Positions 1-64,000 of a stretch of 64,000 nt of DNA are shown piece after piece. Under the pieces are notes generated by a model that was given only the letters and a program-made list of their open reading frames with translations, searched no databases and was not told where the DNA came from. This DNA is from a virus. Every line of letters starts with the position of its first letter. The stretch's first letter is position 1. Where the stretch lies: the IMG/VR virus record IMGVR_UViG_3300031957_002677, positions 1-64,000 of that record. One strand, given 5' to 3'. A program made the position numbers and the translations under genes.

Positions 1-818
1 AAATCTACACGTGCATATGTATATCCTGTTCCACCATTTGAAATAGTAATAGAATCAACCTTCGATTGATTATCTACTACGATTGTTGCTTCTCCTCCAG
101 TTCCATCTCCAACAATATCGCAAATATATACTTGGTTTGGTGATCCAACATCAACTCCTCTAGATGTTACATTTGCAACTTTTAACTGACCACTGTTTGT
201 TGCATTTAGTCTTACTGATTGATACTCGTCTGCAGTGGACCAATTAGTTGGAACTGTAATATAATTTAAAGTATCGAATTTAATGATATCATTTGGATTA
301 ATAGTAAAAAGATATTTCCAAATATACCCATCACCACTAGTTCCAGCACTTCTTGGTTCTAAGTCAATAAAAGTTGGTTCATCCAAAGATGGTCTACCAT
401 TTGGATTTTCTGGATCAGTACCATTTTGTAAGCAAGAATAAACTTTAAAATCCTTATTGATGATAAAAAAGTTTGCAGAATATAAACTAGTTGCTAGTGA
501 TGGTTGAGAAACTTTATCCCTATTAATGTCGTGCCTATACATATCATAGGTAATACCTGATGTCCAAGTATTTTTCTTTAGAGCAAATCTGACATTGGTA
601 GAATCAATCTTCTTCAAACCAATAACAGTATCCCAGTTATGATTTTCCTGATCAAAATTATCTTTTGGTGCAGGAGGATCTTCATCCCAGGTAGTTAAAT
701 ATTCGTTTGGATTTGTCAATCCAACAAATGTATAATATGAATTATCAGCAGAAGTAATCTCACTAATGAAATTCTTAGCATTCAATATTCTAAGTTGATC
801 TGTTACGATTGCAGACAT
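1..818 (-). CDS. 8: Baseplate wedge protein gp8 homologue (partial)
   Basis: This is the N-terminal part of a protein whose C-terminus lies outside the window. It begins MSAIVTDQLRILNAKNF and carries the block DGYIWKYLF followed by a NYITVP segment. In T4 gp8, a baseplate wedge subunit, I recall the matching AIVTSKF start and DGYVWEYLF...EYIVVP block, so homology is likely. Its place downstream of gp25, gp6 and the giant wedge-region protein also fits the baseplate order 6-7-8. The start is the ATG at 818. A late-promoter-like box lies just upstream. The role is inferred from homology and synteny. Confidence 0.75.
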   Translation of the reverse strand, partial: MSAIVTDQLRILNAKNFISEITSADNSYYTFVGLTNPNEYLTTWDEDPPAPKDNFDQENHNWDTVIGLKKIDSTNVRFALKKNTWTSGITYDMYRHDINRDKVSQPSLATSLYSANFFIINKDFKVYSCLQNGTDPENPNGRPSLDEPTFIDLEPRSAGTSGDGYIWKYLFTINPNDIIKFDTLNYITVPTNWSTADEYQSVRLNATNSGQLKVANVTSRGVDVGSPNQVYICDIVGDGTGGEATIVVDNQSKVDSITISNGGTGYTYARVD

Positions 819-835
819 GATCGATTATTTTTAGT

Positions 836-843
836 TATTTATT
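836..843 (-). promoter_or_regulatory. Possible T4-type late promoter (AATAAATA) before gp8
   Basis: Minus-strand AATAAATA differs from the T4 late box TATAAATA at one position. It overlaps the stop codon of the upstream gene and lies about 18 bases from the gp8 start, so the leader would be very short. The same AATAAATAACTAAAAA context recurs at 48085-48092. Confidence 0.35.
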
Positions 844-1705
844 AGGTTAATGGTAGGGTTGTTGAACCAACACCAGGTACAGTAATGATTAATTGATTTC
901 CAGTTGAGTCAACATTAATTTGTGCAGTAGTAGTTCCTGCATTAGTACTAATTCCTAGATTAGATTGAATATATCCAGAAGTAAGTGTTACATTACCATT
1001 GTCAAGTGAAATATCACCAATTCCAGTAATATCAAAATTATTAAGATCCAAATCAGCACCCAATTGGGGTGATCCATCTCCCAATAGATGAGTTGAAATA
1101 CCTGTTAAACTTGAATATGGATAACTGGTTGCATTGGACAAATCAAATGCTGGAGTTGCATCAGTATCACCAAGACTTAAGGATATTCCACCAATGCTAA
1201 TACTGGAGTTCGTTAATGCACCATTTGGTATATTAGTAAGTGATGCACCAGAACCTTCAAATGTGGTAGCAGTAACAATACCAGTTACATTGACTCCAGT
1301 TGCAGTTACAGTGACCGCAGAACCTACAGAAAGACCAGCATCAGTAAAAGTGCTTGCTGCACCAATTGTAGTAGAACTATAAAACGTAGAAACTCCCGTT
1401 ACAGTGATTCCTGCTCCAAGAACAGAAATTCCATCTCTTGCAGTAATCAATCCGACAGAATCAATATTAGTTACATCTTCATATGTAAGAGTTCCAGCAA
1501 TTCCTACATCACCATTGAAATATGCACCAGTAGCAGTGATAAATCCAACGGTTAAATTTGGATTTCCAGTTAGAAGATCTGTGCCATTTCCAAGAGCATC
1601 ATAAATTTCTTGAAAATTAGTGTTTACCTTAACGGCACCAACAAGGAGAGAATCTCCAGTACCGTCATTTGGTGTAGTTCCAGTTGATATACCTTGTAGA
1701 GCCAT
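842..1705 (-). CDS. Small fibre-type virion structural protein (287 aa)
   Basis: The N-terminus (GISTGTTPNDGTGDSL followed by KVNTNFQEIYDAL) is the usual start of cyanophage fibre or appendage proteins. The body is Thr/Ser/Gly/Val-rich with repeated phrases such as GVSTFYSS, TATGVNVTG and a LTSGYIQSN block, typical of trimeric beta-structured fibres. There are no Cys-rich or catalytic motifs. It sits between a 2OG oxygenase and gp8 and has its own late promoter, so a virion role is likely. Which appendage it forms cannot be told from sequence alone. Confidence 0.7.
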   Translation of the reverse strand: MALQGISTGTTPNDGTGDSLLVGAVKVNTNFQEIYDALGNGTDLLTGNPNLTVGFITATGAYFNGDVGIAGTLTYEDVTNIDSVGLITARDGISVLGAGITVTGVSTFYSSTTIGAASTFTDAGLSVGSAVTVTATGVNVTGIVTATTFEGSGASLTNIPNGALTNSSISIGGISLSLGDTDATPAFDLSNATSYPYSSLTGISTHLLGDGSPQLGADLDLNNFDITGIGDISLDNGNVTLTSGYIQSNLGISTNAGTTTAQINVDSTGNQLIITVPGVGSTTLPLT

Positions 1706-1727
1706 TATAATAGACTATCTTTATGAC

Positions 1728-2279
1728 TTATTTATAAGCAGACCATTTAATCTTGTTTTTGCAACGAATTTCCATGTTTATAGAAACTCTCCATTCTTTG
1801 GTTGGAACGAAATTTGGATCATGATGCAAATCTCCAGGGAAAATAATTAAATCATCGTTTTTTGGTTGATAACATTCCCATTTTCCAGAATCTTGATCAT
1901 CCGTAAACATAATTGGTCCACATTCATGACCATTATGTTTTGGGACGTTCAAGTAATATACAGAATTGATGGTGCAATCATGAATATGTGGATTAAATGC
2001 CCAATATTCATTATTTGTGCAAAATGCCCAGCATTTGTCACTATTATCTGATTCATAATTTAAGTTACCAAACAACTCTTCCGATTTTTCAGCAAACTTT
2101 GCATACAAAATAGAAAATAACCCAGTTTGATCTATATCTATTGAGTTATTTGATTTATATGCACTTGAATCTCTAATTAAATGCTGTCTTCTACTTGAAA
2201 GAACATCATCAATCATGAGTTTTCTATCACTTTCACCGATTTTTGCAAAATCGTGTAGTATAATCAATGGCAATGTCAT
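1728..2279 (-). CDS. 2-oxoglutarate/Fe(II)-dependent oxygenase-like protein
   Basis: This 183-aa protein has the pattern of the 2OG-Fe(II) oxygenase 5 family: NPHIHD at residues 97-101 followed by SVYYLNVP, then IIFPGDLHH (His152/153) and WRVSINMEI (Arg164). These fit the iron-binding H-x-H/D...H facial triad and the 2OG-binding Arg, placed in a double-stranded beta-helix. Substrate unknown. It is inserted among baseplate and fibre genes, like most of the other oxygenases in this window, so a virion protein may be the substrate; that is inference. Confidence 0.7.
   Translation of the reverse strand: MTLPLIILHDFAKIGESDRKLMIDDVLSSRRQHLIRDSSAYKSNNSIDIDQTGLFSILYAKFAEKSEELFGNLNYESDNSDKCWAFCTNNEYWAFNPHIHDCTINSVYYLNVPKHNGHECGPIMFTDDQDSGKWECYQPKNDDLIIFPGDLHHDPNFVPTKEWRVSINMEIRCKNKIKWSAYK
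1729..1736 (-). promoter_or_regulatory. T4-type late promoter TATAAATA
   Basis: An exact TATAAATA on the minus strand, 24 bases upstream of the ATG at 1705. This matches the late promoter box read by gp55-type sigma factors in T4-like phages. It overlaps the stop codon of the oxygenase gene and would drive the fibre gene and gp8. Confidence 0.7.
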
Positions 2280-2289
2280 TTCATTAATA

Positions 2290-5200
2290 TTAGTATTGAG
2301 TATATAGTTTAGTTCTTAGAGGGAATGTTCTACGAACGAATGGTGAAGTTGAAATTCCAGCAACACCGTTTATATGATAAGAACTAAAATCTAGAGGTTC
2401 ATTTCTACTCTTAGTTGGATGCCAATTAATTCTTCCCCAAGAGAAGTTTCCAAAGTATCCATTATCTTCACCAGTACTATCAAAAGTCAATAGAGTTGAA
2501 TCGAAAGTTTCTTGATCGTTATCAAAAGTACCAAGATTTTCTGCAAGATCAATAGGACCATCGACTAAAGTGGTAATTTTAACTATATCAGTTACCCCAA
2601 TTCCTGGAATAGACTCTGTGGTTCTATCAATATCATAAACTTGGAAGATGTTATTGAATTTATCTGTAGAAATACTGAGTGTACTACCATCATTATAGAA
2701 TGCTGTGATACCATTACCAACATTAGTTCTGGAAGCAGTAAAGTAATAACTTGTCACTAGACCAGTAATACCTTCAGTTGTAATTCCACCTGGATTAATA
2801 CCGATGTTCCTGATAAATGAATCTCTTGGAATATGAAGACTTAATTCTAATGCAGTTGAACCAACCCCAACGGTTGTATTTGCAACAGAAACAATATTTC
2901 CATAATCACCATCATATTCAACTAACCTAATAGGTTCACTGTATACTCTTGGTGGTTCAATATTCACATATGGTGCAGCAGTTCCAGTATAACCAAAACC
3001 ATTATTTGTTACTGTGATGGCACTGATAAATCCATTACTAATAGTACACTCTGCAGTTGCTTGCGTTCCACCAGGTGATGGAGGTCCAATTGCAATTAGT
3101 GGTGTGAATGTATATCCAACACCAGGGTTAGAAACTGTTACACTAGTAATAGATCCTAGACCAGAAACAATTACTGTTCCAAATCCAGTCTGTGTTTCAT
3201 CTTGAGAAATAATTTGAATTTGACCGAGTTTCTTACCTGCCAGATTTTCTTTATTATTATCAAAGAAAGTGGAGGTTGCTTCAACCCAAGCAACATTAGT
3301 ATCAACACCAACTGATTGAATTAGATTTGTTGTTGGGAAAATATATGGTTCATATAGTCTTCTATTTTTTCCTACATATTCACCATTAATAAACAAATCC
3401 TCAGTCTGTTTACATGCCATTATTGGACGTTCAATTGTTTCATCATTCAATCTTCCAATACCACTGTATGGGTTTGTGAGGAGAATATCAGAAGATAGAA
3501 TATCTTCTACCGTTCTCTTTTCCTCTGTTCTTGCTGGAGGATCATCCATAATACGAACTTTATCACCGATTTCAATTGGTTCTACAATATCAACCTCTTC
3601 AACATCAATATCTCTAGTTCCCCTATAGAAAATAATTCTAGAAGTATATTCTTCGGGAATTGGTTCAGCAAAGATGATCAAACTTCCACCCTTAAAGGTG
3701 TATGCTTGATTAGGAATCTGAAGAACATCATTAATAAAGATTAATAGTGTTGCAGAAACATCGATGTTACTTCCAGTTCTTGCTCTAATTGATAATCTAT
3801 CACCTTGGAAAGAGATGGGGAATACTCTTCTAATTCCATCAAATTGATTATCTAGACTATCCAACTGTTGAAGTTGTCCAAGTGACCAAGAATTAAATTC
3901 ATCACTATGAGTTTCAATAACAGTAATTTGGAATTCATCAAATGTCTTAGATGTATCCGTAGGAATGCCAGTAGTTCCTCCGATTGCAACAGTTAATATT
4001 TCACCTTGACCATAGGCATATCCATTATTGTTGAACTTAAATTGACCAACACTAGTATCTCTACTAACGAACATATCAATAGATGCAGTTCTTCCAATAC
4101 CTTCGTTTGGAGAATCACTAGAATATAATAAAGGAATATTAGTATAACTTAATGGTGAATCGAATCTAATTAGTGGTGGATTTGTACTTGTATACGCAGT
4201 ACCTGCATTAGTAATTGCAACTCCAGTGATATGACCATTGAGAGCAGTTGCATAACCAATAATTGAAACATCAGATGAGGTCTGTGCAATTACATTGATG
4301 TGAGTTTGAATGCCAGGTCTATATCCAGATCCACTATTGGCAATACTAACAGCAGTAATAGATCCAAATCCAGAAATTGTTGCAGTAGCACCTGCAGCAA
4401 CTAGAGGTTGATATCCAAGACCAGTTGTAGATCCAATATTTACGATTACACCACCAACAGGTAAATTGGGGACGTTAATATCTTGACCATCTGCCGCAGT
4501 AAAGTCATCTGCAGAAGTAGATCCATCAAATAGAACTTTAGTTTTTCCACCAACTTCAATAAACTCATAGTTTCCTGAAATTGAAGATACACCAGATCTT
4601 GTTGGTTGCTGGAAAATATCCTTAACAAGAACAATTGCATTATCTGTAGAGAGACCAACAACATCTTGGTCATTAACGGTCATATCAAATGAAGTTCTAA
4701 TACCAGTAAACTTGGTAGAAATATCATCAAAAATATAATTCTTAGTATAGGTCTCCTCAACTTCATCAATAATGCCAGATCTCATAAATGTCCTTCCATG
4801 GAAGTATGAGTTGGTTGTAATGCCAGTGTAGTCTCTCTCAGAAGGATCGACGAATGGAACTCCAAATTGGTTTACATCTACTGTTACTGGGACTTTACCA
4901 TATGGTGGAGATGTGAAGTTAATTGTAGATCCAGTGATCTTATAATCACCTTTTAGTTTAGTTACTATTGAACCTGCAGTATGAATACCAAGTTCGGTTC
5001 CTAACCAAGGTCTTCTAACTCTAATTTTATCTTGAGTTCCAACTCCTACTGTTTCTATCAACATTACTTCATCATCAATCTCAATGATATCATTTGCAAA
5101 TATAGAAGTAATTCCTGCAGTATTAATAAGAGTATCTGATAATGCAATGTCATCAGATACAGATGTTGTAATTGCCAATGAAACTATTGGAGACTGCATC

Positions 5201-8200
5201 ATATTATCAATTGTAAAGATACCCTTAGCATCTTTGTTGGTTCCAGTAATCTTATGTTGCGTACCAATACCAATACTGGTTAATGTTAATGTTTCTGGAT
5301 TAAATTTCAGAGAATTTTCTGCAGTATCGGCAAATTTAATTTTACTATCATTGACTTTTACAACATACAAATCAGTTGGTAGTTTATCTGTACTTCCAAC
5401 ACCAGCAATAGTAGTTGTAGAAATACCAACTCTGACATCATCTTCATTTGGAATTGTATATTTGACAAGTTCACCAGTAACGAAGAAATGGTTAGGTAGA
5501 ATTAAAACATTTTCATCAGTAGAAACAGTTGTTCCTAATGAGGTTGAATCAAATGTTCTTTCAAAGATTAAATCACCTTGATGTTTTAATTCAAAACTTC
5601 TCTTAATGTCATTTTCTGTTCCAGTATAAGTTCCATACAATGTAGAGAATCTACCATTGTCATAATTATAGAAATTGTTTGAAATACCAAGATCAACCAA
5701 CTGAAGTTGATGTATAAACAAACGAACTTCAATTTCTCTCGTAAATCCAGGATCTGCTGGATATGGTACAAATTCTAGTCTTGCTTTTCCAGATGTTACA
5801 TAACTGGTAAATGTACCTAGACCAACATCTTCAAATAATTCACTATTACTCACTCTACCAAATTCTGTAATGTATGCATCAGTTTCATTATGAGTAAAGA
5901 CTAGTTCAGACATTTGAACAATATTATTTGTTACATCTTCAATACTTGCATATACATTAAATCCTTTGTAAGACTTATCAAATTCTATAAGTTGAATAGA
6001 AGTATTGATTCCAGCAAATGGTGAAATTGATGTTGTACTTCCAAATCCAACGATAGTTTGTGTAGTATTGAAGGTACTAGAACCAATTGAAGTTCTTGAA
6101 GTGTCTGAAATTGCTACAACTGTAGATGATACATCATAGTTTGTTGATAATCCACTATTAGGTGTCAACTTAACTTCAATTTCGTTTCCATTGTATTCAA
6201 ATTGATATGTTCCAATACCAAGTGAAACATCTTGATTGGCAAAATTATCTGTAGCTAGTGTTGAAAACTCAATATTGTGAATATCAGTTCCATCATGAAC
6301 AATATTAAATTCGTCATATTGATAATATTGTAAATCGGAACTTTCTAAGGTTACTAGGATCTTAGCAGATGTATAAGAAGAATCAATACCTACAATCTTT
6401 GTAGAAGTTGATGTTCCTTGAGGTAGTGCTGCAGTTTGAATTCCAGCAAAACCAATTGAATCACTGTTTCCAATGTAATGAGTTGAAACTCCACTAATAC
6501 TATCTGAAATTGCATACTGATATCCACTGATGTTGTAATCGGTAAATTTAGACTCAATTGGATAGAATAGAAGTAATCCATTATCTTCAAATACACCAAC
6601 ATCAAAGTATCCATGGACAATATTGGTTTCGACTCTACCATATTGTGATAAGAATCCGTAAGTGTTATTGTGAATAACGTTCACAATAATCATTTGTCTT
6701 TCACCTGGGAACTTCTTATTGGAAGTAAACATTACATACTTCTTAGATCTAAACTTTCTCAAACTGAAAGTATCTACTGTTACGAAAGCAGTTGGTCTTG
6801 GATTACTATTAAACTGATCACTTACATCATCAACAATTAGAACTCTATTTCCAATCGACTCAAAGTAATCAACTAGAATTAGTGAATTAAATCTAATTTC
6901 ATCAGACAATTTGTTAAGAACATTATTTTCTGTTACTAAGTCAATATCACTAACGCAATTTAAGTCATAGTATGAGTCGAAATCAGAAATTCCTAAGAAA
7001 CCACTATTATTCTGATCTTTAGGTAATCCAGTGCTATTGATGCCGAGTTGATCATCATCGTCAGAAATTACTTGAAGTTCACTAAACTTCTTAAATCCTG
7101 CAGGATGTGCTAGAGATTCTACTGGTTCTTTCCAACTACTAATTCCTACTTCTGATTTTAGTGAATATGAAAAGTACTGATAATAGTCACTATCATGAAG
7201 TCTTTGTGTATCCTCATTTAAGAAACCTTTTCTATCATATGGTTTGTATCTATCGGCATTTGAAGAATCAAGTTTATATGTAAGTGAGGTAATACCAACA
7301 ACTTCAGTTAAAGTTCCACTAGACTGAGAGGTTTTTCCTCTCATAATATCACCAACACCATATCTTTCGGGGAAACTTGTAAAGACTTTTAAAAGTTCAT
7401 TTTTAACATCCCAAGAAACTACCAAATCTTCAGCAGTTCCATTAGTAACAATTTCATTTTCAAAATATTTGTTGGCAATCCTGTTTATTTTAAATATTGG
7501 GAATAGACTTTCTGGAATAACCCTACCAGATGTGATTAAATCATTAAATACACCTGGTCCAGCAGTTGTTTGAACAAAATCACCCATATTAAATGTGAAT
7601 GATGGTAGTTGACCACCAATATTTGGATCAGCAGTTTTTACAGTAAACAACTTTTTATAATCATAATCTGATGAATTATAACCCTCATCAGTAGATGGAA
7701 CTTTAGTTACCACACCCTCAACCATAAATTGAGATCCAACAGGGAAAGGCCATGCTGTAATCGTACTAAATCCAACAACATCCAATACAACTTCAACATC
7801 TTTAGTTCCACTATCGTAAGACATAGTTAAAACTTTATAACCATTACTATTGTTGATTGGAAGTAGTCTTGGTTCTACATCATATAAATTTTTAGTATTT
7901 TTAATTACCTTAACTTTAAAACCATCTTCATCTACATAACGTAAATCTACATCAGTAACAATTTTATTTGTATAACCATCAATAAGAACTAGATCTGGTA
8001 AAATTGTGTATCTGGTTCCTTTTTCAATAACATCGATATTTCCGATTGATGTTAGTGGGTCAATCTTATAGACTGTAGGTGTGTATGCTCTAGGTCTTAA
8101 AGTAGTATCTGAAGGGAATTCAAATCCAATATCATCAATTTCAATATTTTTGGAAATACCAATAGTGTTTGTTCTTGGGAATATAATTGAATCGACACCA

Positions 8201-11200
8201 GACTCAGACTCTACTTTTTCAATTAAAGGCAGTTTTACCAAATTAGAACCTTTAGAAATAAATGATACTTCATTAATTGGTCCAGAAGCAGTAGTTGAGA
8301 TTGTTGAATATGTTATAGTGGCAAGTCCAGTGACATAACTGCTTGAATCTGGTTCATCAAATAGTCGATATGAGAATGTTGTATCTGTTGGTTTTTTTAC
8401 ATTAAAACTTCCAGAAATGCGACTATCTATAAAGTTAATGGCATTTTTATTATCTAAATCTAAAGAACTCAATGAAAATGAAACTGGAACCTGTGGATTT
8501 TTAATAGGTTCTAGATTATAATAAAGTTTCTCAGGAAACTCATTATCATACTTTAGTTTAACAGTAGCATTAATATCAATACCTAGTTTACCAGTCTCTA
8601 TAACACTTAAATCACCATCTTTTCCTGAGGATAAGAATTGATGCTTAAGTTCTCTATCCCTGAAGAATTTGAGTTTGAAAGCAGAGTATCTAATATTATT
8701 TCTTACATATGAAAGACTAAAATCGGATACATCAAAAGTTAAAGTTTTATTTTTAACTAACTCAATTGGTGGATTAACCAATATCAATCTTCCAGTGGAT
8801 TGATTTGCAATGTCTACAATTCCACCGTTATTTGGTAGTAGTAATTTGATCTTATTCTTACTTACAATACTAACTTTATAAACACCATTACTTACTAATC
8901 CACCAGGAGGAACATCCGATTCAAAAATGACTGTTTGTTCATTTTGCAATCCATGGTTGTTGATTGTAATTGTATTAAATTTTGGATTAATATCTGCATG
9001 AACAATGTCAAATTTACCTACAGCAAACTTTTTATTTTCTTGATTATAAAAAACTGGTAATGATTTTTCAATATTTGGAAGACAATTTACAACAATTTCG
9101 TCATCAAAAAGTAAATTGTGGTTTTCACTAGTAGTTACAGTTGCTTCATAAGTTGTTACATCAACTCTTTGTACATTATCATATCTTGTAAAGAAACTGT
9201 GGTTATCACCAGCACCATGTCCAGTAAACGTAAGCAGTTCAGTAACACTTCCAAGACCAACTGGTCCAGTTGAACCAACACCTACTGGTCTAGAAGAAAC
9301 CCCAACATATCCATTCTTAAATGGATATGCATAATATGGTCTGTCTTTAATTAGATTGAAGTTGTCACCGAAAGATTCTACTGTTATTGGACCAGAATCA
9401 TAATCATAATAAATTTTGTCATTGATTGACAGAGTATTGTTGGGTAAATAAATTTTACCACCTTCAACAAATATCTGAGTGCTTCCAGCACCAGGATTGG
9501 GTATTGATAATGTAGAACCAGCACCTAAACCAACTGTTTCTCTGGGATCAAAATAATATTGAGTATTGTACAAAGATCCAGGAATAATATTGGTATCGTT
9601 AACAATAAAGTTTCTTGAATCTTCTGATAATGCAGTTCCTACTGGATAACTTGTTCCAATAGTCCCATTTACTTGTCTCTGAACTCTAAGTCTAGAGTTA
9701 TTAATATCAACATTCAGTACCTTAACTTTTTCTTCAAAACTTTGATATTTAATATCATATACATCATTTGGCCTAATTGGAATAATATTTTGAGTAGATT
9801 CAAGTCCAAATACGTCAAAATAAGTAACCAGTCCAGTTGTAGATGGTGATTCTATAATGATACCAGTTCCAAACCCAGATAATTTTAAGTCCCTATTTAC
9901 TACTATTAATTCTGCTCCAGTATCAGTCCCATCACTTAAATTAGAAATTCTTCCTGGACCAGTATAATTATTGTGTGGACTACTGCAAATTGCAACAAGA
10001 CCATTAGTTTTTGCGTTTAAGACAATTTCAGCATTTACAATTGAGGAGGTTGCTACAGAAACTTGAGTTACATCAGTACCACCAACACTTACAACTTTTG
10101 CAATCGGTCTCTTGGTGTTTAGACCACTTTCACTGAAAATAATTCTATCATCAACTTTATAATCTTTACCACCAGAAAATAGTAGTAACTCATCTACAGT
10201 TCCAGAAGATGCTGATTTTACTCTTGATTTAATATCAATAACAGATGTTGGATTGAAAATATAATTGTATCTACCAAATTCGGAAGATATATTATGTGGT
10301 GTAATATTCCTTAGAAGACCATACTTAGAGTAAGTTTCGCCATATTCTCCATTATTATCATTAAAGAAACTAGATTGTGTTATTGAAGAATTGAAATTAA
10401 ACTCGATTGGTTTGGATTTGTATCTTCCACCAATCACATATGGATACTCGGGAAGTTTAAAGTTTTTGAATGAAGAATCATTATTACCAATTGTGGTAAA
10501 GTATGCATAAACACCATTAGGATATTCAGGTGTTACGCAGAATCTTCCATTAAAAGTGTCTAGATCCCCATTACTGAACCATTCATAATCATTACAGAAA
10601 AATCCTAAAGGATATATTGTTACTGATGGTCTATTTGCAAGAGTTCTCTTTTTATATCCACTCTGCATTCTTTTAACACCACCAGTTCCATTTGGATTTG
10701 TATATCCATATGGACCATAAATTGGATTTCCATCATATGCCCATCCCAAAATTGGTGAATGTAATGTAGAATCCTTTTCTCTATTCAAATTATCCAGAAT
10801 TAAATCAGGATTAAAAGTTGTTCTACCGTTTATAACTCGTTTATTATAAACATTTTGTCTTAATTTTCTTGGAGCATAATAATGACCATATTGTAAGAAT
10901 CCATACCTATCAGCAGATTTAGTGGAAATTGTAGAATCCTGATATAGGAATCCATCGTCATCATATATTTGATTACTATTCAGAGATCTTTCTACTTCGT
11001 TAACATTCCATACAACAATTTTTGCTTTAAAACTAGCTCCTCTACCTGCAGAAACAACTTCAATTTCCACACTTTCATTATAATCTGCTCCACCATTTTT
11101 TACGATAACATCTTCAAGTCTTCCATCGTCACTAATAATTGGAATTAGATCAGCACCAAATCCATCACCATCAGTGAAAATTTGAATAGTTGGTGTGGAA

Positions 11201-14200
11201 ACATATTTTTGTCCAGAATTTTGAATAATAATCGATTTGATTTCACCATCAATAATAAATGGTCTTACAGACGCCAATTTTCCTGGTTCCGCAGTTATAT
11301 TTGGTTGTCTTTCGTAATTAAAGATATTTGTGCATCCATATCCAACACCATGACCTTCTAAGAATACATCTTTAATTTCTCCCCTAACAATAGGAAGAAC
11401 TTGTGGTTGAATGGATGCAAGGTCATTACCTGATGGTGTGATATCTATTTCAATATTTGGATATCTAAAGTATTGCCTACCAACACCAGGTGCTGATAAA
11501 TCGGCGTAAGTTCCTTGGTTATAATAATAATCTTTTGATAGAGTTCCAATACCAATAGATGATAGTTTAAAGTTATTATCATCTACTTTGGAAACATAAT
11601 AAGTTGTACCACTCGATAAACCAGAAATGGGTGTCGTAGTTGATTCGTATATAACTAATTCACCACTATTAAACCCATGATTTGGTATATTGATATTATT
11701 TGTATAAAAATCAATAGGTGTAGAAACTAAAGATGGGTCGTATGATACTTTTCTATATGTAAAGTCATCTGTTGAATAGATTACATTTAAAGATCCAATT
11801 CTTTTCTTTTTCTTTACAGAATCAAATTTGTGAAAACCTTCACCAAAACCAGTCAGGTCAATAGATTTGACGTTGTTTTTAGCATCGGATTCTGAATTAT
11901 GTAATGTGAATGCTGTGTTATCAACAATACCCACATAATAAATCGATTTATTTTTTAGACCACCAATTTCTTGATTGTTAAGTTCGCAGTTATAAATTAC
12001 CTTTTCACCAGGTACAAATAAATGATCTTCAAGTGTAATAATTGTATCAGTTGAAATACCTACACTAAATCCACTTGACGAATCAATGGTAACACCATGT
12101 GTATATGATTCCATCACTGGAGATACATCACATGCAGTTCCGTTTCCACCAGATACTTTTACTGTTGGATCGTTAACATAATTATATCCACCACTAAGAA
12201 TTTTTAGTTCTTTTACAGAACCTTGTACTATAAAGTTACCTGTAGCACCAATACCTCCAATATTAAGTCCGTCTGCATTCTCACCATCAAAAATTTCTAA
12301 ACTTGGTGGATTAATAATATCATAATCTTCACCACCAGAGAGAATCTCAATTTTTTCTATACCACCATAAAAAATGTTATTTTTTGATTTATAGTTTAAT
12401 AGTTCAACTCCATTCTTAAAAATGCCAATTTTTCCAGGAACAGTTTCTACAGATTCGGATTCATTGATTGGTGGTAAAATTCTTTTTACCAATCTCTTTG
12501 ATTTTAAGATAAATGGATCTCTAATATTGAGAACTTTTTCAATATCGAAGAAATCTGAATAGTAGAAAGTAGTGTCAGTAACATTTCCTACTATTGATAA
12601 GTACTCTTGCGTATAAACTCGGTTTAAACTAGTTGATAGTTTAATAATTTTACTATTAACGACGGTGACATAATACCTACCATTAGGTAAGTCTATAATG
12701 TTACCTTCACCATCAAATGTTTTTAATTTATTATCATCATCATCTTCAGAATAAATGATTGAATCACCAGTATAGAATGAATGGTTCCTCTCAGATATTG
12801 TTGATGTTGCATCTTGACCAACTTTTATTTCTTTATTGTTAGTTAAATCATTTGCAATATTTACTGTAAAAGTTATTCTCCTATCATTTGTAGACAACTC
12901 AATATTACCATAATTTGGTAATGAAGATGAAGCAATGAACATGTCATCTTCAAATGAATCTGGTCTATAGACATTTTGAACATCAGTTACATAATCATTT
13001 GCTTCTGGAAAGAATCTAAATTTTGATTTATTTAACTTTCTTTCGATAGTGAAAGTTTTTGGTGCTGTTAAGTCAACAAGAGAATCTGATGTAATGATGT
13101 ATTCATCAATATTATTTCTAGAAGAGATAGAAATATTATATGAATTATTACTATTATCAATTAAGAAAAATTTATCAAGAATAACTAAATCAAAATTGAA
13201 TTCTAATTTAATACGATATGTTTTATTAATACTACTTAGTAATTCTATGGATGAAATATTATAAGAAGGTGTTGAATTATAAATCCAATCATTATATTTT
13301 GCAGAATCTTCTCTTAATCCTAAAGTATTAAATTTAATAGGATCTCCTTCACTAAAATATGAACTTTCATCAGGTTCAATACCACTCAATACTTGAGTAA
13401 CTCTAAAATAAAGAGTATTATCATCTGATAACTCAACATATGCATATCTTCTAGAAGATAATAAAGTTCCTCTTTTAATATCAAAATCAGAATCATATAC
13501 ACCATAAAATTCGTTTACAGTGATATCATCATAGAATAATGTTTTTACTACAAATTCATTATTAACAACATTATATACATCAACAGACCCAGACTCTTCA
13601 AATGATATTGTAGAGTCTACATTTATGAATTCTGGCCATTCACCATTGTCTTCGAGATAGTCTTCTACAACCTTAGTTGTTGATGTAGTTACAAATTTTC
13701 CAAAAACAGTACCATCAACACTAATATCCTTATCATAATCACTATCAAGACTTACAATGTAATATCTAACTCCATTTCTTTCAATTCTTTCAATATTAGT
13801 AATAGTTCCATATGCAGTAATATTATCTGGTTCATCAATAGCATCAAATTCTGGTTGCTTTAGAGTTCTATGTAAAAGAACATCACTATAATCTACCGTT
13901 TGATCTGTAGAATATAAGACTAAATCTCTAGTTTTTCTATTGGATGAAGCACTGGGTTCAAAAACATATCCTGATGGTGATATAACATCAACTGGTTTAT
14001 TATATAATGCTTTGAATAATATTTTAAATGATTGACTAGTTCCTTTAGACCTATAGAAATCACCAACTTGTTTATAAAATAGTCTCTCATTTACATCAGA
14101 ATTTAAGATTCTATCTTCAAATCCTGGAGCAATAAGAGTTTTTAATTTACTAAAAAACTCATTGAATAGTAATGAACTTAAATTCTCAACTAATTCACCA

Positions 14201-14679
14201 TCATAATGTTCAATTTTATTCGTAGACTCAAATATAATTTCGTCACCAAGTTCGGTTACACCACCAAATCCGCGTATAACACCTCTAAATTGAGTATTTG
14301 TTTTTGATGTATATGTTACAATTTCACCACCTTCATATTCTTCACCATTAAACTCCGCACCAATTCTTAACAATCCATATGCATATGGAAATCCTTCTGT
14401 ACTATCTACAGTAATTGTAGTATCTTCATAATCTAATACATCAATTCCTAGATTATTTGGATCATTAATTCTCAATCTTGTTGCTTTGGGGGACAGTAAA
14501 ATACTATCTAAATCGACATATTTGTCGATATTAGACATTAAGTCATATGCTGCTCCTGGAATTTCATTAGACTCTTGATATTGCCTTAGAAAATCCTTAA
14601 ATATCGGAAATTCATCATTTATAAAATCTGGAATCTGACTTTCCAGAACCTGAGATAGACGAATTCTTCTTATATCCAT
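2290..14679 (-). CDS. Giant virion structural protein (4129 aa) in gp7 position
   Basis: A single uninterrupted reading frame of 4129 codons lies between gp6 and gp8, where T4 has the 1032-aa wedge protein gp7. The first 250 residues (MDIRRIRLSQVLESQIPDF, then FKDFLRQYQ and FYRSKGTSQSFKILFKAL) are mixed alpha/beta and look like a baseplate-anchoring domain. The rest is built from beta-rich repeats with recurring GVGSTT, LSGGYNYV and IKILSGG phrases. A YHYH-type domain lies near residues 1305-1415 (GWAYDGNPIYGPYGY, FNGRFCVTPEYPNGVYAYF, YPYVIGGRY). Giant proteins of this kind are known from cyanomyoviruses. Baseplate or side-fibre function is inferred from position. Confidence 0.8.
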   Translation of the reverse strand: MDIRRIRLSQVLESQIPDFINDEFPIFKDFLRQYQESNEIPGAAYDLMSNIDKYVDLDSILLSPKATRLRINDPNNLGIDVLDYEDTTITVDSTEGFPYAYGLLRIGAEFNGEEYEGGEIVTYTSKTNTQFRGVIRGFGGVTELGDEIIFESTNKIEHYDGELVENLSSLLFNEFFSKLKTLIAPGFEDRILNSDVNERLFYKQVGDFYRSKGTSQSFKILFKALYNKPVDVISPSGYVFEPSASSNRKTRDLVLYSTDQTVDYSDVLLHRTLKQPEFDAIDEPDNITAYGTITNIERIERNGVRYYIVSLDSDYDKDISVDGTVFGKFVTTSTTKVVEDYLEDNGEWPEFINVDSTISFEESGSVDVYNVVNNEFVVKTLFYDDITVNEFYGVYDSDFDIKRGTLLSSRRYAYVELSDDNTLYFRVTQVLSGIEPDESSYFSEGDPIKFNTLGLREDSAKYNDWIYNSTPSYNISSIELLSSINKTYRIKLEFNFDLVILDKFFLIDNSNNSYNISISSRNNIDEYIITSDSLVDLTAPKTFTIERKLNKSKFRFFPEANDYVTDVQNVYRPDSFEDDMFIASSSLPNYGNIELSTNDRRITFTVNIANDLTNNKEIKVGQDATSTISERNHSFYTGDSIIYSEDDDDNKLKTFDGEGNIIDLPNGRYYVTVVNSKIIKLSTSLNRVYTQEYLSIVGNVTDTTFYYSDFFDIEKVLNIRDPFILKSKRLVKRILPPINESESVETVPGKIGIFKNGVELLNYKSKNNIFYGGIEKIEILSGGEDYDIINPPSLEIFDGENADGLNIGGIGATGNFIVQGSVKELKILSGGYNYVNDPTVKVSGGNGTACDVSPVMESYTHGVTIDSSSGFSVGISTDTIITLEDHLFVPGEKVIYNCELNNQEIGGLKNKSIYYVGIVDNTAFTLHNSESDAKNNVKSIDLTGFGEGFHKFDSVKKKKRIGSLNVIYSTDDFTYRKVSYDPSLVSTPIDFYTNNINIPNHGFNSGELVIYESTTTPISGLSSGTTYYVSKVDDNNFKLSSIGIGTLSKDYYYNQGTYADLSAPGVGRQYFRYPNIEIDITPSGNDLASIQPQVLPIVRGEIKDVFLEGHGVGYGCTNIFNYERQPNITAEPGKLASVRPFIIDGEIKSIIIQNSGQKYVSTPTIQIFTDGDGFGADLIPIISDDGRLEDVIVKNGGADYNESVEIEVVSAGRGASFKAKIVVWNVNEVERSLNSNQIYDDDGFLYQDSTISTKSADRYGFLQYGHYYAPRKLRQNVYNKRVINGRTTFNPDLILDNLNREKDSTLHSPILGWAYDGNPIYGPYGYTNPNGTGGVKRMQSGYKKRTLANRPSVTIYPLGFFCNDYEWFSNGDLDTFNGRFCVTPEYPNGVYAYFTTIGNNDSSFKNFKLPEYPYVIGGRYKSKPIEFNFNSSITQSSFFNDNNGEYGETYSKYGLLRNITPHNISSEFGRYNYIFNPTSVIDIKSRVKSASSGTVDELLLFSGGKDYKVDDRIIFSESGLNTKRPIAKVVSVGGTDVTQVSVATSSIVNAEIVLNAKTNGLVAICSSPHNNYTGPGRISNLSDGTDTGAELIVVNRDLKLSGFGTGIIIESPSTTGLVTYFDVFGLESTQNIIPIRPNDVYDIKYQSFEEKVKVLNVDINNSRLRVQRQVNGTIGTSYPVGTALSEDSRNFIVNDTNIIPGSLYNTQYYFDPRETVGLGAGSTLSIPNPGAGSTQIFVEGGKIYLPNNTLSINDKIYYDYDSGPITVESFGDNFNLIKDRPYYAYPFKNGYVGVSSRPVGVGSTGPVGLGSVTELLTFTGHGAGDNHSFFTRYDNVQRVDVTTYEATVTTSENHNLLFDDEIVVNCLPNIEKSLPVFYNQENKKFAVGKFDIVHADINPKFNTITINNHGLQNEQTVIFESDVPPGGLVSNGVYKVSIVSKNKIKLLLPNNGGIVDIANQSTGRLILVNPPIELVKNKTLTFDVSDFSLSYVRNNIRYSAFKLKFFRDRELKHQFLSSGKDGDLSVIETGKLGIDINATVKLKYDNEFPEKLYYNLEPIKNPQVPVSFSLSSLDLDNKNAINFIDSRISGSFNVKKPTDTTFSYRLFDEPDSSSYVTGLATITYSTISTTASGPINEVSFISKGSNLVKLPLIEKVESESGVDSIIFPRTNTIGISKNIEIDDIGFEFPSDTTLRPRAYTPTVYKIDPLTSIGNIDVIEKGTRYTILPDLVLIDGYTNKIVTDVDLRYVDEDGFKVKVIKNTKNLYDVEPRLLPINNSNGYKVLTMSYDSGTKDVEVVLDVVGFSTITAWPFPVGSQFMVEGVVTKVPSTDEGYNSSDYDYKKLFTVKTADPNIGGQLPSFTFNMGDFVQTTAGPGVFNDLITSGRVIPESLFPIFKINRIANKYFENEIVTNGTAEDLVVSWDVKNELLKVFTSFPERYGVGDIMRGKTSQSSGTLTEVVGITSLTYKLDSSNADRYKPYDRKGFLNEDTQRLHDSDYYQYFSYSLKSEVGISSWKEPVESLAHPAGFKKFSELQVISDDDDQLGINSTGLPKDQNNSGFLGISDFDSYYDLNCVSDIDLVTENNVLNKLSDEIRFNSLILVDYFESIGNRVLIVDDVSDQFNSNPRPTAFVTVDTFSLRKFRSKKYVMFTSNKKFPGERQMIIVNVIHNNTYGFLSQYGRVETNIVHGYFDVGVFEDNGLLLFYPIESKFTDYNISGYQYAISDSISGVSTHYIGNSDSIGFAGIQTAALPQGTSTSTKIVGIDSSYTSAKILVTLESSDLQYYQYDEFNIVHDGTDIHNIEFSTLATDNFANQDVSLGIGTYQFEYNGNEIEVKLTPNSGLSTNYDVSSTVVAISDTSRTSIGSSTFNTTQTIVGFGSTTSISPFAGINTSIQLIEFDKSYKGFNVYASIEDVTNNIVQMSELVFTHNETDAYITEFGRVSNSELFEDVGLGTFTSYVTSGKARLEFVPYPADPGFTREIEVRLFIHQLQLVDLGISNNFYNYDNGRFSTLYGTYTGTENDIKRSFELKHQGDLIFERTFDSTSLGTTVSTDENVLILPNHFFVTGELVKYTIPNEDDVRVGISTTTIAGVGSTDKLPTDLYVVKVNDSKIKFADTAENSLKFNPETLTLTSIGIGTQHKITGTNKDAKGIFTIDNMMQSPIVSLAITTSVSDDIALSDTLINTAGITSIFANDIIEIDDEVMLIETVGVGTQDKIRVRRPWLGTELGIHTAGSIVTKLKGDYKITGSTINFTSPPYGKVPVTVDVNQFGVPFVDPSERDYTGITTNSYFHGRTFMRSGIIDEVEETYTKNYIFDDISTKFTGIRTSFDMTVNDQDVVGLSTDNAIVLVKDIFQQPTRSGVSSISGNYEFIEVGGKTKVLFDGSTSADDFTAADGQDINVPNLPVGGVIVNIGSTTGLGYQPLVAAGATATISGFGSITAVSIANSGSGYRPGIQTHINVIAQTSSDVSIIGYATALNGHITGVAITNAGTAYTSTNPPLIRFDSPLSYTNIPLLYSSDSPNEGIGRTASIDMFVSRDTSVGQFKFNNNGYAYGQGEILTVAIGGTTGIPTDTSKTFDEFQITVIETHSDEFNSWSLGQLQQLDSLDNQFDGIRRVFPISFQGDRLSIRARTGSNIDVSATLLIFINDVLQIPNQAYTFKGGSLIIFAEPIPEEYTSRIIFYRGTRDIDVEEVDIVEPIEIGDKVRIMDDPPARTEEKRTVEDILSSDILLTNPYSGIGRLNDETIERPIMACKQTEDLFINGEYVGKNRRLYEPYIFPTTNLIQSVGVDTNVAWVEATSTFFDNNKENLAGKKLGQIQIISQDETQTGFGTVIVSGLGSITSVTVSNPGVGYTFTPLIAIGPPSPGGTQATAECTISNGFISAITVTNNGFGYTGTAAPYVNIEPPRVYSEPIRLVEYDGDYGNIVSVANTTVGVGSTALELSLHIPRDSFIRNIGINPGGITTEGITGLVTSYYFTASRTNVGNGITAFYNDGSTLSISTDKFNNIFQVYDIDRTTESIPGIGVTDIVKITTLVDGPIDLAENLGTFDNDQETFDSTLLTFDSTGEDNGYFGNFSWGRINWHPTKSRNEPLDFSSYHINGVAGISTSPFVRRTFPLRTKLYTQY

Positions 14680-14690
14680 TTTATGTTTAA

Positions 14691-16634
14691 TTAGAATCTT
14701 GGTCGGATGACGTTGTTATCGTAATTTGATGGTGTAGTAATAAATCTACTTCCAGTGGGATCAGCACCAGATAAAATATTATCTTCGATAACATTTATGT
14801 TAGATTCGCCAGTATCAAATTGTAGGAAGAGATCTTGAAGTCCAATGATATCATTTGATCTTGGAACTGCAGATATCTGTACTGCTTGATTGTTTTCAAT
14901 TTCAGTAGATGTTATATTTATCGCACTAATATTAATTTCACCTTTATCATAATCTACGGTTCCAATTTTTCTTCTTACAATCTCTGCAGAAGATCTTACT
15001 TGATCTTGAGTTCCATATTCTGTATTAATTGATTCTGGAATAGTAATTAGAACCAACTCACCCATTCCACCAGGTCCTGGAATATCGGAAAGATAAACAG
15101 TTTTACTAATACCACTTACCTTAAAACCACTTGACTTAATATTATATCCCTCTGATCTTAAGATTTTAAATGAATTTCCAAAACAAACCTCATATTCTGC
15201 CAATCTATTTACAATTGATCTCATATCCCTACGAATCCTTACTTCTGTAATATTTGAAGTAATTGCTTTATTGGAACTATCAATTAAGGTAGTAAATTTA
15301 GTATATCTAAATCTAGAACCGTACATATTCATTTCTTCACTATTAGCAAATGATGTTAATGAATTAATTATATTTTGAGATACTGAATTTGAATCCCTTG
15401 CTAATGATGGATTATAATATGCAGAAACGTCTGCTTCAACATATAAGAATTTTGTATCTAAAATTTCAGGAACAATACCTGCAACAGAATATTGTCTAAG
15501 TTCCTTCTTGATACTATCTTTCAAAGTGTTTGATAGAAATAGTCCAGTTTTTGGTTTAATCGTAATGTAAACTTTTCCAAATCTGGGTGGATTAAGTTCT
15601 TCTCCACCAAAAGCATTGATAGAATCAGTCTCAGGATAAACACTCCTTACAATAGTTTCATAATCTCTTGCAGTTACTGCTCTTCCTTGAGATGAATAGA
15701 ACCTAGTCGCATAATTTTTAATAGATTGTGCAGACTCAATACTGGAACCACCTTTAGCAGATTGTATTAAAACCGCATCAGAAATATTTCTAGAAATTAA
15801 GCTACCATTATTATCATAGAAGTTTCCATTTATCTTGAATGTGGATGCCCCATTACCTGATTCACCATTGGATATGATATATGAAACATTAATAAAATTA
15901 TTATTTACCAATTCATTACCAAATACACCATCTCCGAAAATTAATTCGTATTTTTCATCTTCAATTTCTTGTATAAAAAATACTTTTGATGTTCCATCAA
16001 TTTCAGTTATTGATGTTGCCATCTTATAGACAATACTTTCATTTGAAGTAAAGTTGTCTCTTACACTGACTCTGATTGTACTATAATCAATACCGATATT
16101 TGATAAAATAAATCTTTGATTTGGTATTGAAGAATCTACTGTAAAATCTTCGTTAAGAAGATTTCCTTCATAGATTGTTACATCATCAAAAGTTGCCCTA
16201 TTCTGAAAAATTGCTGATGTAATATCATCTGGTATACAAAAGGTACGTCCCTCAGTAGTACGATTATTGGAATTAATCGCAACGTTCCCTTTTTTTAATG
16301 TGATTGAACGAGGTTTTGTTGGGAAATCACTAGAATCAATGAAAAAACTAATTCTTGCCTGTGCAGAAGTTCTTGGTCTTGGTAAATAACCAACATTTCG
16401 TGCCAAAGAGACTACATTTTCTCTTAAAGTTGCACTATCAATGAAGACCTCATTACTGAGCATATTTGCATTATATGCTGCAATATATGTGTTATAGGCA
16501 AGTAAATCAATAATAACAGATAGTGTTGATCCTTCAAAATCATAATCAGTAAACGTACTTTTAGAACGTAAATATGATTTGAGTGTATCCTTAATCTGCT
16601 CAAAGTCTAGATTTGTAAAATTTGTAATTGCCAT
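14691..16634 (-). CDS. 6: Baseplate wedge protein gp6
   Basis: The 647-aa length is close to T4 gp6 (660 aa). The N-terminus shares the signature of gp6 and J-type baseplate proteins: FTDYDFEGSTLSVIIDLLAYNT followed by SATLRENVVSLARNVGYLP (T4: FLDYDFEGSRLNVLCDLLAYNT). Gp6 forms the ring that holds the six baseplate wedges together and changes conformation at sheath contraction. The gene starts at the ATG at 16634, directly after the gp25 stop, and is followed by the giant protein 11 bases on. Interaction partners should be gp25, gp53-type and gp7-type wedge proteins. Confidence 0.95.
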   Translation of the reverse strand: MAITNFTNLDFEQIKDTLKSYLRSKSTFTDYDFEGSTLSVIIDLLAYNTYIAAYNANMLSNEVFIDSATLRENVVSLARNVGYLPRPRTSAQARISFFIDSSDFPTKPRSITLKKGNVAINSNNRTTEGRTFCIPDDITSAIFQNRATFDDVTIYEGNLLNEDFTVDSSIPNQRFILSNIGIDYSTIRVSVRDNFTSNESIVYKMATSITEIDGTSKVFFIQEIEDEKYELIFGDGVFGNELVNNNFINVSYIISNGESGNGASTFKINGNFYDNNGSLISRNISDAVLIQSAKGGSSIESAQSIKNYATRFYSSQGRAVTARDYETIVRSVYPETDSINAFGGEELNPPRFGKVYITIKPKTGLFLSNTLKDSIKKELRQYSVAGIVPEILDTKFLYVEADVSAYYNPSLARDSNSVSQNIINSLTSFANSEEMNMYGSRFRYTKFTTLIDSSNKAITSNITEVRIRRDMRSIVNRLAEYEVCFGNSFKILRSEGYNIKSSGFKVSGISKTVYLSDIPGPGGMGELVLITIPESINTEYGTQDQVRSSAEIVRRKIGTVDYDKGEINISAINITSTEIENNQAVQISAVPRSNDIIGLQDLFLQFDTGESNINVIEDNILSGADPTGSRFITTPSNYDNNVIRPRF

Positions 16635-17036
16635 TTATCTTGTTGGTTGTAGTACGAAATTAAGTTCTTGTGGAGAAATATCAAGACCAATAATTGTATA
16701 CCTAATAGTTACTTCATATTCATTACCATCATAATTTGGTATACATTTAATATCGTTAAGTTCAACTCTTGGTTCATTCAACCTGATTGTGGTCGAAATT
16801 TCGTCTTTAATTTGATCAGCAAGAATTGGTGACATGTTATCAAAAAGTAACCTAGAGACTCTAGACCCAATTTCTGGTTGAAAGAATCTTTCACCAGTAA
16901 ATGTCATTACTAAATTGCGAATAGATCTTGCAATAGCAACTTCATTCTTTAACGAAATTAGATCGTTTGTCAGAGGATTTTTACTAAATGTTGAACTTAG
17001 ATCTCTAAATCCTCTACTTACCCTTTCTAACGGCAT
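16635..17036 (-). CDS. 25: Baseplate wedge lysozyme-like protein gp25
   Basis: From the ATG at 17036 the protein has 133 aa, matching T4 gp25 (132 aa). The shared core is FFQPEIGSRVSRLLFDNMSP...EPRVELNDIKCIP (T4: PFDPEFGCDLSDQLFENMTP...EPRI). Gp25 belongs to the GPW/gp25 family that nucleates sheath assembly on the wedge. The frame stays open to an ATG at 17075, which overlaps the upstream gene by 11 bases; I prefer the inner start because the extra 13 residues are not expected in the family. Confidence 0.93.
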   Translation of the reverse strand: MPLERVSRGFRDLSSTFSKNPLTNDLISLKNEVAIARSIRNLVMTFTGERFFQPEIGSRVSRLLFDNMSPILADQIKDEISTTIRLNEPRVELNDIKCIPNYDGNEYEVTIRYTIIGLDISPQELNFVLQPTR

Positions 17037-17064
17037 CAGTACACGCAAACTAGGTATTATCAAC

Positions 17065-17739
17065 CTATTTAGCATCTATATCAGGTAAATTTTCTCTTTC
17101 TTTTGCTGTCTTCCAAAAATATTCATCCTCACGACCCATCCCAAGACGGTCAAAACCGTTTTCAACCTGATAAAATTGTGTTGAAACCTTAAAATCGGGC
17201 ATTTTGGGTTCAACAGGAGTCAAACTATTGTCAAAAATACGCATTCTATTGTTTGGATACAGTGCATACTGCCCATTTTTAAGTTCGATAAGGTTATGTG
17301 ACTTGTGTTCAGCAGGATTTTCACTCGTTGCATAGTCAATAACGTCAGGATCTTGGTGATAGTTGTCTAAAGTGCAAACATAAGTCCCTTTTTGAGTGCC
17401 AAAGTCTCTTGTATACAGTTCATAGTCCATAGAAGCAATAAATTGCTTCTGAACTGCTACTACTCCATAGTCCATACAGTTCCAAAATTGAAGATTTGGA
17501 AGATTCATGTCAGGATCTGGAGTTTTTGGTTCCGATAAAAAGGCACTGATCGGCAATTTATCGTACATTGCCGCATATTCTGGTAAATATGTCTCAAAAT
17601 AAAAAGAACGTCCAGGAATCGACTTTGCCGATACCCAAACGCCCTTAACAAATTCACCATGACCAAATTGATGATCTGTGAGATATTCTTTTCTAACCCA
17701 CACTTCCGTTGATGGAAGATTACATATAAGTGCTGCCAT
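17065..17739 (-). CDS. Conserved cyanophage-type protein of unknown function (224 aa)
   Basis: A soluble 224-aa protein rich in aromatic residues, with no motif I can assign. Notable segments are FWNCMDYGVVAVQKQF (about 125-140) and a Glu/Asp-rich C-terminus. There is no signal peptide or membrane segment. It is the first gene after the small basic protein and lies directly before gp25, sharing about 11 bases if gp25 uses its upstream ATG. It may belong to the baseplate operon, but its role is unknown. Confidence 0.75.
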   Translation of the reverse strand: MAALICNLPSTEVWVRKEYLTDHQFGHGEFVKGVWVSAKSIPGRSFYFETYLPEYAAMYDKLPISAFLSEPKTPDPDMNLPNLQFWNCMDYGVVAVQKQFIASMDYELYTRDFGTQKGTYVCTLDNYHQDPDVIDYATSENPAEHKSHNLIELKNGQYALYPNNRMRIFDNSLTPVEPKMPDFKVSTQFYQVENGFDRLGMGREDEYFWKTAKERENLPDIDAK

Positions 17740-17760
17740 TAAAAACAGTTAAGACTGCTC

Positions 17761-17768
17761 TATTTAAC
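17761..17768 (-). promoter_or_regulatory. Possible late promoter (GTTAAATA)
   Basis: Minus-strand GTTAAATA keeps the TAAATA core of the late box and lies 22 bases before the ATG of the 224-aa gene that opens the baseplate block. It is two changes from TATAAATA, so support is weak. Confidence 0.3.
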
Positions 17769-17916
17769 CTCGTCCTTGACCACGATAACGTTTTTGCTTA
17801 CTATTACGAGAAGATGCTGAAAGTTTGGTGTTCACCGAAGAACCCTGACGAGTTTTCTTTGGTTTACCTGAGATAAAATTCGCACCTGAAAGACCAACTT
17901 TTGAACGTACTGCCAT
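17764..17916 (-). CDS. Small basic conserved protein (50 aa)
   Basis: A 50-aa protein starting MAVRSKVGLSGANF and ending KQKRYRGQGRG, very rich in Lys, Arg, Ser and Gly and probably unstructured. I recall similar short basic proteins in other T4-like cyanophages at this point. The start ATG at 17916 lies about 26 bases downstream of a strong -35/-10 pair. A nucleic-acid-binding or structural role would fit the charge, but nothing identifies it. Confidence 0.7.
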   Translation of the reverse strand: MAVRSKVGLSGANFISGKPKKTRQGSSVNTKLSASSRNSKQKRYRGQGRG

Positions 17917-17941
17917 TTGACTCCGTTGATTAGACCTCTAT

Positions 17942-17970
17942 ATTATACAGTATTTTCTTGAGTATGTAAA
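17942..17970 (-). promoter_or_regulatory. Sigma-70-type promoter TTTACA-17-TATAAT
   Basis: On the minus strand TTTACA (17965-17970) and TATAAT (17942-17947) are separated by exactly 17 bases. The site overlaps the 3' end of the halogenase gene and points to the 50-aa gene. It suggests early transcription by the host polymerase. Confidence 0.75.
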
Positions 17971-19133
17971 GGGTCTAATGGGTAATCAAAGACATCTTCT
18001 AGGACCTTCTGGATGGGTCTCTGAAGCATTCCGCAATGAACATCCTTGAAGTCATGATATCCAAAACATCCGATCTTAAGCATTTCATCTTCTTCATTTA
18101 AATTCTTTGCTGCATAATATGTCTCAAGTAAAGAATCCATACGATTTGAGAAACATTGTGAATTAAAATAAACAGAAGCACGTGCTTGAGTTAATTTCCA
18201 GAAAGGAGTATCATAGATTGATCCATAAGAGTAATACCAAGATAATGATTTACTATATGATGTCAAATTCCTAAGATAATAGTTATTTGTTTCCTGATAA
18301 GATTGAATATCACGATTACCTTTAAGAAATTCTGCAATTGATGATGCAAAGTCATGATAATACATTAATGATAATGCTTCTAATGGTTCAAGAAAGAATA
18401 AACGATTACCATTATATGCTTCAAATCGATTTTGTAAGAGTTTCTTAGAGAATCTAGGAGTCCATGAAATTTTCTTTCCTTCTATCTCAGGATCCGAGAA
18501 GTTGCGGTTGTAGAGGTATCCGTGCTTCGTAATACCTCGATCGGGAAACGGAAGTCCAAATTCCCATCCATCCCGAGTAGCGCGGTGAAGAGTATAAGTT
18601 ACGTCGTCAATGGTATCAGAAGTATATAAGATTGCCGCATTAACAGTCTCAAAGATCGGTTTATAATATTCGGATGCATCATCCCACCCTGCACAGTTGA
18701 CTACAAAGTCATACTCTTTATCATTAATGATAACTTGTTCATCCTCAAAGTCATATCCATCGACTCTCTCAGGATGATAAACAATTCCATGTTCCTTCTC
18801 TAAGTGATTGTGAATGAATGGATTTAATATCCCACTCTCAAAATGAAAAGCAACCTCACCACCATGGAAGTGATGTCGGAATGATCCGCCAGTACCCCAG
18901 TCAATATACTTAATACCATTCTTATATGAAATGATACCTGCATCGGCAAGATCTCCGATACTAATGTCCAGTGTTTCTAAAATAAGTGACTGGATATGTG
19001 GTGTTGTTGATTCTCCAACACTTAAAGGTTTTATATCTGGATCATAAAAAAACTCTACGTCATGATCATCTTGCATCAGACGTAGAGCAGTAATAATCGC
19101 AGAAGTACCTTTGCCTATAATTGCAATTTTCAT
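17943..19133 (-). CDS. Flavin-dependent tryptophan-halogenase-like protein
   Basis: The 396-aa protein has an FAD-binding Rossmann start (IAIIGKGTSAIITAL), the VGESTTP motif at 39-45 typical of tryptophan halogenases, and a conserved Lys71 in SYKNGIKYIDW, which aligns with the catalytic Lys of PrnA. The diagnostic WxWxIP motif is replaced by WEFGLP (190-195), and the protein is shorter than PrnA (538 aa). Halogenase homologues are known from cyanophages, with unknown substrate. It overlaps the preceding 51-aa gene by four bases (ATGA). Halogenation is therefore plausible but not assured; another FADH2-dependent oxidation is possible. Confidence 0.7.
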   Translation of the reverse strand: MKIAIIGKGTSAIITALRLMQDDHDVEFFYDPDIKPLSVGESTTPHIQSLILETLDISIGDLADAGIISYKNGIKYIDWGTGGSFRHHFHGGEVAFHFESGILNPFIHNHLEKEHGIVYHPERVDGYDFEDEQVIINDKEYDFVVNCAGWDDASEYYKPIFETVNAAILYTSDTIDDVTYTLHRATRDGWEFGLPFPDRGITKHGYLYNRNFSDPEIEGKKISWTPRFSKKLLQNRFEAYNGNRLFFLEPLEALSLMYYHDFASSIAEFLKGNRDIQSYQETNNYYLRNLTSYSKSLSWYYSYGSIYDTPFWKLTQARASVYFNSQCFSNRMDSLLETYYAAKNLNEEDEMLKIGCFGYHDFKDVHCGMLQRPIQKVLEDVFDYPLDPLHTQENTV

Positions 19134-19285
19134 TCTACACGTTGTATAATTTCTAATTGATCTAAATCAATATCATTCTTTTCTTCATATCTTTCTATTG
19201 CTAACTCATGAAGAATATCTGCTGCTTCCTCATGAGTGACATTAGAATACATCTTATTACCTTGATAAAAGATGTCGATGTTCAT
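19130..19285 (-). CDS. Small acidic protein (51 aa)
   Basis: A 51-aa acidic, mostly helical protein starting MNIDIFYQGNKMYSN and containing HEEAADILHEL. Its ATG abuts the stop of the glycosyltransferase gene with one shared base, and its stop overlaps the halogenase ATG by four bases. This coupling makes it a real gene of the same operon. Function unknown. Confidence 0.7.
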   Translation of the reverse strand: MNIDIFYQGNKMYSNVTHEEAADILHELAIERYEEKNDIDLDQLEIIQRVE

Positions 19286-20058
19286 CAGATTACTCGGGTC
19301 TTTTCATGACCAACACGAATGCGAGGATCACACCAGATCTCGTATCCTGCTTCCTTTGCATCGAGACAGAATGATACGTCCTCTCCACACATGTCTTGTA
19401 CTGCACCAGACTCAAAGACTTGCATCTTAGGAGCAAACCATGGATACTCAAGACCCTCAAAGACTCCGTGCTTAATCAGTACCCATCCAAAACCAGTGTA
19501 GTCAACAGTAAATGGTTTCTTACGATTAGGTAGTGTCTCAATGGTTTCATGATTCATCACTCCACCATTAGAACGGAAATCATCTTCTTCTAACCAATGT
19601 GCAACAGAAGAGGTCTTTCCATCTTCAGTCAGATACCAACCAGCAACAACTTCTTTCTCAGTACCATCAGCAGCAATAGCACCATCACAGAGTTGCCAGA
19701 ACTTATCAGTGTTGAATACAATATCACTATCAATCCATAGTTGATAATCATACTCTAGTTTACCGTCCCAGGGTTTCTGAGAGGGACCTCGGAGTACATT
19801 TGCACCAAGTACCTTACAACGTGCAAAGTTAACCATTGATGAGTAATCTTGACTGATCTGAATACTCATTCCATTCTGTACTAGATCAAAGCACAGTTGT
19901 ACAAAGTTCTTGAGAAACGTAAATGAGCAACCACGTCCAGGTAAACAGAAGACAATCTTCTTACCCTTCATCCGTTCTTTGATTGCATCAATGTCAAACT
20001 CAGCAGTAGCACTCTTTTTCTTTGGTGCATTTGCCTTAACAGTAAATCCTTTTGCCAT
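19285..20058 (-). CDS. Glycosyltransferase-like (GT-A fold) protein
   Basis: After a basic linker of about 30 residues, the 257-aa protein has KIVFCLPGRGCS, a conserved NFARCKVLGANVLRG block and YQLWIDSDIVF with a DxD motif (Asp110/Asp112), the metal and nucleotide-sugar site of GT-A enzymes. The C-terminal GEDVSFCLDAKEAGYEIWCDP resembles the ED-acid region of these enzymes. Phage homologues are usually called hypothetical or glycosyltransferase. It heads an operon with a small protein and the halogenase, transcribed from a consensus promoter, so it may take part in modifying a small molecule, DNA or surface sugar. The acceptor is unknown. Confidence 0.65.
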   Translation of the reverse strand: MAKGFTVKANAPKKKSATAEFDIDAIKERMKGKKIVFCLPGRGCSFTFLKNFVQLCFDLVQNGMSIQISQDYSSMVNFARCKVLGANVLRGPSQKPWDGKLEYDYQLWIDSDIVFNTDKFWQLCDGAIAADGTEKEVVAGWYLTEDGKTSSVAHWLEEDDFRSNGGVMNHETIETLPNRKKPFTVDYTGFGWVLIKHGVFEGLEYPWFAPKMQVFESGAVQDMCGEDVSFCLDAKEAGYEIWCDPRIRVGHEKTRVI

Positions 20059-20081
20059 AGTTTTAGTTAACCTTCAGATCA

Positions 20082-20110
20082 ATTCTATCAGTTTATGTGT
20101 TGTTTGTCAA
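20082..20110 (-). promoter_or_regulatory. Sigma-70-type promoter TTGACA-17-TAGAAT
   Basis: Minus-strand TTGACA (20105-20110) and TAGAAT (20082-20087) with 17-base spacing, in front of the glycosyltransferase gene. The -35 overlaps the stop codon of the upstream 63-aa gene. Confidence 0.75.
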
Positions 20111-20298
20111 TATGATGCTTCGAGCATTTGTTGACGATTTAGTGTCACGACCTCGTATGATAAGTCGTCTACAGTATAGTTAGTCTCTAAAAGACCAACC
20201 ATAGCATTTACAGTATTCCACGTCGTTCTAAAATCATCTTCCCGAATATTTGGAAAGAGACATTTATGCCCTGCGTAGATATGATATAGTGTTTCCAT
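20107..20298 (-). CDS. Small conserved protein (63 aa)
   Basis: A 63-aa protein starting METLYHIYAGHKCLFPNI and containing FRTTWNTVNAMVGLL and VDDLSYEVV. I recall close relatives among small cyanophage proteins. It looks like a compact alpha/beta domain with no catalytic motif. Upstream is a 280-base stretch without genes. Function unknown. Confidence 0.75.
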   Translation of the reverse strand: METLYHIYAGHKCLFPNIREDDFRTTWNTVNAMVGLLETNYTVDDLSYEVVTLNRQQMLEASY

Positions 20299-20578
20299 AT
20301 CGGACCAATTTTTTTCTGCGAAATTTTTTGACGGATTCTGAAACCCATCGACGAATTATATATGCGACCTTACAGGGACGGTTTATACTCTCGGAATTTT
20401 TTTTCTAATCGTTATATCGAACTCTCATTGTCACCTCTGTAGGTTGCGGGTCTCTATGCTTTTTTATATACAACCCCCATAATAACAACAACTGCTGTTG
20501 ACGAACGAATAAGACTGTGCTATACTTAGGAAGGCAGAATGAACTGCCCTCCGTGTTACTTAGTGTAAGTCTTAAGTA
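20299..20578. other. Non-coding stretch with RNA-structure and promoter signals
   Basis: No gene of reasonable size is seen. Minus strand holds an 8-base-pair hairpin at about 20329-20348 followed by A residues rather than U, a TATAAT-like box at 20355-20360 with no clear -35, and a 7-codon reading frame (20405-20428) behind a good Shine-Dalgarno. Plus strand holds a promoter at 20498-20526. The end at 20522-20579 can fold into a three-way junction. Confidence 0.5.
20498..20526 (+). promoter_or_regulatory. Plus-strand promoter TTGACG-17-TATACT
   Basis: TTGACG (20498-20503) and TATACT (20521-20526) are spaced by 17 bases on the plus strand, although every gene here is on the minus strand. It would give an RNA antisense to the 30-aa and 115-aa genes. 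Sequence match is good; activity unknown. Confidence 0.55.
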
Positions 20579-20579
20579 T
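20522..20579 (-). ncRNA. Candidate structured RNA (three-way junction) after the 30-aa gene
   Basis: In the minus-strand transcript, AUACUUA (20579-20573) pairs with UAAGUAU (20528-20522). Inside are two hairpins: ACUUA-CAC-UAAGU and GGAGGGCAG-UUCAUU-CUGCCUUCC. The nine-pair helix is complete only in minus-strand RNA, using one G-U pair; plus-strand RNA would have an A-C mismatch. No U-tract follows, so it is not a classical terminator. It could stabilise or process the 3' end. Confidence 0.45.
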
Positions 20580-20671
20580 CAATACAGTGCTTCAATTGCC
20601 TCAAGAATAAGAAGAATATCATTACCATTCTGTGCGGTTTCGAGTGCAGAGAAGAGATCAGACTTAGACAT
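20579..20671 (-). CDS. Tiny conserved protein (30 aa)
   Basis: A 30-aa open frame, MSKSDLFSAL followed by a helical ILLILEAIEALY end. It follows the 115-aa gene in the same direction and has the look of very short conserved cyanophage proteins. The stop codon touches the base of the predicted RNA structure. Function unknown. Confidence 0.6.
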   Translation of the reverse strand: MSKSDLFSALETAQNGNDILLILEAIEALY

Positions 20672-20734
20672 GGAAAGTGTTAGATAGTGTGTGTGATTGG
20701 TGGGTTTAAAGTCATCACCAGGACTGTTGTAATC

Positions 20735-21082
20735 TTATGCGAAGATGTAACCGTTGGAGAAATCTTCGGTGCTGAATACTTTCTCAGCACCCATCTGTCC
20801 TGTGAACTTTCTTACAAACCACTGATAGTTCTTCTGGAATACACCCTCACCAGCAATGCAGAAAGCATCACATAAGGCATTCAATCTGCTCTTAGTTGTA
20901 ACAGACTGCCAACCACCGTCGAAGATAGTCATCGAATCTTCGTCGATTTCTGCAATCTTGTTACCGTGAAGACGTACAATAGAGACACCAGATTCTGCGT
21001 CAAAATGTACCGAAGTGTTCGCAGACTGCCAGTTCTGATTGTTCTGAACTGCTGCGATCATTTGGGTTTCGATCTTACGCAT
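20735..21082 (-). CDS. Conserved cyanophage-type protein (115 aa)
   Basis: A 115-aa protein starting MRKIETQMIAAVQN with RLHGNKIAEID and TKSRLNALCDAF segments; I recall several related copies in T4-like cyanophages. It shows no membrane segment and no catalytic motif. It is the first gene after compound promoter 21118-21172, with AAAGGA in the leader as a ribosome-binding site. Confidence 0.75.
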   Translation of the reverse strand: MRKIETQMIAAVQNNQNWQSANTSVHFDAESGVSIVRLHGNKIAEIDEDSMTIFDGGWQSVTTKSRLNALCDAFCIAGEGVFQKNYQWFVRKFTGQMGAEKVFSTEDFSNGYIFA

Positions 21083-21117
21083 TAGAGTCGGTTGAGGTGT
21101 GTTCCTTTGACTCTCTT

Positions 21118-21172
21118 ATAATACACGGAAACAGACCCCGATCAACCGACCCTGTGACACTTCGGCAACTGG
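21118..21172 (-). promoter_or_regulatory. Compound promoter (copy D)
   Basis: Minus strand: upstream element CCAGTTGCCGAAGTGTCAC (21172-21154), TTGATC as -35, 16 bases, then TATTAT (21123-21118). The distance from element to -10 is one base off most other copies. It drives the 115-aa gene. Confidence 0.65.
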
Positions 21173-21200
21173 TTTTAATTCTCTATACTTTCCTCACAGA

Positions 21201-21368
21201 TTACCAAAGTGAATCATACTTATTGGAGAGGTCCTCAATATAACTTTCTACCTTCTCTCCTCCTTGCAATTCAAATAACTTTTCCCAGTCAATCTGATGA
21301 GGATTAAAGTCATCCATTGCTTCAATCTCAAGAGTGATGCGATACTTTGTCTTCTGTGCGTAAGGCAT
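21201..21368 (-). CDS. Small protein (55 aa)
   Basis: A 55-aa acidic protein, starting MPYAQKTKYRITLEIE and ending LSNKYDSLW, with NPHQIDWEKLFELQGGEKV in the middle. The start ATG at 21368 lies about 29 bases downstream of a perfect sigma-70 promoter, which strongly supports the gene. The residue pattern suggests one small alpha/beta domain. Function unknown. Confidence 0.7.
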   Translation of the reverse strand: MPYAQKTKYRITLEIEAMDDFNPHQIDWEKLFELQGGEKVESYIEDLSNKYDSLW

Positions 21369-21396
21369 TGTTCTTCGTTGAAATGAGGACTCTGTT

Positions 21397-21425
21397 ATTA
21401 TAGTTCATTCTGAGACTGATGTCAA
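21397..21425 (-). promoter_or_regulatory. Perfect sigma-70 promoter TTGACA-17-TATAAT
   Basis: Both hexamers are exact consensus on the minus strand (TTGACA 21425-21420, TATAAT 21402-21397) with 17-base spacing. It should be read by the host housekeeping sigma factor right after infection. It points at the 55-aa gene and lies at the edge of the non-coding candidate origin. Confidence 0.85.
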
Positions 21426-21497
21426 GAATGTTATAATGCAATTTCAGAATGTTAAAGAATATTTATATCAGGGTTTTCATATTTTTTTATCTGGGTG

Positions 21498-21526
21498 TTG
21501 ACATTTTCTGCAAATCCTGATAGACT
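21498..21526 (+). promoter_or_regulatory. Plus-strand promoter TTGACA-17-TAGACT in candidate origin
   Basis: Exact TTGACA (21498-21503) and TAGACT (21521-21526), 17 bases apart, pointing away from the coding direction and into the repeats and DnaA-like boxes. A short RNA made here could act as a leading-strand primer. No gene lies on this strand downstream. Confidence 0.5.
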
Positions 21527-21538
21527 GCAAGTTAAGAT

Positions 21539-21594
21539 GACTATAAGAGAAGGCATTTAATAGGCATATAAGACTATAAGATCAGGCATTTAGA
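21539..21594. repeat. Two direct repeats, 33-base period
   Basis: GACTATAAGA + two bases + AGGCATTTA + two bases + AGG occurs at 21539 and again at 21572. A partial AGGCATATA lies between. The units are A/T-rich, as in unwinding elements or iterons. Confidence 0.7.
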
Positions 21595-21633
21595 AGGATT
21601 AAAAGGGAATAAGATCATACATTTACATCATTG

Positions 21634-21694
21634 TTTTCCACAGATAATATCACAATAACAGGGATTATACACAGTTTAAGTATACTTTTCCACA
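21634..21694 (+). promoter_or_regulatory. Three DnaA-box-like sites
   Basis: TTTTCCACA at 21634-21642 and 21686-21694, and TTATACACA at 21665-21673, all in the same orientation. The first form is the cyanobacterial DnaA box and the second fits TTATNCACA. Starts are 31 and 21 bases apart, close to three and two helical turns. Confidence 0.55.
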
Positions 21695-21753
21695 GGGTTG
21701 TTGAAAACCTATAAACATCTCATATACATTTAAAATAACATTTATAATTGAAT

Positions 21754-21921
21754 TTAATCAAATAATGGTATAATTTCAGTGTTTTTACACCCTAATTCCT
21801 TTACATAACGTTCCCAGAGCATTGCATCTCTTACATCAAAGAATGTTGCTTCTTGCTTACTCCAATACCCTGATTTCTTCTCTTTCTTGTATACTACACT
21901 GAAACGATTGATCATTGTCAT
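21754..21921 (-). CDS. Small protein (55 aa)
   Basis: A 55-aa protein starting MTMINRFSVVYKKEKKSGYWSK, then EATFFDVRDAMLWERYV. The alternation looks like a small beta-beta-alpha domain. The start at 21921 overlaps the membrane-protein gene by 65 bases; ATG at 21915 and TTG at 21942 are alternatives. It is the last gene of a long operon before the non-coding stretch. Function unknown. Confidence 0.6.
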   Translation of the reverse strand: MTMINRFSVVYKKEKKSGYWSKQEATFFDVRDAMLWERYVKELGCKNTEIIPLFD

Positions 21922-22087
21922 AATGTCGAATAACTCCTGCAATAATAAAGCAATTGGTAATCAGATAAGAGATAAAGATAACTGTTCTAAGTAATGCAAT
22001 ATAATTATCATATTCATTTGTTTTATCATCAGAGAATGATCCTAATGAATACTTCCATATTGTCCAGAGTTTGTGTATATTAAGCAT
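21857..22087 (-). CDS. Small single-pass membrane protein (76 aa)
   Basis: Starting MLNIHKLWTIWKYSLGSFSDD, the protein has one hydrophobic segment at about residues 35-53 (LRTVIFISYLITNCFIIAG) followed by a charged tail, with no cleavable signal. The ATG at 22087 overlaps the oxygenase stop by eight bases. I recall relatives with the same GSFSDDKT and ITNCFIIAGVIRH pattern in cyanophages. Probably an inner-membrane protein; role unknown. Confidence 0.7.
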   Translation of the reverse strand: MLNIHKLWTIWKYSLGSFSDDKTNEYDNYIALLRTVIFISYLITNCFIIAGVIRHYDNDQSFQCSIQEREEIRVLE

Positions 22088-22604
22088 ATACAATATTCAG
22101 TGTCATTCTTAAGTTTTCATCTGTTGAATTAGTTCCCATATGTTCATAAGTATTAGGAAAGAGAATTGCTCTATTTGCTTTACTTTGAACTCTCTTGATT
22201 CTACCTTGTTCATCTCTTATCTGTGTATATCCATTATTATCATTTAACATCAGAATACAAATTTTTAATGATGGGGCAGGGAATGATTGTCCTTCCTTTG
22301 TATCATTATCAATGACATCAATATGATATGGTTTTTCTTTCAATGTGCATCCTTTTAATGTACCATTGACCTTTACTCTTACAATTGAATATAGATCATC
22401 GATTGTATGAATAACGGGCAGGATATCATCAAAGAATTCAGATTGTGGTTGGTATTCATTATAAAAGACATGTACTAATTGAGGAATATCATCATCTTCA
22501 TAAACAGAATAATCTTCATACTCCCATGGAATTTGTTTAGGAATATAACTCATCATTTCTGATAAGTGTTCCTTTGGTATAAAATTATCAATAACTTGTA
22601 TCAT
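22080..22604 (-). CDS. 2OG-Fe(II) oxygenase-like protein
   Basis: This 174-aa protein has the prolyl-hydroxylase-type triad: YHID (His94, Asp96), YEHMG (His155) and LRMTLNIVY (Arg166), with an ILFPN strand before the distal His. Substrate is unknown. Unlike most others here, it is in the accessory small-gene operon and not next to fibre genes. It abuts the 89-aa gene upstream and overlaps the membrane-protein gene downstream. Confidence 0.7.
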   Translation of the reverse strand: MIQVIDNFIPKEHLSEMMSYIPKQIPWEYEDYSVYEDDDIPQLVHVFYNEYQPQSEFFDDILPVIHTIDDLYSIVRVKVNGTLKGCTLKEKPYHIDVIDNDTKEGQSFPAPSLKICILMLNDNNGYTQIRDEQGRIKRVQSKANRAILFPNTYEHMGTNSTDENLRMTLNIVYA

Positions 22605-22874
22605 CTATATCTCCCTTACATATACATCCATTTCTTCTAATGTTTTACCATACTTATTCCTTCTTGTATGAACATACTCCAAATCTTTCCAGAATGGAGG
22701 ATGGCACAATAATAAGGTATGAATATACTTATGCTTCTCATTCTTCGTATACTCACAATTAGGTTTTGGTTTAATACCTGTTTCAATTGTAATGTATAAA
22801 TCATCAACAAAATAAACCCATCCACATTGATCTTTCCATATTACATAATCATCAATTTGTGGTTTATATGTCAT
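22605..22874 (-). CDS. Conserved small protein (89 aa)
   Basis: An 89-aa protein (MTYKPQIDDYVIWKDQCGWVYF...) with an SH3-like beta pattern at the start (YVIWK..GWVYFVDDLYITIE) and a HTLLLCHPPFWKDL segment. It overlaps the upstream gene by four bases (ATGA) and ends right before the oxygenase ATG. No catalytic motif is seen. Function unknown. Confidence 0.7.
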   Translation of the reverse strand: MTYKPQIDDYVIWKDQCGWVYFVDDLYITIETGIKPKPNCEYTKNEKHKYIHTLLLCHPPFWKDLEYVHTRRNKYGKTLEEMDVYVREI

Positions 22875-23191
22875 GAGTAGAGAGCACTTTCTAATGGATT
22901 GAGATTAAGTTGCATCGATGTGTAAGGACTCGTACTATTAACTGAGACCTCTTTACCTATCTTATTTGAGTTGATGGGGGCATGGTAAGTGTTCTGATTG
23001 CCTCTCTTCTTTGTTGATCTTGTTTTGACAAATCCCCAGATGGTCCGAACAAGTTGATCATCATCACGAAAAACATACCGACGATGATGTAATAACCAAA
23101 TCGAAACAGTGCTAGCATTGTGTTGTTCAACTAAGTAAGAATAACCTTCTGGTGGTGAATGTGGAAAGTCAGATGGGAGTTCTAAGGTCAT
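22871..23191 (-). CDS. Conserved cyanophage-type protein (106 aa)
   Basis: Starting MTLELPSDFPHSPPEGYSY, with HHRRYVFRDDDQLVRTIWGF, then YHAPINSNKIGKEV and a C-terminal LNPLESALYS. I recall this pattern in a small protein common to T4-like cyanophages. The ATG at 23191 overlaps the upstream gene by 23 bases; a GTG at 23200 is a less likely start. Function unknown. Confidence 0.7.
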   Translation of the reverse strand: MTLELPSDFPHSPPEGYSYLVEQHNASTVSIWLLHHRRYVFRDDDQLVRTIWGFVKTRSTKKRGNQNTYHAPINSNKIGKEVSVNSTSPYTSMQLNLNPLESALYS

Positions 23192-23396
23192 CAAAGTCAC
23201 TATCAGTTGGTGATAAATTACCGATCATAAAATCATGAATTTCACTTGTCTTTTCATAATTGTCAAGTGCATCATCTTTTAAGACCTTTGATTCAGATAA
23301 TAACATCTCAAAGATTTGTACTGGTTCGATGTTATGATCTAAACAATCTTTGAACCAATGTTTGATTTGAATACGAAGTGATTCGGTTGGTGTCAT
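23169..23396 (-). CDS. Small protein (75 aa)
   Basis: A 75-aa acidic protein (MTPTESLRIQIKHWFKDC...) that is helical in its first half. Its ATG overlaps the stop codon of the 40-aa gene (TAATG), which supports translation in series. No family recognised. Confidence 0.6.
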   Translation of the reverse strand: MTPTESLRIQIKHWFKDCLDHNIEPVQIFEMLLSESKVLKDDALDNYEKTSEIHDFMIGNLSPTDSDFDDLRTPI

Positions 23397-23518
23397 TACA
23401 GAAACTCCGCAATGTAGTAATCAACAGTGATCTCTAATCGTTCAGCATCTTGTTCAGAATACTCGATCAATTTCTCAAGTTCAGCAACTTCGAGTTCATA
23501 CAACTTTTCAGTCTTCAT
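23396..23518 (-). CDS. Tiny helical protein (40 aa)
   Basis: A 40-aa frame, MKTEKLYELEVAELEKLIEY followed by SEQDAERLEI, with a heptad-like Leu/Ile pattern suggesting one amphipathic helix or short coiled coil. It overlaps the upstream gene by four bases and the downstream gene by one. Function unknown. Confidence 0.55.
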   Translation of the reverse strand: MKTEKLYELEVAELEKLIEYSEQDAERLEITVDYYIAEFL

Positions 23519-23655
23519 AATACAGCAGTGACAGAAATTACAGTGGCATTAGGATTACGTGCAAGAGCAACTTGTCTTGCTTCTGAATAGTTACGGGCAA
23601 TGACTTCTTCCTTAAAGACAGTACCCGCAACAAATAACTTAACCTCGCACCTCAT
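23515..23655 (-). CDS. Tiny conserved protein (46 aa)
   Basis: A 46-aa frame beginning MRCEVKLFVAGTVFKEEV and ending NPNATVISVTAVL, a beta-alpha-beta-like pattern seen in short cyanophage proteins. It overlaps the downstream 40-aa gene by four bases (ATGA) and the upstream 59-aa gene by 17. Function unknown. Confidence 0.6.
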   Translation of the reverse strand: MRCEVKLFVAGTVFKEEVIARNYSEARQVALARNPNATVISVTAVL

Positions 23656-23818
23656 AACTTGAAAGCAATTTGTTAAACAGTGCAGGTGTTCTCACTGAGA
23701 ATTGATCCTCACAATCTTTTTGCTCCTCAATAGTCATCAACTGAAGTGCAGTCATCAGAACATTTAACTCATCAGATGTGAGTTTGACTTTTGTGAATGA
23801 AACGGTCGAACTTTTCAA
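23639..23818 (-). CDS. Small protein with TTG start (59 aa)
   Basis: The frame reads KVKLTSDELNVLMTAL...FNKLLSSYEVRG. No ATG precedes the conserved-looking part. A TTG at 23818 gives 59 aa and has AGAGGG eight bases upstream, a better ribosome site than any inner ATG. It overlaps the 62-aa gene by 47 bases. Helical; function unknown. The start is the uncertain part. Confidence 0.45.
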   Translation of the reverse strand: MKSSTVSFTKVKLTSDELNVLMTALQLMTIEEQKDCEDQFSVRTPALFNKLLSSYEVRG

Positions 23819-23960
23819 TTTGATAACCCTCTTTGAGTGCTTGGTTAATAATACTCGAATACGAGTGTGATGTCAATGGGATGTATCTGTGGACCAGAAA
23901 ATCCTCACAATCTTCTGAAAGTGCTTCTAATTCGTGATGATTAAGTGTATCAAGATCCAT
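23772..23960 (-). CDS. Small protein (62 aa)
   Basis: A 62-aa protein starting MDLDTLNHHELEALSEDC, acidic and helical at the start and basic at the end (EKFDRFIHKSQTHI). It is in the long small-gene operon from compound promoter 24588-24646. No family recognised. Confidence 0.55.
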   Translation of the reverse strand: MDLDTLNHHELEALSEDCEDFLVHRYIPLTSHSYSSIINQALKEGYQIEKFDRFIHKSQTHI

Positions 23961-24004
23961 ATAAGAATGTTTTGATGTTCACACTAATTATACCACTTAT
24001 TAAA

Positions 24005-24148
24005 TCAGTAATCATAATCAGCAGACAAATATTCATTCATGTTAAACTCTTTCTCATCCGCAATCTCTGGGATGTCATAGATTTCAGCAGGAAGATCCAT
24101 GATTTCACGAATCTTTGCATCTTCATAATATGCTTCAGTGTAGTTCAT
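24005..24148 (-). CDS. Small acidic protein (47 aa)
   Basis: A 47-aa strongly acidic protein, starting MNYTEAYYEDAKIREIMDL and ending ADYDY. It follows the 60-aa gene by five bases in the same operon. Acidic small phage proteins often bind host proteins or mimic DNA, but nothing here shows which. Confidence 0.55.
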   Translation of the reverse strand: MNYTEAYYEDAKIREIMDLPAEIYDIPEIADEKEFNMNEYLSADYDY

Positions 24149-24153
24149 TTGAA

Positions 24154-24336
24154 TTAACCTCCGAACATTTCATCGAACAATTGTTGCCCAGACTTGAACT
24201 CATCCATGCGTTCTTGTGATTCTTTACGCATAAGTTCAACCTTATCTGAACACTCGTTGACCTTATCTGTCAGTCTCAGTAGTTCATCACCTGAGAGAGT
24301 TGAACACATTGAACCGTTTGGACCTTTGAATAACAT
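24154..24336 (-). CDS. Small protein (60 aa, possibly 75 aa)
   Basis: From ATG 24336: MLFKGPNGSMCSTLSGDELL, then a helical region KVNECSDKVELM. The same frame continues upstream with a protein-like NIKEQLSNLSIRKP segment to a CTG at 24381. That CTG overlaps the previous stop as CTGA and has GAGG seven bases before it, so a rare CTG start giving 75 aa is possible. Function unknown. Confidence 0.55.
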   Translation of the reverse strand: MLFKGPNGSMCSTLSGDELLRLTDKVNECSDKVELMRKESQERMDEFKSGQQLFDEMFGG

Positions 24337-24377
24337 TGGTTTGCGAATAGAAAGATTGGAAAGTTGTTCTTTAATAT

Positions 24378-24581
24378 TCAGTTTGATGCCTCAGAATATA
24401 CATCATAGAATAAATCAAATGCAAGTTCATCACCTGCAAAAGAGTTGATTTCTGCCTGATCACATACCCAATCAAATGCCATATCAAGGTCAGCACCTGT
24501 TTCAATCACAAAGGATTGTAAACCACGGATCGCATCGACGAATTTGGAGTTGTTGAGAAGCATTGGATTTGTTTTGTTCAT
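24378..24581 (-). CDS. Small acidic protein (67 aa)
   Basis: A 67-aa protein, MNKTNPMLLNNSKFVDAIRG followed by DMAFDWVCDQAEINSFAG, helical and acidic. It is the first gene after compound promoter 24588-24646, only seven bases from the -10, so the leader is extremely short. Function unknown. Confidence 0.6.
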   Translation of the reverse strand: MNKTNPMLLNNSKFVDAIRGLQSFVIETGADLDMAFDWVCDQAEINSFAGDELAFDLFYDVYSEASN

Positions 24582-24587
24582 ACAGAC

Positions 24588-24646
24588 AGTATGGCAGATT
24601 TTGGGGGCAATTGCAAGGCAGAATGGACACCTTGCTCACTGGCACA
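24588..24646 (-). promoter_or_regulatory. Compound promoter (copy F)
   Basis: Minus strand: upstream element TGTGCCAGTGAGCAAGGTGT + CCAT, 29 bases, then CATACT (24593-24588). No good -35 is present; the gap carries GCCCCCAAAA as in copies A and E. It heads the longest small-gene operon (24581 to 21754). Confidence 0.6.
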
Positions 24647-24647
24647 A

Positions 24648-24842
24648 TCAATAATGATGCTTACTGCCTCTATAGTTAAAGTCATCCATTGGGTCAGATG
24701 GGTTCTCTAATGAATAATTAACAGCATTGTCCCAATCACCACGAGCAATGTCATTTAGGACATTAAGAATATCTACCTGCGTTTCTGTGTTCTCATCCAG
24801 AATCTGAATGTATGCGTTGAATGTTTCTTGAGTGACTGTCAT
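24648..24842 (-). CDS. Small acidic protein (64 aa)
   Basis: A 64-aa protein starting MTVTQETFNAYIQILDE, ending NYRGSKHHY, mainly helical and acidic. It ends exactly where compound promoter copy F begins. Second gene of the operon from promoter 25180-25239. Function unknown. Confidence 0.6.
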   Translation of the reverse strand: MTVTQETFNAYIQILDENTETQVDILNVLNDIARGDWDNAVNYSLENPSDPMDDFNYRGSKHHY

Positions 24843-24885
24843 TGTGTGTGAATTAGTGAGTGAATGAGTAAGAGTTAATTAGTGA

Positions 24886-25152
24886 TCAGAGTTCTGCCAT
24901 CATTTCATTCATTTCATCATAGTTGATTGCAGGGTCATTCCATGCAACATTGTCTCCAGTCTTTTGGAGAAACTTACCAATTGTTCCATCCATCATGCAA
25001 CGGACAAACTTATCATAAGGTGTCTCATTTGAATCGCAATATGTTACACATGCCTTAGCAGTGTTATAAAGGAACTCCTGATTACTGATCCAAAGTGATG
25101 CATTCCAGGTTTCATAGTTTGACCAACCGTTGTAAGTTTCGTTTGAGGTCAT
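24886..25152 (-). CDS. YNGWSNYETW-type small phage protein (88 aa)
   Basis: An 88-aa protein starting MTSNETYNGWSNYETW with NASLWISNQEF. This start is typical of a widespread phage family of unknown function (DUF7249-like as I recall). The frame is open to 25212, but ATG 25173 would fall at the transcription start and longer forms would include the promoter, so ATG 25152 is chosen. Confidence 0.65.
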   Translation of the reverse strand: MTSNETYNGWSNYETWNASLWISNQEFLYNTAKACVTYCDSNETPYDKFVRCMMDGTIGKFLQKTGDNVAWNDPAINYDEMNEMMAEL

Positions 25153-25179
25153 GGTGGTTTGTTTGATTTCCATACTGTT

Positions 25180-25239
25180 AGTATGGCACAGGATCAGGGT
25201 CTTTGGGGGCAAGAGTGGACACTTTGACCAACTGGCACA
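25180..25239 (-). promoter_or_regulatory. Compound promoter (copy E)
   Basis: Minus strand: upstream element TGTGCCAGTTGGTCAAAG + TGTCCAC (25239-25215), then GTGCCATACT around 25188-25180. The element is identical to copy A. No -35 consensus; the spacer has a C-run. Followed by AACAGTATG, shared with copy G. Confidence 0.7.
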
Positions 25240-25240
25240 G

Positions 25241-25441
25241 TCATCCGTGATTTTCCATAAATTCGTCTAATGTGTAACCTTCATCAGTTGATGTTTCTTC
25301 AATCAATTCCTCCAATGAATAACATTCAAGTTTCAAACGATACTCTTCGGGAGTATCATCTTCTGGGTCATAATCATCATGACAAAGATAATCCCATTCG
25401 TGAACAAGTGCATCAATCAATTGTTCTTTAGTGTAGTTCAT
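25241..25441 (-). CDS. Small acidic protein (66 aa)
   Basis: A 66-aa very acidic protein: MNYTKEQLIDALVHEWDYL then DDYDPEDDTPEEYR and SLEELIEETSTDEG. The MNYT(K/L)xQL start resembles that of the 95-aa protein two genes upstream, suggesting related leaders. It overlaps the 89-aa gene by four bases. Function unknown; DNA mimicry would fit the charge but is speculation. Confidence 0.6.
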   Translation of the reverse strand: MNYTKEQLIDALVHEWDYLCHDDYDPEDDTPEEYRLKLECYSLEELIEETSTDEGYTLDEFMENHG

Positions 25442-25707
25442 AACTTACCACTTACAAATGCGTCACCAACAATATAACTGTGATCATCTAATGTACCATC
25501 TTGTTCACACTTAAGATGCCATCGTGTCATGTTCACAACATTATCCTTTCCAAGACCAGTTAACATTTTACGACCTTGTTTTGTCGTTGTTGAGTGTAAT
25601 CCAAACCGAGTCTCCCAGACATAGAAACAATCATCGATCAATTCTGCATCATCTGGAATACCCATCTCTCGCAGTTTTGCTACGTCTAACATTTCTTCGT
25701 GTGTCAT
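25438..25707 (-). CDS. Small protein (89 aa)
   Basis: From ATG 25707, an 89-aa protein starting MTHEEMLDVAKLREMGIPDD and containing GLHSTTTKQGRKMLTG and NMTRWHLKCEQDG. A perfect ribosome site GGAGGT lies seven bases before this ATG, so the longer frame to 25800 is rejected. It overlaps its neighbours on both sides by four bases. Function unknown. Confidence 0.65.
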   Translation of the reverse strand: MTHEEMLDVAKLREMGIPDDAELIDDCFYVWETRFGLHSTTTKQGRKMLTGLGKDNVVNMTRWHLKCEQDGTLDDHSYIVGDAFVSGKL

Positions 25708-25991
25708 TTTACCTCCAATAATTCTTGTTGCATTACCATATATTGCTCCTCTGTTGCTTCTTCTACTGCATCTTGAATTGCTGTATAAATGTAATCGCAA
25801 TCACCAACTTGATAGAAAATGTTTTCGGCAAGTTCACGATTGTCTAATGCAACATATTCTGGATTACCATCATCATCAGTCAAATAGCAATCTTCAGCAG
25901 TGTAAATCCATGCCGAACAGGGTGCATCTTCTCCCTGAACTTCGATCAGTTTGTTGACACGTTCTTGAAGTTGCTTGAGAGTGTAATTCAT
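25704..25991 (-). CDS. Small acidic protein (95 aa)
   Basis: A 95-aa protein, MNYTLKQLQERVNKLIEVQG, then PCSAWIYTAEDCYLTDDDG and NIFYQVGDCDYIY, ending in an acidic helix. It looks like a folded alpha/beta domain. It has a four-base overlap with the next gene. No family recognised. Confidence 0.65.
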   Translation of the reverse strand: MNYTLKQLQERVNKLIEVQGEDAPCSAWIYTAEDCYLTDDDGNPEYVALDNRELAENIFYQVGDCDYIYTAIQDAVEEATEEQYMVMQQELLEVK

Positions 25992-26033
25992 GATTTAGTC
26001 CTAATTTGGATGAGATTTGGAGTTAGTTAGGAG

Positions 26034-26201
26034 TTAAAAGACGTTTGTCCATCTTTCGTGCTGTATTCTGGTGATTCTACCATCATCAAGTAGATTATCA
26101 CAGACACGACAGAAAACATCGAACTTTTCTAATCTTGTCATGTTAGAGTCAATGCCAGTTGCAGTTTTTCCAACGACTTTGAGAACTTGATGTTTGAGCA
26201 T
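26034..26201 (-). CDS. Small protein (55 aa)
   Basis: From ATG 26201 the protein is 55 aa (MLKHQVLKVVGKTATGID...DDGRITRIQHERWTNVF). The longer frame to 26237 would overlap the upstream gene without a ribosome site. The DDGRIT..QHERW end resembles short domains found in phage metabolic proteins, but no function can be given. Confidence 0.55.
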   Translation of the reverse strand: MLKHQVLKVVGKTATGIDSNMTRLEKFDVFCRVCDNLLDDGRITRIQHERWTNVF

Positions 26202-26205
26202 GATG

Positions 26206-26385
26206 TTAGTTAGTGACGTAGGTTTGTGCGATTGCATCAGACTTGAATCGTCTGCATAACTTAAACAACAGTTTTAAGTCATCCTTAATCACATATCGGA
26301 ACGAGGATGATTCAATCACAAAGTTACCATCTTCCAACCATACTTGTGGGAGTTTCTTTTTGTAGATCGGGAAGTCAGTTGGCAT
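26206..26385 (-). CDS. Small protein (59 aa)
   Basis: A 59-aa protein from ATG 26385 starting MPTDFPIYKKKLPQVWLEDG, with NFVIESSSFRYVIKDDL and a basic helix RRFKSDAIAQ. It lies four bases after the 55-aa gene at 26390. The longer start at 26424 overlaps that gene and is less likely. Function unknown. Confidence 0.55.
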   Translation of the reverse strand: MPTDFPIYKKKLPQVWLEDGNFVIESSSFRYVIKDDLKLLFKLCRRFKSDAIAQTYVTN

Positions 26386-26389
26386 GATG

Positions 26390-26557
26390 TTAGTTGATGG
26401 GGAAGTTGGTGCAGACTGCATCACATAGAATGCGAGTTAAATCATCACGTTCTCCCTGATATTGTTCAAGATGATCGTTGAAAAATCCATCAACAATAGC
26501 ATCAATGTCTTCCATCAATTGTTCTCTTTGTGATAACATTTCGAGTTGATCGTTCAT
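26390..26557 (-). CDS. Small helical protein (55 aa)
   Basis: A 55-aa frame, MNDQLEMLSQREQLMEDID then GFFNDHLEQYQGERDDL, acidic and strongly helical. It sits between the 84-aa and 59-aa genes with gaps of 37 and 4 bases and fills what would otherwise be an empty stretch. Function unknown. Confidence 0.55.
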   Translation of the reverse strand: MNDQLEMLSQREQLMEDIDAIVDGFFNDHLEQYQGERDDLTRILCDAVCTNFPIN

Positions 26558-26594
26558 TTGAAGAGTGTGGAATAGGATTTGATAAGTGACATAA

Positions 26595-26849
26595 TCACCA
26601 ACGAGTTTGAATCAGTGCAGAGTTGAAAAGTTGTGGTTCTGTATGAAGATCAGTCACTTCATAGTTGTAACCATAAACACGATTGTCAACCTCTTTTTCA
26701 AACGATTCTTTGTTGATGTAGGACTTAGATTGCATGTCATTAGCAAATGTAACCGTCTTATACATTAGACGCTCACTGATACTTCCATCAGCATATTTGA
26801 CGGGGTAGAAGTCAACAACCATGTTTCCGTGCTGTGCTGTGAGTTGCAT
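26595..26849 (-). CDS. Small protein (84 aa)
   Basis: An 84-aa protein starting MQLTAQHGNMVVDFYPVKYADG with YGYNYEVTDLHTEPQLFN. It is the first gene behind compound promoter copy B and has AAAG in its leader. No family recognised. Confidence 0.65.
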   Translation of the reverse strand: MQLTAQHGNMVVDFYPVKYADGSISERLMYKTVTFANDMQSKSYINKESFEKEVDNRVYGYNYEVTDLHTEPQLFNSALIQTRW

Positions 26850-26878
26850 CGGGTTGAATCCGTTTCTTTGACTCTTTA

Positions 26879-26937
26879 ATAATACACGAGATCGGGGTCA
26901 AATCAAGCAATGGTGGACACTTTGACCAACTGTCACA
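26879..26937 (-). promoter_or_regulatory. Compound promoter (copy B)
   Basis: Minus strand: upstream element TGTGACAGTTGGTCAAAG + TGTCCAC (26937-26913), TTGATT as -35, 16 bases, TATTAT (26884-26879). Element to -10 distance is 28 bases. The element overlaps the last codons of the methyltransferase gene. Confidence 0.7.
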
Positions 26938-27490
26938 AGGGCAGCACTGCTCTTGATTGTTGTTGTTTTGGAACTTGAAGTTCTTCCATTATAATTTGCT
27001 TGGGTAAAAAGTTCCAACAATAGTAACTACTACTGAATGTAATCTTGTCGTTTGGTCTACCATCAGGAGAGTGAAACTTCATCCTCTTATCAAACATCAA
27101 CAGTTGTAGATCCTTATCCTTAAACAACTGTTTCGGTGCAGAATCATTCAACCAAGTGTTAGTCATAATCAACGCAAATGGTTTATTAAATGATAATGCA
27201 CGTTCAAAAAACTTACGTTTGTTTGTGAATGGTGGATTGGATACAATCACATCCCAATGCACTTCAGGTTCCCAAGTTAGGAAGTCTTGACCAGTATCAA
27301 GATGTGACATTACAATTTGATTAGTCTGACCAATTTGCTGAACAAACTGACTCTCAACTTTATCGAATGGACACCAAACAATAGCATCCTCTGGGATGTA
27401 CTTCAGGATGGGAGTAACACCATATTCAGGTGTATATGCTTCATCACCACCACCGTGACCATATGCCAGTTTTTTACTATCAATACTCAT
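26933..27490 (-). CDS. Putative N6-adenine methyltransferase (NPPF motif)
   Basis: The 185-aa protein has the catalytic motif IV of amino-methyltransferases, WDVIVSNPPF (NPPF at 85-88), preceded by a divergent SAM-site-like region (YTPEYGVTPILKYIP, AIVWCPFD) and a SHLDTGQDF strand. No target-recognition domain is seen. Related phage proteins are usually orphan enzymes of unknown specificity. Here the gene starts one base after a PD-(D/E)XK nuclease candidate, so a restriction-modification-like pair is possible. Substrate, DNA or RNA, is not shown by the sequence. Confidence 0.65.
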   Translation of the reverse strand: MSIDSKKLAYGHGGGDEAYTPEYGVTPILKYIPEDAIVWCPFDKVESQFVQQIGQTNQIVMSHLDTGQDFLTWEPEVHWDVIVSNPPFTNKRKFFERALSFNKPFALIMTNTWLNDSAPKQLFKDKDLQLLMFDKRMKFHSPDGRPNDKITFSSSYYCWNFLPKQIIMEELQVPKQQQSRAVLPL

Positions 27491-27491
27491 A

Positions 27492-27995
27492 TCAACCTAA
27501 AATACATGTGCCAACAGCATAAATCTCTTTCTTACTAATTGTAGCAGAAAGACGGGGATCTTTGTGGTTTCCATTGATTTTTCTAGTCCAATCTTTCTTC
27601 AACTTAGGAAGAAGAATTGAAAGAACGTCATCACCACTTAATCTCCACACTTCTACCACTTTACCGTCCTCATATCGTGCAATGAAGTGATTATCATACT
27701 TACCAATTTTATTGTTGATAAGATAATCTTCCTGATCTTCCCAAGTGTCTTGAACACTAATACCATTATATGTGCCATTGATGTTTTTGGCAATAGTAGA
27801 TTTATATTCTAAAGGTTTGCCATCTTTATCAAAAGCATCCGCACCACTGTAATCATCTGCTACAGTATGACCCAGCAATCCTGCTAAGTGAATCTCACGG
27901 GATCGAGCATATGAGAAAGGATCACCCCAACCTTGTTCTCCACAAAGTGAATACATCTCTTCAAACAGTTGTTGAAACTTTTGTTCGGGTGTCAT
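27492..27995 (-). CDS. PD-(D/E)XK-type endonuclease candidate
   Basis: From ATG 27995 the protein has 167 aa. The region SGADAFDKDGKPLEYKST contains Asp53 and Glu63-x-Lys65, the D...(E)xK arrangement of type II restriction enzymes and related nucleases, with Glu34 (REIHLAGLLG) upstream as in many members. The aromatic YNGISVQDTW part and EVWRLSGDDV strand follow. Size fits a small restriction or Holliday-type nuclease. It is followed one base later by the NPPF methyltransferase. Family-level assignment needs a profile search. Confidence 0.55.
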   Translation of the reverse strand: MTPEQKFQQLFEEMYSLCGEQGWGDPFSYARSREIHLAGLLGHTVADDYSGADAFDKDGKPLEYKSTIAKNINGTYNGISVQDTWEDQEDYLINNKIGKYDNHFIARYEDGKVVEVWRLSGDDVLSILLPKLKKDWTRKINGNHKDPRLSATISKKEIYAVGTCILG

Positions 27996-27997
27996 AA

Positions 27998-28180
27998 TCA
28001 ATAAGAATAGGTTGAGAGGTTACGAGCAGGAACGTGATAACTATTGTCAGGTTTGTTTGCATCGAAAACCCATACTAGTTCATCATCGGATGCTTTGTAA
28101 ACATCCATGGCAAACATAGGAACAAGTTTGACCATCAGAGCACCCCAGTGGTATTCGGTTTCAAAGTCGAGAGTCAGCAT
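27998..28180 (-). CDS. Small protein (60 aa)
   Basis: From ATG 28180 a 60-aa protein (MLTLDFETEYHWGALMVKLV...), ending VPARNLSTYSY. It is the first gene after compound promoter copy A and leads the nuclease/methyltransferase operon. Longer frame to 28261 would run through the promoter and is rejected. Function unknown; it could be part of the pair's control, but this is only position. Confidence 0.6.
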   Translation of the reverse strand: MLTLDFETEYHWGALMVKLVPMFAMDVYKASDDELVWVFDANKPDNSYHVPARNLSTYSY

Positions 28181-28203
28181 AGGTCTGTTGCTTTGACTCT
28201 TTA

Positions 28204-28262
28204 ATAATACACGATTTTGGGGTGCTGTGGTGGTTTGGTGGACACTTTGACCAACTGGCACA
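28204..28262 (-). promoter_or_regulatory. Compound promoter (copy A)
   Basis: Minus strand: upstream element TGTGCCAGTTGGTCAAAG + TGTCCAC (28262-28238), 28 bases, TATTAT (28209-28204). No -35 consensus; the spacer contains CACCCCAAAA. Drives the operon with the nuclease and methyltransferase. Confidence 0.7.
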
Positions 28263-28276
28263 CCCAGACTTTAATT

Positions 28277-28507
28277 CTATTCTCTTTCGAGTGTAAGATC
28301 GGGTGCGAAGAATATCTCTACACCACCATCTTGAGGGTCTTGACCATCAACAATCCACTCTTCATAGCAAGCAATTGCATCAAAGTTGCGGTTATCTGCT
28401 GCACAAGTTGTCATTGCTTTGAAGTAAGTCTCTCCCATAGCATCAATCAATTCATCATTATCATTGCTCTGGTTGAATGTGAAAAGGTCCAAAGTGGTGT
28501 TAAACAT
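28277..28507 (-). CDS. Small acidic protein (76 aa)
   Basis: A 76-aa protein starting MFNTTLDLFTFNQSNDND, with YFKAMTTCAADN and a beta-like end GGVEIFFAPDLTLERE. Last gene of the operon from compound promoter copy C, two bases after the HExxH protein. No family recognised. Confidence 0.6.
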   Translation of the reverse strand: MFNTTLDLFTFNQSNDNDELIDAMGETYFKAMTTCAADNRNFDAIACYEEWIVDGQDPQDGGVEIFFAPDLTLERE

Positions 28508-28509
28508 GT

Positions 28510-28836
28510 TTAGTTAGTGAATTGGTTGAAGAGAATAGATTCTAAAGAATATGCTTCGTTTTCTCTCTCTTCGTCATCAAATTGTCCACTCTCATTTTGA
28601 ACAACGTGAACTAATTCGTGCAGCAATGTGGTGATATAGTCCTTTTCATTCAGATCATTGTGAATCTGAACAAATTGCTCATCACCATTAACCTCAGTAA
28701 ATCCAAAGGCATTATCATCACTTAGGTCAGTGTGATAAACCTCAACGTCACTGTCAATCTCGTATTTGGTTGTAAAGAATTCAAACACACTTTGAGTGAG
28801 GTGAGTGTGTTGAGACTTGCCAGAGGTGAATAACAT
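28510..28836 (-). CDS. Small zinc metallopeptidase-like protein (HExxH)
   Basis: The 108-aa protein carries LLHELVHVVQ (His73, Glu74, His77) followed by ENEAYSLES with Glu94 as a possible third ligand, the pattern of small gluzincin or SprT-like domains. This is roughly a minimal peptidase: a beta sheet region, the active helix and a C-terminal helix. No signal peptide. It could cut a host or phage protein, or be a metal-binding protein without activity. It overlaps the next upstream gene by one base. Confidence 0.55.
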   Translation of the reverse strand: MLFTSGKSQHTHLTQSVFEFFTTKYEIDSDVEVYHTDLSDDNAFGFTEVNGDEQFVQIHNDLNEKDYITTLLHELVHVVQNESGQFDDEERENEAYSLESILFNQFTN

Positions 28837-29078
28837 CAGTAGGAAACTGCGAAAGTGTTGTTAAGTTTGTCTTGAGTTACTGTCTCCTTGCCAGACAACA
28901 TGCTGAATTGATCATACAAAATCCAGGCATCTGCGTCTTCTGAAATAACAGCAAAACCGAAACATCCTGCCATTGGCATCATGTATTTGCCATGATTTTC
29001 TGCCTGTTTGAGTGATGAAAATCCACGGGCAGTGATTGTCCAATCCTTACCAAAGTAAGCACAGATGAAGTCTTGCAT
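28836..29078 (-). CDS. Small protein (80 aa)
   Basis: An 80-aa protein, MQDFICAYFGKDWTITARGF then SLKQAENHGKYM and GFAVISEDADAWILYD. Looks like a compact alpha/beta fold. First gene behind compound promoter copy C. No family recognised. Confidence 0.65.
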   Translation of the reverse strand: MQDFICAYFGKDWTITARGFSSLKQAENHGKYMMPMAGCFGFAVISEDADAWILYDQFSMLSGKETVTQDKLNNTFAVSY

Positions 29079-29102
29079 GGGTTGAATTCCTTTGACTCCT
29101 AT

Positions 29103-29161
29103 AGAATACAGGAAAACGAGTCCAGATCAACCGATAGTGGACACTTCGACCAACTGTCCAC
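29103..29161 (-). promoter_or_regulatory. Compound promoter (copy C)
   Basis: Minus strand: upstream element GTGGACAGTTGGTCGAAG + TGTCCAC (29161-29137), TTGATC as -35, 16 bases, TATTCT (29108-29103). Element to -10 distance is 28 bases. Drives the operon with the HExxH protein. Confidence 0.7.
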
Positions 29162-29195
29162 CAGTCAGAGCAAGGGATCTCAAGGTGATATAAAC

Positions 29196-29264
29196 TGATT
29201 TTTCCATATTTTAATCTGAAATGGGCATCAGGTCATCCCCAACAACAAAACTATGGAAAAATCA
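29196..29264 (-). repeat. 13-bp perfect inverted repeat after the membrane-protein gene
   Basis: TGATTTTTCCATA (29196-29208) and its exact complement TATGGAAAAATCA (29252-29264) flank a 43-base loop that contains a further short G/C stem. It starts two bases after the stop of the 111-aa gene. It lacks a U-tract, so it is more likely a 3' end stabiliser or protein site than a simple terminator. Confidence 0.6.
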
Positions 29265-29266
29265 AT

Positions 29267-29602
29267 TTACTTATCCCACCAGTGTCGAGTTTTGTCTGCA
29301 ATCCACCCCAAACCACAAATTGCTGCGATGGGTACAATAATCCACCAGAACTCCATGATCAACCAAGTTACAAAAACTATGCAACCAAGTATAAACCATC
29401 CACCCATATCTCCTGCGGAAGATATAAAGGAAGAACTCTGACCATCTTCAAGTGAACCTACTTCTACAAGATTAGAAATAGATTCTGCACCATAAATGTA
29501 TCTAAATTGTTTTTCAGCACCAGAATAACTACTAGAATTAACTTCTAAAGTTTGATATCCACCTTCAGACCCCAACCAACATTTTGCACGATAAGTTGCC
29601 AT
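29267..29602 (-). CDS. Small membrane protein, two transmembrane helices (111 aa)
   Basis: The first 60 residues are soluble (MATYRAKCWLGSEGGYQTLE..., a repeated YSGAEKQFRYIYG pattern). Two hydrophobic helices follow at about 67-83 and 86-102 and the end is basic (DKTRHWWDK). It has no signal peptide. It is the last gene of the operon from compound promoter copy H. Could affect the host membrane; role unknown. Confidence 0.65.
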   Translation of the reverse strand: MATYRAKCWLGSEGGYQTLEVNSSSYSGAEKQFRYIYGAESISNLVEVGSLEDGQSSSFISSAGDMGGWFILGCIVFVTWLIMEFWWIIVPIAAICGLGWIADKTRHWWDK

Positions 29603-29605
29603 CAG

Positions 29606-29992
29606 TCAATCCTCCCAATGTTCATAAGACCATTTGTTATTAGTGACAGAGTAGTAAACATCTTTGATGCCACATTCTCTGAGGTATGCTTCGCAAATTG
29701 GGCAAGGTCTTGCCATCCTAAGTTCAGTTTGATTACGACCTCCCAAACGTGCAACAATAATTTTATCCCCATCTTCTTTAGATTTAACTAAAGCAGATAA
29801 TTCTGCGTGAAGATAGATTTTTTGTGGTCGTCCTACTTTTCGTGCCCAATGTGCTTGAAGTGGATGAGTTTTCTTCTCATTGTTAGTTGCACAGACAAGA
29901 ACACGATTCTTTTTAAGTAGAATAGCACCAACCTTTTTCTTTGAAGGTGATGATTCTGCGACCTCAGTTGCAAGTTTGAAAAGATTTTCCAT
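29606..29992 (-). CDS. Cytidine/deoxycytidylate deaminase-like protein
   Basis: The 128-aa protein has the zinc signature of the deaminase superfamily: YLHAELSAL (His62-Ala-Glu64) and ARPCPICEAYLRECGI (Pro96-Cys97-x-x-Cys100). Length fits a single small deaminase domain, shorter than T4 dCMP deaminase. T4-like phages use dCMP deaminase to feed dTMP synthesis, which would suit an AT-rich genome; the substrate here may also be cytidine or tRNA. ATG overlaps the upstream stop (TGATG). Confidence 0.7.
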   Translation of the reverse strand: MENLFKLATEVAESSPSKKKVGAILLKKNRVLVCATNNEKKTHPLQAHWARKVGRPQKIYLHAELSALVKSKEDGDKIIVARLGGRNQTELRMARPCPICEAYLRECGIKDVYYSVTNNKWSYEHWED

Positions 29993-30303
29993 CAGCAGTC
30001 TTCCGACGAGGTTTCTTCTTCAGAGTTCCAAAAATCTTCCCAATCTGCATCATCTGCATCTCTGACTGCATTGAATTTTTCAAGCAGTCGTGAACACTTT
30101 TGCTCATATCTTGCAAAGTATTCATGACTACCACGGACCTCTGCAATAATATCATCAAATAGTTCTTCCATTGATGTTTCTTCATCTGAAATGTAGTCAA
30201 AGATGACATCATTCAGACGTTCACGACGTTGCTCAGAGTAAGACATATTAAGAAATCTGTTTTTATCGTAGTCCATAAGTGATTGAATAGTAGGATAACA
30301 CAT
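29992..30303 (-). CDS. Acidic helical protein (103 aa)
   Basis: A 103-aa protein starting MCYPTIQSLMDYDKNRFLN, strongly acidic at the end (DADDADWEDFWNSEEE). Mostly helical, with no catalytic motif. It is coupled to the deaminase by a one-base overlap. Function unknown. Confidence 0.65.
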   Translation of the reverse strand: MCYPTIQSLMDYDKNRFLNMSYSEQRRERLNDVIFDYISDEETSMEELFDDIIAEVRGSHEYFARYEQKCSRLLEKFNAVRDADDADWEDFWNSEEETSSEDC

Positions 30304-30334
30304 TGTAATTTAGTAGGTAAATGCTTCAGAAAAA

Positions 30335-30520
30335 TTACTCAAAGCATGGAATCTTTGATTTTGCCTCTGCTTCATACTTTTCAGCATAAACACCAGCAAT
30401 CCATTCAGTTTCGAGTTGTGTTGGTTGCTCACCGTATCCAATTTGTGGACCTAAATCGGATTTACGACCGACCCAGATACGTTGCCGAGTTTGAAGATTT
30501 GATGCTTGTGAGAGGATCAT
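30335..30520 (-). CDS. Small protein (61 aa)
   Basis: From ATG 30520 a 61-aa protein: MILSQASNLQTRQRIWVGRK, then GYGEQPTQLETEWIAGVYAE. First gene after compound promoter copy H; the frame reaching 30565 would cover the -10 box and is rejected. No family recognised. Confidence 0.55.
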   Translation of the reverse strand: MILSQASNLQTRQRIWVGRKSDLGPQIGYGEQPTQLETEWIAGVYAEKYEAEAKSKIPCFE

Positions 30521-30543
30521 GGTTGTGTTCCTTTGACTCTTTA

Positions 30544-30592
30544 ATAATACACGACTGAGAGGCATCTACAAGGGTCTGTGTGCCACTTGTTT
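30544..30592 (-). promoter_or_regulatory. Compound promoter (copy H, diverged)
   Basis: Minus strand TTGTAG, 16 bases, TATTAT (30549-30544), then the leader TAAAGAGTCAAAGGAACACAACC shared in parts with copies A, B and D. The upstream element is degraded to AAACAAGTGGCACAC (30592-30578) because the preceding gene ends there. Confidence 0.5.
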
Positions 30593-31476
30593 CATCGTCC
30601 AGGTGTCTCCCAACGTTTCGGCATATTAAAGTTGAACATCGAGAAAATTTCACGATCTACAAGTTTAACAACCTGACCAGATTCATCAGCAATAGTGAAA
30701 CCTTCCTGCTTGATTTGCAGAGACCCAATGAAAGACTTGGGACAATTTGTGATCTTGATACTATCCATCAGATCCTCTTTCATCTCAATCACAGTGAGAT
30801 AAAGACTTGCAAGTTTAGGACAATCAAACACCAACGTAAGCAATTCATGCGTCAGTTCTTTTTGTTCTCGAATGAAAGCATTGATGATTTTCTTACAGCA
30901 ATCTGATGTACGTTTGTCCAGGAACTTAACATCACTAACATCAATTTGTGGTGTTTTTGGTCCTGGCATCCAATCGACGCAAGGTTGAACCCACTTAACC
31001 TTTTGATTGTCAACAAAATGCTCTTTAAGTGGAGATGCTACAGCATTGCGAAGATCATCTTCTGCAAAGTATTCAGTATGAGGTGCAACAATAAACTTTT
31101 GTGTTACATACTCGGGAAATTCATAAGAGATTGTATTCTGAGTGAAAATACGTTCAGCACCCCAACCAAGAAAGTCACCTTGAAAGATTCGATCAGTGCG
31201 AGGGAGAAATTGATAAGCAAGATGAAGAATCTCTGCCATCTCACCATCATAGAAGAAATCAATTTCTTCAGATGAGTGTGCAATACGAATCTTTTTCTTG
31301 TTGAAAACTGCTTTGTTACCAACGAAAAATGTGCCAGTGGCAGGATCTTTACCCCAAACAATAGCAATACCATCCATCTTCACACTTGCATGTGTGAAAT
31401 TGTAAAGTAGATCAATGGCAGAAAGATCACCAGTCAGGATGCAATCTTCTGGATGTTCTTGGTGCTTGTTTTGCAT
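30592..31476 (-). CDS. Ligase-fold nucleotidyltransferase-like protein
   Basis: From ATG 31476 the protein has 294 aa. It shows covalent nucleotidyltransferase motifs in order: ASVKMDGIAIVWG (motif I KxDG, Lys33), FFYDGEMAEI and FQGDFLGWG (like motif III), and EGFTIADESGQVVKLVD (Glu258, Lys271; motifs IV and V). This is the core of DNA/RNA ligases and capping enzymes. Similar cyanophage proteins are usually listed as hypothetical. Whether it joins RNA, DNA or acts in repair is not shown. Longer frames to 31491 or 31569 run into the promoter and are rejected. Confidence 0.6.
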   Translation of the reverse strand: MQNKHQEHPEDCILTGDLSAIDLLYNFTHASVKMDGIAIVWGKDPATGTFFVGNKAVFNKKKIRIAHSSEEIDFFYDGEMAEILHLAYQFLPRTDRIFQGDFLGWGAERIFTQNTISYEFPEYVTQKFIVAPHTEYFAEDDLRNAVASPLKEHFVDNQKVKWVQPCVDWMPGPKTPQIDVSDVKFLDKRTSDCCKKIINAFIREQKELTHELLTLVFDCPKLASLYLTVIEMKEDLMDSIKITNCPKSFIGSLQIKQEGFTIADESGQVVKLVDREIFSMFNFNMPKRWETPGR

Positions 31477-31497
31477 TGTTGTGTTTTTCATACTGTT

Positions 31498-31557
31498 AGT
31501 ATGGCACGGAACGACAGGGAAATCAAGTGATAGTGGACACTTCAACCAACTGGCACA
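31498..31557 (-). promoter_or_regulatory. Compound promoter (copy G)
   Basis: Minus strand: upstream element TGTGCCAGTTGGTTGAAG + TGTCCAC (31557-31533), TTGATT as -35, 17 bases, CATACT (31503-31498), then AACAGTATG as in copy E. Drives the ligase-fold gene. Confidence 0.7.
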
Positions 31558-31558
31558 C

Positions 31559-31654
31559 TCAAAAACCACTCAGCAGAGAATAAGTTAATCGAGTTCCCCA
31601 ATTCATAATGATGAAGAATGAACCCACGAATATAAGTTTTTCTTTAGAAGTCAT
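31559..31654 (-). CDS. Micro membrane protein (31 aa)
   Basis: A 31-aa frame, MTSKEKLIFVGSFFIIMNWG + TRLTYSLLSGF, essentially one hydrophobic helix. Its ATG overlaps the stop of the lipoprotein gene by four bases (ATGA), which supports it as a coupled gene. Probably membrane-embedded; role unknown. Confidence 0.55.
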   Translation of the reverse strand: MTSKEKLIFVGSFFIIMNWGTRLTYSLLSGF

Positions 31655-31929
31655 CGGGAAAGTCTAACATTTGAACCAACACAATGTAGTTGTTCACCAG
31701 TCCACACGTTGTGGGTACGATAATTGATTGAAGTTTCACTTTCAATGGTCCATCCATCATTAAGGTACTTTCGCAACCCATTAACATCTGTGTCAAACTC
31801 ACAAAATAACCAACCAAAGGTATCTGCGGTTTTCACTGATAGATACATATATTCTTTTTCTCTTGCCTCAGAAGAACAACCAGAGAGAAGAAAAATTGCA
31901 GTAGCAGAAAGAAGAAATAGTTTTTTCAT
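31651..31929 (-). CDS. Predicted lipoprotein (92 aa)
   Basis: The start MKKLFLLSATAIFLLSGCSS is a signal peptide with lipobox LSGC, so Cys18 should be lipidated after cleavage by signal peptidase II. The mature part (DTFGWLFCEFDTDVNGLRK, YLNDGWTIESETSINYRT, ending LHCVGSNVRLSR) is clearly related to the secreted protein next to it, with two conserved Cys. Small phage lipoproteins can block superinfection by binding receptors or DNA entry channels; that role is only inference here. Confidence 0.75.
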   Translation of the reverse strand: MKKLFLLSATAIFLLSGCSSEAREKEYMYLSVKTADTFGWLFCEFDTDVNGLRKYLNDGWTIESETSINYRTHNVWTGEQLHCVGSNVRLSR

Positions 31930-31932
31930 TGT

Positions 31933-31989
31933 TTAGAAGTCATCGATGATAATGTATGGTATTTGTTCATTAAAATACTGAATTTCCAT
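31933..31989 (-). CDS. Possible micro-ORF (18 aa)
   Basis: An 18-codon frame, MEIQYFNEQIPYIIIDDF, whose ATG overlaps the stop of the 94-aa gene (TGATG) and which ends four bases before the lipoprotein ATG. It may be a leader or spacer and not a functional protein. Low confidence because of length. Confidence 0.3.
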   Translation of the reverse strand: MEIQYFNEQIPYIIIDDF

Positions 31990-32273
31990 CACTCATGCTT
32001 TACAAGAACAACAGAAGCACCAATACAATTAATAACTTGTGTTCCTTGATTACCAAAACCTCTTGTTTGGAATTGCATTGGAGTTTCACTTACAAATTCC
32101 CATCCATTTGCAAGATACTTTTTGATATCTTTAATGGAAGAGTCCCATCCACAATAAGCATAACCAAACGTACTTCTGGTCATAACTTTAAATTGCTTGT
32201 AACGTGGTTTTGCTTCAACAGATGCAGGAAGGAGAATTAGTGCGGCAGCAGCAAGAGGAAGTAGTTTTTTCAT
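31989..32273 (-). CDS. Predicted secreted protein, paralogue of the lipoprotein (94 aa)
   Basis: MKKLLPLAAAALILLPASVEA is a signal peptide with an A-x-A type cleavage site before KPRYK, without a lipobox. The mature domain has the same pattern as the neighbouring lipoprotein: TFGYAYCGWDSSIKDIKK, YLANGWEFVSETPMQFQT, then INCIGASVVLV. The two genes are tandem duplicates that differ in export type. The product should be periplasmic. Function unknown. Confidence 0.75.
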   Translation of the reverse strand: MKKLLPLAAAALILLPASVEAKPRYKQFKVMTRSTFGYAYCGWDSSIKDIKKYLANGWEFVSETPMQFQTRGFGNQGTQVINCIGASVVLVKHE

Positions 32274-32276
32274 TGT

Positions 32277-32828
32277 TCAGAAGTTTAGATAGTTTTCGAT
32301 TGCTTTGTTGATAGCATCAGATAAGAATGATGGTGGTTGAATAACATCAAACTCACCTAGATCGCACTCATAATAGTCACCCAATTTAAGTTCAATCATG
32401 GCACCGTCAGCACCTTCCTGATAGAGAGATCGTGCTGTTTCATCTTCAACAATCACCACACGACGTGCGGTAAGATCCATCACCATCATGTAGTCAAATG
32501 TTTTTATTTGCTTGAAATCTTCTACAGTTTTAGTCTCACTCAGGAAAGATTTGACTTTAAACTTTTTTGTGGCATTGACATCTTTACGTTTATAGAATAA
32601 ATTCTTACCCATCTTCAGTTCTACTTTCTTATCACCAAAGAGAAAATCATATCCAGTTTGATCAACACGGACCAGATCTGAGAACTTTGCGATTGCTTTC
32701 TCAACAGCAGTTGCACGGGCAAAGTTATCAGCATTTGAGGTGAATCCTTTGTCACTGTAGAGAGAATCTACAACACCAAAGATCTTACCCCAGTCAGTTT
32801 TTGTTTCGAGAGAGTCAATCAGGTGCAT
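32277..32828 (-). CDS. PD-(D/E)XK-like nuclease candidate (183 aa)
   Basis: From ATG 32828 the protein has 183 aa. GYDFLFGDKKVELKMGKNLF holds Asp61 and Glu70-x-Lys72, spaced as in PD-(D/E)XK nucleases, after a helix with EKAIAKFSD. Strands with FDYMMVMDL and RRVVIVEDE follow. A GTG at 32873 would add 15 residues and overlap the upstream gene further. It may be a restriction-like or DNA-processing nuclease; no methyltransferase lies beside it. Assignment rests on one motif. Confidence 0.45.
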   Translation of the reverse strand: MHLIDSLETKTDWGKIFGVVDSLYSDKGFTSNADNFARATAVEKAIAKFSDLVRVDQTGYDFLFGDKKVELKMGKNLFYKRKDVNATKKFKVKSFLSETKTVEDFKQIKTFDYMMVMDLTARRVVIVEDETARSLYQEGADGAMIELKLGDYYECDLGEFDVIQPPSFLSDAINKAIENYLNF

Positions 32829-33036
32829 CGTTTTGTTGAGAAAAAGTTTTTTCTGTGATAGAGTGCATATCACTCAGAATCTGTAACTCTTTAAGATGCC
32901 ATGAAGAAAGATTTGAGATAGCATGATTCATACAGTGCTGAAGAACCTCTGCTCCATCATCATACTCACACAATTCGCAGATTGTGTCCGCAAACCACGT
33001 TTCGTAATCTTTCTTAACCTTATCTGGAGTTTTCAT
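32815..33036 (-). CDS. Small protein (73 aa)
   Basis: A 73-aa helical protein (MKTPDKVKKDYETWFADTIC...) with three Cys and LSSWHLKELQIL. It overlaps the nuclease candidate by 14 bases and the upstream 65-aa gene by 17. Function unknown. Confidence 0.6.
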   Translation of the reverse strand: MKTPDKVKKDYETWFADTICELCEYDDGAEVLQHCMNHAISNLSSWHLKELQILSDMHSITEKTFSQQNDAPD

Positions 33037-33217
33037 CGTTCCTAGTAAGTTGCTCCACTATTTCAATGTTAGCATATGTTTCATAATATGCCAAATCCCA
33101 CAATTCATTAAGAATTGCATCATATTCTTTGTAAGATGATCCGTTTACGATACTATTCACCTGTTGTTTGCGAACAGCATCATAAACAAGTTTCCACTGA
33201 TGATGATTCAAATTCAT
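33020..33217 (-). CDS. Small protein (65 aa)
   Basis: From ATG 33217 a 65-aa helical protein, MNLNHHQWKLVYDAVRKQ then YKEYDAILNELWDLAYYE. A TTG at 33229 is an alternative start coupled to the upstream stop. Function unknown. Confidence 0.55.
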   Translation of the reverse strand: MNLNHHQWKLVYDAVRKQQVNSIVNGSSYKEYDAILNELWDLAYYETYANIEIVEQLTRNDENSR

Positions 33218-33225
33218 AATATCTA

Positions 33226-33618
33226 TCAACCCTGATAGTATGCGTTACGATACAAATAACCACCAGTCCATTCACAATTCTCCAATAAAAATTCACGTTC
33301 TTGAATGATCAAGAGATTGAAACGAACACCTTTTGCAGGTGATTTGTATGATGCTGCCTTGTATACTTCACCAGTCTTCTTGTCAATAAAGGCATGAACT
33401 GAATCGTTTTTGCCATTTTTAGTCATGAAGATCTTGTGATACTTACGACCCATAGAATCAAGATAGAAACCAATGTTACTACCAGTTTGTGGAGCAGTTT
33501 GAGTCAGTGCATCACATAAAATGAGGCAAAACTTAGTGACATTCAACTGAATAGTGTTTCGTGCATCTTGTGTGGCAACGAAATCAGAAAATTCTTTGTT
33601 CACTGGTGTGGTGGTCAA
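33226..33618 (-). CDS. Conserved phage protein with TTG start (130 aa)
   Basis: The 130-aa protein contains a compact motif KYHKIFMTKNGKNDSVHAF + IDKKTGEVYKAASYKSPAKG that I recall from many cyanophages, where the function is unknown. The pattern of basic strands suggests nucleic-acid contact, but this is inference. The frame opens with TTG at 33618 in the context GAAAGCAGTTGACC, almost the same as the helicase start at 44226. A GTG six codons on is an alternative. First gene after compound promoter copy I. Confidence 0.7.
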   Translation of the reverse strand: MTTTPVNKEFSDFVATQDARNTIQLNVTKFCLILCDALTQTAPQTGSNIGFYLDSMGRKYHKIFMTKNGKNDSVHAFIDKKTGEVYKAASYKSPAKGVRFNLLIIQEREFLLENCEWTGGYLYRNAYYQG

Positions 33619-33640
33619 CTGCTTTCTTCAGAACAAATAT

Positions 33641-33700
33641 AATATAGAGCATTTCTAAGGCAAAGTCAAGACCTAGTGTACAGTTCACTTACTGGCACAG
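33641..33700 (-). promoter_or_regulatory. Compound promoter (copy I)
   Basis: Minus strand: diverged upstream element CTGTGCCAGTAAGTGAAC + TGTACAC (33700-33676), TTGACT (33669-33664), 17 bases, TATATT (33646-33641). The element lies over the 3' end of the oxygenase gene. It heads the operon down to 31559. Confidence 0.65.
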
Positions 33701-34278
33701 TGTACAAACTTTGTGATGGCATATCTATCATTCTCAAGAACATCTGTAACACTATGCTCAATCCAACCAGGAAAAATTACGGTTTTATTATTCTTCGTTT
33801 CAATTTCATGATCATATCTTGGGAAATATAAATTTCCTCCAGCATCTTCTTTATGACAAAGTGTTGTGGTTATTAACACATGCACCCAAGTATCTGAGTG
33901 TGGTTCATATCCATCCCCAGGAAAATATCTTCTAATTTTAGTATAATCTTCACTAGATCTCTGGTATGTAATCCAATAATCATCTTTTGCGATTAAATCA
34001 TCATAAAACTTATCATTATTGAAAAACATATTCTCACAAATCGTTAAGATGTCAGAAATATTACGATAATCATTATGATACACTGAATCTAATGATAAAC
34101 CTTTTGCTGTTGTTAGATATTTTCCTTCATCATCTTTTGCTGCCATATATCCTGCAGGATCCTTGAATTTATTCAAAAGAAAATCAAGTTCTCTCCAAAT
34201 CATGTCATATTGATCTTCATCAAATGTTTCTTCTATGATAACATGAGAGAAAGGTTCAGTGTTAATCTGGTAGTTCAT
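33685..34278 (-). CDS. 2OG-Fe(II) oxygenase-like protein (197 aa)
   Basis: From ATG 34278 (MNYQINTEPFSHVIIEETFD) the protein shows the prolyl-4-hydroxylase-type order: RYFPGDGYEPHSDTW (His127, Asp129), VIFPGWIEHSV (His175) and DRYAITKFV (Arg185). GGNLYFPRY is the usual strand between them. Substrate unknown. Last gene of the tail-associated oxygenase cluster. It overlaps the 69-aa gene by 17 bases. Confidence 0.75.
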   Translation of the reverse strand: MNYQINTEPFSHVIIEETFDEDQYDMIWRELDFLLNKFKDPAGYMAAKDDEGKYLTTAKGLSLDSVYHNDYRNISDILTICENMFFNNDKFYDDLIAKDDYWITYQRSSEDYTKIRRYFPGDGYEPHSDTWVHVLITTTLCHKEDAGGNLYFPRYDHEIETKNNKTVIFPGWIEHSVTDVLENDRYAITKFVHCASK

Positions 34279-34471
34279 CATTTTTTTCCAAGAGTTCTTG
34301 CATCGTATCCATAAAATCATCTGCTGAAGATAGAGTATCTAAGGCATGAATCATTTCACCCAATGCTTTAATAAAAAAAGGTTTCTCATTTCTTGCAGCA
34401 AATGCTAATGCTTCACGAAGATGTGTTTGAGCAGAGTCTATTTCTACCCTTACTTGATCAGATAGTGCCAT
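34262..34471 (-). CDS. Small helical protein (69 aa)
   Basis: A 69-aa protein with two or three amphipathic helices (MALSDQVRVEIDSAQTHLRE, then FIKALGEMIHALDTLS and MDTMQELLEK). ATG overlaps the stop of the upstream oxygenase by one base. I recall similar small helical proteins near cyanophage tail genes. Could be a chaperone; unproven. Confidence 0.65.
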   Translation of the reverse strand: MALSDQVRVEIDSAQTHLREALAFAARNEKPFFIKALGEMIHALDTLSSADDFMDTMQELLEKNDELPD

Positions 34472-35118
34472 TAGTTTTTTCTTCCTGTGTAAATTTTTAG
34501 GTCTTCTTCATATTCAAAATAATCTTCAAGTTCACTATCATCGCAAAAATAGTTTCCCCAACCAGTTGCAATATATTTACTCTTTGAATATACAGGATTT
34601 CCACGATGAGTATGAGTGTAAAATGCGGGCCAAATTAACATCGTCCCTGCTTTTGGTTGTACTCTAAGACCTTGCCAAAGAAACTCACTTTCACCCTCAC
34701 CTTCAGGAATGTCATTCAAATATAACATCCAAGCAACACATCTATCAACAGCACCCAAATCAGTAATCTCACAGTGCCAGTCATGAAATCCACCTCTAGG
34801 TGGAGTTTTTTGAAGTTTTACCTCATCAAAGTTTATAGAAACATAATTAGAAACCCAAAAGATTTTTTGATACTTTTCCCAGCAATACTCTACTGTTTTA
34901 ATAATAAGATCAAATGCTGGACTATGATCCAGATACCACTGATAATCATGCCTAGTTAGATGACCCATTACAGTGCCATCTATTCCCTTCCCAGTTCTAA
35001 GATTGTTGCTTGGATCATCTGGATCCTTATAATTGGAATCAAATAGTGATACTAAAGAATCACAAACATCAATATCCATTACATTTTCATAAAGACCAAT
35101 AAAATCATTATGTTTCAT
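34471..35118 (-). CDS. 2OG-Fe(II) oxygenase-like protein (215 aa)
   Basis: From ATG 35118, overlapping the upstream stop as ATGA. The fold signs are GGFHDWHCEITD (His112, His115, Glu117), VAWMLYLNDIPEG and LIWPAFYTHTHRG (His169/171). The metal site deviates from H-x-D, using a Glu or an extra His, and the terminal Arg is replaced by Lys/Tyr-rich sequence (SKSKYIATGW). It resembles prolyl-hydroxylase-type phage proteins. Activity is plausible but the changed residues make it uncertain. Confidence 0.65.
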   Translation of the reverse strand: MKHNDFIGLYENVMDIDVCDSLVSLFDSNYKDPDDPSNNLRTGKGIDGTVMGHLTRHDYQWYLDHSPAFDLIIKTVEYCWEKYQKIFWVSNYVSINFDEVKLQKTPPRGGFHDWHCEITDLGAVDRCVAWMLYLNDIPEGEGESEFLWQGLRVQPKAGTMLIWPAFYTHTHRGNPVYSKSKYIATGWGNYFCDDSELEDYFEYEEDLKIYTGRKN

Positions 35119-36512
35119 ACGACCCAAGTAATGATAGAAAATCTTGTTCCAGATTTAACTGGCATAATTTCATGTGGGTACATAAAATTAGATGGGAACA
35201 TGATCACATCACCAGCATCCAGTTTATATACCAGTTCACGATTGAATAGTGCAACTTCTCCACCTTCATAAGCATTATTCATTGACACAATCACTGTCAA
35301 TGCTCTAGGTTGTTCTTTGAATGAATCTGTATGTTCAATATAAAAGTCACCCTCTTCATATTTGAGCAGTTCATAACCACTATCCTCCTGGATTTCTAGT
35401 TCAAACTCTGGATGTGCTTCTTGATAAAGTCCGATTAAGTTTTGAACAACCTCAAACATTTGATCATCTAATTGCTTCCTAACCTCAGAATTTTCTTCAG
35501 CAATGATTGATTGTTCAGAGATACAAATTTGTTCACATCTTCTTGCTTCTGGATCGTGACCACTTCCAGTTAATGTTGCTTCCCAATAGTTTGTATTTGC
35601 ATACTCATCTAGGATTTTATCGCATAGTTCAGGATCAACAACTTCTTCACCATACCATACAAAGTCGGCAAGAGATTTAGATGATAATTTGCCAGATGGT
35701 TTTGATTTCTCTTCTACTTTAGGTTCGTTAATCAACTCTGGAGTATCCTTCTTTGTCAAGAACTTTTCATATTTGCTATTAACAATGACTACATCATCAA
35801 AGTCAATATAATCAGTATCATTTACAGGATCTTGCACAATTTCAACTGTTGAAGAGTCTTCATTTTGTTGCTGTTGCTGTCTATACTTCCGAGGAAGAAT
35901 TGTCATGTCACTTACATTAGAAAAGTTTCTCATTTGTTCATACTCCTGTAATAGTTCTTCAGTGTTAATATCTCTAAATTTATTTTTATCAAAGTATGCA
36001 GGACTACACATACCACGACTTCTTACATAATGCAAGAAAAATTGAGTGTACTCTTCACCCTCAAATTCATCTCTCCAATGTGGAGCAATACACCCCAAGT
36101 ATAGCATAGCATCACCAGGATTCAAGTTAACTGATCTATTCTTTCCTTCTGGTGTTTCAATCCAAATTGCCCAAGGTTTATCACTACCAAGGTGCAATGT
36201 CATTGAAATTTCACATCCAGGACGATCAGTATGTCTATGGAGAATACTTCCGTTTCGATATATTCTAGAATAAACGTAAGTGGGAAGAACGGTTTCACCA
36301 ATTAGTTTAGAAACTTCTGGAGTTTTATTTGCCAGAAGTTCTAATGCTGGAAGATAATCATATACTGCTGATGATTTTGGTGCCTGTTCATCACCATTGA
36401 AATCAAAGATTTCATCAGTAACAAAAAACTCTTTCTCTAATTGTGCTGCATGTTGTGGATCAATAAAATTTGGAACAACAATATAGTTGTTCTTCAATAA
36501 TTCAATATTCAT
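35115..36512 (-). CDS. Double-domain 2OG-Fe(II) oxygenase-like protein (465 aa)
   Basis: Two oxygenase domains in tandem. Domain 1 (about 1-165): LHRHTDRPGCEIS (His94, Asp96) and CIAPHWRDEF (His145). Domain 2 (about 285-465): YIEHTDSFKEQPR (His394, Asp396), NFMYPHEIMP (His447) and TRFSIITWVV (Arg457). Between them is a low-complexity, charged linker with QQQQQN. Both domains keep the iron ligands. The first gene of the pair with the 215-aa oxygenase, directly downstream of the coiled-coil tail protein. Substrate unknown; tail proteins are the nearest candidates. Confidence 0.8.
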   Translation of the reverse strand: MNIELLKNNYIVVPNFIDPQHAAQLEKEFFVTDEIFDFNGDEQAPKSSAVYDYLPALELLANKTPEVSKLIGETVLPTYVYSRIYRNGSILHRHTDRPGCEISMTLHLGSDKPWAIWIETPEGKNRSVNLNPGDAMLYLGCIAPHWRDEFEGEEYTQFFLHYVRSRGMCSPAYFDKNKFRDINTEELLQEYEQMRNFSNVSDMTILPRKYRQQQQQNEDSSTVEIVQDPVNDTDYIDFDDVVIVNSKYEKFLTKKDTPELINEPKVEEKSKPSGKLSSKSLADFVWYGEEVVDPELCDKILDEYANTNYWEATLTGSGHDPEARRCEQICISEQSIIAEENSEVRKQLDDQMFEVVQNLIGLYQEAHPEFELEIQEDSGYELLKYEEGDFYIEHTDSFKEQPRALTVIVSMNNAYEGGEVALFNRELVYKLDAGDVIMFPSNFMYPHEIMPVKSGTRFSIITWVV

Positions 36513-36521
36513 TTCATTCTA

Positions 36522-37856
36522 TCAACTATTCTTATCTAGTACGTCTTTAAGAGCAGCAAACCACTTGACTGCTTTTTCTGCTGGGAATGAATTATCATCT
36601 CTCTCATTATCAGTTAGTGTAGTATAAAGTTGCTCTGGATCAATACCATCCATAAGTGTTAGGATTTCATCAATAGATTTGTCTTCACCACTTTCAATTT
36701 CCTGACGTTCAATGTTAGTCCTAATAAGTTTTTCTTGCTCAGCAGCATAACCACTACTATAAGATGATTCAAGTTTTTGTTTCTGAACTTTTTTATACTC
36801 AACTTCTGCTTTTTCAAATTCACGTTCTACAGCATCATCAAGTTCGTCATATGCTTCTTCTTGAGACATTTTATTGAGAAGATCTTCATGTGCCCTCATA
36901 ATAATATCTAGTTCTTGTTCCTTCTGAATCTCAAATTGAGTTCTTTCTCTCTCCAGTTCTCTCTGAATCCTCTCCCTATTCAAGTTAATTTGATCTTGAA
37001 CTTCTCTATTCTCTAATTCAATAATCTCTAGAACTTGTTTCTGCGATTCAATTTCTATCTTAGAAATATCGAGTTGTTCTTCCTCAAGCAACCTTACTTT
37101 TGCTATCATTTCTTCTCTCATTGCTCTTTCTTTATCTTCGAGAGCAAGATTTTTCTCAGAGTCATCAATTTCACGTTCTATCTTGTCACGTTCCATTTGA
37201 AGCAGTTCTTGATACTGCTTTCGTTCTTCCACAAAGTGTTCCTTTTCTTTCTCAAAATCATGATAAAGTTCATCATATTTTTTAGAAAGTTCTAGAGACT
37301 TTTTCTCGAAGAACTCATCTGCTTTTTGTGCTTCTAACCCTGCTTTTTCGGACTCACGTGCTGCTTTTTCACGTTCAAGTTGAATATTAGCATTTTGTTT
37401 TTCATATTCTAATGCTTGCTCTTTCTTAGACTTTTCATCGTAAAGATTCTCTCTCTCATCACGAAGTTCTTTGTTCTGCCTCTGAAGATCTTCAATAATA
37501 ACAAGTTGTGCTTCTTTCTCCAGTTTATCTAGATTTAATTCCTCGATCTGAGCAGCAAGATTTTCCTCTTCTTTTAGTGCAGATTCAAGTTCTTTTTTCT
37601 CATATACATCCAAAAATGTATTGAAATAATCTAAGTATGGTTGAATAATAGTATTAAATTCATCTTCACCAAAAACTTTATTGGGTGCAGGATCTTCACC
37701 AGGAGTATCTTCATACTCTAGTTCACCTCTACCATCTCTCCATTGAATAGCATGAATAGTCTCGTCATCAAAATCCCAAGGTGCATCATCCTCAAGATCT
37801 ACAGTACGACCATCTACGATAATTTTTTTATCTTCTGGAATAATAGAAATTCTCAT
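36522..37856 (-). CDS. Tail-associated protein with long coiled coil (444 aa)
   Basis: The first 80 residues (MRISIIPEDKKIIVDGRTVD, then WDFDDETIHAIQWRDGRGELEYED) match a small domain found near tail-fibre genes of many phages. From about residue 85 to 395 the sequence is a highly charged Glu/Lys/Gln heptad-rich coiled coil of over 300 residues (for example ERIQRELERERTQFEIQ). The C-terminus is acidic. The N-terminal domain is normally a short separate protein, so this looks like a fusion or extension. It overlaps the Cys-cluster gene by four bases. Possible assembly chaperone or fibre shaft. Confidence 0.65.
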   Translation of the reverse strand: MRISIIPEDKKIIVDGRTVDLEDDAPWDFDDETIHAIQWRDGRGELEYEDTPGEDPAPNKVFGEDEFNTIIQPYLDYFNTFLDVYEKKELESALKEEENLAAQIEELNLDKLEKEAQLVIIEDLQRQNKELRDERENLYDEKSKKEQALEYEKQNANIQLEREKAARESEKAGLEAQKADEFFEKKSLELSKKYDELYHDFEKEKEHFVEERKQYQELLQMERDKIEREIDDSEKNLALEDKERAMREEMIAKVRLLEEEQLDISKIEIESQKQVLEIIELENREVQDQINLNRERIQRELERERTQFEIQKEQELDIIMRAHEDLLNKMSQEEAYDELDDAVEREFEKAEVEYKKVQKQKLESSYSSGYAAEQEKLIRTNIERQEIESGEDKSIDEILTLMDGIDPEQLYTTLTDNERDDNSFPAEKAVKWFAALKDVLDKNS

Positions 37857-38233
37857 TGTTGATCCTCTTCAGATTTTGGTAGTAAGTTACTTTCTTCAGT
37901 ATTATCTAGTTGTTCGATGTATTCGGAAACATTGACACCCTGATCTTCACACATATCAAGATACATATTACCAACAGCATCTAGCATATTCTGATTGGTT
38001 TCATGTGCTTTCACCATTTCATTTCTAAATGACTCAACAGCAGAACTGGTAGATCTTTGTTGCTGACTGTTTTCAATCATAAGCATTGGCATCCATTGAA
38101 TTGCACACGACCAATGATCTACTTGCTGACCAGTATTAGGATCTTGCCCAGCAATATGTGTGTACCATGCACACTTATGTTCGACACAATCCTTTTTAAT
38201 AAGAGGACACCACTTGCCAGATGCTTTAGTCAT
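37853..38233 (-). CDS. Conserved tail-region protein with Cys cluster (126 aa)
   Basis: The 126-aa protein begins with four conserved Cys (Cys9, 16, 21, 43) in KWCPLIKKDCVEHKCAWYTH...WSCAIQWMP, likely a zinc or iron-sulphur site, then NSQQQRSTSSAVESFRNEM and an acidic tail. I recall this pattern as a common hypothetical protein beside phage fibre-tip genes. A chaperone or assembly role is plausible. It has its own promoter-like site and is coupled to the coiled-coil protein. Confidence 0.7.
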   Translation of the reverse strand: MTKASGKWCPLIKKDCVEHKCAWYTHIAGQDPNTGQQVDHWSCAIQWMPMLMIENSQQQRSTSSAVESFRNEMVKAHETNQNMLDAVGNMYLDMCEDQGVNVSEYIEQLDNTEESNLLPKSEEDQQ

Positions 38234-38252
38234 AAGATGAAATTCAGTGTAT

Positions 38253-38286
38253 TATTTATTATAGCACGATCAATCCAAAGTGCAAA
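38253..38286 (-). promoter_or_regulatory. Promoter TTTGCA-17-TATAAT with late-like AATAAATA
   Basis: Minus strand TTTGCA (38286-38281) and TATAAT (38263-38258) with 17-base spacing, immediately followed by AATAAATA (38260-38253). Either early-type or late transcription could start here, before the Cys-cluster gene at 38233. It overlaps the 3' end of the Arg-rich gene. Confidence 0.5.
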
Positions 38287-39532
38287 GGATCACATCGATA
38301 TATTGAACTCTCAATGGTGATAATGAAGCAACAAAACTAACAGGACTTCCACTAAATGGATGACTATGTGGTTGACCACCACCAGTTGATGATGTTGCTG
38401 GACCTTGAGTATTGCTATTTCTAATAGTACCACCAGGAGTCAAAATTCTCTGTGTTACCCTCACACTTGTAGTTTGTGGATATCTTTGAGGTGTACGATA
38501 TGCTCTTGGTTGCCTATAAGCTGCAGGATTTCTTTGAGGAACTGTAACTCTGAATGGAATATTCACTCGGAAAGAATTTCTCTGTCTGAATGAATATCTC
38601 ACTCTGAATGATCTAGGTTGCCTCTGTCTAAATGATCTCCTCTGCCTAACATTTCTAGGTTGTCTAGTATTACGAGGTTGACGGAAAGATCTTCTCTGCC
38701 TAGAAGATACAGGTCTCCTAAACTGCCTTCTCTGTCTCCACCAACTTACTCTAGGTTGTCTTCTATCTGCTCTTCTTGGGATTCTATCATTTCTCCTTCT
38801 CCTACCCCATCTTCTTCTAGGTGTTCTGTCATTATTTCTGACACTTGCTCTCCAAGATTGACCAATAGGGTTTCTCCATCTTCCACCATCAACACGGAAA
38901 CTGAACGGTCTTCGTGATCTTAAAGGAACACGAAAAGCAATAGGAACTCTGAAACTGATTGGTCTTCTAGAACGTGTAGGGTATCTAACTCTTTGGTTTC
39001 TTGGTTGTCTCTGTCTGAGTGGAACTCTTTGTCTTCGTGGTTGTCTATAGTTACGAGGTTGCCTTACATTAGTTGGTTGTCTAAAGTTGACAATAACACG
39101 GTTATTGATCTGGACTCTTCTTGCCGCTCTAATATTATATCCACGTGGTTGCCTATTACTGGTTCTAAATGGTGAAGAACCAGCAGATGATCTATATGAG
39201 TTTGGATTACTTCCCGTATTATGTGTATGTGCTGGTAATTGTTGAGTGGTAAGTGTAGTACCACCCGAAGAACCTGCAATGGTCGAACTACAATTTGCAT
39301 CTGCACCTGCATCAGCAAATACTGCACTAAAATCAAGTGCTCCAGATGATAATCCACCAGTACCATCTACAACTCTAAGTGATTGATCATTTGCCTGTGT
39401 TTCTTTGGACCATCCAGTTGGTGCTGATGCTTGATAAAACACCATTGTAGAGGATTGTGGAATGATCCCATAAAATGTTGATAATTGAGTACCATTGCCA
39501 AATTCGATCCCATCTGCTCTTAAAATAGACAT
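38270..39532 (-). CDS. Collar-type fibre-tip protein with Arg-rich insert (420 aa)
   Basis: Residues 1-110 are a phage tail-collar domain (MSILRADGIEFGNGTQLSTF, YQASAPTGWSK, TTQQLPAHTHN), and 380-420 its C-terminal part (GGGQPHSHPF...YIDVILCTLD). The two H-x-H motifs (102-104, 389-391) match the metal-binding histidines of T4 gp12/gp37 tips. Between them, about residues 121-360, lies an insert with roughly 76 Arg, no Lys and only 4 Asp/Glu, built on a six-residue period (SFRVRY, SFRQRN, NVRQPR, NTRQPR). The neighbour at 39543 is the same protein without insert. Likely a receptor-binding tip. Confidence 0.75.
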   Translation of the reverse strand: MSILRADGIEFGNGTQLSTFYGIIPQSSTMVFYQASAPTGWSKETQANDQSLRVVDGTGGLSSGALDFSAVFADAGADANCSSTIAGSSGGTTLTTQQLPAHTHNTGSNPNSYRSSAGSSPFRTSNRQPRGYNIRAARRVQINNRVIVNFRQPTNVRQPRNYRQPRRQRVPLRQRQPRNQRVRYPTRSRRPISFRVPIAFRVPLRSRRPFSFRVDGGRWRNPIGQSWRASVRNNDRTPRRRWGRRRRNDRIPRRADRRQPRVSWWRQRRQFRRPVSSRQRRSFRQPRNTRQPRNVRQRRSFRQRQPRSFRVRYSFRQRNSFRVNIPFRVTVPQRNPAAYRQPRAYRTPQRYPQTTSVRVTQRILTPGGTIRNSNTQGPATSSTGGGQPHSHPFSGSPVSFVASLSPLRVQYIDVILCTLD

Positions 39533-39542
39533 ATATTATACC

Positions 39543-40079
39543 TCAACTAAAACGACAGATAATGACATCAATATACTTAACTCTTAGATCAATATTTCCA
39601 GTATATGGTGATGCTCCACCATTAAATGGGTGAGTATGTGCTGCACCTCCACCAGTTGGTGATGTTGCTGGAGCACTGGTATTTACAGCACGACCACCAA
39701 TACCAGGAGATCCAGGACTTACATTAACCTGAGAACCAGCATTATGAGTATGCCCAGGAATTTGTTGAGTTGTCAATGTTGTAGGTCCTAATGAACCAGC
39801 AGCAGTTACAGTTCCACTAATTGGACGAGTTGATGTGGGAAATATTGTGGAGAATGGTTGTCCACCAGGACCAGCAGTTCCACCAGAACCAAATCCACCA
39901 CCAGTTCCAGATACAACTCTAAGTGCCTTATTATTATGAGAAGTTACTTGTGCCCATCCACTAGGTGCCGATGCCTGATAAAATACTGCAACACTATTTT
40001 GAGGGATAATTCCATATTTAGAGTTCAGAACGGTATTATCAGATCCAAATTGTATACCACTCGTTTGTAAAATAGACAT
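39543..40079 (-). CDS. Collar-type fibre-tip protein (178 aa)
   Basis: Paralogue of the 420-aa protein: same start (MSILQTSGIQFGSDN), YQASAPSGWAQV, TLTTQQIPGHTHNAG and C-terminal GGGAAHTHPFNGG...YIDVIICRFS. It has the two H-x-H motifs that coordinate metal in T4-type tips, and a short Gly/Ser/Thr link in place of the Arg-rich insert. It is the first of the pair, behind a late box at 40114. Host contact at the end of a tail fibre is inferred from the family. Confidence 0.75.
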   Translation of the reverse strand: MSILQTSGIQFGSDNTVLNSKYGIIPQNSVAVFYQASAPSGWAQVTSHNNKALRVVSGTGGGFGSGGTAGPGGQPFSTIFPTSTRPISGTVTAAGSLGPTTLTTQQIPGHTHNAGSQVNVSPGSPGIGGRAVNTSAPATSPTGGGAAHTHPFNGGASPYTGNIDLRVKYIDVIICRFS

Positions 40080-40113
40080 ATTATACCAATTACTAACAAC
40101 AGATAACGTGTAT

Positions 40114-40121
40114 TATTTATC
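40114..40121 (-). promoter_or_regulatory. Late-type promoter GATAAATA
   Basis: Minus-strand GATAAATA followed by ATACAC, 35 bases before the fibre-tip gene start at 40079. One change from TATAAATA and the same form as boxes at 47725 and 61789. Confidence 0.55.
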
Positions 40122-40773
40122 CAATATTAAATGCGATGGATATTCTTTCTTCTTGACTAAAGTGTGGTGTAACATAATGTGCGACTGTAGATGGCATTAA
40201 ATAGAAAACATCTTCCTTAGGTTCAATTACCCACTCACAATTCCCAGGAATATCAGCAAAACAAGCATTGTGATTTGATGGATCAGTTCTTAGTAAAGTG
40301 AGTTTACCTTCCTGTTCATTTAGGTTCTTAGGAATTTTTGGATAATAAAGTCCAATAACAGTACATCCAGGATGAGTATGATAAACATTATATCCCATTC
40401 CCTTGTTAATGTTAATCCACCATCCAATTTGATTATCATCTACCCTATAAGTTGCACCAAAGTCTTCCAGCATTTCATTTGTTAGATCGATGGCATTTCT
40501 TGCTAAATTTTGAACAGCAGGAGTTGTTGTTCTTTTGATTGTGGGTAATTCATAAACCTGACTTTGCCATCCTTCACCAAAATTAGATTTTTTCACTCCA
40601 TTAGGAAACTTTCTCATTAGATCATAACATTCATGGATAAGAGATTCGTTATCAATATCTAAAGTGAAAGTATATAGTGGTGTGATGAAGAGGTCATCAC
40701 GACTTTTGTCAGAAACAGTAATCTCTGAGAAATTATCATCGTTTGGACTAATCTCAGCTCTAAATCTGTGCAT
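40117..40773 (-). CDS. 2OG-Fe(II) oxygenase-like protein (218 aa)
   Basis: From ATG 40773, with GAGGAG ten bases upstream; the ATG at 40797 has no such site. The motifs are those of the 2OG-FeII oxygenase 5 family: WININKGMGYNVYHTHPG (His132, His134), GLYYPKIP, VFYLMPSTVAHYV (His199) and EERISIAFNIG (Arg210). N-terminal FITPLYTFTLD is also usual. Family members in phages are unassigned hydroxylases. Lies between another oxygenase and the fibre-tip genes. Confidence 0.8.
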   Translation of the reverse strand: MHRFRAEISPNDDNFSEITVSDKSRDDLFITPLYTFTLDIDNESLIHECYDLMRKFPNGVKKSNFGEGWQSQVYELPTIKRTTTPAVQNLARNAIDLTNEMLEDFGATYRVDDNQIGWWININKGMGYNVYHTHPGCTVIGLYYPKIPKNLNEQEGKLTLLRTDPSNHNACFADIPGNCEWVIEPKEDVFYLMPSTVAHYVTPHFSQEERISIAFNIG

Positions 40774-40774
40774 A

Positions 40775-41512
40775 TCAATCTTGCTCCTCAGTTTCATTCA
40801 TCATAAAAAATACTTGATTAATTCTATATTCAGCATCACTATAGTGATCACCAAAATAATGTTCACCAGTTAAGTTCATACTATGATAATAATATGATCC
40901 TTCAAACATTGCAAATCTATTAAATTTTGAACGAAAACTAACTACAATTTCCCATAAGTTTTTTGGTGTCCATGGTATTGCATGTTCATCTCTAACACCA
41001 TTATTTTCATCCAGAGGTAAGAGGTCTGGATTATCAGTAATTAATGGTTTATATAAGTTAGTCCCTATCTCATCATTCGTGGATAAGTAACAGATACCAT
41101 TATATCCTCCATCATGATGAGGCCACCAGTAATGACTTTCATATGGATTATCATCAATTCGTGAGAATCTTGTAAAATTAGTTACTATTTCATCCACATC
41201 TGCCGATTCTTGATTACAAATACCTGAGATCTTATTGTATAGTGAAGACATACCAGGATGCTTCATCATATGTCTACGATCCTCAAAGTTCTTGGTGTTG
41301 AGTGTACCTCTACCAAGTTCCCAATCTTCTCCCATTTTCCACAATGGTGGTTCAATAGACAGAAGATATTCATAGACATCATATGGTCTTTTATAAAAAT
41401 TATCCATCCAATAAAAATTGGAAACCTTATCACCATCATAAAACTCAATGATATTCATATTAGAAAAATCATTGGTATCAAACAATGAATGATCATTTGC
41501 AAAATTTTTCAT
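40775..41512 (-). CDS. DUF6445-like protein, oxygenase-related (245 aa)
   Basis: Features are YWWPHHDGGYNGICYLS (His132, His133, Asp134), GTNLYKPL, SKFNRFAMFEGSYYYHSM (His210) and YRINQVFFM (Arg230). The H-x-D...H...R order follows the 2OG-Fe(II) pattern, and the overall pattern resembles what I recall as DUF6445. It overlaps the upstream oxygenase by four bases (ATGA). Substrate unknown. Membership in the oxygenase fold is probable, activity untested. Confidence 0.65.
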   Translation of the reverse strand: MKNFANDHSLFDTNDFSNMNIIEFYDGDKVSNFYWMDNFYKRPYDVYEYLLSIEPPLWKMGEDWELGRGTLNTKNFEDRRHMMKHPGMSSLYNKISGICNQESADVDEIVTNFTRFSRIDDNPYESHYWWPHHDGGYNGICYLSTNDEIGTNLYKPLITDNPDLLPLDENNGVRDEHAIPWTPKNLWEIVVSFRSKFNRFAMFEGSYYYHSMNLTGEHYFGDHYSDAEYRINQVFFMMNETEEQD

Positions 41513-42072
41513 AAAAATATCTCCTGTATTTTTTCATCATCTAAACAAAATCCAAAAACCCATAATATTCTAGGAGTATCACCTTTAGTCGGAGTTACTT
41601 CATGATGAATCTCAGATACTTGATATATCAAAAGGTCTGTAGAATTTATGTCTTTATATTCTACACCACCAATGATAGTATGTCCACCCACATCTGCCTG
41701 TTGTGTGATAGCATTGAAGTGAACTGTTTTAGTATTTGGATAATATGTAGGGTCAATATGATTATCTATTCTACCACCTTCATATCCAATTCCATTTACG
41801 ATTCCATGACTATATGATGGTGGACTTTTATACCATTCTAGATGAAAATAATTGATTATTCTTTGCCTGACAATATGTGCAGCATTAGGATATTGTATAT
41901 CTGGAGCAACTGATTCATTTGGAAACCGAGTTGTAAATCTCGTTCCAGGATTATCAGGATCCATGTTAGCATCCTCAAAGAATTCTTGATTACAATTATC
42001 AAGAGTCCATTGATTAAGTGCCTTTACATCATCTTTGAATATAAAATTGCGAAGAATAAATGATTTAGACAT
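41509..42072 (-). CDS. 2OG-Fe(II) oxygenase-like protein (187 aa)
   Basis: ATG at 42072, overlapping the upstream gene by eight bases, gives MSKSFILRNFIFKDDVKAL. Motifs: EGGRIDNHIDPTYYPN (His105, Asp107), GGHTIIGG, YQVSEIHHEVTP (His156/157) and TPRILWVFGFC (Arg168). The spacing fits a prolyl-hydroxylase-like enzyme. The frame extends to 42120 but without a ribosome site. Member of a run of four adjacent oxygenase-type genes. Confidence 0.7.
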   Translation of the reverse strand: MSKSFILRNFIFKDDVKALNQWTLDNCNQEFFEDANMDPDNPGTRFTTRFPNESVAPDIQYPNAAHIVRQRIINYFHLEWYKSPPSYSHGIVNGIGYEGGRIDNHIDPTYYPNTKTVHFNAITQQADVGGHTIIGGVEYKDINSTDLLIYQVSEIHHEVTPTKGDTPRILWVFGFCLDDEKIQEIFL

Positions 42073-42733
42073 CTTGGGTGCAATACTCACCACCACCCTT
42101 TTCTTCATCTGCAAAAGCAAAACTCTCGTATTCTGTATTCAAATTAAATGAAAGAATAATTCTGTCCTCATCACTTTCATTTGGAGCAGTGTAATGAAGA
42201 ACATATGATGGGAAGAAAAGAATAGATCCTTCTCTAATTCCTGGTGGAAGAGTATTACAAATCTCAGTATCTGCTAGATTGGGATTTAGAAATATGGTTG
42301 GTGTGTGTTTATTAGGATCAAATTTAATGAAACAAACAGCACTAAATCCCTGCGATCCATGATTATGAACCTGATGAAACTTACTATGAGTTGCTCTCTC
42401 AAACCAAGACGTACATACTTCTACAGCACACTCAAAGGTATCCGAAAAAGATTCTAATTCTGATTGAAGAATCTGCGTAATCTCTCTATCATAAGTTTCT
42501 CCAGTATCATGATTATGATGATAGTCAGTTTCCACATCTAGAGAAGATTCTGAACCTGTAGCAATCTTAAATTTATCTCTTTCATCCCTTCTCCGTTCAA
42601 ACATATCAAGGAGAATTGCTTTCTTTTCCTCCCAGTCTTCTACTTTAAGATGTAGAAGTGGAACAGAAAACATAGGAATCAAGTATTCACTATGCCCTTC
42701 AGGAACTTCACAGTATAAATGAAAATTTGACAT
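42065..42733 (-). CDS. 2OG-Fe(II) oxygenase-like protein (222 aa)
   Basis: Belongs to the 2OG-FeII oxygenase 5 pattern: FHQVHNHGSQGFSAVCFIKF (His123, His125), SILFFPSYVLHYT (His180), EDRIILSFNL (Arg191), with an N-terminal LIPMFSVPLLHLKV. A charged region ETDYHHNHDTGETYD at 68-82 is extra. First gene of the oxygenase cluster, six bases after the stop of a small basic protein. Substrate unknown. Confidence 0.8.
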   Translation of the reverse strand: MSNFHLYCEVPEGHSEYLIPMFSVPLLHLKVEDWEEKKAILLDMFERRRDERDKFKIATGSESSLDVETDYHHNHDTGETYDREITQILQSELESFSDTFECAVEVCTSWFERATHSKFHQVHNHGSQGFSAVCFIKFDPNKHTPTIFLNPNLADTEICNTLPPGIREGSILFFPSYVLHYTAPNESDEDRIILSFNLNTEYESFAFADEEKGGGEYCTQDV

Positions 42734-42738
42734 ACTAA

Positions 42739-42963
42739 TTACTTTTTCGTTTTCTTTTTATATCTTTTTTGTAATTTTAACACATCTTTCATTGCTGTGT
42801 CAAATTTACGGTAAAGTTTACCTGTTGGTTTTCCTTCAGCAATAATTGTGTATTTAACACCATTTCCTGCCATCGGAATCACAACAAAGTTTCCATCATC
42901 AGAGCAGAATTGTTTGTAATGAGTAGATTCTAACACTGATGAGTTAGTATATGTATACTTCAT
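42739..42963 (-). CDS. Small basic protein (74 aa)
   Basis: A 74-aa protein, MKYTYTNSSVLESTHYKQFC, with a short beta region and an extremely basic end KLQKRYKKKTKK. Three bases separate it from the helicase stop, so it is in the same operon. Nucleic-acid binding would fit. No family recognised. Confidence 0.65.
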   Translation of the reverse strand: MKYTYTNSSVLESTHYKQFCSDDGNFVVIPMAGNGVKYTIIAEGKPTGKLYRKFDTAMKDVLKLQKRYKKKTKK

Positions 42964-42966
42964 AAA

Positions 42967-44226
42967 TTACTTCTTAATTACAGAAACAGCAGCATCACCT
43001 TGCTCAAACACAATGTCAACAACATTCTGAATCTTTTGTGCAGTCTGAATACCAACTTTGTTGTAAGCAGGAATACAAACCAAACCATAAGATTTAGTGT
43101 ATTGATCAAGTTTACCTGGAACAATAGTTCCATTGCGAAGACCAGCAGCATCATCTTTATGCAATCGAATCACACGACCGATAGTCTGACTGATGCCAAT
43201 ATAATTCATTGACCTCATAAAGATCACAGAATTGAGACCAGAGACGTTAATACCTTCTGAGAGGATGCTGTGATGAAGCACAACAAACTTCTTCTCATCA
43301 TCCCTACCCCAAGCACTCAAAGTCTCAAAGAACTTCTCACGATTGACCTTACGACCATCAATCACTGCACCAGTCTTGGCAGTGATATACATGTAAGAAT
43401 AACCACGTACTTCCAGTTGAAAAGTAAAATCAGACTGACCAATCAGGTTGATGATATTCTTAGTAGATTTTGAGCAGATCAGTGCTTTATCAGCACCAGT
43501 CTCATCAATAGTCTTGATTAGATGTGCAGAATCACGGACAGGAACATCAGGATAAAGATCTGCATTATCTAGTTGATTGACAACAACCTTAGGAGGAATG
43601 ATGAAACCGTTGTTGACCAGTTCGGGTGCAGGAACCTGACAAATAACCTGACCGTAAACTTCAGGATCATTCATGCCAGGTTTCATTACCGTAATAGAAT
43701 GCTTCGGAGTTGCAGTAAAGAAATAGCAACGATCAGCATCATGACTGAAAAACTCAGTAGGAGGAAAGAAGTTACGGGTAACGGAATTGTGTGCCTCATC
43801 AAAATATATTGTATTGACTTCAATATCTGCTTCCATCACACGATGAAGAGAATGATAAGTAGTGAAGATGATCATGTTCTCACCCATGCTACGAGCAGTG
43901 CCAGCATATAGATGAATCTGATCTGGTTTAGTAGAACTAAAGTAATGAGTCTCACCACTATGAACGTGCATTACATGCAAATATGGATCACTGTTATTAG
44001 GATCAATAAGTTCCATAAACTCACTACAGAGTTGCTCAGCAAGAAGAATGCGAGGAGCAACAACAACAGTAGTGGTGCCACTGTTGATTGCATCGTGTGT
44101 TGTAATAGTATCTTGAATCATGGTGATAGTCTTACCACCACCAGTCGGAACGATTACTTGTCCAAGATCGTGCTTCAACATAGCATCGCAAGCACGTTGC
44201 TGATGAGGACGAAGAGAAATGGTCAA
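42967..44226 (-). CDS. SF2 DNA/RNA helicase (UvsW-like)
   Basis: The 419-aa protein shows superfamily 2 motifs in order: SLRPHQQRACDAM, Walker A PTGGGKT (27-33), Walker B DEAH (143-146), TATP (171-174) and motif VI QTIGRVIR (346-353). This matches branch-migration or RNA-DNA helicases such as T4 UvsW, though shorter (UvsW about 500 aa). It may act in recombination, replication restart or origin R-loop removal. The frame starts with TTG at 44226, with GGA six bases upstream; the first ATG would delete motif Q-like sequence. Transcribed from compound promoter copy J. Confidence 0.85.
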   Translation of the reverse strand: MTISLRPHQQRACDAMLKHDLGQVIVPTGGGKTITMIQDTITTHDAINSGTTTVVVAPRILLAEQLCSEFMELIDPNNSDPYLHVMHVHSGETHYFSSTKPDQIHLYAGTARSMGENMIIFTTYHSLHRVMEADIEVNTIYFDEAHNSVTRNFFPPTEFFSHDADRCYFFTATPKHSITVMKPGMNDPEVYGQVICQVPAPELVNNGFIIPPKVVVNQLDNADLYPDVPVRDSAHLIKTIDETGADKALICSKSTKNIINLIGQSDFTFQLEVRGYSYMYITAKTGAVIDGRKVNREKFFETLSAWGRDDEKKFVVLHHSILSEGINVSGLNSVIFMRSMNYIGISQTIGRVIRLHKDDAAGLRNGTIVPGKLDQYTKSYGLVCIPAYNKVGIQTAQKIQNVVDIVFEQGDAAVSVIKK

Positions 44227-44249
44227 GTGCTTTCCGTATCAATGAATAT

Positions 44250-44304
44250 ACTATAAAGCACCCAGACCCTAAAGTCAAGGTGCTTGTGACAGTTCGCAAA
44301 CTGG
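44250..44304 (-). promoter_or_regulatory. Compound promoter (copy J) with inverted repeat
   Basis: Minus strand: upstream element CCAGTTTGCGAACTGTCAC (44304-44286), TTGACT (44278-44273), 17 bases, TATAGT (44255-44250). AAGCACC and GGTGCTT form an inverted repeat around the -35 and spacer, which might be an operator or an RNA hairpin. Drives the helicase gene. Confidence 0.65.
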
Positions 44305-44309
44305 TTCTA

Positions 44310-44474
44310 TCAGATCATTTTCATCGTCTCTTGTTGTTTGAAATATAATTTTACATATGATTTAAGCATCGTTCGTAGACCCTCAATATCTTCAATCTTA
44401 TCAATATCTCTTGAAAGTCTTTCATACTCAAAAGATTTTGATGGTGTTTGTAATGAAATCTCAGATGGGTCCAT
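44310..44474 (-). CDS. Small conserved protein (54 aa)
   Basis: A 54-aa protein starting MDPSEISLQTPSKSFEYERL, then a helix with GLRTMLKSYVKLYFKQQ. I recall very similar short proteins in T4-like cyanophages. A ribosome site AAAGGAG lies about seven bases before the ATG. It is the only gene of its promoter and is followed by the helicase promoter. Function unknown. Confidence 0.7.
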   Translation of the reverse strand: MDPSEISLQTPSKSFEYERLSRDIDKIEDIEGLRTMLKSYVKLYFKQQETMKMI

Positions 44475-44558
44475 AAAGATACTCCTTTAGCAATTTTCTA
44501 GCATTATATAGACGTGTCAAGGTCTTAAAGCTATTTCCTTTCTAACCCCAACAGAGAG

Positions 44559-44587
44559 ATTGTAGCAACTTTTAGGTATCTTGTCAA
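44559..44587 (-). promoter_or_regulatory. Sigma-70 promoter TTGACA-17-TACAAT
   Basis: Minus strand TTGACA (44587-44582) and TACAAT (44564-44559) with exact 17-base spacing, at the border between the fibre cassette and the small gene at 44474. A second TTGACA with a TATAAT only eight bases away lies at 44498-44520. Suggests early transcription restarting after the late genes. Confidence 0.75.
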
Positions 44588-47500
44588 TACAACCCAGCAT
44601 CAATCTCAACATTTACAACATTTAGAACTTCTTTTACCTCTACTCCTGTGTCAATAGTATTTGCTTCAAAGATTGTAGTGATTCCAAGAGTGTTGCTTAT
44701 GTTGATATAGAGATTTTGTAACTCTATCTCAGATGGAAGTCCTTGAGGTAGGAGATAACGATCTCTTCCAACTTCACCAGTGCCAGGATCAATATTTACA
44801 TCGGTGCGGATTGCAACTCTTCCAGCAGATTGATCATAGAAAATACCAGCATACTTATGAGTTGAAAGTCCAACATCATAACGTGCCATCAAAATACCAG
44901 CATCACCAGTATTTCCTACTGCTACATTAGGTGGAATAAGTGTTCCTTGATTAAGTGGATCTTCAATGAGACCAAGTGTGAGAAGGTTATCTCTAATGTT
45001 AACATCTTCAACATTCAGTCTTGCTTCATTACCATTGAAGAATGCACTATTAGCAGTAACATCACTTGAAATTGCAACATTACCAGTGCCATCATCCATT
45101 GCAATACAGATTGTTCCACCACCAGCACGCATAGTGCCTGTGCCTACTTGTAAATCACCTGTGACAGTTGTCAATATATCACTATCCATTGTGATATTAT
45201 CTTGACCATTACTTGCACGAATGATGTTACCACCGACTTGAATTGGTCCAGCAAATATGGTATTATTATTTGCTACCATAGTGATATTAGTATCACCAGT
45301 ACCTGCTAGAATATTATTTCCTTCAACTCTGATGTCACCAGTGAAACTTGTTAGTTCCTGAGCATCAAACATCAAGATATTAACTGTACTATCAGATGCT
45401 AGAATTTGATTTCCACGAACTTCTAGATCACCATAAAGAATAGTTTTAGAATCACCTTCTATTGTAATGTTAGTAACACCAATACCATCTTGAATATCTC
45501 TTCCACCAACAACTAAATCACCAGTAATTTCAGTATATGTTGCACCAAGACCAATTTGAATTGCAGTAAATTCGTCAGATGATTGAATAACATTCTTACC
45601 AAGTCTCAAGAAACCAGTAAGTTCTGTGACATTATTCCTAATGGTAGCAATACCAATATCATCTGCACCAATAACAACATCTTCTCCAGATTTGAATAAG
45701 TCTGCTCTTTGTGATGTATCAGCAATATCAATAACATTAGAGTCGCACTTAATATGAGTACCACCAATCTGAACGAAACCTGCAAATGCTGTTGAAGTAG
45801 CACTATCAAGTGTGATATTTACTTGCCTATCACTTGCTTTAATTTCATTTTGTGATAGAATCAGTCTTGTAAGTTCTGTATTTTCACTTCTAATTGATGT
45901 AATAGATCCTGCCTGTTCACCTTGACCCATGTCAATGAATTGTGCTCCACCTGCAAAATTCAGTTCAGTAACACCATAATTTAATAGGTCAAATCTTAAT
46001 TCTGGATTTTCTACTGATGCATTGATTGCAGTGCCAAGAACACTTAAGTTATTGTGTACGAATAGACTTGTACTAAATGCATCCAGATAGAAACCTGGAT
46101 TAACAAACATTTGTGCTCCAGCATCAGTCTGAGAAGTTCCAGCATTTGCCATTGCTGGATAGAAGAACTCAGGATTTGTGCTATTATTTACATCTTGCTT
46201 ATAAACGTCTACATTATTTGCTTGGAAAGCAGTAGAAACGAATGCATTATTGAAATTATCACTAATAACGTTTAAGAATCCATTGATTGTTGCAACACCA
46301 ACATGATTAAAGAAACCAGCACTATCAACATTAGCAAACCTCGACTTACCTGGACCAACATCTAGGTATATTTCATTTTCATCCGTATTACCAACTCCAG
46401 CAACATTTAGATATGCAATCGTTGCACCCAAACCAACGTCTAGGTTCACCAAATTTGCTTGACTGTCAGTTCCCTCAGGACCAACATCTAAGAAGTTACT
46501 AAAAATAGTATTCCAACGACCACCGTCACTACCAATACCACCAGTTGGAATGTTATTAGTATTTGGTAATAAATTTGAGAATACTGCACCATCAGTATTA
46601 ACCTCAGTTTTTCCCAATGGAGCAAATGATGATTGTTTAGAAGATGGTGTCATACCAATCGAAAGGATTGGCATCTCCAAATTCATATTTCCGTAAAATC
46701 TACTGAGTACATCATCACCGAGATGATCTTCAGATCCACTAGTTCCACCTAATCCATAACCAACTTCAATATATTCGGAAACACTAAATCCATAACCAAC
46801 TTGTCCAAATTGACGAACCTCCATACCACCAGTGGTGAAAATGGCGGCAGAAGCTGCTTCTGTATCAATACCTGCTTGTGCCCAGTCACCTTCACGTTGA
46901 TCATTAAATACTCTCAACCTTGCTTTTTCTGAATTACCTGGTTCACGGACGATATTAATGTCCTCCATACAAGTGATGGTGTCATAAAATAGGGATTCGG
47001 GAACAACAACGAACTCAGTTCCTAAACCAGTCTCACCACCATTTATAGGATCAGTGATAAGTGGATCACCACCATTAAAGTGAACTCTACCAGAAACATA
47101 TAGTGCTACTTCTTTGGGATCTGCTGCACCAACATTATCAATTACAACTAAACCGTGTGCTGTAAAATCATCATCCGCAGAACCATTGATAGTACCACCA
47201 GGACCAGTGACTGCGATACCAATATCAGCATTACTATTTGCCGCATTACCACCTTGTGCTCCAGCAACAGGAACATTTGGTTGTCCAATATAAACCGTTC
47301 CCATTCCTGAGTCACGGGCAAGCGTAGTAACTCCAGTAACTACAAGATCCCTAGTTGTTGTGAGTCCACCTACGTTTAACTTGGGGAATGTTGCTCCGAA
47401 ACCAGTTACAGAACCACTAGATCCATTATCAACATTTAAGTTTCCTTCAATATAAACATCGTCTAGTAAATATGTCTCATTAAAGTTAATCAGTGAATCA

Positions 47501-47670
47501 TCAGCAGTAGAACCTCTTGCTGTTCTCTCTGTTAGATAGTCACCGACTGTGCTACCGATACCAACACCACCCAACATGACTAAAGATGTTGATAATCCTA
47601 TGTTTTGATTGGCATCTCTAATTTCAACAAAAGATGCAAATTGAGATAATTCTCTACTATTTCTAGTCAT
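44584..47670 (-). CDS. Virion fibre protein (1028 aa)
   Basis: Starts MTRNSRELSQFASFVEIRDA, a typical cyanophage fibre N-terminus. The long middle part repeats a unit of about 30 residues with core GDLxVGGN.I..SDG...I (for example VRGNQILASDSTVNI, VEGNNILAGTGDTNI, VGGNIIRASNGQDNI), as expected for a beta-helical trimeric shaft. The C-terminus has MARYDVGLSTHKYAGIFYD, a capping domain seen in related proteins. No enzyme motif. It follows a late box and closes the large fibre cassette. Confidence 0.8.
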   Translation of the reverse strand: MTRNSRELSQFASFVEIRDANQNIGLSTSLVMLGGVGIGSTVGDYLTERTARGSTADDSLINFNETYLLDDVYIEGNLNVDNGSSGSVTGFGATFPKLNVGGLTTTRDLVVTGVTTLARDSGMGTVYIGQPNVPVAGAQGGNAANSNADIGIAVTGPGGTINGSADDDFTAHGLVVIDNVGAADPKEVALYVSGRVHFNGGDPLITDPINGGETGLGTEFVVVPESLFYDTITCMEDINIVREPGNSEKARLRVFNDQREGDWAQAGIDTEAASAAIFTTGGMEVRQFGQVGYGFSVSEYIEVGYGLGGTSGSEDHLGDDVLSRFYGNMNLEMPILSIGMTPSSKQSSFAPLGKTEVNTDGAVFSNLLPNTNNIPTGGIGSDGGRWNTIFSNFLDVGPEGTDSQANLVNLDVGLGATIAYLNVAGVGNTDENEIYLDVGPGKSRFANVDSAGFFNHVGVATINGFLNVISDNFNNAFVSTAFQANNVDVYKQDVNNSTNPEFFYPAMANAGTSQTDAGAQMFVNPGFYLDAFSTSLFVHNNLSVLGTAINASVENPELRFDLLNYGVTELNFAGGAQFIDMGQGEQAGSITSIRSENTELTRLILSQNEIKASDRQVNITLDSATSTAFAGFVQIGGTHIKCDSNVIDIADTSQRADLFKSGEDVVIGADDIGIATIRNNVTELTGFLRLGKNVIQSSDEFTAIQIGLGATYTEITGDLVVGGRDIQDGIGVTNITIEGDSKTILYGDLEVRGNQILASDSTVNILMFDAQELTSFTGDIRVEGNNILAGTGDTNITMVANNNTIFAGPIQVGGNIIRASNGQDNITMDSDILTTVTGDLQVGTGTMRAGGGTICIAMDDGTGNVAISSDVTANSAFFNGNEARLNVEDVNIRDNLLTLGLIEDPLNQGTLIPPNVAVGNTGDAGILMARYDVGLSTHKYAGIFYDQSAGRVAIRTDVNIDPGTGEVGRDRYLLPQGLPSEIELQNLYINISNTLGITTIFEANTIDTGVEVKEVLNVVNVEIDAGLY

Positions 47671-47724
47671 CTATTTCTTTAGCTAGGTGGATCTCTTAAG
47701 AGTATTTAGTTTCTCACAATCTCC

Positions 47725-47732
47725 TATTTATC
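47725..47732 (-). promoter_or_regulatory. Late-type promoter GATAAATA
   Basis: Minus-strand GATAAATAGGAG about 55 bases before the 1028-aa fibre gene. One mismatch to TATAAATA; it overlaps the stop of the 114-aa gene. Confidence 0.6.
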
Positions 47733-48072
47733 CCATAGTAATTGTTGTGGATAATGCACCAACAGTAATGACTAAATTATTACCAATAACATTTAATGAA
47801 ACTGCTGTACCAATTCCATTTGTACTAATACCACCAGTTACTAGAATCTCACCAGTCACATCAAGTGCTTTCTGTGGTTGAGTGCTACCAATACCTACAG
47901 AATATCCAGTTCCTACAATTACGTCAGACTGAACTTTACCACCAATAGTAACATCTGTGCTAATAGCAACAGTATTTGCATCTAGATTGAGATTTGTGGG
48001 ACTAGTTAATTTGGGTACTCCAGAAGAACCAATCAGTTCTATTTTCTTTACACCAAAATTTTTATCTGCCAT
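47728..48072 (-). CDS. Small fibre-related protein (114 aa)
   Basis: A 114-aa protein starting MADKNFGVKKIELIGSSGVP with ISTDVTIGGKVQSD, GIGSTQPQKALDVTG and an end ITVGALSTTITMG that matches the end of the 287-aa protein at 842 (TVPGVGSTTLPLT). It looks like a short trimeric fibre or the tip unit of one. Lies between the protease and the 1028-aa fibre. Confidence 0.7.
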   Translation of the reverse strand: MADKNFGVKKIELIGSSGVPKLTSPTNLNLDANTVAISTDVTIGGKVQSDVIVGTGYSVGIGSTQPQKALDVTGEILVTGGISTNGIGTAVSLNVIGNNLVITVGALSTTITMG

Positions 48073-48084
48073 GGTTTTTTTAGT

Positions 48085-48092
48085 TATTTATT
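48085..48092 (-). promoter_or_regulatory. Possible late promoter AATAAATA
   Basis: Minus-strand AATAAATA in the same AATAAATAACTAAAAA context as before gp8, but only 13 bases from the ATG at 48072, which would leave almost no leader. Weak support. Confidence 0.3.
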
Positions 48093-50019
48093 CGTATGAT
48101 ATAGTTATTCCTTCAAGAGTTATATTTTCCATAGAAACTTTATCATCATTAGCATATGGGTTATAAGTAACTCTTGGATCTGCACCTCTTAAATTATAAC
48201 TTCCAGTCCAATAATTTGTTTGAGTGTCGTCATTAATTGCAGAATAAAAACCATCACCAGAACCAGAAGTTGTAGTTACTGGTAAAATAGTAGTGCCATG
48301 ATCTTTTAACCAATTATGAACTGCTCTAGAATCTGCAGTTGGATTTGCTTCTAAAAATAATGCAATCAAACCACATGCAACGGGAGATGCAGCAGAAGTT
48401 CCATTGAAAGATGCATCATAAAAATTAGAATCATCATATCTTTCATAATCATTATATCCACCATCAGAAAAAACTCCACCAGCAGCAAGAGTTTCATCTG
48501 CTGGAGCCCAAACATCAATACCAGGACCATTGTTTGAATATGATGCCTGATATTCTGCACCAGGAGTAGTCAAAGTATCTTCTAATGCACCAACACATAC
48601 AACAGGATGAAAGTCTTTTGACTCATCAAATCCAATTCCCTGAGGATTCATCCAATCACGATGATTGCAAGGAACTGTAGTTGATGGAAATTCATCTCTA
48701 GGGTCCGTTGTACTAAAGTAATCATCTTCCAAATAATTTAATCTATCTGGATCAGTTGCACCAATACCTAGTCTTTGATTATTATTTCCTGCTGCTGCAA
48801 CATAAATGACACCTTCTAACATCAATTCATTTGCAGCAGCATCAGTTGAATTGGAACGTGAAGAAGATGACCAAGATTTATATGCACCATTGACTTGATT
48901 ACTCAATCCACTTTTCATTGCAGTAACTTGATCTGTTACTGATGCATCTCCAATAAATGAACCTGTTGAACCTCTAAAATTATAAATTACGGTATCACTA
49001 GATGAGAATGCTGCTTGATATCCCCAACTACCATTAATAATCGTTGGATTCTTTCTACCAGTTGATGAATTAACTGGTTTTAGACGTTGCCAAAGTTTCA
49101 TCGCATCATAATTAGTTTCAATACCCATTGAAACATTGTCACCAATACCAGGCATGTTCCAAATATTTGCTTCAAAAGCATTACCAAAGTTTTTACCTGC
49201 TACTAATGATGCACATGCAGTTCCGTGTCCACTTGTTAAACTATTAGTACCATCTAAAGATCCACCCATAGATCTTGCTTCAGTATAATTTGCAGATACT
49301 GTAATAGTTCCTTCTGATTGAAACTGTGCAGATCTATTTAAACTGTTTGTCCACCAATCTCTAGATGCTGATTCTTGTCCTGTTACTCTACCATCTGCTC
49401 TTGTAGTTGTATATCCATTAGAGATAAAGTAATCTGGATCAATATAATATGGACCATCAAGAATAATATCTCTTACTCTAGATTGACTATTTCCATCCAT
49501 AAACTCTGGATGATATTGTAAAACTCCAGAGTCATGAATAATTACATCCACATTCCTACCAGTTAGAGTGAAAGAAACGTCACCTTCTTGAACTGCAACA
49601 GTACCACTATTATCTGAAAAAAATGTGCCAGTTTGCCTGACTGTTGGCCTTGCTACACCATAATTAGATCTATCTAGTTCTACATCAGTTGGATTAGTTG
49701 CAGGTATGCTTGCAGAAAGTACATCACGATAGAACTTTACATTCTTCTTAAATCTTTTTGTGGCAAATTGAGGTTCTGGATATGAATCTGGATTATCAAT
49801 AGGTGATAATTCTATCCATTTAATATGAGGATGAGCAGCAATCTCTGCTGCTTCCTCTTCTGTCAGTTCATAAGTTCCACGAGTAGAACTATGTTCTTTA
49901 AAATCTGTACATGCTACTTGTCTATCAGGAATACCATCTTGATTAGAGTCTACAATTAATGCATCATGAATCTCAGTCCAATATTCTGGACTTGTAACGG
50001 ATAATTCGTATCTTTGCAT
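48088..50019 (-). CDS. Subtilisin-like serine protease (S8), virion-region
   Basis: From ATG 50019 (TGATG overlap with the upstream stop) the protein has 643 aa. The S8 triad is complete: DVIIHDSGV (Asp163), SGHGTACASLVAG (His265), NGTSAASPVACG (Ser542), with oxyanion Asn in AAAGNNN (412). An N-terminal region of about 140 residues includes VDSNQDGIPDRQ and PQFATKRFKKN and could be a propeptide or virion anchor. There is no signal peptide. Placed among fibre genes, it may ride on the virion and cut host surface proteins, or process fibres. The triad is seen; the role is inference. Confidence 0.85.
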   Translation of the reverse strand: MQRYELSVTSPEYWTEIHDALIVDSNQDGIPDRQVACTDFKEHSSTRGTYELTEEEAAEIAAHPHIKWIELSPIDNPDSYPEPQFATKRFKKNVKFYRDVLSASIPATNPTDVELDRSNYGVARPTVRQTGTFFSDNSGTVAVQEGDVSFTLTGRNVDVIIHDSGVLQYHPEFMDGNSQSRVRDIILDGPYYIDPDYFISNGYTTTRADGRVTGQESASRDWWTNSLNRSAQFQSEGTITVSANYTEARSMGGSLDGTNSLTSGHGTACASLVAGKNFGNAFEANIWNMPGIGDNVSMGIETNYDAMKLWQRLKPVNSSTGRKNPTIINGSWGYQAAFSSSDTVIYNFRGSTGSFIGDASVTDQVTAMKSGLSNQVNGAYKSWSSSSRSNSTDAAANELMLEGVIYVAAAGNNNQRLGIGATDPDRLNYLEDDYFSTTDPRDEFPSTTVPCNHRDWMNPQGIGFDESKDFHPVVCVGALEDTLTTPGAEYQASYSNNGPGIDVWAPADETLAAGGVFSDGGYNDYERYDDSNFYDASFNGTSAASPVACGLIALFLEANPTADSRAVHNWLKDHGTTILPVTTTSGSGDGFYSAINDDTQTNYWTGSYNLRGADPRVTYNPYANDDKVSMENITLEGITISYE

Positions 50020-52121
50020 CAAAGCATGGTCTCCCTTACTACTCTATATGTAACAATTCCACTCACCCCAGTTTCTGGTGTCCATTGTAATTCACAAGTT
50101 CCAGCATTTACAGTTGCACCAACAGAAACTAGAAGATCATTATTATACATGATCGCATATTCTTGAGCATATGCTGTAGTTCCATCATTCATCACAAGAA
50201 CTTTTTGAGATTGAATTCCAGATGAATGTTGGAAATATAATGTATATTCTGCAGTCTTAAAGTCATCAGTTGCAATTACCCAACCAGCGTCACCTGTTGT
50301 AGTAACACCTGCTGTTGCGGTGAATGATCCATAGTCAGTGTAAACACCATAGACTTCTTCAACTTGTAGAGGTGTTCTTGGATTTATAGTTCCAACACCA
50401 ACCGAACTTACCGTAATATTAGGAGAACCACTCAGTCCCGTTGAATTGCCAGTTACATCACCAGTTAACGGACCATTAAATGATGTCGCATAAAGTGTTC
50501 CAGTTACAGTAGCACCTGTACTAATAGTTTCAAACTTCTTAGAGTTATTATAGAAAAGACTTACACCAGCACCCACTCTAAAGGATGCCATCTCTGCAGT
50601 AGTTCCATATTGTCCAATAGTAACGGATGGATTTGCGTCAATGTTAAGACCACCACCACCTTGATCTTGGATATAACTATTTGTACCATCAAAGTAAATT
50701 CTTAGGTCATTACCTGCACCAAAGATTGCCTGATCATTATTTCCAAGTTGAATATTATTCTGGAATGTTACTTCATCAGTAAATGTAGAAATTCCAGTTG
50801 ATTGTAATCCACGTGTACTCGTAACACCAGCATTAGAGAGTTGACCAGTAGAAGGATTATATTGTAGTTTTCCACTCAGATCATATCTATTAAATGTATG
50901 ACCACCTTGGGTTGGATCAAGGAATAGTGCAAGATCATAATCATCACTATTAGATACACCTGCAGTAAAGACTTTGTGCTGACCAACTAAGTCACCATCA
51001 AATCCAGATGCAGTAACAATACCAGCATATTGTGCTCCACCATCAGAAGTAATCGTAAGAGATGTACCAATTCTAATTTCATCATTAATACCATCAATTG
51101 TAATACTGGATGAACCAACTGTTAAAATTCCAGTAATTCTTGCGTCTCCATTGACCCAAAGTTGAGTTCCAGCAGCACCTACAGGACCAATTTCTGTTTG
51201 GAATCTTGGATTTGTTGTCCCCAAACCAACTGCAGCAGTATCAGTAAAGATACCGACAGCAGCATCACCATTGAGTAATCCAAATACTCCTGATGGACCA
51301 CCAGAACCTTCACCTAGTCCAACACCATAATCTACAATATTGAGAGTAGAAATACCAGTGATATTGGAACCATCACCATGAAATTCTGTTGCAGTAATGA
51401 CACCTACACCTGCAATACCTCTATTGTTTAGATCTAAGTATCCACCAAGTTGTGGTGATGGATCAGAAAGAACATCTGTTAGACCACCAGAGTCAATGTA
51501 TGCAGTGACCAGACCTGATGTTCCATCTAGAGTAACACCTAGACCAACAAAGTCGAGGATTTGAATTCTGCCAGCAGTTCCACTATCAATACCTGCCTTT
51601 CTAACAGAAACACCAAGAATACCAGTGTTTCCTGCACCGACAGATGCAACACCGTGACCAATAAGTTCTACCTCTTCACCACCAAATGCTGCAGCAAACA
51701 GTGTGATAGATCCACCACCAGGATTAATTGCATAATCACCAGCAGTAAGTTTTACACCATCAAGGAATACACTGGTTAGATCCGTTTCTGTAAGTATGAA
51801 TGAACCAAAAGTTCCAGTGGCAGGAAGTCTAGTTTGTCCTGCAGTAAGTGTAAATATTTCTGTTTGTCTAGAGACTGGAAATGATTCCCATCTCCACTTA
51901 TCTCCAGTAGATTGTAAATATTGACCAGTTACACCACTAGTGCCACCAGTTGATACGGGTGAAAATAATGCACCATCAATAGCAGCATCACCGATGACAT
52001 CCAATTCATGTTCAGGTGTTCCTGAGTTAATACCAACACGATTAGTTTCATCATTTGCATATAACAAGGTATTCGCAACTTCAATACCATTGCGAACGAC
52101 AAAATTCTTGTTAATACCCAT
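50019..52121 (-). CDS. Virion fibre protein (700 aa)
   Basis: Starts MGINKNFVVRNGIEVANTLL, a fibre N-terminus known from cyanophages, then repeats such as GVITATEFHGDGSNITGIST and GIVTASGFDGDLVG, a FGAGNDLRIYFDGTNSYIQ block and a C-terminal LQWTPETGVSGIVTYR domain. Gly/Thr-rich and beta-structured; no enzyme motif. The leader has AGGAGA before the ATG and a G-rich hairpin just upstream. Translationally coupled to the protease. Confidence 0.8.
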   Translation of the reverse strand: MGINKNFVVRNGIEVANTLLYANDETNRVGINSGTPEHELDVIGDAAIDGALFSPVSTGGTSGVTGQYLQSTGDKWRWESFPVSRQTEIFTLTAGQTRLPATGTFGSFILTETDLTSVFLDGVKLTAGDYAINPGGGSITLFAAAFGGEEVELIGHGVASVGAGNTGILGVSVRKAGIDSGTAGRIQILDFVGLGVTLDGTSGLVTAYIDSGGLTDVLSDPSPQLGGYLDLNNRGIAGVGVITATEFHGDGSNITGISTLNIVDYGVGLGEGSGGPSGVFGLLNGDAAVGIFTDTAAVGLGTTNPRFQTEIGPVGAAGTQLWVNGDARITGILTVGSSSITIDGINDEIRIGTSLTITSDGGAQYAGIVTASGFDGDLVGQHKVFTAGVSNSDDYDLALFLDPTQGGHTFNRYDLSGKLQYNPSTGQLSNAGVTSTRGLQSTGISTFTDEVTFQNNIQLGNNDQAIFGAGNDLRIYFDGTNSYIQDQGGGGLNIDANPSVTIGQYGTTAEMASFRVGAGVSLFYNNSKKFETISTGATVTGTLYATSFNGPLTGDVTGNSTGLSGSPNITVSSVGVGTINPRTPLQVEEVYGVYTDYGSFTATAGVTTTGDAGWVIATDDFKTAEYTLYFQHSSGIQSQKVLVMNDGTTAYAQEYAIMYNNDLLVSVGATVNAGTCELQWTPETGVSGIVTYRVVRETML

Positions 52122-52169
52122 CGATTCTCCTGGGGTTCACTCTCCCCCCAATTTATTTTTTACTAATCC

Positions 52170-52177
52170 TATTTATG
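52170..52177 (-). promoter_or_regulatory. Late-type promoter CATAAATA
   Basis: Minus-strand ACATAAATAGG, 49 bases before the 700-aa fibre gene start. One mismatch to TATAAATA; it overlaps the last codons of the 1334-aa gene. Confidence 0.55.
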
Positions 52178-55100
52178 TATATCTTGGATACGCATTTCCA
52201 CAGTTGTCTCTTGGATTTCCACCACTTCTTGATCCACCAAGATTACTTTTGATAGTATTGTACATACTGTCTAGAGTGGGATATCCTGCAGGATTATCTT
52301 TAAATCGATTATACCAAACTTTGACTTCATCACCAGTTGCTGGCCTCGCTTGATCATCCCAATATGCTCTATTAATTCTTCTCATAACATCAACTTTATT
52401 TGCTCTTGCAAATTCAATATAATATTTAATAACTACAAGTCCATCTGCACCTCTGCCACCACCATTACCACATCCACCACCAGATCCACCTCCACCATAG
52501 GTGTTTCCAGACGCACCTTCTTCTGTTCCTTTTTCTTGTCTATTACTTCCTCCACATCCACCACCAGCATCAGTGCCTTGTCCTGGTCCACCTTGATCGC
52601 ATGGTTTTGAACCAGGATCTGCCTGTCCAGAAGAACATTGCCCACCATTCATCCTAGCGGCACCACCACCATGCCCACCTTCATCACCTCTTCTACCACC
52701 ACCAGAACGTCCAGATGAACCACTACCTTGGCCACCTCCACCACCTCCTCCATTATTTTCACCACCACCACCACCACCACCACAACTTGCTCTGCTGCGT
52801 TGTCGAGCTCCTCTAATTTCGATGAAAGAAGATTCTCCAGGATCTCCAGAACCAGCATTACCACCCTTACCATTACCACCTCTACCGGCCCAGAATGTAA
52901 CTACATCTCCACCCTCTGCTTGATTCCATTCGACATTAAAGGATCCAGCTCCTCCTCCTCCACCACCACCTTCATTTTGATCTTTTCCACCACCACCTCC
53001 ACCAGCAACTCCTTTTGCTTCTATTCTTGCAGTTCCTTGAGGTAGAGTAAATGTTGAATTCTTTTGATTTGAAAATCTATCTACAGTTCCTGAAGTACTC
53101 TGTTCTCTAGCTCCTCCAGTTGTTCCACTACAATTACTAAGACCCATGAAACCCATGATATTAACACCATAATTGTTGAGGAATCTCCTAGTTTTTAATG
53201 TACATCCAGCAAGACCATATGTACCATTTTCTACTGTACAACTTTTTGTTCTTACTGAGAAGGTTTTACTAACTCCACCAATGTTCATTGTGGCAGTTTT
53301 TGTAGAGCTGAAAGAACTAGATGCATTCATCTTAATTCTTAGATCGTTACAAGAAGTTCCATTCGATACAATTTTTGTGGTTCTTCCATTAAGGAATGTA
53401 GCACCACCACCACTAACTTTAGCAGTTACACTTACACCAGGAGATAGACCATGAACAAAGTTTACGGGAGAAGAAGTAAATCTTGGTTGAGATTCTCTTC
53501 TTTCACCAAGATTTCGGTTAGTTTCACTTGATGGATTCATATTATAATTATCAACAGTTGTATCATCAATTACTGTTACTGTGTCACTTGCGGTATCACT
53601 CTCACCACTTCCATTATCCTTAACCGTAATAGACCAAGTATAATTTCCATCTTGACTCATAGTTGTGGTTTTTGAACCACTTAGAGCACTAATATTATTA
53701 AAATCTTGACCACTACTAGAAGTTACTAAATCAGCATCAGTAGCAGACCATGTGATGGTTACAGGATTGCCAGTAATTACATTTGCAGGTGTTACATTTA
53801 AAGTAACTGTTGGTTTAAATCTAAAAATAATAGTTTTGGTAACTGTTTGAGGACTTACTCCAGCACCAGTTGCTTTTGCAGTATAAACTTCACCATCAGA
53901 CGCAGGAGTTACTGAGTCACTACCACTTTGTTTATTGGAAGTATTAAATCCACTTCCACTAGTAGCTTCTACTTTAATTGCATTAGTTGATGACCAATAT
54001 AAAGTTGCATTACCACCTCTCTGAATATTAAATGATGTGGGACAACCACTTGTGGGAGGATTTCTATTAACACAGAAGAATAATGTCGGTGCTGGTGGAG
54101 TTCCAGTAATAACATTAATTTGATCTGTTGCGCTTCCAGTACAATTAGAAACAGTTAATTTAAATGTACTTTGCCCACTTGCTAGATCTGATACTGCCCT
54201 ACTTCCACTCTTTGTTTGATCACCAAGAGTCGTAACTGGAATACTACTCAAATTACTAAATCCACCAGGACCAGTGGCAGTTACTGAACTGTTAGTAACA
54301 TGTGTATATGAATATCTAATTGTAGTGCTTCCTCCATCTGGGAAGACAAACGGTGGATTAAGATTATCTGCAGTTAGATTTAATGTTGGTAGTGGAGGTG
54401 CTTTTGGTGATATTGTCCAATTAGCACTTTTAACAGAACCAGGTGTTGTGAATGCTGCAGATAAACTTACTGTTGTAGTTCTAGTGCTACAATAGTATGG
54501 AGTTGTCATGTAGACTTGAACGACATCTCCAGCAACAAGATTACTTAATGTTGTGCCTTGCTGAGTAGTTCCTTTCTTCTTAAGGAATGAGTTGGCATTA
54601 GATGTAGTTGCAGAAATATTACAATCAAATTCAAAACTTCCATTAACTGTAAATTCTGTACTTGCCTGTTGACCAGGATTTAGTGTAGATGATGCTTCTG
54701 GTATATTTGGGAGACTAAAACTTGTGACTCCACAATCTCTTGCTTTTGATGTTACATTCCAAGTGTCTGATGTGGATCCATTAACTCCAGTAATAACATT
54801 AAATGTATTTGTTCCAGCAATAGTAAATGTAGCACTTCTCGTTCCTTGAGATGCTGTTGCTGACAATAGTCTTAATTGAATTTGATCACCAAGTTGAACT
54901 CCAAATGAATTCTTAGTCCAACTTCTTACTACTGATCCATTTCTAGTAACTTGATATTGTGAAGACTCATTTCCACCAATACTAGCAGTGCCTTCATCAC
55001 CAAACGCAGTCATACCTGCTAAGGTAATTGTATTACTATAAATTAATTCATTTCTGAGTACGTTATTTTGATCAGTAAAAGTAAATTGATTTGGGATTGT

Positions 55101-56177
55101 ATCAATCGGTCTTGGTCGAGTTGTTACAGAATAAGTGTCTGACCGATTTGCAACGGTTAGTGTTGCATCAGTTTTTGCAAGATAATTGCCAGATGCTGTT
55201 TGCTTTAAGGTAATTACATCACCATTATTGCAACTGGATGGTGATGTATCTGTATAGTCTTGTACTGTAGAACCACCTCTGGTGATTTTATACTGACCAT
55301 TACCACTAAAAGTGAGAGGTAGTGGGTTATTCCCATTTAAGTTCTCATCAGCACCACTGATAGTGATTGAATTGCTTTCATGAATTGTATTAATATCTAC
55401 ATCAACAATGTCATTAAACGTAAAATCGTTGATTGTAGTATCTGCTGCCCTACTTTGGATTATCCAATTAGCCTGGAAAATGCCAATTTGAACAACTGTT
55501 TCTACTTGGGTGGAATAAAAATTTGATGTAGTATTTCTTAACTGTAGTGTCTGTCCATCAAAAATCTTTGCCGTTTGAGTCCAGACTCCATTTCCATTTA
55601 CTTGGAGTTGTCCTGTACCAACGATAAAAATATCTACACCAATCGTATTGTCGATGTCATCAACTGTTACGACATCACTATTGGTAAGAGTGTTAATCTC
55701 AAGATTATTAAGATCGACGAAATCGAATGGGATGGGATCGTCATCTAACAGTCTTGTTTTAGCAAACCAACCTTCTGGACCTCTTTTACCAATAGTAACG
55801 TTTACGGGATATGTTCTATTAAATGCATCTCTACCAAGTACAGCAGGTGCTTCAGTTACTACTTGAATTTCAATTTTATCTTTATTTCGGATGATGACGG
55901 GGTTATTATCTACATCATCACCAGGTAGGAATGGTCCTACTGGTCCATAAGAATCAGTTTCTTCAATATATGGAGTAACTCTAACTGAAGCTCCAGCACC
56001 AGTTGCTGTTACTAGTGCCTTATAGTTGATACCCGTAATAGTTTCTGGAGAACACGTTGCCGCTGTTCCAGGAAATACCTCAGTAACTTCTACAAAACTA
56101 AAGGAATCTGGATATTCATCAAGATTACCTCTCCATGATATATTAGATCCAGGACCCTGAGCACCAATTAAAGGCAT
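52173..56177 (-). CDS. Large adhesin-like virion protein with Gly-rich tip (1334 aa)
   Basis: N-terminus MPLIGAQGPGSNISWRGNLD. Residues about 120-600 hold repeated Ig-like units (PFDFVDLNNLEINTLTNSD, DFTFNDIVDVDINTIHESN, QFTFTDQNNVLRNELIYSN), 600-900 PKD-like units (TVTLNVTPANVITGNPVTIT). From about 1060 to 1245 the sequence is extremely Gly-rich, with runs of six or more Gly, resembling the polyglycine sandwich of T4-like gp38 adhesins. It ends in a small helical domain (DVMRRINRAYWDDQARPATG). A receptor-binding role is inferred. GGAGG lies before the ATG. Confidence 0.75.
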   Translation of the reverse strand: MPLIGAQGPGSNISWRGNLDEYPDSFSFVEVTEVFPGTAATCSPETITGINYKALVTATGAGASVRVTPYIEETDSYGPVGPFLPGDDVDNNPVIIRNKDKIEIQVVTEAPAVLGRDAFNRTYPVNVTIGKRGPEGWFAKTRLLDDDPIPFDFVDLNNLEINTLTNSDVVTVDDIDNTIGVDIFIVGTGQLQVNGNGVWTQTAKIFDGQTLQLRNTTSNFYSTQVETVVQIGIFQANWIIQSRAADTTINDFTFNDIVDVDINTIHESNSITISGADENLNGNNPLPLTFSGNGQYKITRGGSTVQDYTDTSPSSCNNGDVITLKQTASGNYLAKTDATLTVANRSDTYSVTTRPRPIDTIPNQFTFTDQNNVLRNELIYSNTITLAGMTAFGDEGTASIGGNESSQYQVTRNGSVVRSWTKNSFGVQLGDQIQLRLLSATASQGTRSATFTIAGTNTFNVITGVNGSTSDTWNVTSKARDCGVTSFSLPNIPEASSTLNPGQQASTEFTVNGSFEFDCNISATTSNANSFLKKKGTTQQGTTLSNLVAGDVVQVYMTTPYYCSTRTTTVSLSAAFTTPGSVKSANWTISPKAPPLPTLNLTADNLNPPFVFPDGGSTTIRYSYTHVTNSSVTATGPGGFSNLSSIPVTTLGDQTKSGSRAVSDLASGQSTFKLTVSNCTGSATDQINVITGTPPAPTLFFCVNRNPPTSGCPTSFNIQRGGNATLYWSSTNAIKVEATSGSGFNTSNKQSGSDSVTPASDGEVYTAKATGAGVSPQTVTKTIIFRFKPTVTLNVTPANVITGNPVTITWSATDADLVTSSSGQDFNNISALSGSKTTTMSQDGNYTWSITVKDNGSGESDTASDTVTVIDDTTVDNYNMNPSSETNRNLGERRESQPRFTSSPVNFVHGLSPGVSVTAKVSGGGATFLNGRTTKIVSNGTSCNDLRIKMNASSSFSSTKTATMNIGGVSKTFSVRTKSCTVENGTYGLAGCTLKTRRFLNNYGVNIMGFMGLSNCSGTTGGAREQSTSGTVDRFSNQKNSTFTLPQGTARIEAKGVAGGGGGGKDQNEGGGGGGGAGSFNVEWNQAEGGDVVTFWAGRGGNGKGGNAGSGDPGESSFIEIRGARQRSRASCGGGGGGGENNGGGGGGGQGSGSSGRSGGGRRGDEGGHGGGAARMNGGQCSSGQADPGSKPCDQGGPGQGTDAGGGCGGSNRQEKGTEEGASGNTYGGGGSGGGCGNGGGRGADGLVVIKYYIEFARANKVDVMRRINRAYWDDQARPATGDEVKVWYNRFKDNPAGYPTLDSMYNTIKSNLGGSRSGGNPRDNCGNAYPRYT

Positions 56178-56197
56178 TTACCAAAACCTCCGAAATA

Positions 56198-59100
56198 TTA
56201 CTGATATTGAGATTGTGAGTACAGAACATCAAAGTCAGTTACTGGATCACCAGTATTTGATTTCCTGACCAACACATAAGTATATAGATCTATACTGTTC
56301 GCATTTCCAGTATTTATAGCTAATGAACCATAGTATCTTGGAGACATTCTAATGTCATCAATATAAACTTCATCATTATAATATGGTGTCGGACCCTGTT
56401 TTGTAGTGATCGCAACTGTGATAGACTCACTAACTTCTAAGAATTCAGTCAGTGCAAGTCCCGCACGTGCTCTCATATTCACTGCCCAGTTATCACCAGC
56501 ATCTTGTGTGAAGTAGTAGATAGAAGATTTATCTAGATCAGCATGAACAATTGTAGTGCCGATACCAATGACTGTAGAGTTGTCTAGAGTAGTGTTTTCA
56601 ATGATTTCAAACACCTTCATGGTGCCTCTAATCTCTGCGTTTCCTTCAACATACATGGAAACGTCTGCTTTGGAACTATTTGTAGAACCAAAACCTACAT
56701 TACGAGTAGTGTGAATACCTGTTGCATCGATTGCCCAGATATCAGACACGTCATAGAGACCAGATCCATCACCAGTAAATGTACCAATGAAGTATCCACC
56801 AATCTCAAACACATCTGTTTTATTGGAAATAGCACCCCAAGGATACCAATCATTATCAGTAGTATAAACCCAACCAGCATTTTGACCTTTGAATGGGTTG
56901 CCGTTAAAGATAATATCACCTGGGTTTCCTGCACCCTCTCCGACAAGTTCAACAGAAGATGCTGGTTGAGTAACACCTACAGTATACTTCCTAGAAACCG
57001 TCTCTTCACCTTGTAGGAATAGACTTGGAGATTCTAATCCTTTATTTGATGTAACAGTAAGTTTATTATTAACAAGAAGTGGACCATCAAACTGTGAAAT
57101 AGTAGTTTTACTATCACCACCATCAACTCTTACAGCATCAGAGACATTAACTTCGGATGCTTTGATGACATTGAATCCAAGTTTAGTATCTGGAATCTGC
57201 TTAGATTCACCTCTAAATCTAGGACGTGGTGTGGAGAATACTTCTTCATCACCTGCAGTAGTAATGACTCTCTTATTGGAGATATAGAAGTCACCATCAC
57301 TATTCATACCAGTGTAAACAACAAATCCACCTTCTTCTTGGAATGATTGGGAAAGAACTTCTTCCGAAGCACTCAGTTGACGATCATGACGATCTGGGAA
57401 CGCAGTAGAATAGTTACCAGGACCATAACCAAGATATTCAAATGTATGACCAGAAGCACGAATAATAGAATGCCTTCTTAGTTCTACTGGTTTTGCATCA
57501 ATCCTTCTGAATGCGGATCCACTGATATGTGATTCTGCTTGTGTTCCTAAGAGACCTCTGTAAACCTGAACTGGATTTCCAGTCACAGTTTGCTTGACTC
57601 TCATGATTTCACTATCAATAAGAATAAAGTCACCAATTTTCAAATCAAGATCATCAAGATCGGTAATATTCATCGTACTATCAAGTTTTGTCATTGCTAA
57701 TGCAAGACTTCCATAAAGATTACCATATGGAATTGAAAGTCTGCTGCTGAAACTTTCATCACCTATAGTAATTTCTCCACCTTTAGCACCCAACGTAGTG
57801 GGATATACTGCTGGTGATCCACCAAGAGTAACAGTTGCTAATGTTGAAATTCCGACATTGACAACAAGTTCAGTTAGTGAATCAACTCTCTGAATTAAGA
57901 ATTCTCCATTGAATGCTTCACTATCTCCAGTTGCACCACCAATCAAAACACGATCATTAACTTGCAATCCGTGTGGATTAATTCCTGTTGTAAATGTAGC
58001 AATACCAGTTGCTGGTGTGAAATCAGAATTGGTGATATTAAATGCTGGTCCGTTTAGATATGCAAATGCGTCTGATGCATTTAATTCACCAATTCCACTG
58101 ATTGTAGAACCAATACCAACTGAAGTAGCAGATATTACGTCAAAACTATTAGTTTCTCCAACACTAAGATCATTGATTTGGTATGTGGTATTATAATCCT
58201 GATAAAGGTCACTAACTCTTTCAATACTAATAGAGTCACCAATGTTATTGTAGACTTTAGTTACTCTTACAGAACCTGCAGTATGACCTGTTGTTGTCGC
58301 AATACCAACAACAGACATAGTGTTTCCTACACCATATGCAGAACCACCATCAATAATTTGAATACTGGCAAGTGTACCAGCAGATGATACCTGAACTCTT
58401 GCAGTTGCTTTATCACCAGTAACTGATCCACCATATCCAATCAATTCTGCATTATAAAGGTTTTCAGTTACACCAATACCAGATCCATAATTGGATCCTG
58501 GATCAACAATCTCAACCTCTATAATTCTATTAAGTCCGTGATCAGATTTTGTAAAGATCGTATGTCTATAACCATTAACCTCATCTTGAGATAAGATATC
58601 AGTAATTCCAATACCAATACCATTATTTTCTAATTTGGAAATTACTGTTTCTTTAGTAATACTCTTTTCTGGATCATTGATAACAACCTTACCAATCGGA
58701 TCCGCAACAGCAAAACATCTTGCAGGATCTGGATCAGATTTTGGATTATCTCTATCATACTCTGGATATAAGTTATCAAGAGGTTGTGATAGTTTTACAC
58801 CAGTAAATGGTGAAACATTTGGTGTATTTGATGAGTTAATGATAGTTAAGTGATATACACCATCCTGCTCATTCTGTACATATCTTTGAATCTCATCTGA
58901 TTTGTATACAACAAAAGTTCCATTGTGCTTTTTCTTCTTAAGTTTTGGAAGATTTTGATTACGAATAGATGTATCACTCGTAAAATCACCTGGATTTGTT
59001 AAAATATCAATTTTAAATTCTTTTCTAGATACAATATTATCTACAATAAATGTACCATTAAATCCTAGATTTGCTTTTCCTGTGGTGTTAAATCCACTAA

Positions 59101-61759
59101 TTGTATTGATGATTTCTACTTGAGAACCAGCAGTCAAATTATGCGGTATTTCTGTTCTAATTGTTGCTTTACTATCAACAGAACTCCATTCAGCATCTGC
59201 AATAAACTTAAAGTTTCTGAACTCAGTTGAATTTGACAGTGTTTCACTATCAAAACTTAGGTATTTTGCGACTTCAGTATCGGAAGCACCATCAATATTA
59301 TTTGATTCTTGGATAATAAATCCATCAACAGGAGGTCTACCTAGTGTTGGAGAATCCTTTGGTAGAACATAACGCATTTTATAAATGCTTGCTTCAATAT
59401 TCCTATCAGATGGTTTTCTGAGTACAAATGTTCTTGGAGTCGTTTCACCTAGTTGTGCAACACCTCTATCATAAAGTTGCTTATAAATGCTTGCATCAGT
59501 GCTACCAGTAGATACATTAATATACCATTGACTTTGTGTTCCATCCCATTGAACTGGATGTCCAAGATCTCCAGCAGATTTATCAGATACTCTACTTACA
59601 ATATTAAGAATACCACCAGTATTGTTGAGAGTGATTGGGATATCATTGTTTGCGTCGTTTAGAGTTGCGGCAAGTTTTAATTGATTTGCTCCAAGTGCTG
59701 GATTGGGAGCAATTGCCGTAGTAATTGCATAATATACTCTTTCTTCCTCAACACCATCAGGTAGTCCACCATTTTCACTAATAACTCTAACAGTTTCACC
59801 ATTTAGGAAAGTGTGATTTCCTTGTAGAGTGAGTGTATTAGATAGAATGACGTTTACACCAGCAGTTTGTTTTACTTTGTGAATTTTTTCAGATATCTTT
59901 TCATTTACAGTGCCTTCAGTGTTAGGCATTACAACTTTAGAATGGTAGGTTGTAATTTCATTGCCTTCAGCAAGAAGAACCTTCAATGCTTCATCTTTAT
60001 TTGAACCAACACGATATCCATCAATGACTGTTGCTGGTGGAATATCGAAGTTATTCTCTTCATATAGGAATAGTTTGCTGGTTGTTGCAATACCTACAGC
60101 AGTAGTAACACCAACATCAATACCTAAGAATTCAATACCTGCCTCAACAGACTCAATTTCTTTTGGTGAAACTACGTGTGAAATATAACCAATATCGTCT
60201 CTTGCGAATGCATCTGGACGGAATCCTCTAGAAACAAGAGCTTTAGCACCAAAGTTAGAGTTGGAGTTAGTGATAGACGCATCACCACCAGACTCTAATA
60301 AGAAGTGGTTATTGAAACCAATTGCGAAGACCGAAACGATCTGTAGTAGTGAATTGTTACTACACTTAATATGGAAGTTTTCGTATGATGGTTTAAATCT
60401 TGCTTCGGAGTCTGTATGAATATTTTCATTACCTGCAGCAAGAGTTCCTTCATATAATCCAGTAGTTGAATTATACTTAACAAACGCATTATCATCCTTC
60501 TGAAGTCCAATTCCCGTGAATTGAGCTAGAACCATAGACTTAAATCCAGTTGCCTTTGATCCATCTGCATGGAGACCACACATACCAAAAACAGATCTCA
60601 ATGATATGTTAAAGATATATGGTGATGCGGATGTGACAGTATCAACAGAAATATTCAGTGTTGAACCAGAAGTTGATGCTGGTAGAGGATTATTTGGTGG
60701 AACAGATACTTGATATTTAATCTCTGTTGGTGATAGAACTTCAAATACGGCAAATTGTCCATCATAACCCTCATCAGCAATACCTTCAATACGAATTGGA
60801 GTATTTACATCTAGTCCAGGAACTTCAGTCTCTAAGGTGACTGTAATTTCTGTTGTAGCAATAGTACCATCACCAGACTTGATACTAGTAATACCTACTT
60901 CAGCACCAGTAGAACCAACAATACGGTATTCGTCAACCTTTGGTTCAATATCTAGAGTATCGGAAGGATAGTCTGGTGAAACTTCTCTTCCAGATGGTTT
61001 ACCATATGCAAAACCAACCTTTTGATAATACATCTCAAGGTCAGTATTTGTATCATTATAGACTAAGAAGTCATCATTAATAGATACTGGATTTACACCA
61101 TCAGCATATTCAAATACTGTGAGTTTATGGTGTGAGAAGTTGGGAACGAATGCGTTAGTTGTATAGTCTTTATATACAGTACCAGTCTGATCACCATCAA
61201 AGACGGAGAACTGCCACATGTAACATGCTCCCGTTACACGAAAAATTGCAGATCTTTCGATTTGGTCGTTTTCTGGGTTGGGAATGTACTTGGGAATAAT
61301 TTTGGTCTTTCTAAGATCAAGACCTACGAGTGATGTACCTCTAGGAATGATAACACCACCATTAATACTATTAATTTTATATAGTGCGTTATTGGGACTA
61401 TCTAGATCGAAGTTACTGTTGACATCTAGTGGTGGGAAGTCATCAGAAGTTGTACCAGATCTAAGTCTGTACGTGTTTGGTACTTGATCATGAATTGGTA
61501 TCCATCCTGGTCTATTATCTACGACGTGCTCACCAGGATAGAGTAAAATAGTTGTTTTACCAAACCTATCATTATTTTCTCCTGCTTGGTAGGAGAAACG
61601 AGCTGCCTCTAGCAGTGCTCTTTGAATTGTTTTAAATGGTCTTGCTAAAGAGTTACCCTTATTCTCAATGCTATCTGTAGAATCAAGACTTGAGGGATCT
61701 ACATAAAGAATCTCACCTTTGGTACTCTTTAGAAAATTATCCAGACGACTAAGACCCAT
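56198..61759 (-). CDS. Very large virion structural protein (1853 aa)
   Basis: Starts MGLSRLDNFLKSTKGEILYV, followed by LARPFKTIQRALLEAARFS and YPGEHVVDNRPGWIP, the pattern of a pectate-lyase-like beta-helix with a DUF1565-type start that is common in cyanophage structural proteins. Later parts contain repeats with GVGSTISGIG and QVNDRVLIGGATG, and the C-terminal AGDNWAVNMRARAG and DLYTYVLVRKSNTGDPV. It is the first gene of the large fibre cassette after a late box. Appendage identity is not clear. Confidence 0.8.
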   Translation of the reverse strand: MGLSRLDNFLKSTKGEILYVDPSSLDSTDSIENKGNSLARPFKTIQRALLEAARFSYQAGENNDRFGKTTILLYPGEHVVDNRPGWIPIHDQVPNTYRLRSGTTSDDFPPLDVNSNFDLDSPNNALYKINSINGGVIIPRGTSLVGLDLRKTKIIPKYIPNPENDQIERSAIFRVTGACYMWQFSVFDGDQTGTVYKDYTTNAFVPNFSHHKLTVFEYADGVNPVSINDDFLVYNDTNTDLEMYYQKVGFAYGKPSGREVSPDYPSDTLDIEPKVDEYRIVGSTGAEVGITSIKSGDGTIATTEITVTLETEVPGLDVNTPIRIEGIADEGYDGQFAVFEVLSPTEIKYQVSVPPNNPLPASTSGSTLNISVDTVTSASPYIFNISLRSVFGMCGLHADGSKATGFKSMVLAQFTGIGLQKDDNAFVKYNSTTGLYEGTLAAGNENIHTDSEARFKPSYENFHIKCSNNSLLQIVSVFAIGFNNHFLLESGGDASITNSNSNFGAKALVSRGFRPDAFARDDIGYISHVVSPKEIESVEAGIEFLGIDVGVTTAVGIATTSKLFLYEENNFDIPPATVIDGYRVGSNKDEALKVLLAEGNEITTYHSKVVMPNTEGTVNEKISEKIHKVKQTAGVNVILSNTLTLQGNHTFLNGETVRVISENGGLPDGVEEERVYYAITTAIAPNPALGANQLKLAATLNDANNDIPITLNNTGGILNIVSRVSDKSAGDLGHPVQWDGTQSQWYINVSTGSTDASIYKQLYDRGVAQLGETTPRTFVLRKPSDRNIEASIYKMRYVLPKDSPTLGRPPVDGFIIQESNNIDGASDTEVAKYLSFDSETLSNSTEFRNFKFIADAEWSSVDSKATIRTEIPHNLTAGSQVEIINTISGFNTTGKANLGFNGTFIVDNIVSRKEFKIDILTNPGDFTSDTSIRNQNLPKLKKKKHNGTFVVYKSDEIQRYVQNEQDGVYHLTIINSSNTPNVSPFTGVKLSQPLDNLYPEYDRDNPKSDPDPARCFAVADPIGKVVINDPEKSITKETVISKLENNGIGIGITDILSQDEVNGYRHTIFTKSDHGLNRIIEVEIVDPGSNYGSGIGVTENLYNAELIGYGGSVTGDKATARVQVSSAGTLASIQIIDGGSAYGVGNTMSVVGIATTTGHTAGSVRVTKVYNNIGDSISIERVSDLYQDYNTTYQINDLSVGETNSFDVISATSVGIGSTISGIGELNASDAFAYLNGPAFNITNSDFTPATGIATFTTGINPHGLQVNDRVLIGGATGDSEAFNGEFLIQRVDSLTELVVNVGISTLATVTLGGSPAVYPTTLGAKGGEITIGDESFSSRLSIPYGNLYGSLALAMTKLDSTMNITDLDDLDLKIGDFILIDSEIMRVKQTVTGNPVQVYRGLLGTQAESHISGSAFRRIDAKPVELRRHSIIRASGHTFEYLGYGPGNYSTAFPDRHDRQLSASEEVLSQSFQEEGGFVVYTGMNSDGDFYISNKRVITTAGDEEVFSTPRPRFRGESKQIPDTKLGFNVIKASEVNVSDAVRVDGGDSKTTISQFDGPLLVNNKLTVTSNKGLESPSLFLQGEETVSRKYTVGVTQPASSVELVGEGAGNPGDIIFNGNPFKGQNAGWVYTTDNDWYPWGAISNKTDVFEIGGYFIGTFTGDGSGLYDVSDIWAIDATGIHTTRNVGFGSTNSSKADVSMYVEGNAEIRGTMKVFEIIENTTLDNSTVIGIGTTIVHADLDKSSIYYFTQDAGDNWAVNMRARAGLALTEFLEVSESITVAITTKQGPTPYYNDEVYIDDIRMSPRYYGSLAINTGNANSIDLYTYVLVRKSNTGDPVTDFDVLYSQSQYQ

Positions 61760-61788
61760 TGTATTAACGCGTTAAATTCCTATAGGTC

Positions 61789-61796
61789 TATTTATC
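61789..61796 (-). promoter_or_regulatory. Late-type promoter GATAAATA
   Basis: Minus-strand TTGATAAATAG, 30 bases before the ATG at 61759 and directly after the tRNA. One mismatch to TATAAATA. It opens the fibre cassette. Confidence 0.6.
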
Positions 61797-61820
61797 AATA
61801 TAATTATAGTAATAATTTGA

Positions 61821-61913
61821 TGGAAGTGGTGGGACTCGAACCCACAACCGCGCACTAATCTGGTGCATACAGAAGGTATAAGCTTCTCGCTCTGCCAATT
61901 GAGCTACACTTCC
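61821..61913 (-). tRNA. tRNA, apparent anticodon UAU (Ile, AUA), long variable arm
   Basis: Acceptor GGAAGTG/CACTTCC, D-stem GCTC/GAGC, anticodon stem AGAAG/CTTCT with loop CTTATAC (anticodon TAT at 61880-61878) and T-arm GTGGG-TTCGAGT-CCCAC all pair perfectly. Between anticodon stem and T-stem are 25 bases that can form a hairpin TGCAC/GTGCG, as in class II tRNAs (Leu, Ser, Tyr), which does not fit an Ile anticodon. CCA is not encoded. It begins five bases after the oxygenase stop. tRNA identity is certain, amino acid less so. Confidence 0.85.
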
Positions 61914-61918
61914 GAAAT

Positions 61919-62491
61919 TTATTTAAATGGTGGTCCTCCCATCCAACCAACTAATGAAAACCTTTTTCCCGATTTAATTGGTCTTACTCTATGTTGCAAT
62001 ATTGATGGAAACACTATAACTTCACCACAATCAAGTTTAATTGTTTCTTTCATTGTTGATGATGGCCAATATAGTTCAAATTCACCACCTTCATAATCAT
62101 CCTTTGATGATAAGCACATAACAATACTAAGTTTTCTAGTAAGTTTTTCAGATAAAGATTCGTTATCCACATCAATATGCCATCCATAATAATCACCTTC
62201 AGAATCATATACAGTAAATTGAATATGTTTTCTAAATCCATCTATATCAAAATTAAAATATAATGAATTTGCACTATTGGCAAAATGTGCCAACATTCCC
62301 GCAATCCAAGTATCATTATTAATCCAAAATACTTTTGATTTTCTATATTTGTAATTTACCGAATTGACTCCTCCATTTTTTCCCACTTCGGCAATATTTA
62401 ATTCATCTTCATTATAATACTTCTTTATAATTTCATCACAAATAATCTTAGGTATCTCTGAAGGAATTCTATAGTAGTTCAGTAGTGTCAT
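61919..62491 (-). CDS. 2OG-Fe(II) oxygenase-like protein (190 aa)
   Basis: Clear prolyl-hydroxylase/PiuC-like motifs: YYGWHIDVDN (His105, Asp107), YEGGEFELYW, VIVFPSILQHRVRPI (His167) and KRFSLVGWMGG (Arg177). All iron ligands and the 2OG-binding Arg are present. Related bacterial enzymes hydroxylate proteins. It overlaps the 57-aa gene by 23 bases and is followed by the tRNA. Substrate unknown. Confidence 0.85.
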   Translation of the reverse strand: MTLLNYYRIPSEIPKIICDEIIKKYYNEDELNIAEVGKNGGVNSVNYKYRKSKVFWINNDTWIAGMLAHFANSANSLYFNFDIDGFRKHIQFTVYDSEGDYYGWHIDVDNESLSEKLTRKLSIVMCLSSKDDYEGGEFELYWPSSTMKETIKLDCGEVIVFPSILQHRVRPIKSGKRFSLVGWMGGPPFK

Positions 62492-62642
62492 CTAATTGCC
62501 AAGTGGGTGGATGAAAAACGCAGTATTCGTTAAATGTTATTTTCATTTCCTTTTCTGTCAATCCACAATTCTTTGCAGCTTTTGGTAAATTCCATTTTGC
62601 GGAAAATAGCATTTCCATTGACTCTCGTGTTTTTGGTCGCAT
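62469..62642 (-). CDS. Small conserved protein (57 aa)
   Basis: From ATG 62642, MRPKTRESMEMLFSAKWNLP, then AAKNCGLTEKEMKITFNEYC and HPPTW. The NLPKAAKNCGLTEKEMK part resembles a helix-turn-helix, suggesting DNA binding. I recall close relatives in cyanophages. An ATG at 62675 adds 11 residues and overlaps the upstream gene. Function unproven. Confidence 0.65.
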   Translation of the reverse strand: MRPKTRESMEMLFSAKWNLPKAAKNCGLTEKEMKITFNEYCVFHPPTWQLDDTTELL

Positions 62643-62646
62643 AATT

Positions 62647-63105
62647 TTAAAATCCGTTTTCCTTTTGGAGTTCATAATATGTCAATGAACCCCACTCAAG
62701 TTTGCTACCTTTCCATCCTTGATCCATACTACGATAGGTATACCCATCAAATTCTACGAAACTTTTAAGTGATGTTTCACGAATGATTGGATCTGGATGA
62801 ATTAGTTCACCTTTATAGAATGTGTCTATGAGTGTGAACCTCATATCGAATGCAGGACTATGAGTCCAATCAGTCCCCCAGTTTTCAACAACGATAGAGT
62901 TATCTTTTACTAAGACCTTATGGCATCTAGCACGATAAGGACTTGATTCACCCTCATGATCATACCATTGCTTGATGGTCATTCTACCTTCATCACGAAG
63001 GTTTGTCCACACAATATGAACATGAGAATGATCTCGGGGACTTGATTGTGCTTGCTTTAAATTATTATACTTTCCTGCTAATTTTGATACAAACTCTTCA
63101 ATCAT
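62647..63105 (-). CDS. cpeT: CpeT-like phycobiliprotein lyase homologue
   Basis: The 152-aa protein starts MIEEFVSKLAGKYNNLKQAQ, followed by HVHIVWTNL, SPYRARCHKVLV and a C-terminal GSLTYYELQKENGF. The GxYNNxxQAQ start, the PYR motif and the length match the CpcT/CpeT family, whose host members attach bilins to phycobiliproteins. Phage CpeT genes are common in cyanomyoviruses and are thought to affect light harvesting, possibly without lyase activity. It overlaps the small gene upstream by four bases. Confidence 0.6.
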   Translation of the reverse strand: MIEEFVSKLAGKYNNLKQAQSSPRDHSHVHIVWTNLRDEGRMTIKQWYDHEGESSPYRARCHKVLVKDNSIVVENWGTDWTHSPAFDMRFTLIDTFYKGELIHPDPIIRETSLKSFVEFDGYTYRSMDQGWKGSKLEWGSLTYYELQKENGF

Positions 63106-63290
63106 GCTGCTACATTTGGTTTGGTATAGAAGATCATTTCCTCATCAACTTTATCACGAACAACTTTGAAGACGTTCATGAACTCATCATAAGTATCACA
63201 CTTGACAACTTTCTCATTGCCTTGAGTTGAGAACAACGTGAACTGCCTCTTGCTCATATTGATGAGGACTGAATTAACGTACTCTTCCAT
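63102..63290 (-). CDS. Small protein (62 aa)
   Basis: From ATG 63290, MEEYVNSVLINMSKRQFTLF, then VKCDTYDEFMNVFKVVRDK. A longer frame to 63311 would reach the -10 box, so it is rejected; AGGGAA precedes this ATG. First gene after a perfect promoter, coupled to the CpeT-like gene. Function unknown. Confidence 0.65.
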   Translation of the reverse strand: MEEYVNSVLINMSKRQFTLFSTQGNEKVVKCDTYDEFMNVFKVVRDKVDEEMIFYTKPNVAA

Positions 63291-63313
63291 GGTGTTCCCT
63301 GGTTTACCCACGT

Positions 63314-63342
63314 ATTATAGCAGGATCAGAGACCCGTGTCAA
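63314..63342 (-). promoter_or_regulatory. Perfect sigma-70 promoter TTGACA-17-TATAAT
   Basis: Exact TTGACA (63342-63337) and TATAAT (63319-63314) with 17 bases between, on the minus strand. The -35 overlaps the stop of the 204-aa structural gene. It should give immediate-early expression of the small gene, CpeT-like gene and oxygenase. Confidence 0.85.
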
Positions 63343-63953
63343 CCCTCTTCGTCTTGCTCGATTACCAGTGGATCGATGTCCTTACGTTCTCCATAAATGT
63401 GATAGAAGCAATCGATTGGCATACCACCCTGTGCTTGAAGATATACTTTTTCAGCATCAAGTCTCTTTACAATAACATTCTGATGAGCACCAATAGGTGT
63501 CAGTGAAACAGTCATTGTCCTAACATCTACAAGATCTTTCCAATATGCAGGAAGATTAATTTCTTTCTGATTAGTTACTCTTCCACGAACATATACTGCA
63601 TGTTCTGGTCCTTCAAGACATCCGTGCCATAACCGAACACCTTCTTTATCTGGTGATGGGTGTGGAATATTAAATGCTTTCGAGTTTGCACTGAACGATC
63701 CTGCAGAAACCAAACCAGAAAATGCTGCGGTTGTTCCTGTTAAAGGACCAGCAAGAGTTAGTGATGTAGTGACTGTAAAGTTATCAATCTTTGCAGTGGA
63801 ATAATATCTATTTGGACAAGCCTCTGTTGGATAATCCTCTTCTGCAAGTAGAAACTGTTTAGTAATGTACTGATCAAGAGCAGATGGAACTCCATATGCT
63901 GCTCTATCTGCACAATCGGGACCATCAGGTCTGCTTCCTGGTGTAAATGTCAT
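63339..63953 (-). CDS. Fibre-type structural protein with tip domain (204 aa)
   Basis: N-terminus MTFTPGSRPDGPDCADRAAY, a Thr/Leu repeat SLTLAGPLTGTTAAFSG, then a conserved tip block FNIPHPSPDKEGVRLWHGCL + EGPEHAVYVRGRV. That block is found at the ends of many phage fibre and structural proteins. The C-terminus is DCFYHIYGERKD plus acidic residues. Likely a short fibre or a fibre-associated protein. ATG overlaps the upstream stop (TAATG). Confidence 0.7.
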   Translation of the reverse strand: MTFTPGSRPDGPDCADRAAYGVPSALDQYITKQFLLAEEDYPTEACPNRYYSTAKIDNFTVTTSLTLAGPLTGTTAAFSGLVSAGSFSANSKAFNIPHPSPDKEGVRLWHGCLEGPEHAVYVRGRVTNQKEINLPAYWKDLVDVRTMTVSLTPIGAHQNVIVKRLDAEKVYLQAQGGMPIDCFYHIYGERKDIDPLVIEQDEEG

Positions 63954-64000
63954 TATTTTTCCTCAATGTTGTTTAGATTTTCTTTAACCATGTCTTTAAT
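63953..64000 (-). CDS. C-terminal end of a protein (partial)
   Basis: Only the last 15 codons are in the window (ending MVKENLNNIEEK and stop TAA), helical and charged. The stop overlaps the next ATG. Nothing can be said about the function. Confidence 0.5.
   Translation of the reverse strand: MKDMVKENLNNIEEK

Follow-up and report, generated by a model that had tools for sequence, protein, structure and literature searches.

A conserved promoter and DnaA-box element upstream of gp25-gp6 in T4-like cyanophages is a candidate early replication origin

At the phage T4 origins oriF (ori uvsY) and oriG (ori 34), a promoter and an A/T-rich unwinding element are sufficient, and synthesis is primed by an R-loop that the transcript forms (PMC3016281). 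A third origin, oriE, has an early promoter, 12-nt direct repeats and a primer RNA that is antisense to gene 5 (PMC3016281). In the T4 record it lies just upstream of 5.4-gp6, in the baseplate cluster. We found no DnaA boxes in the T4 oriE region, and the T4 review makes no mention of DnaA (PMC3016281); the T4-type replisome is therefore not known to need this protein. In cyanobacteria, TTTTCCACA has been described as the DnaA box, and dnaN adjoins the origin (PMC4674748). For the T4-like cyanophages, which are abundant in the sea, origins do not appear to have been mapped, and the only statement that we found is the prediction of a single theta origin for Syn9 (Weigele et al. 2007, as cited in PMC2984593). 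A search of full texts accessible without subscription returned no paper that deals with DnaA boxes at the origins of cyanophages. Here we describe a candidate cyanomyovirus origin, recognised from sequence comparison, whose new aspect is that a T4-like origin layout appears to be combined with sites for the host DnaA.

The DNA analysed (the window) is a stretch of 64,000 nucleotides that forms part of an 89.8-kb virus record. The best match to positions 20400-22800 in the phage collection is Synechococcus phage S-SCSM1 (71% identity over 91%). Given this match and the presence of gp25 and Kyano_Gp96 genes, we assign the window to a cyanomyovirus (Kyanoviridae). The element and its surroundings are listed in Table 1.

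Table 1. Features of the element and of the neighbouring genes in the window
Feature	Position	Strand	Remarks
gp25 baseplate wedge, then gp6	16635..17075	-	syntenic landmark downstream of the element
Kyano_Gp96 (T4-GC 637)	20735..21082	-	syntenic landmark in several reference phages
55-aa gene, phrog_12516	21201..21368	-	flanks the element; a homologue also flanks the S-SM2 element
Consensus sigma-70 promoter, leftward	21397..21425	-	TTGACA-17-TATAAT, 12/12; upstream of the 55-aa gene
Extended -10 promoter, TTGACA-N14-TGATAGACT	21498..21526	+	points into the boxes, against all neighbouring genes; conserved in relatives
Two 33-bp direct repeats, initial transcribed region (GACTATAAGA..GGCATTTA)	21539..21604	+	similar repeats in relatives
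DnaA box 1, TTTTCCACA	21634..21642	+	motif match
DnaA box 2, TTATACACA	21665..21673	+	motif match; 21 bp ahead of box 3
DnaA box 3, TTTTCCACA	21686..21694	+	nearly invariant in alignment of relatives
Inverted near-box 4, TTTTCAACA (TGTTGAAAA on +)	21699..21707	-	13 bp past box 3
A/T-rich tail, candidate DNA-unwinding element	21709..21788	.	conserved in alignment of relatives
62-aa gene, phrog_13220	21754..21942	-	flanks the element and reads towards it

A first-pass annotation had proposed a replication origin with cyanobacterial DnaA boxes in this interval. As an observation it is confirmed, as all of the features that it described are present, and was indeed understated. Two copies of TTTTCCACA (21634 and 21686) and one of TTATACACA (21665) share one orientation on the plus strand within 61 bp, and the former motif is the cyanobacterial box described in PMC4674748. 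The direct repeat with a 33-base period is real, its copies (21539-21571 and 21572-21604) being 79% identical. The plus-strand promoter reads TTGACA-17-TAGACT with a TG extension and matches the consensus at 10 of 12 positions; as had been noted, it has no gene on its strand, where no ORF of at least 40 amino acids occurs at 21500-21950. The annotation did not include the inverted near-box at 21699-21707 or the perfect (12/12) minus-strand promoter at 21425-21397, owing to which the interval sits between divergent promoters. Two statements do not hold: the interval is not the only longer non-coding stretch, as 20349-20734 is also free of minus-strand ORFs of at least 40 amino acids, and a DnaA-box cluster, thought to be unusual for a T4-like phage, is common among cyanomyoviruses.

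Two observations concern the surroundings of the element. A second strongly conserved non-coding element lies at 20385-20475; it reads TTGTCACCTCTGTAGGTTAGGGTAGTT in the majority of relatives, with 276 matches across the collected loci. An Rfam search with this element gave no match, and its minus strand resembles a leader (AACCTACAGAGGTGACAA) that would belong to the small ORF 20107-20298. The neighbouring gene at 22080-22604 carries the phrog_274 label DNA endonuclease V, whereas its counterpart in S-SCSM1 is annotated as a 2OG-Fe(II) oxygenase.

The motif TTWTHCACA is not enriched in the window overall, with 7 sites found and 10.6 expected, yet 400 sequences of 64 kb simulated with a first-order Markov model never contained three same-strand sites within 61 bp. 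The unusual feature is thus the clustering and not the total count. The 80 bp that begin at 21709 are the second least stable stretch of that length in the window. The position of near-box 4 is occupied by TGTGGAGAA, TGTGGAAAA or TGTGAATAA in relatives.

The promoter is retained in S-SCSM1, where TTCTCCACA and TTTTCCACA are found near each other, the latter being the sole copy in the 229 kb of that genome. Weak blastn matches led to the same element with boxes in S-SM2, P-TIM68 and S-BM3, and to RB11-B, S-B43 and Bellamy, where the promoter is present without strict boxes. A search motif for this first promoter class (TTGACA-N14-TGATAGAnTGCnnGCnnAGATnAC), which ignores the boxes, retrieved 116 stretches from IMG/VR and a second form of it another 12; removal of near-duplicates left 84 clusters, including the window and the reference phages. 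Exact TTWTCCACA occurs within 260 bp in 41 of the 84 clusters, with a density 91.5-fold that of the DNA around them. The boxes are oriented like the promoter in 68 of 83 cases, and 28 of 33 same-strand spacings are 20–22 or 41–44 bp, corresponding to two or four helical turns. The significance calculated for this set presupposes independence and serves only as a description. The distance from the -35 hexamer to the first box often takes values of about 71, 105 and 136–139 bp, which would fit zero, one or two extra copies of a 33–34-bp repeat. The exact long pattern of the window's boxes is too specific a query and had no match in IMG/VR. In elements of the P-TIM68 type (L006:2644-2667; L206, L209) an inverted pair of TTTTCCACA is located approximately 200 bp upstream of the promoter, in place of the downstream boxes or besides them.

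Strict boxes also cluster at the corresponding region in Syn9, S-PM2, S-ShM2, Syn19, S-SM1 and Syn1. Here they sit behind a related promoter, TTGACAnnnGnTAGGnnnCnYGCTAAG, with gp25 located 5–8 kb downstream of the cluster where this gene was placed; the S-BM3, Syn19 and S-SM1 loci were placed by the promoter and neighbouring sequence and not by gp25. Across the cyanomyoviruses the element lies a few kb upstream of gp25-gp6, and its layout is preserved there in divergent genera. A promoter-only search for this second class recovered 32 non-redundant clusters, every one of which contains exact boxes (32/32, 91.9 times the surroundings). In the typical layout TGTGGAAAA stands 23 or 31 bp behind TTTTCCACA, and elements of the Syn9 type have mainly inverted pairs at these distances. 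Syn1 has three boxes at 12-bp spacing, a spacing that also occurs in S-PM2. Public annotations overlay the box cluster with tRNAs or tiny ORFs in S-PM2 (19177-19333), Syn9 (52477-52635) and S-SM2 (57997-58101); the tiny ORFs are probably spurious.

The two classes together comprise 116 non-redundant elements with an approximately 90-fold excess of exact boxes over the surrounding DNA. Loss of the boxes in relatives had been named in the first-pass annotation as an argument against an origin. The origin proposal survives this comparison: many cyanomyoviruses have the boxes together with the promoter and the A/T-rich tail at a single syntenic locus, and exact boxes accompany 73 of the 116 promoter matches. 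The boxes are not universal, as Bellamy, S-RSM4, P-SSM4 and S-B43 keep the promoter without them. Among 18 reference genomes, pairs of TTWTCCACA within 100 bp are confined to the element locus, where they occur in nine genomes, Syn9, S-PM2, S-SM2 and Syn1 among them. Close pairs of TTTTCCACA are found in five of eight whole genomes, always at this locus, and none of 500 control 9-mers of the same composition forms close pairs in more than two of the eight. Chance, or shared ancestry without function, would agree with a total box count in the window that is not above expectation. However, it is contradicted by the more than 90-fold local enrichment, the fixed position, the phasing and the failure of the control 9-mers, and we consider it extremely improbable. 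Pairs of TTTTCCACA in IMG/VR number at least 120 at 21-bp spacing, at least 120 at 12-bp spacing and 30 at 16-bp spacing. Judged by a generic promoter criterion, only 13 of 123 listed 21-bp pairs and 23 of 122 listed 12-bp pairs fall inside elements of the type described here; phased DnaA-box pairs thus occur in many other phages and are not specific to this type.

Exact boxes are absent from 43 of the 116 non-redundant elements, so that DnaA cannot be a requirement in all cyanomyoviruses. S-RSM4 (140227-140325) and P-SSM4 (50955-51094) keep a promoter of the second kind and the tail, with other motifs between them. Box-less clusters among the 84 of the first class contain AGTAACTnCGAAGAC repeats, TTATTGAGAA sites, GGATACTATCC palindromes or other repeats. 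The cassettes seen at individual box-less loci (L090, L170, L108, L109, L153, L097, L114, S-RSM4 and P-SSM4) include TTATTGAGAA, GGATACTATCC, TATGTGCCCCACAT, GTGTTACACAT and GATACGAATTCATATC. No recognisable element was found in the stretch of P-HM2 inspected, and the P-SSM2 and S-SSM7 loci lay outside the survey. From this pattern, the box region would seem to be a binding-site cassette that can be replaced within a constant frame. This may point to a modular origin, where the promoter and the melting tail stay constant and enclose an exchangeable initiator-site cassette composed of host DnaA boxes in most lineages and of TTATTGAGAA, GGATACTATCC or AGTAACTnCGAAGAC elsewhere. We tentatively raise the possibility that a single large group of lytic phages exploits the initiator of its host and has changed initiators more than once at an unchanged site.

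The exchange of cassettes also bears on a role of the boxes as a decoy. Such a cluster could soak up host DnaA and stop initiation on the host chromosome in the manner of datA, with no phage initiation at the element, and exact host boxes in a compact cluster that is multiplied with the phage genome copies are what such a role would call for. However, titration leaves unexplained why a promoter directed into the boxes and an A/T-rich tail are conserved, and why boxes are swapped for other repeats while both flanks are kept. There are also few boxes per genome, and we think this role unlikely.

The boxes could alternatively be sites of a phage-encoded protein that reads TTTTCCACA, with no involvement of host DnaA. 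The other repeat cassettes in box-less relatives give some reason to consider this, as if each came with its own protein. However, the phage box is identical to the box upstream of dnaN in the hosts. In 24 picocyanobacterial genomes for which upstream sequence was available, the 450 bp ahead of the dnaN domain contain 14 exact copies of TTTTCCACA, whereas the other parts of these dnaN loci contain none, and near-copies upstream of dnaN are, as in the phages, often 21 bp apart. The host boxes were inspected upstream of dnaN because five host genomes contain no TTTTCCACA pairs within 30 bp. Additionally, the DnaA_C domain (PF08299) is absent from all 19 phage records searched, a search that is blind to an unrelated fold; the control search found the domain in 10 of 14 genomes, including Synechococcus elongatus. 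Recognition by a phage protein alone is in our estimation very unlikely.

A promoter of this strength with no gene on its strand could also produce a noncoding or antisense RNA early in infection. Host DnaA, bound downstream, would regulate its promoter or its elongation and so link the expression of the phage to the cell cycle of the host. We examined the element for signs of a functional RNA. An Rfam search of the region gave no match above threshold, and RNAalifold, run on 17 homologues, predicted a consensus fold free of pairs. Boxes 3 and 4 form the only inverted pair, which shows no compensatory change and pairs no better than shuffled sequences. What is conserved are boxes that resemble protein sites and are spaced by helical turns, which favours a function at the level of the DNA, and a melting tail would not be needed for transcriptional control. 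We regard this explanation as improbable.

GC skew, which had been suggested as a check on the origin, lends it no support. In eight whole phage genomes the skew is dominated by gene strand, and the five in which the position of the element is known show no turning point there. The measure is only weakly informative, both because of this dependence on gene strand and because T4-like phages switch to recombination-dependent replication. The origin proposal is partly upheld: it survives comparison with relatives, GC skew adds nothing to it, and the locus stays a candidate origin.

The element resembles T4 oriE in having an early-type promoter that is antisense to the genes, in its position upstream of gp6 and in its cluster of evenly spaced short direct repeats (12 bp in Syn1 and S-PM2, 21/42 bp in others). 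However, the T4 repeats differ in sequence and are not DnaA boxes, and the visible 24-bp repeat near T4 oriE lies inside the coding sequence of gene 5, whereas the cyanophage repeats are non-coding. The parallel is thus a likeness of layout, and homology of the two loci is only putative. A promoter followed by a putative A/T-rich unwinding element, here known from sequence alone, is also the arrangement of oriF and oriG. Those T4 origins use MotA middle promoters, in contrast to the host-type sigma-70 promoter with a TTGACA -35 in the cyanophages; cyanomyoviruses lack motA (PMC2984593). The box TTTTCCACA and the 21-bp spacings among boxes and near-boxes are shared with the cyanobacterial oriC, and a cluster of boxes of the host consensus next to an A/T-rich region is the arrangement of DnaA-dependent origins. 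Unlike oriC, the phage element is not beside dnaN, its promoter points into the boxes and, if it is used at all, it would work with a T4-type replisome. It also lacks the GC-skew switch of DnaA-dependent origins, a weakly informative difference. As with the theta origin predicted for Syn9, to the extent that it is described in the citing paper, the element would be a single predicted origin in a cyanomyovirus.

Considering these comparisons, the element is likely a cis-acting early replication origin of cyanomyoviruses that is assisted by host DnaA. It may best be read as an oriE/oriF-like origin with host DnaA sites in the role of iterons. In the mechanism that we propose, unmodified host RNA polymerase would start at the promoter opposing the gene strand, and host DnaA would bind the phased boxes, most of which begin 60–140 bp downstream of the -35 hexamer. 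The bound DnaA would help to melt the A/T-rich tail, and the transcript could provide the leading-strand primer as an R-loop, by analogy with T4 oriF and oriG. A T4-type replisome would then load at the element and start replication there, to be superseded later by recombination-dependent replication.

With a defined locus of approximately 250 bp in S-PM2, Syn9, S-SM2 and P-TIM68, the question of the cyanophage origin becomes directly testable, and the variants without boxes provide a natural comparison of how origins change their initiators. If host DnaA is used, a T4-type replisome would work with a bacterial initiator, an arrangement not described in the T4 review (PMC3016281), and replication of these phages would be linked to a regulator of the host cell cycle.
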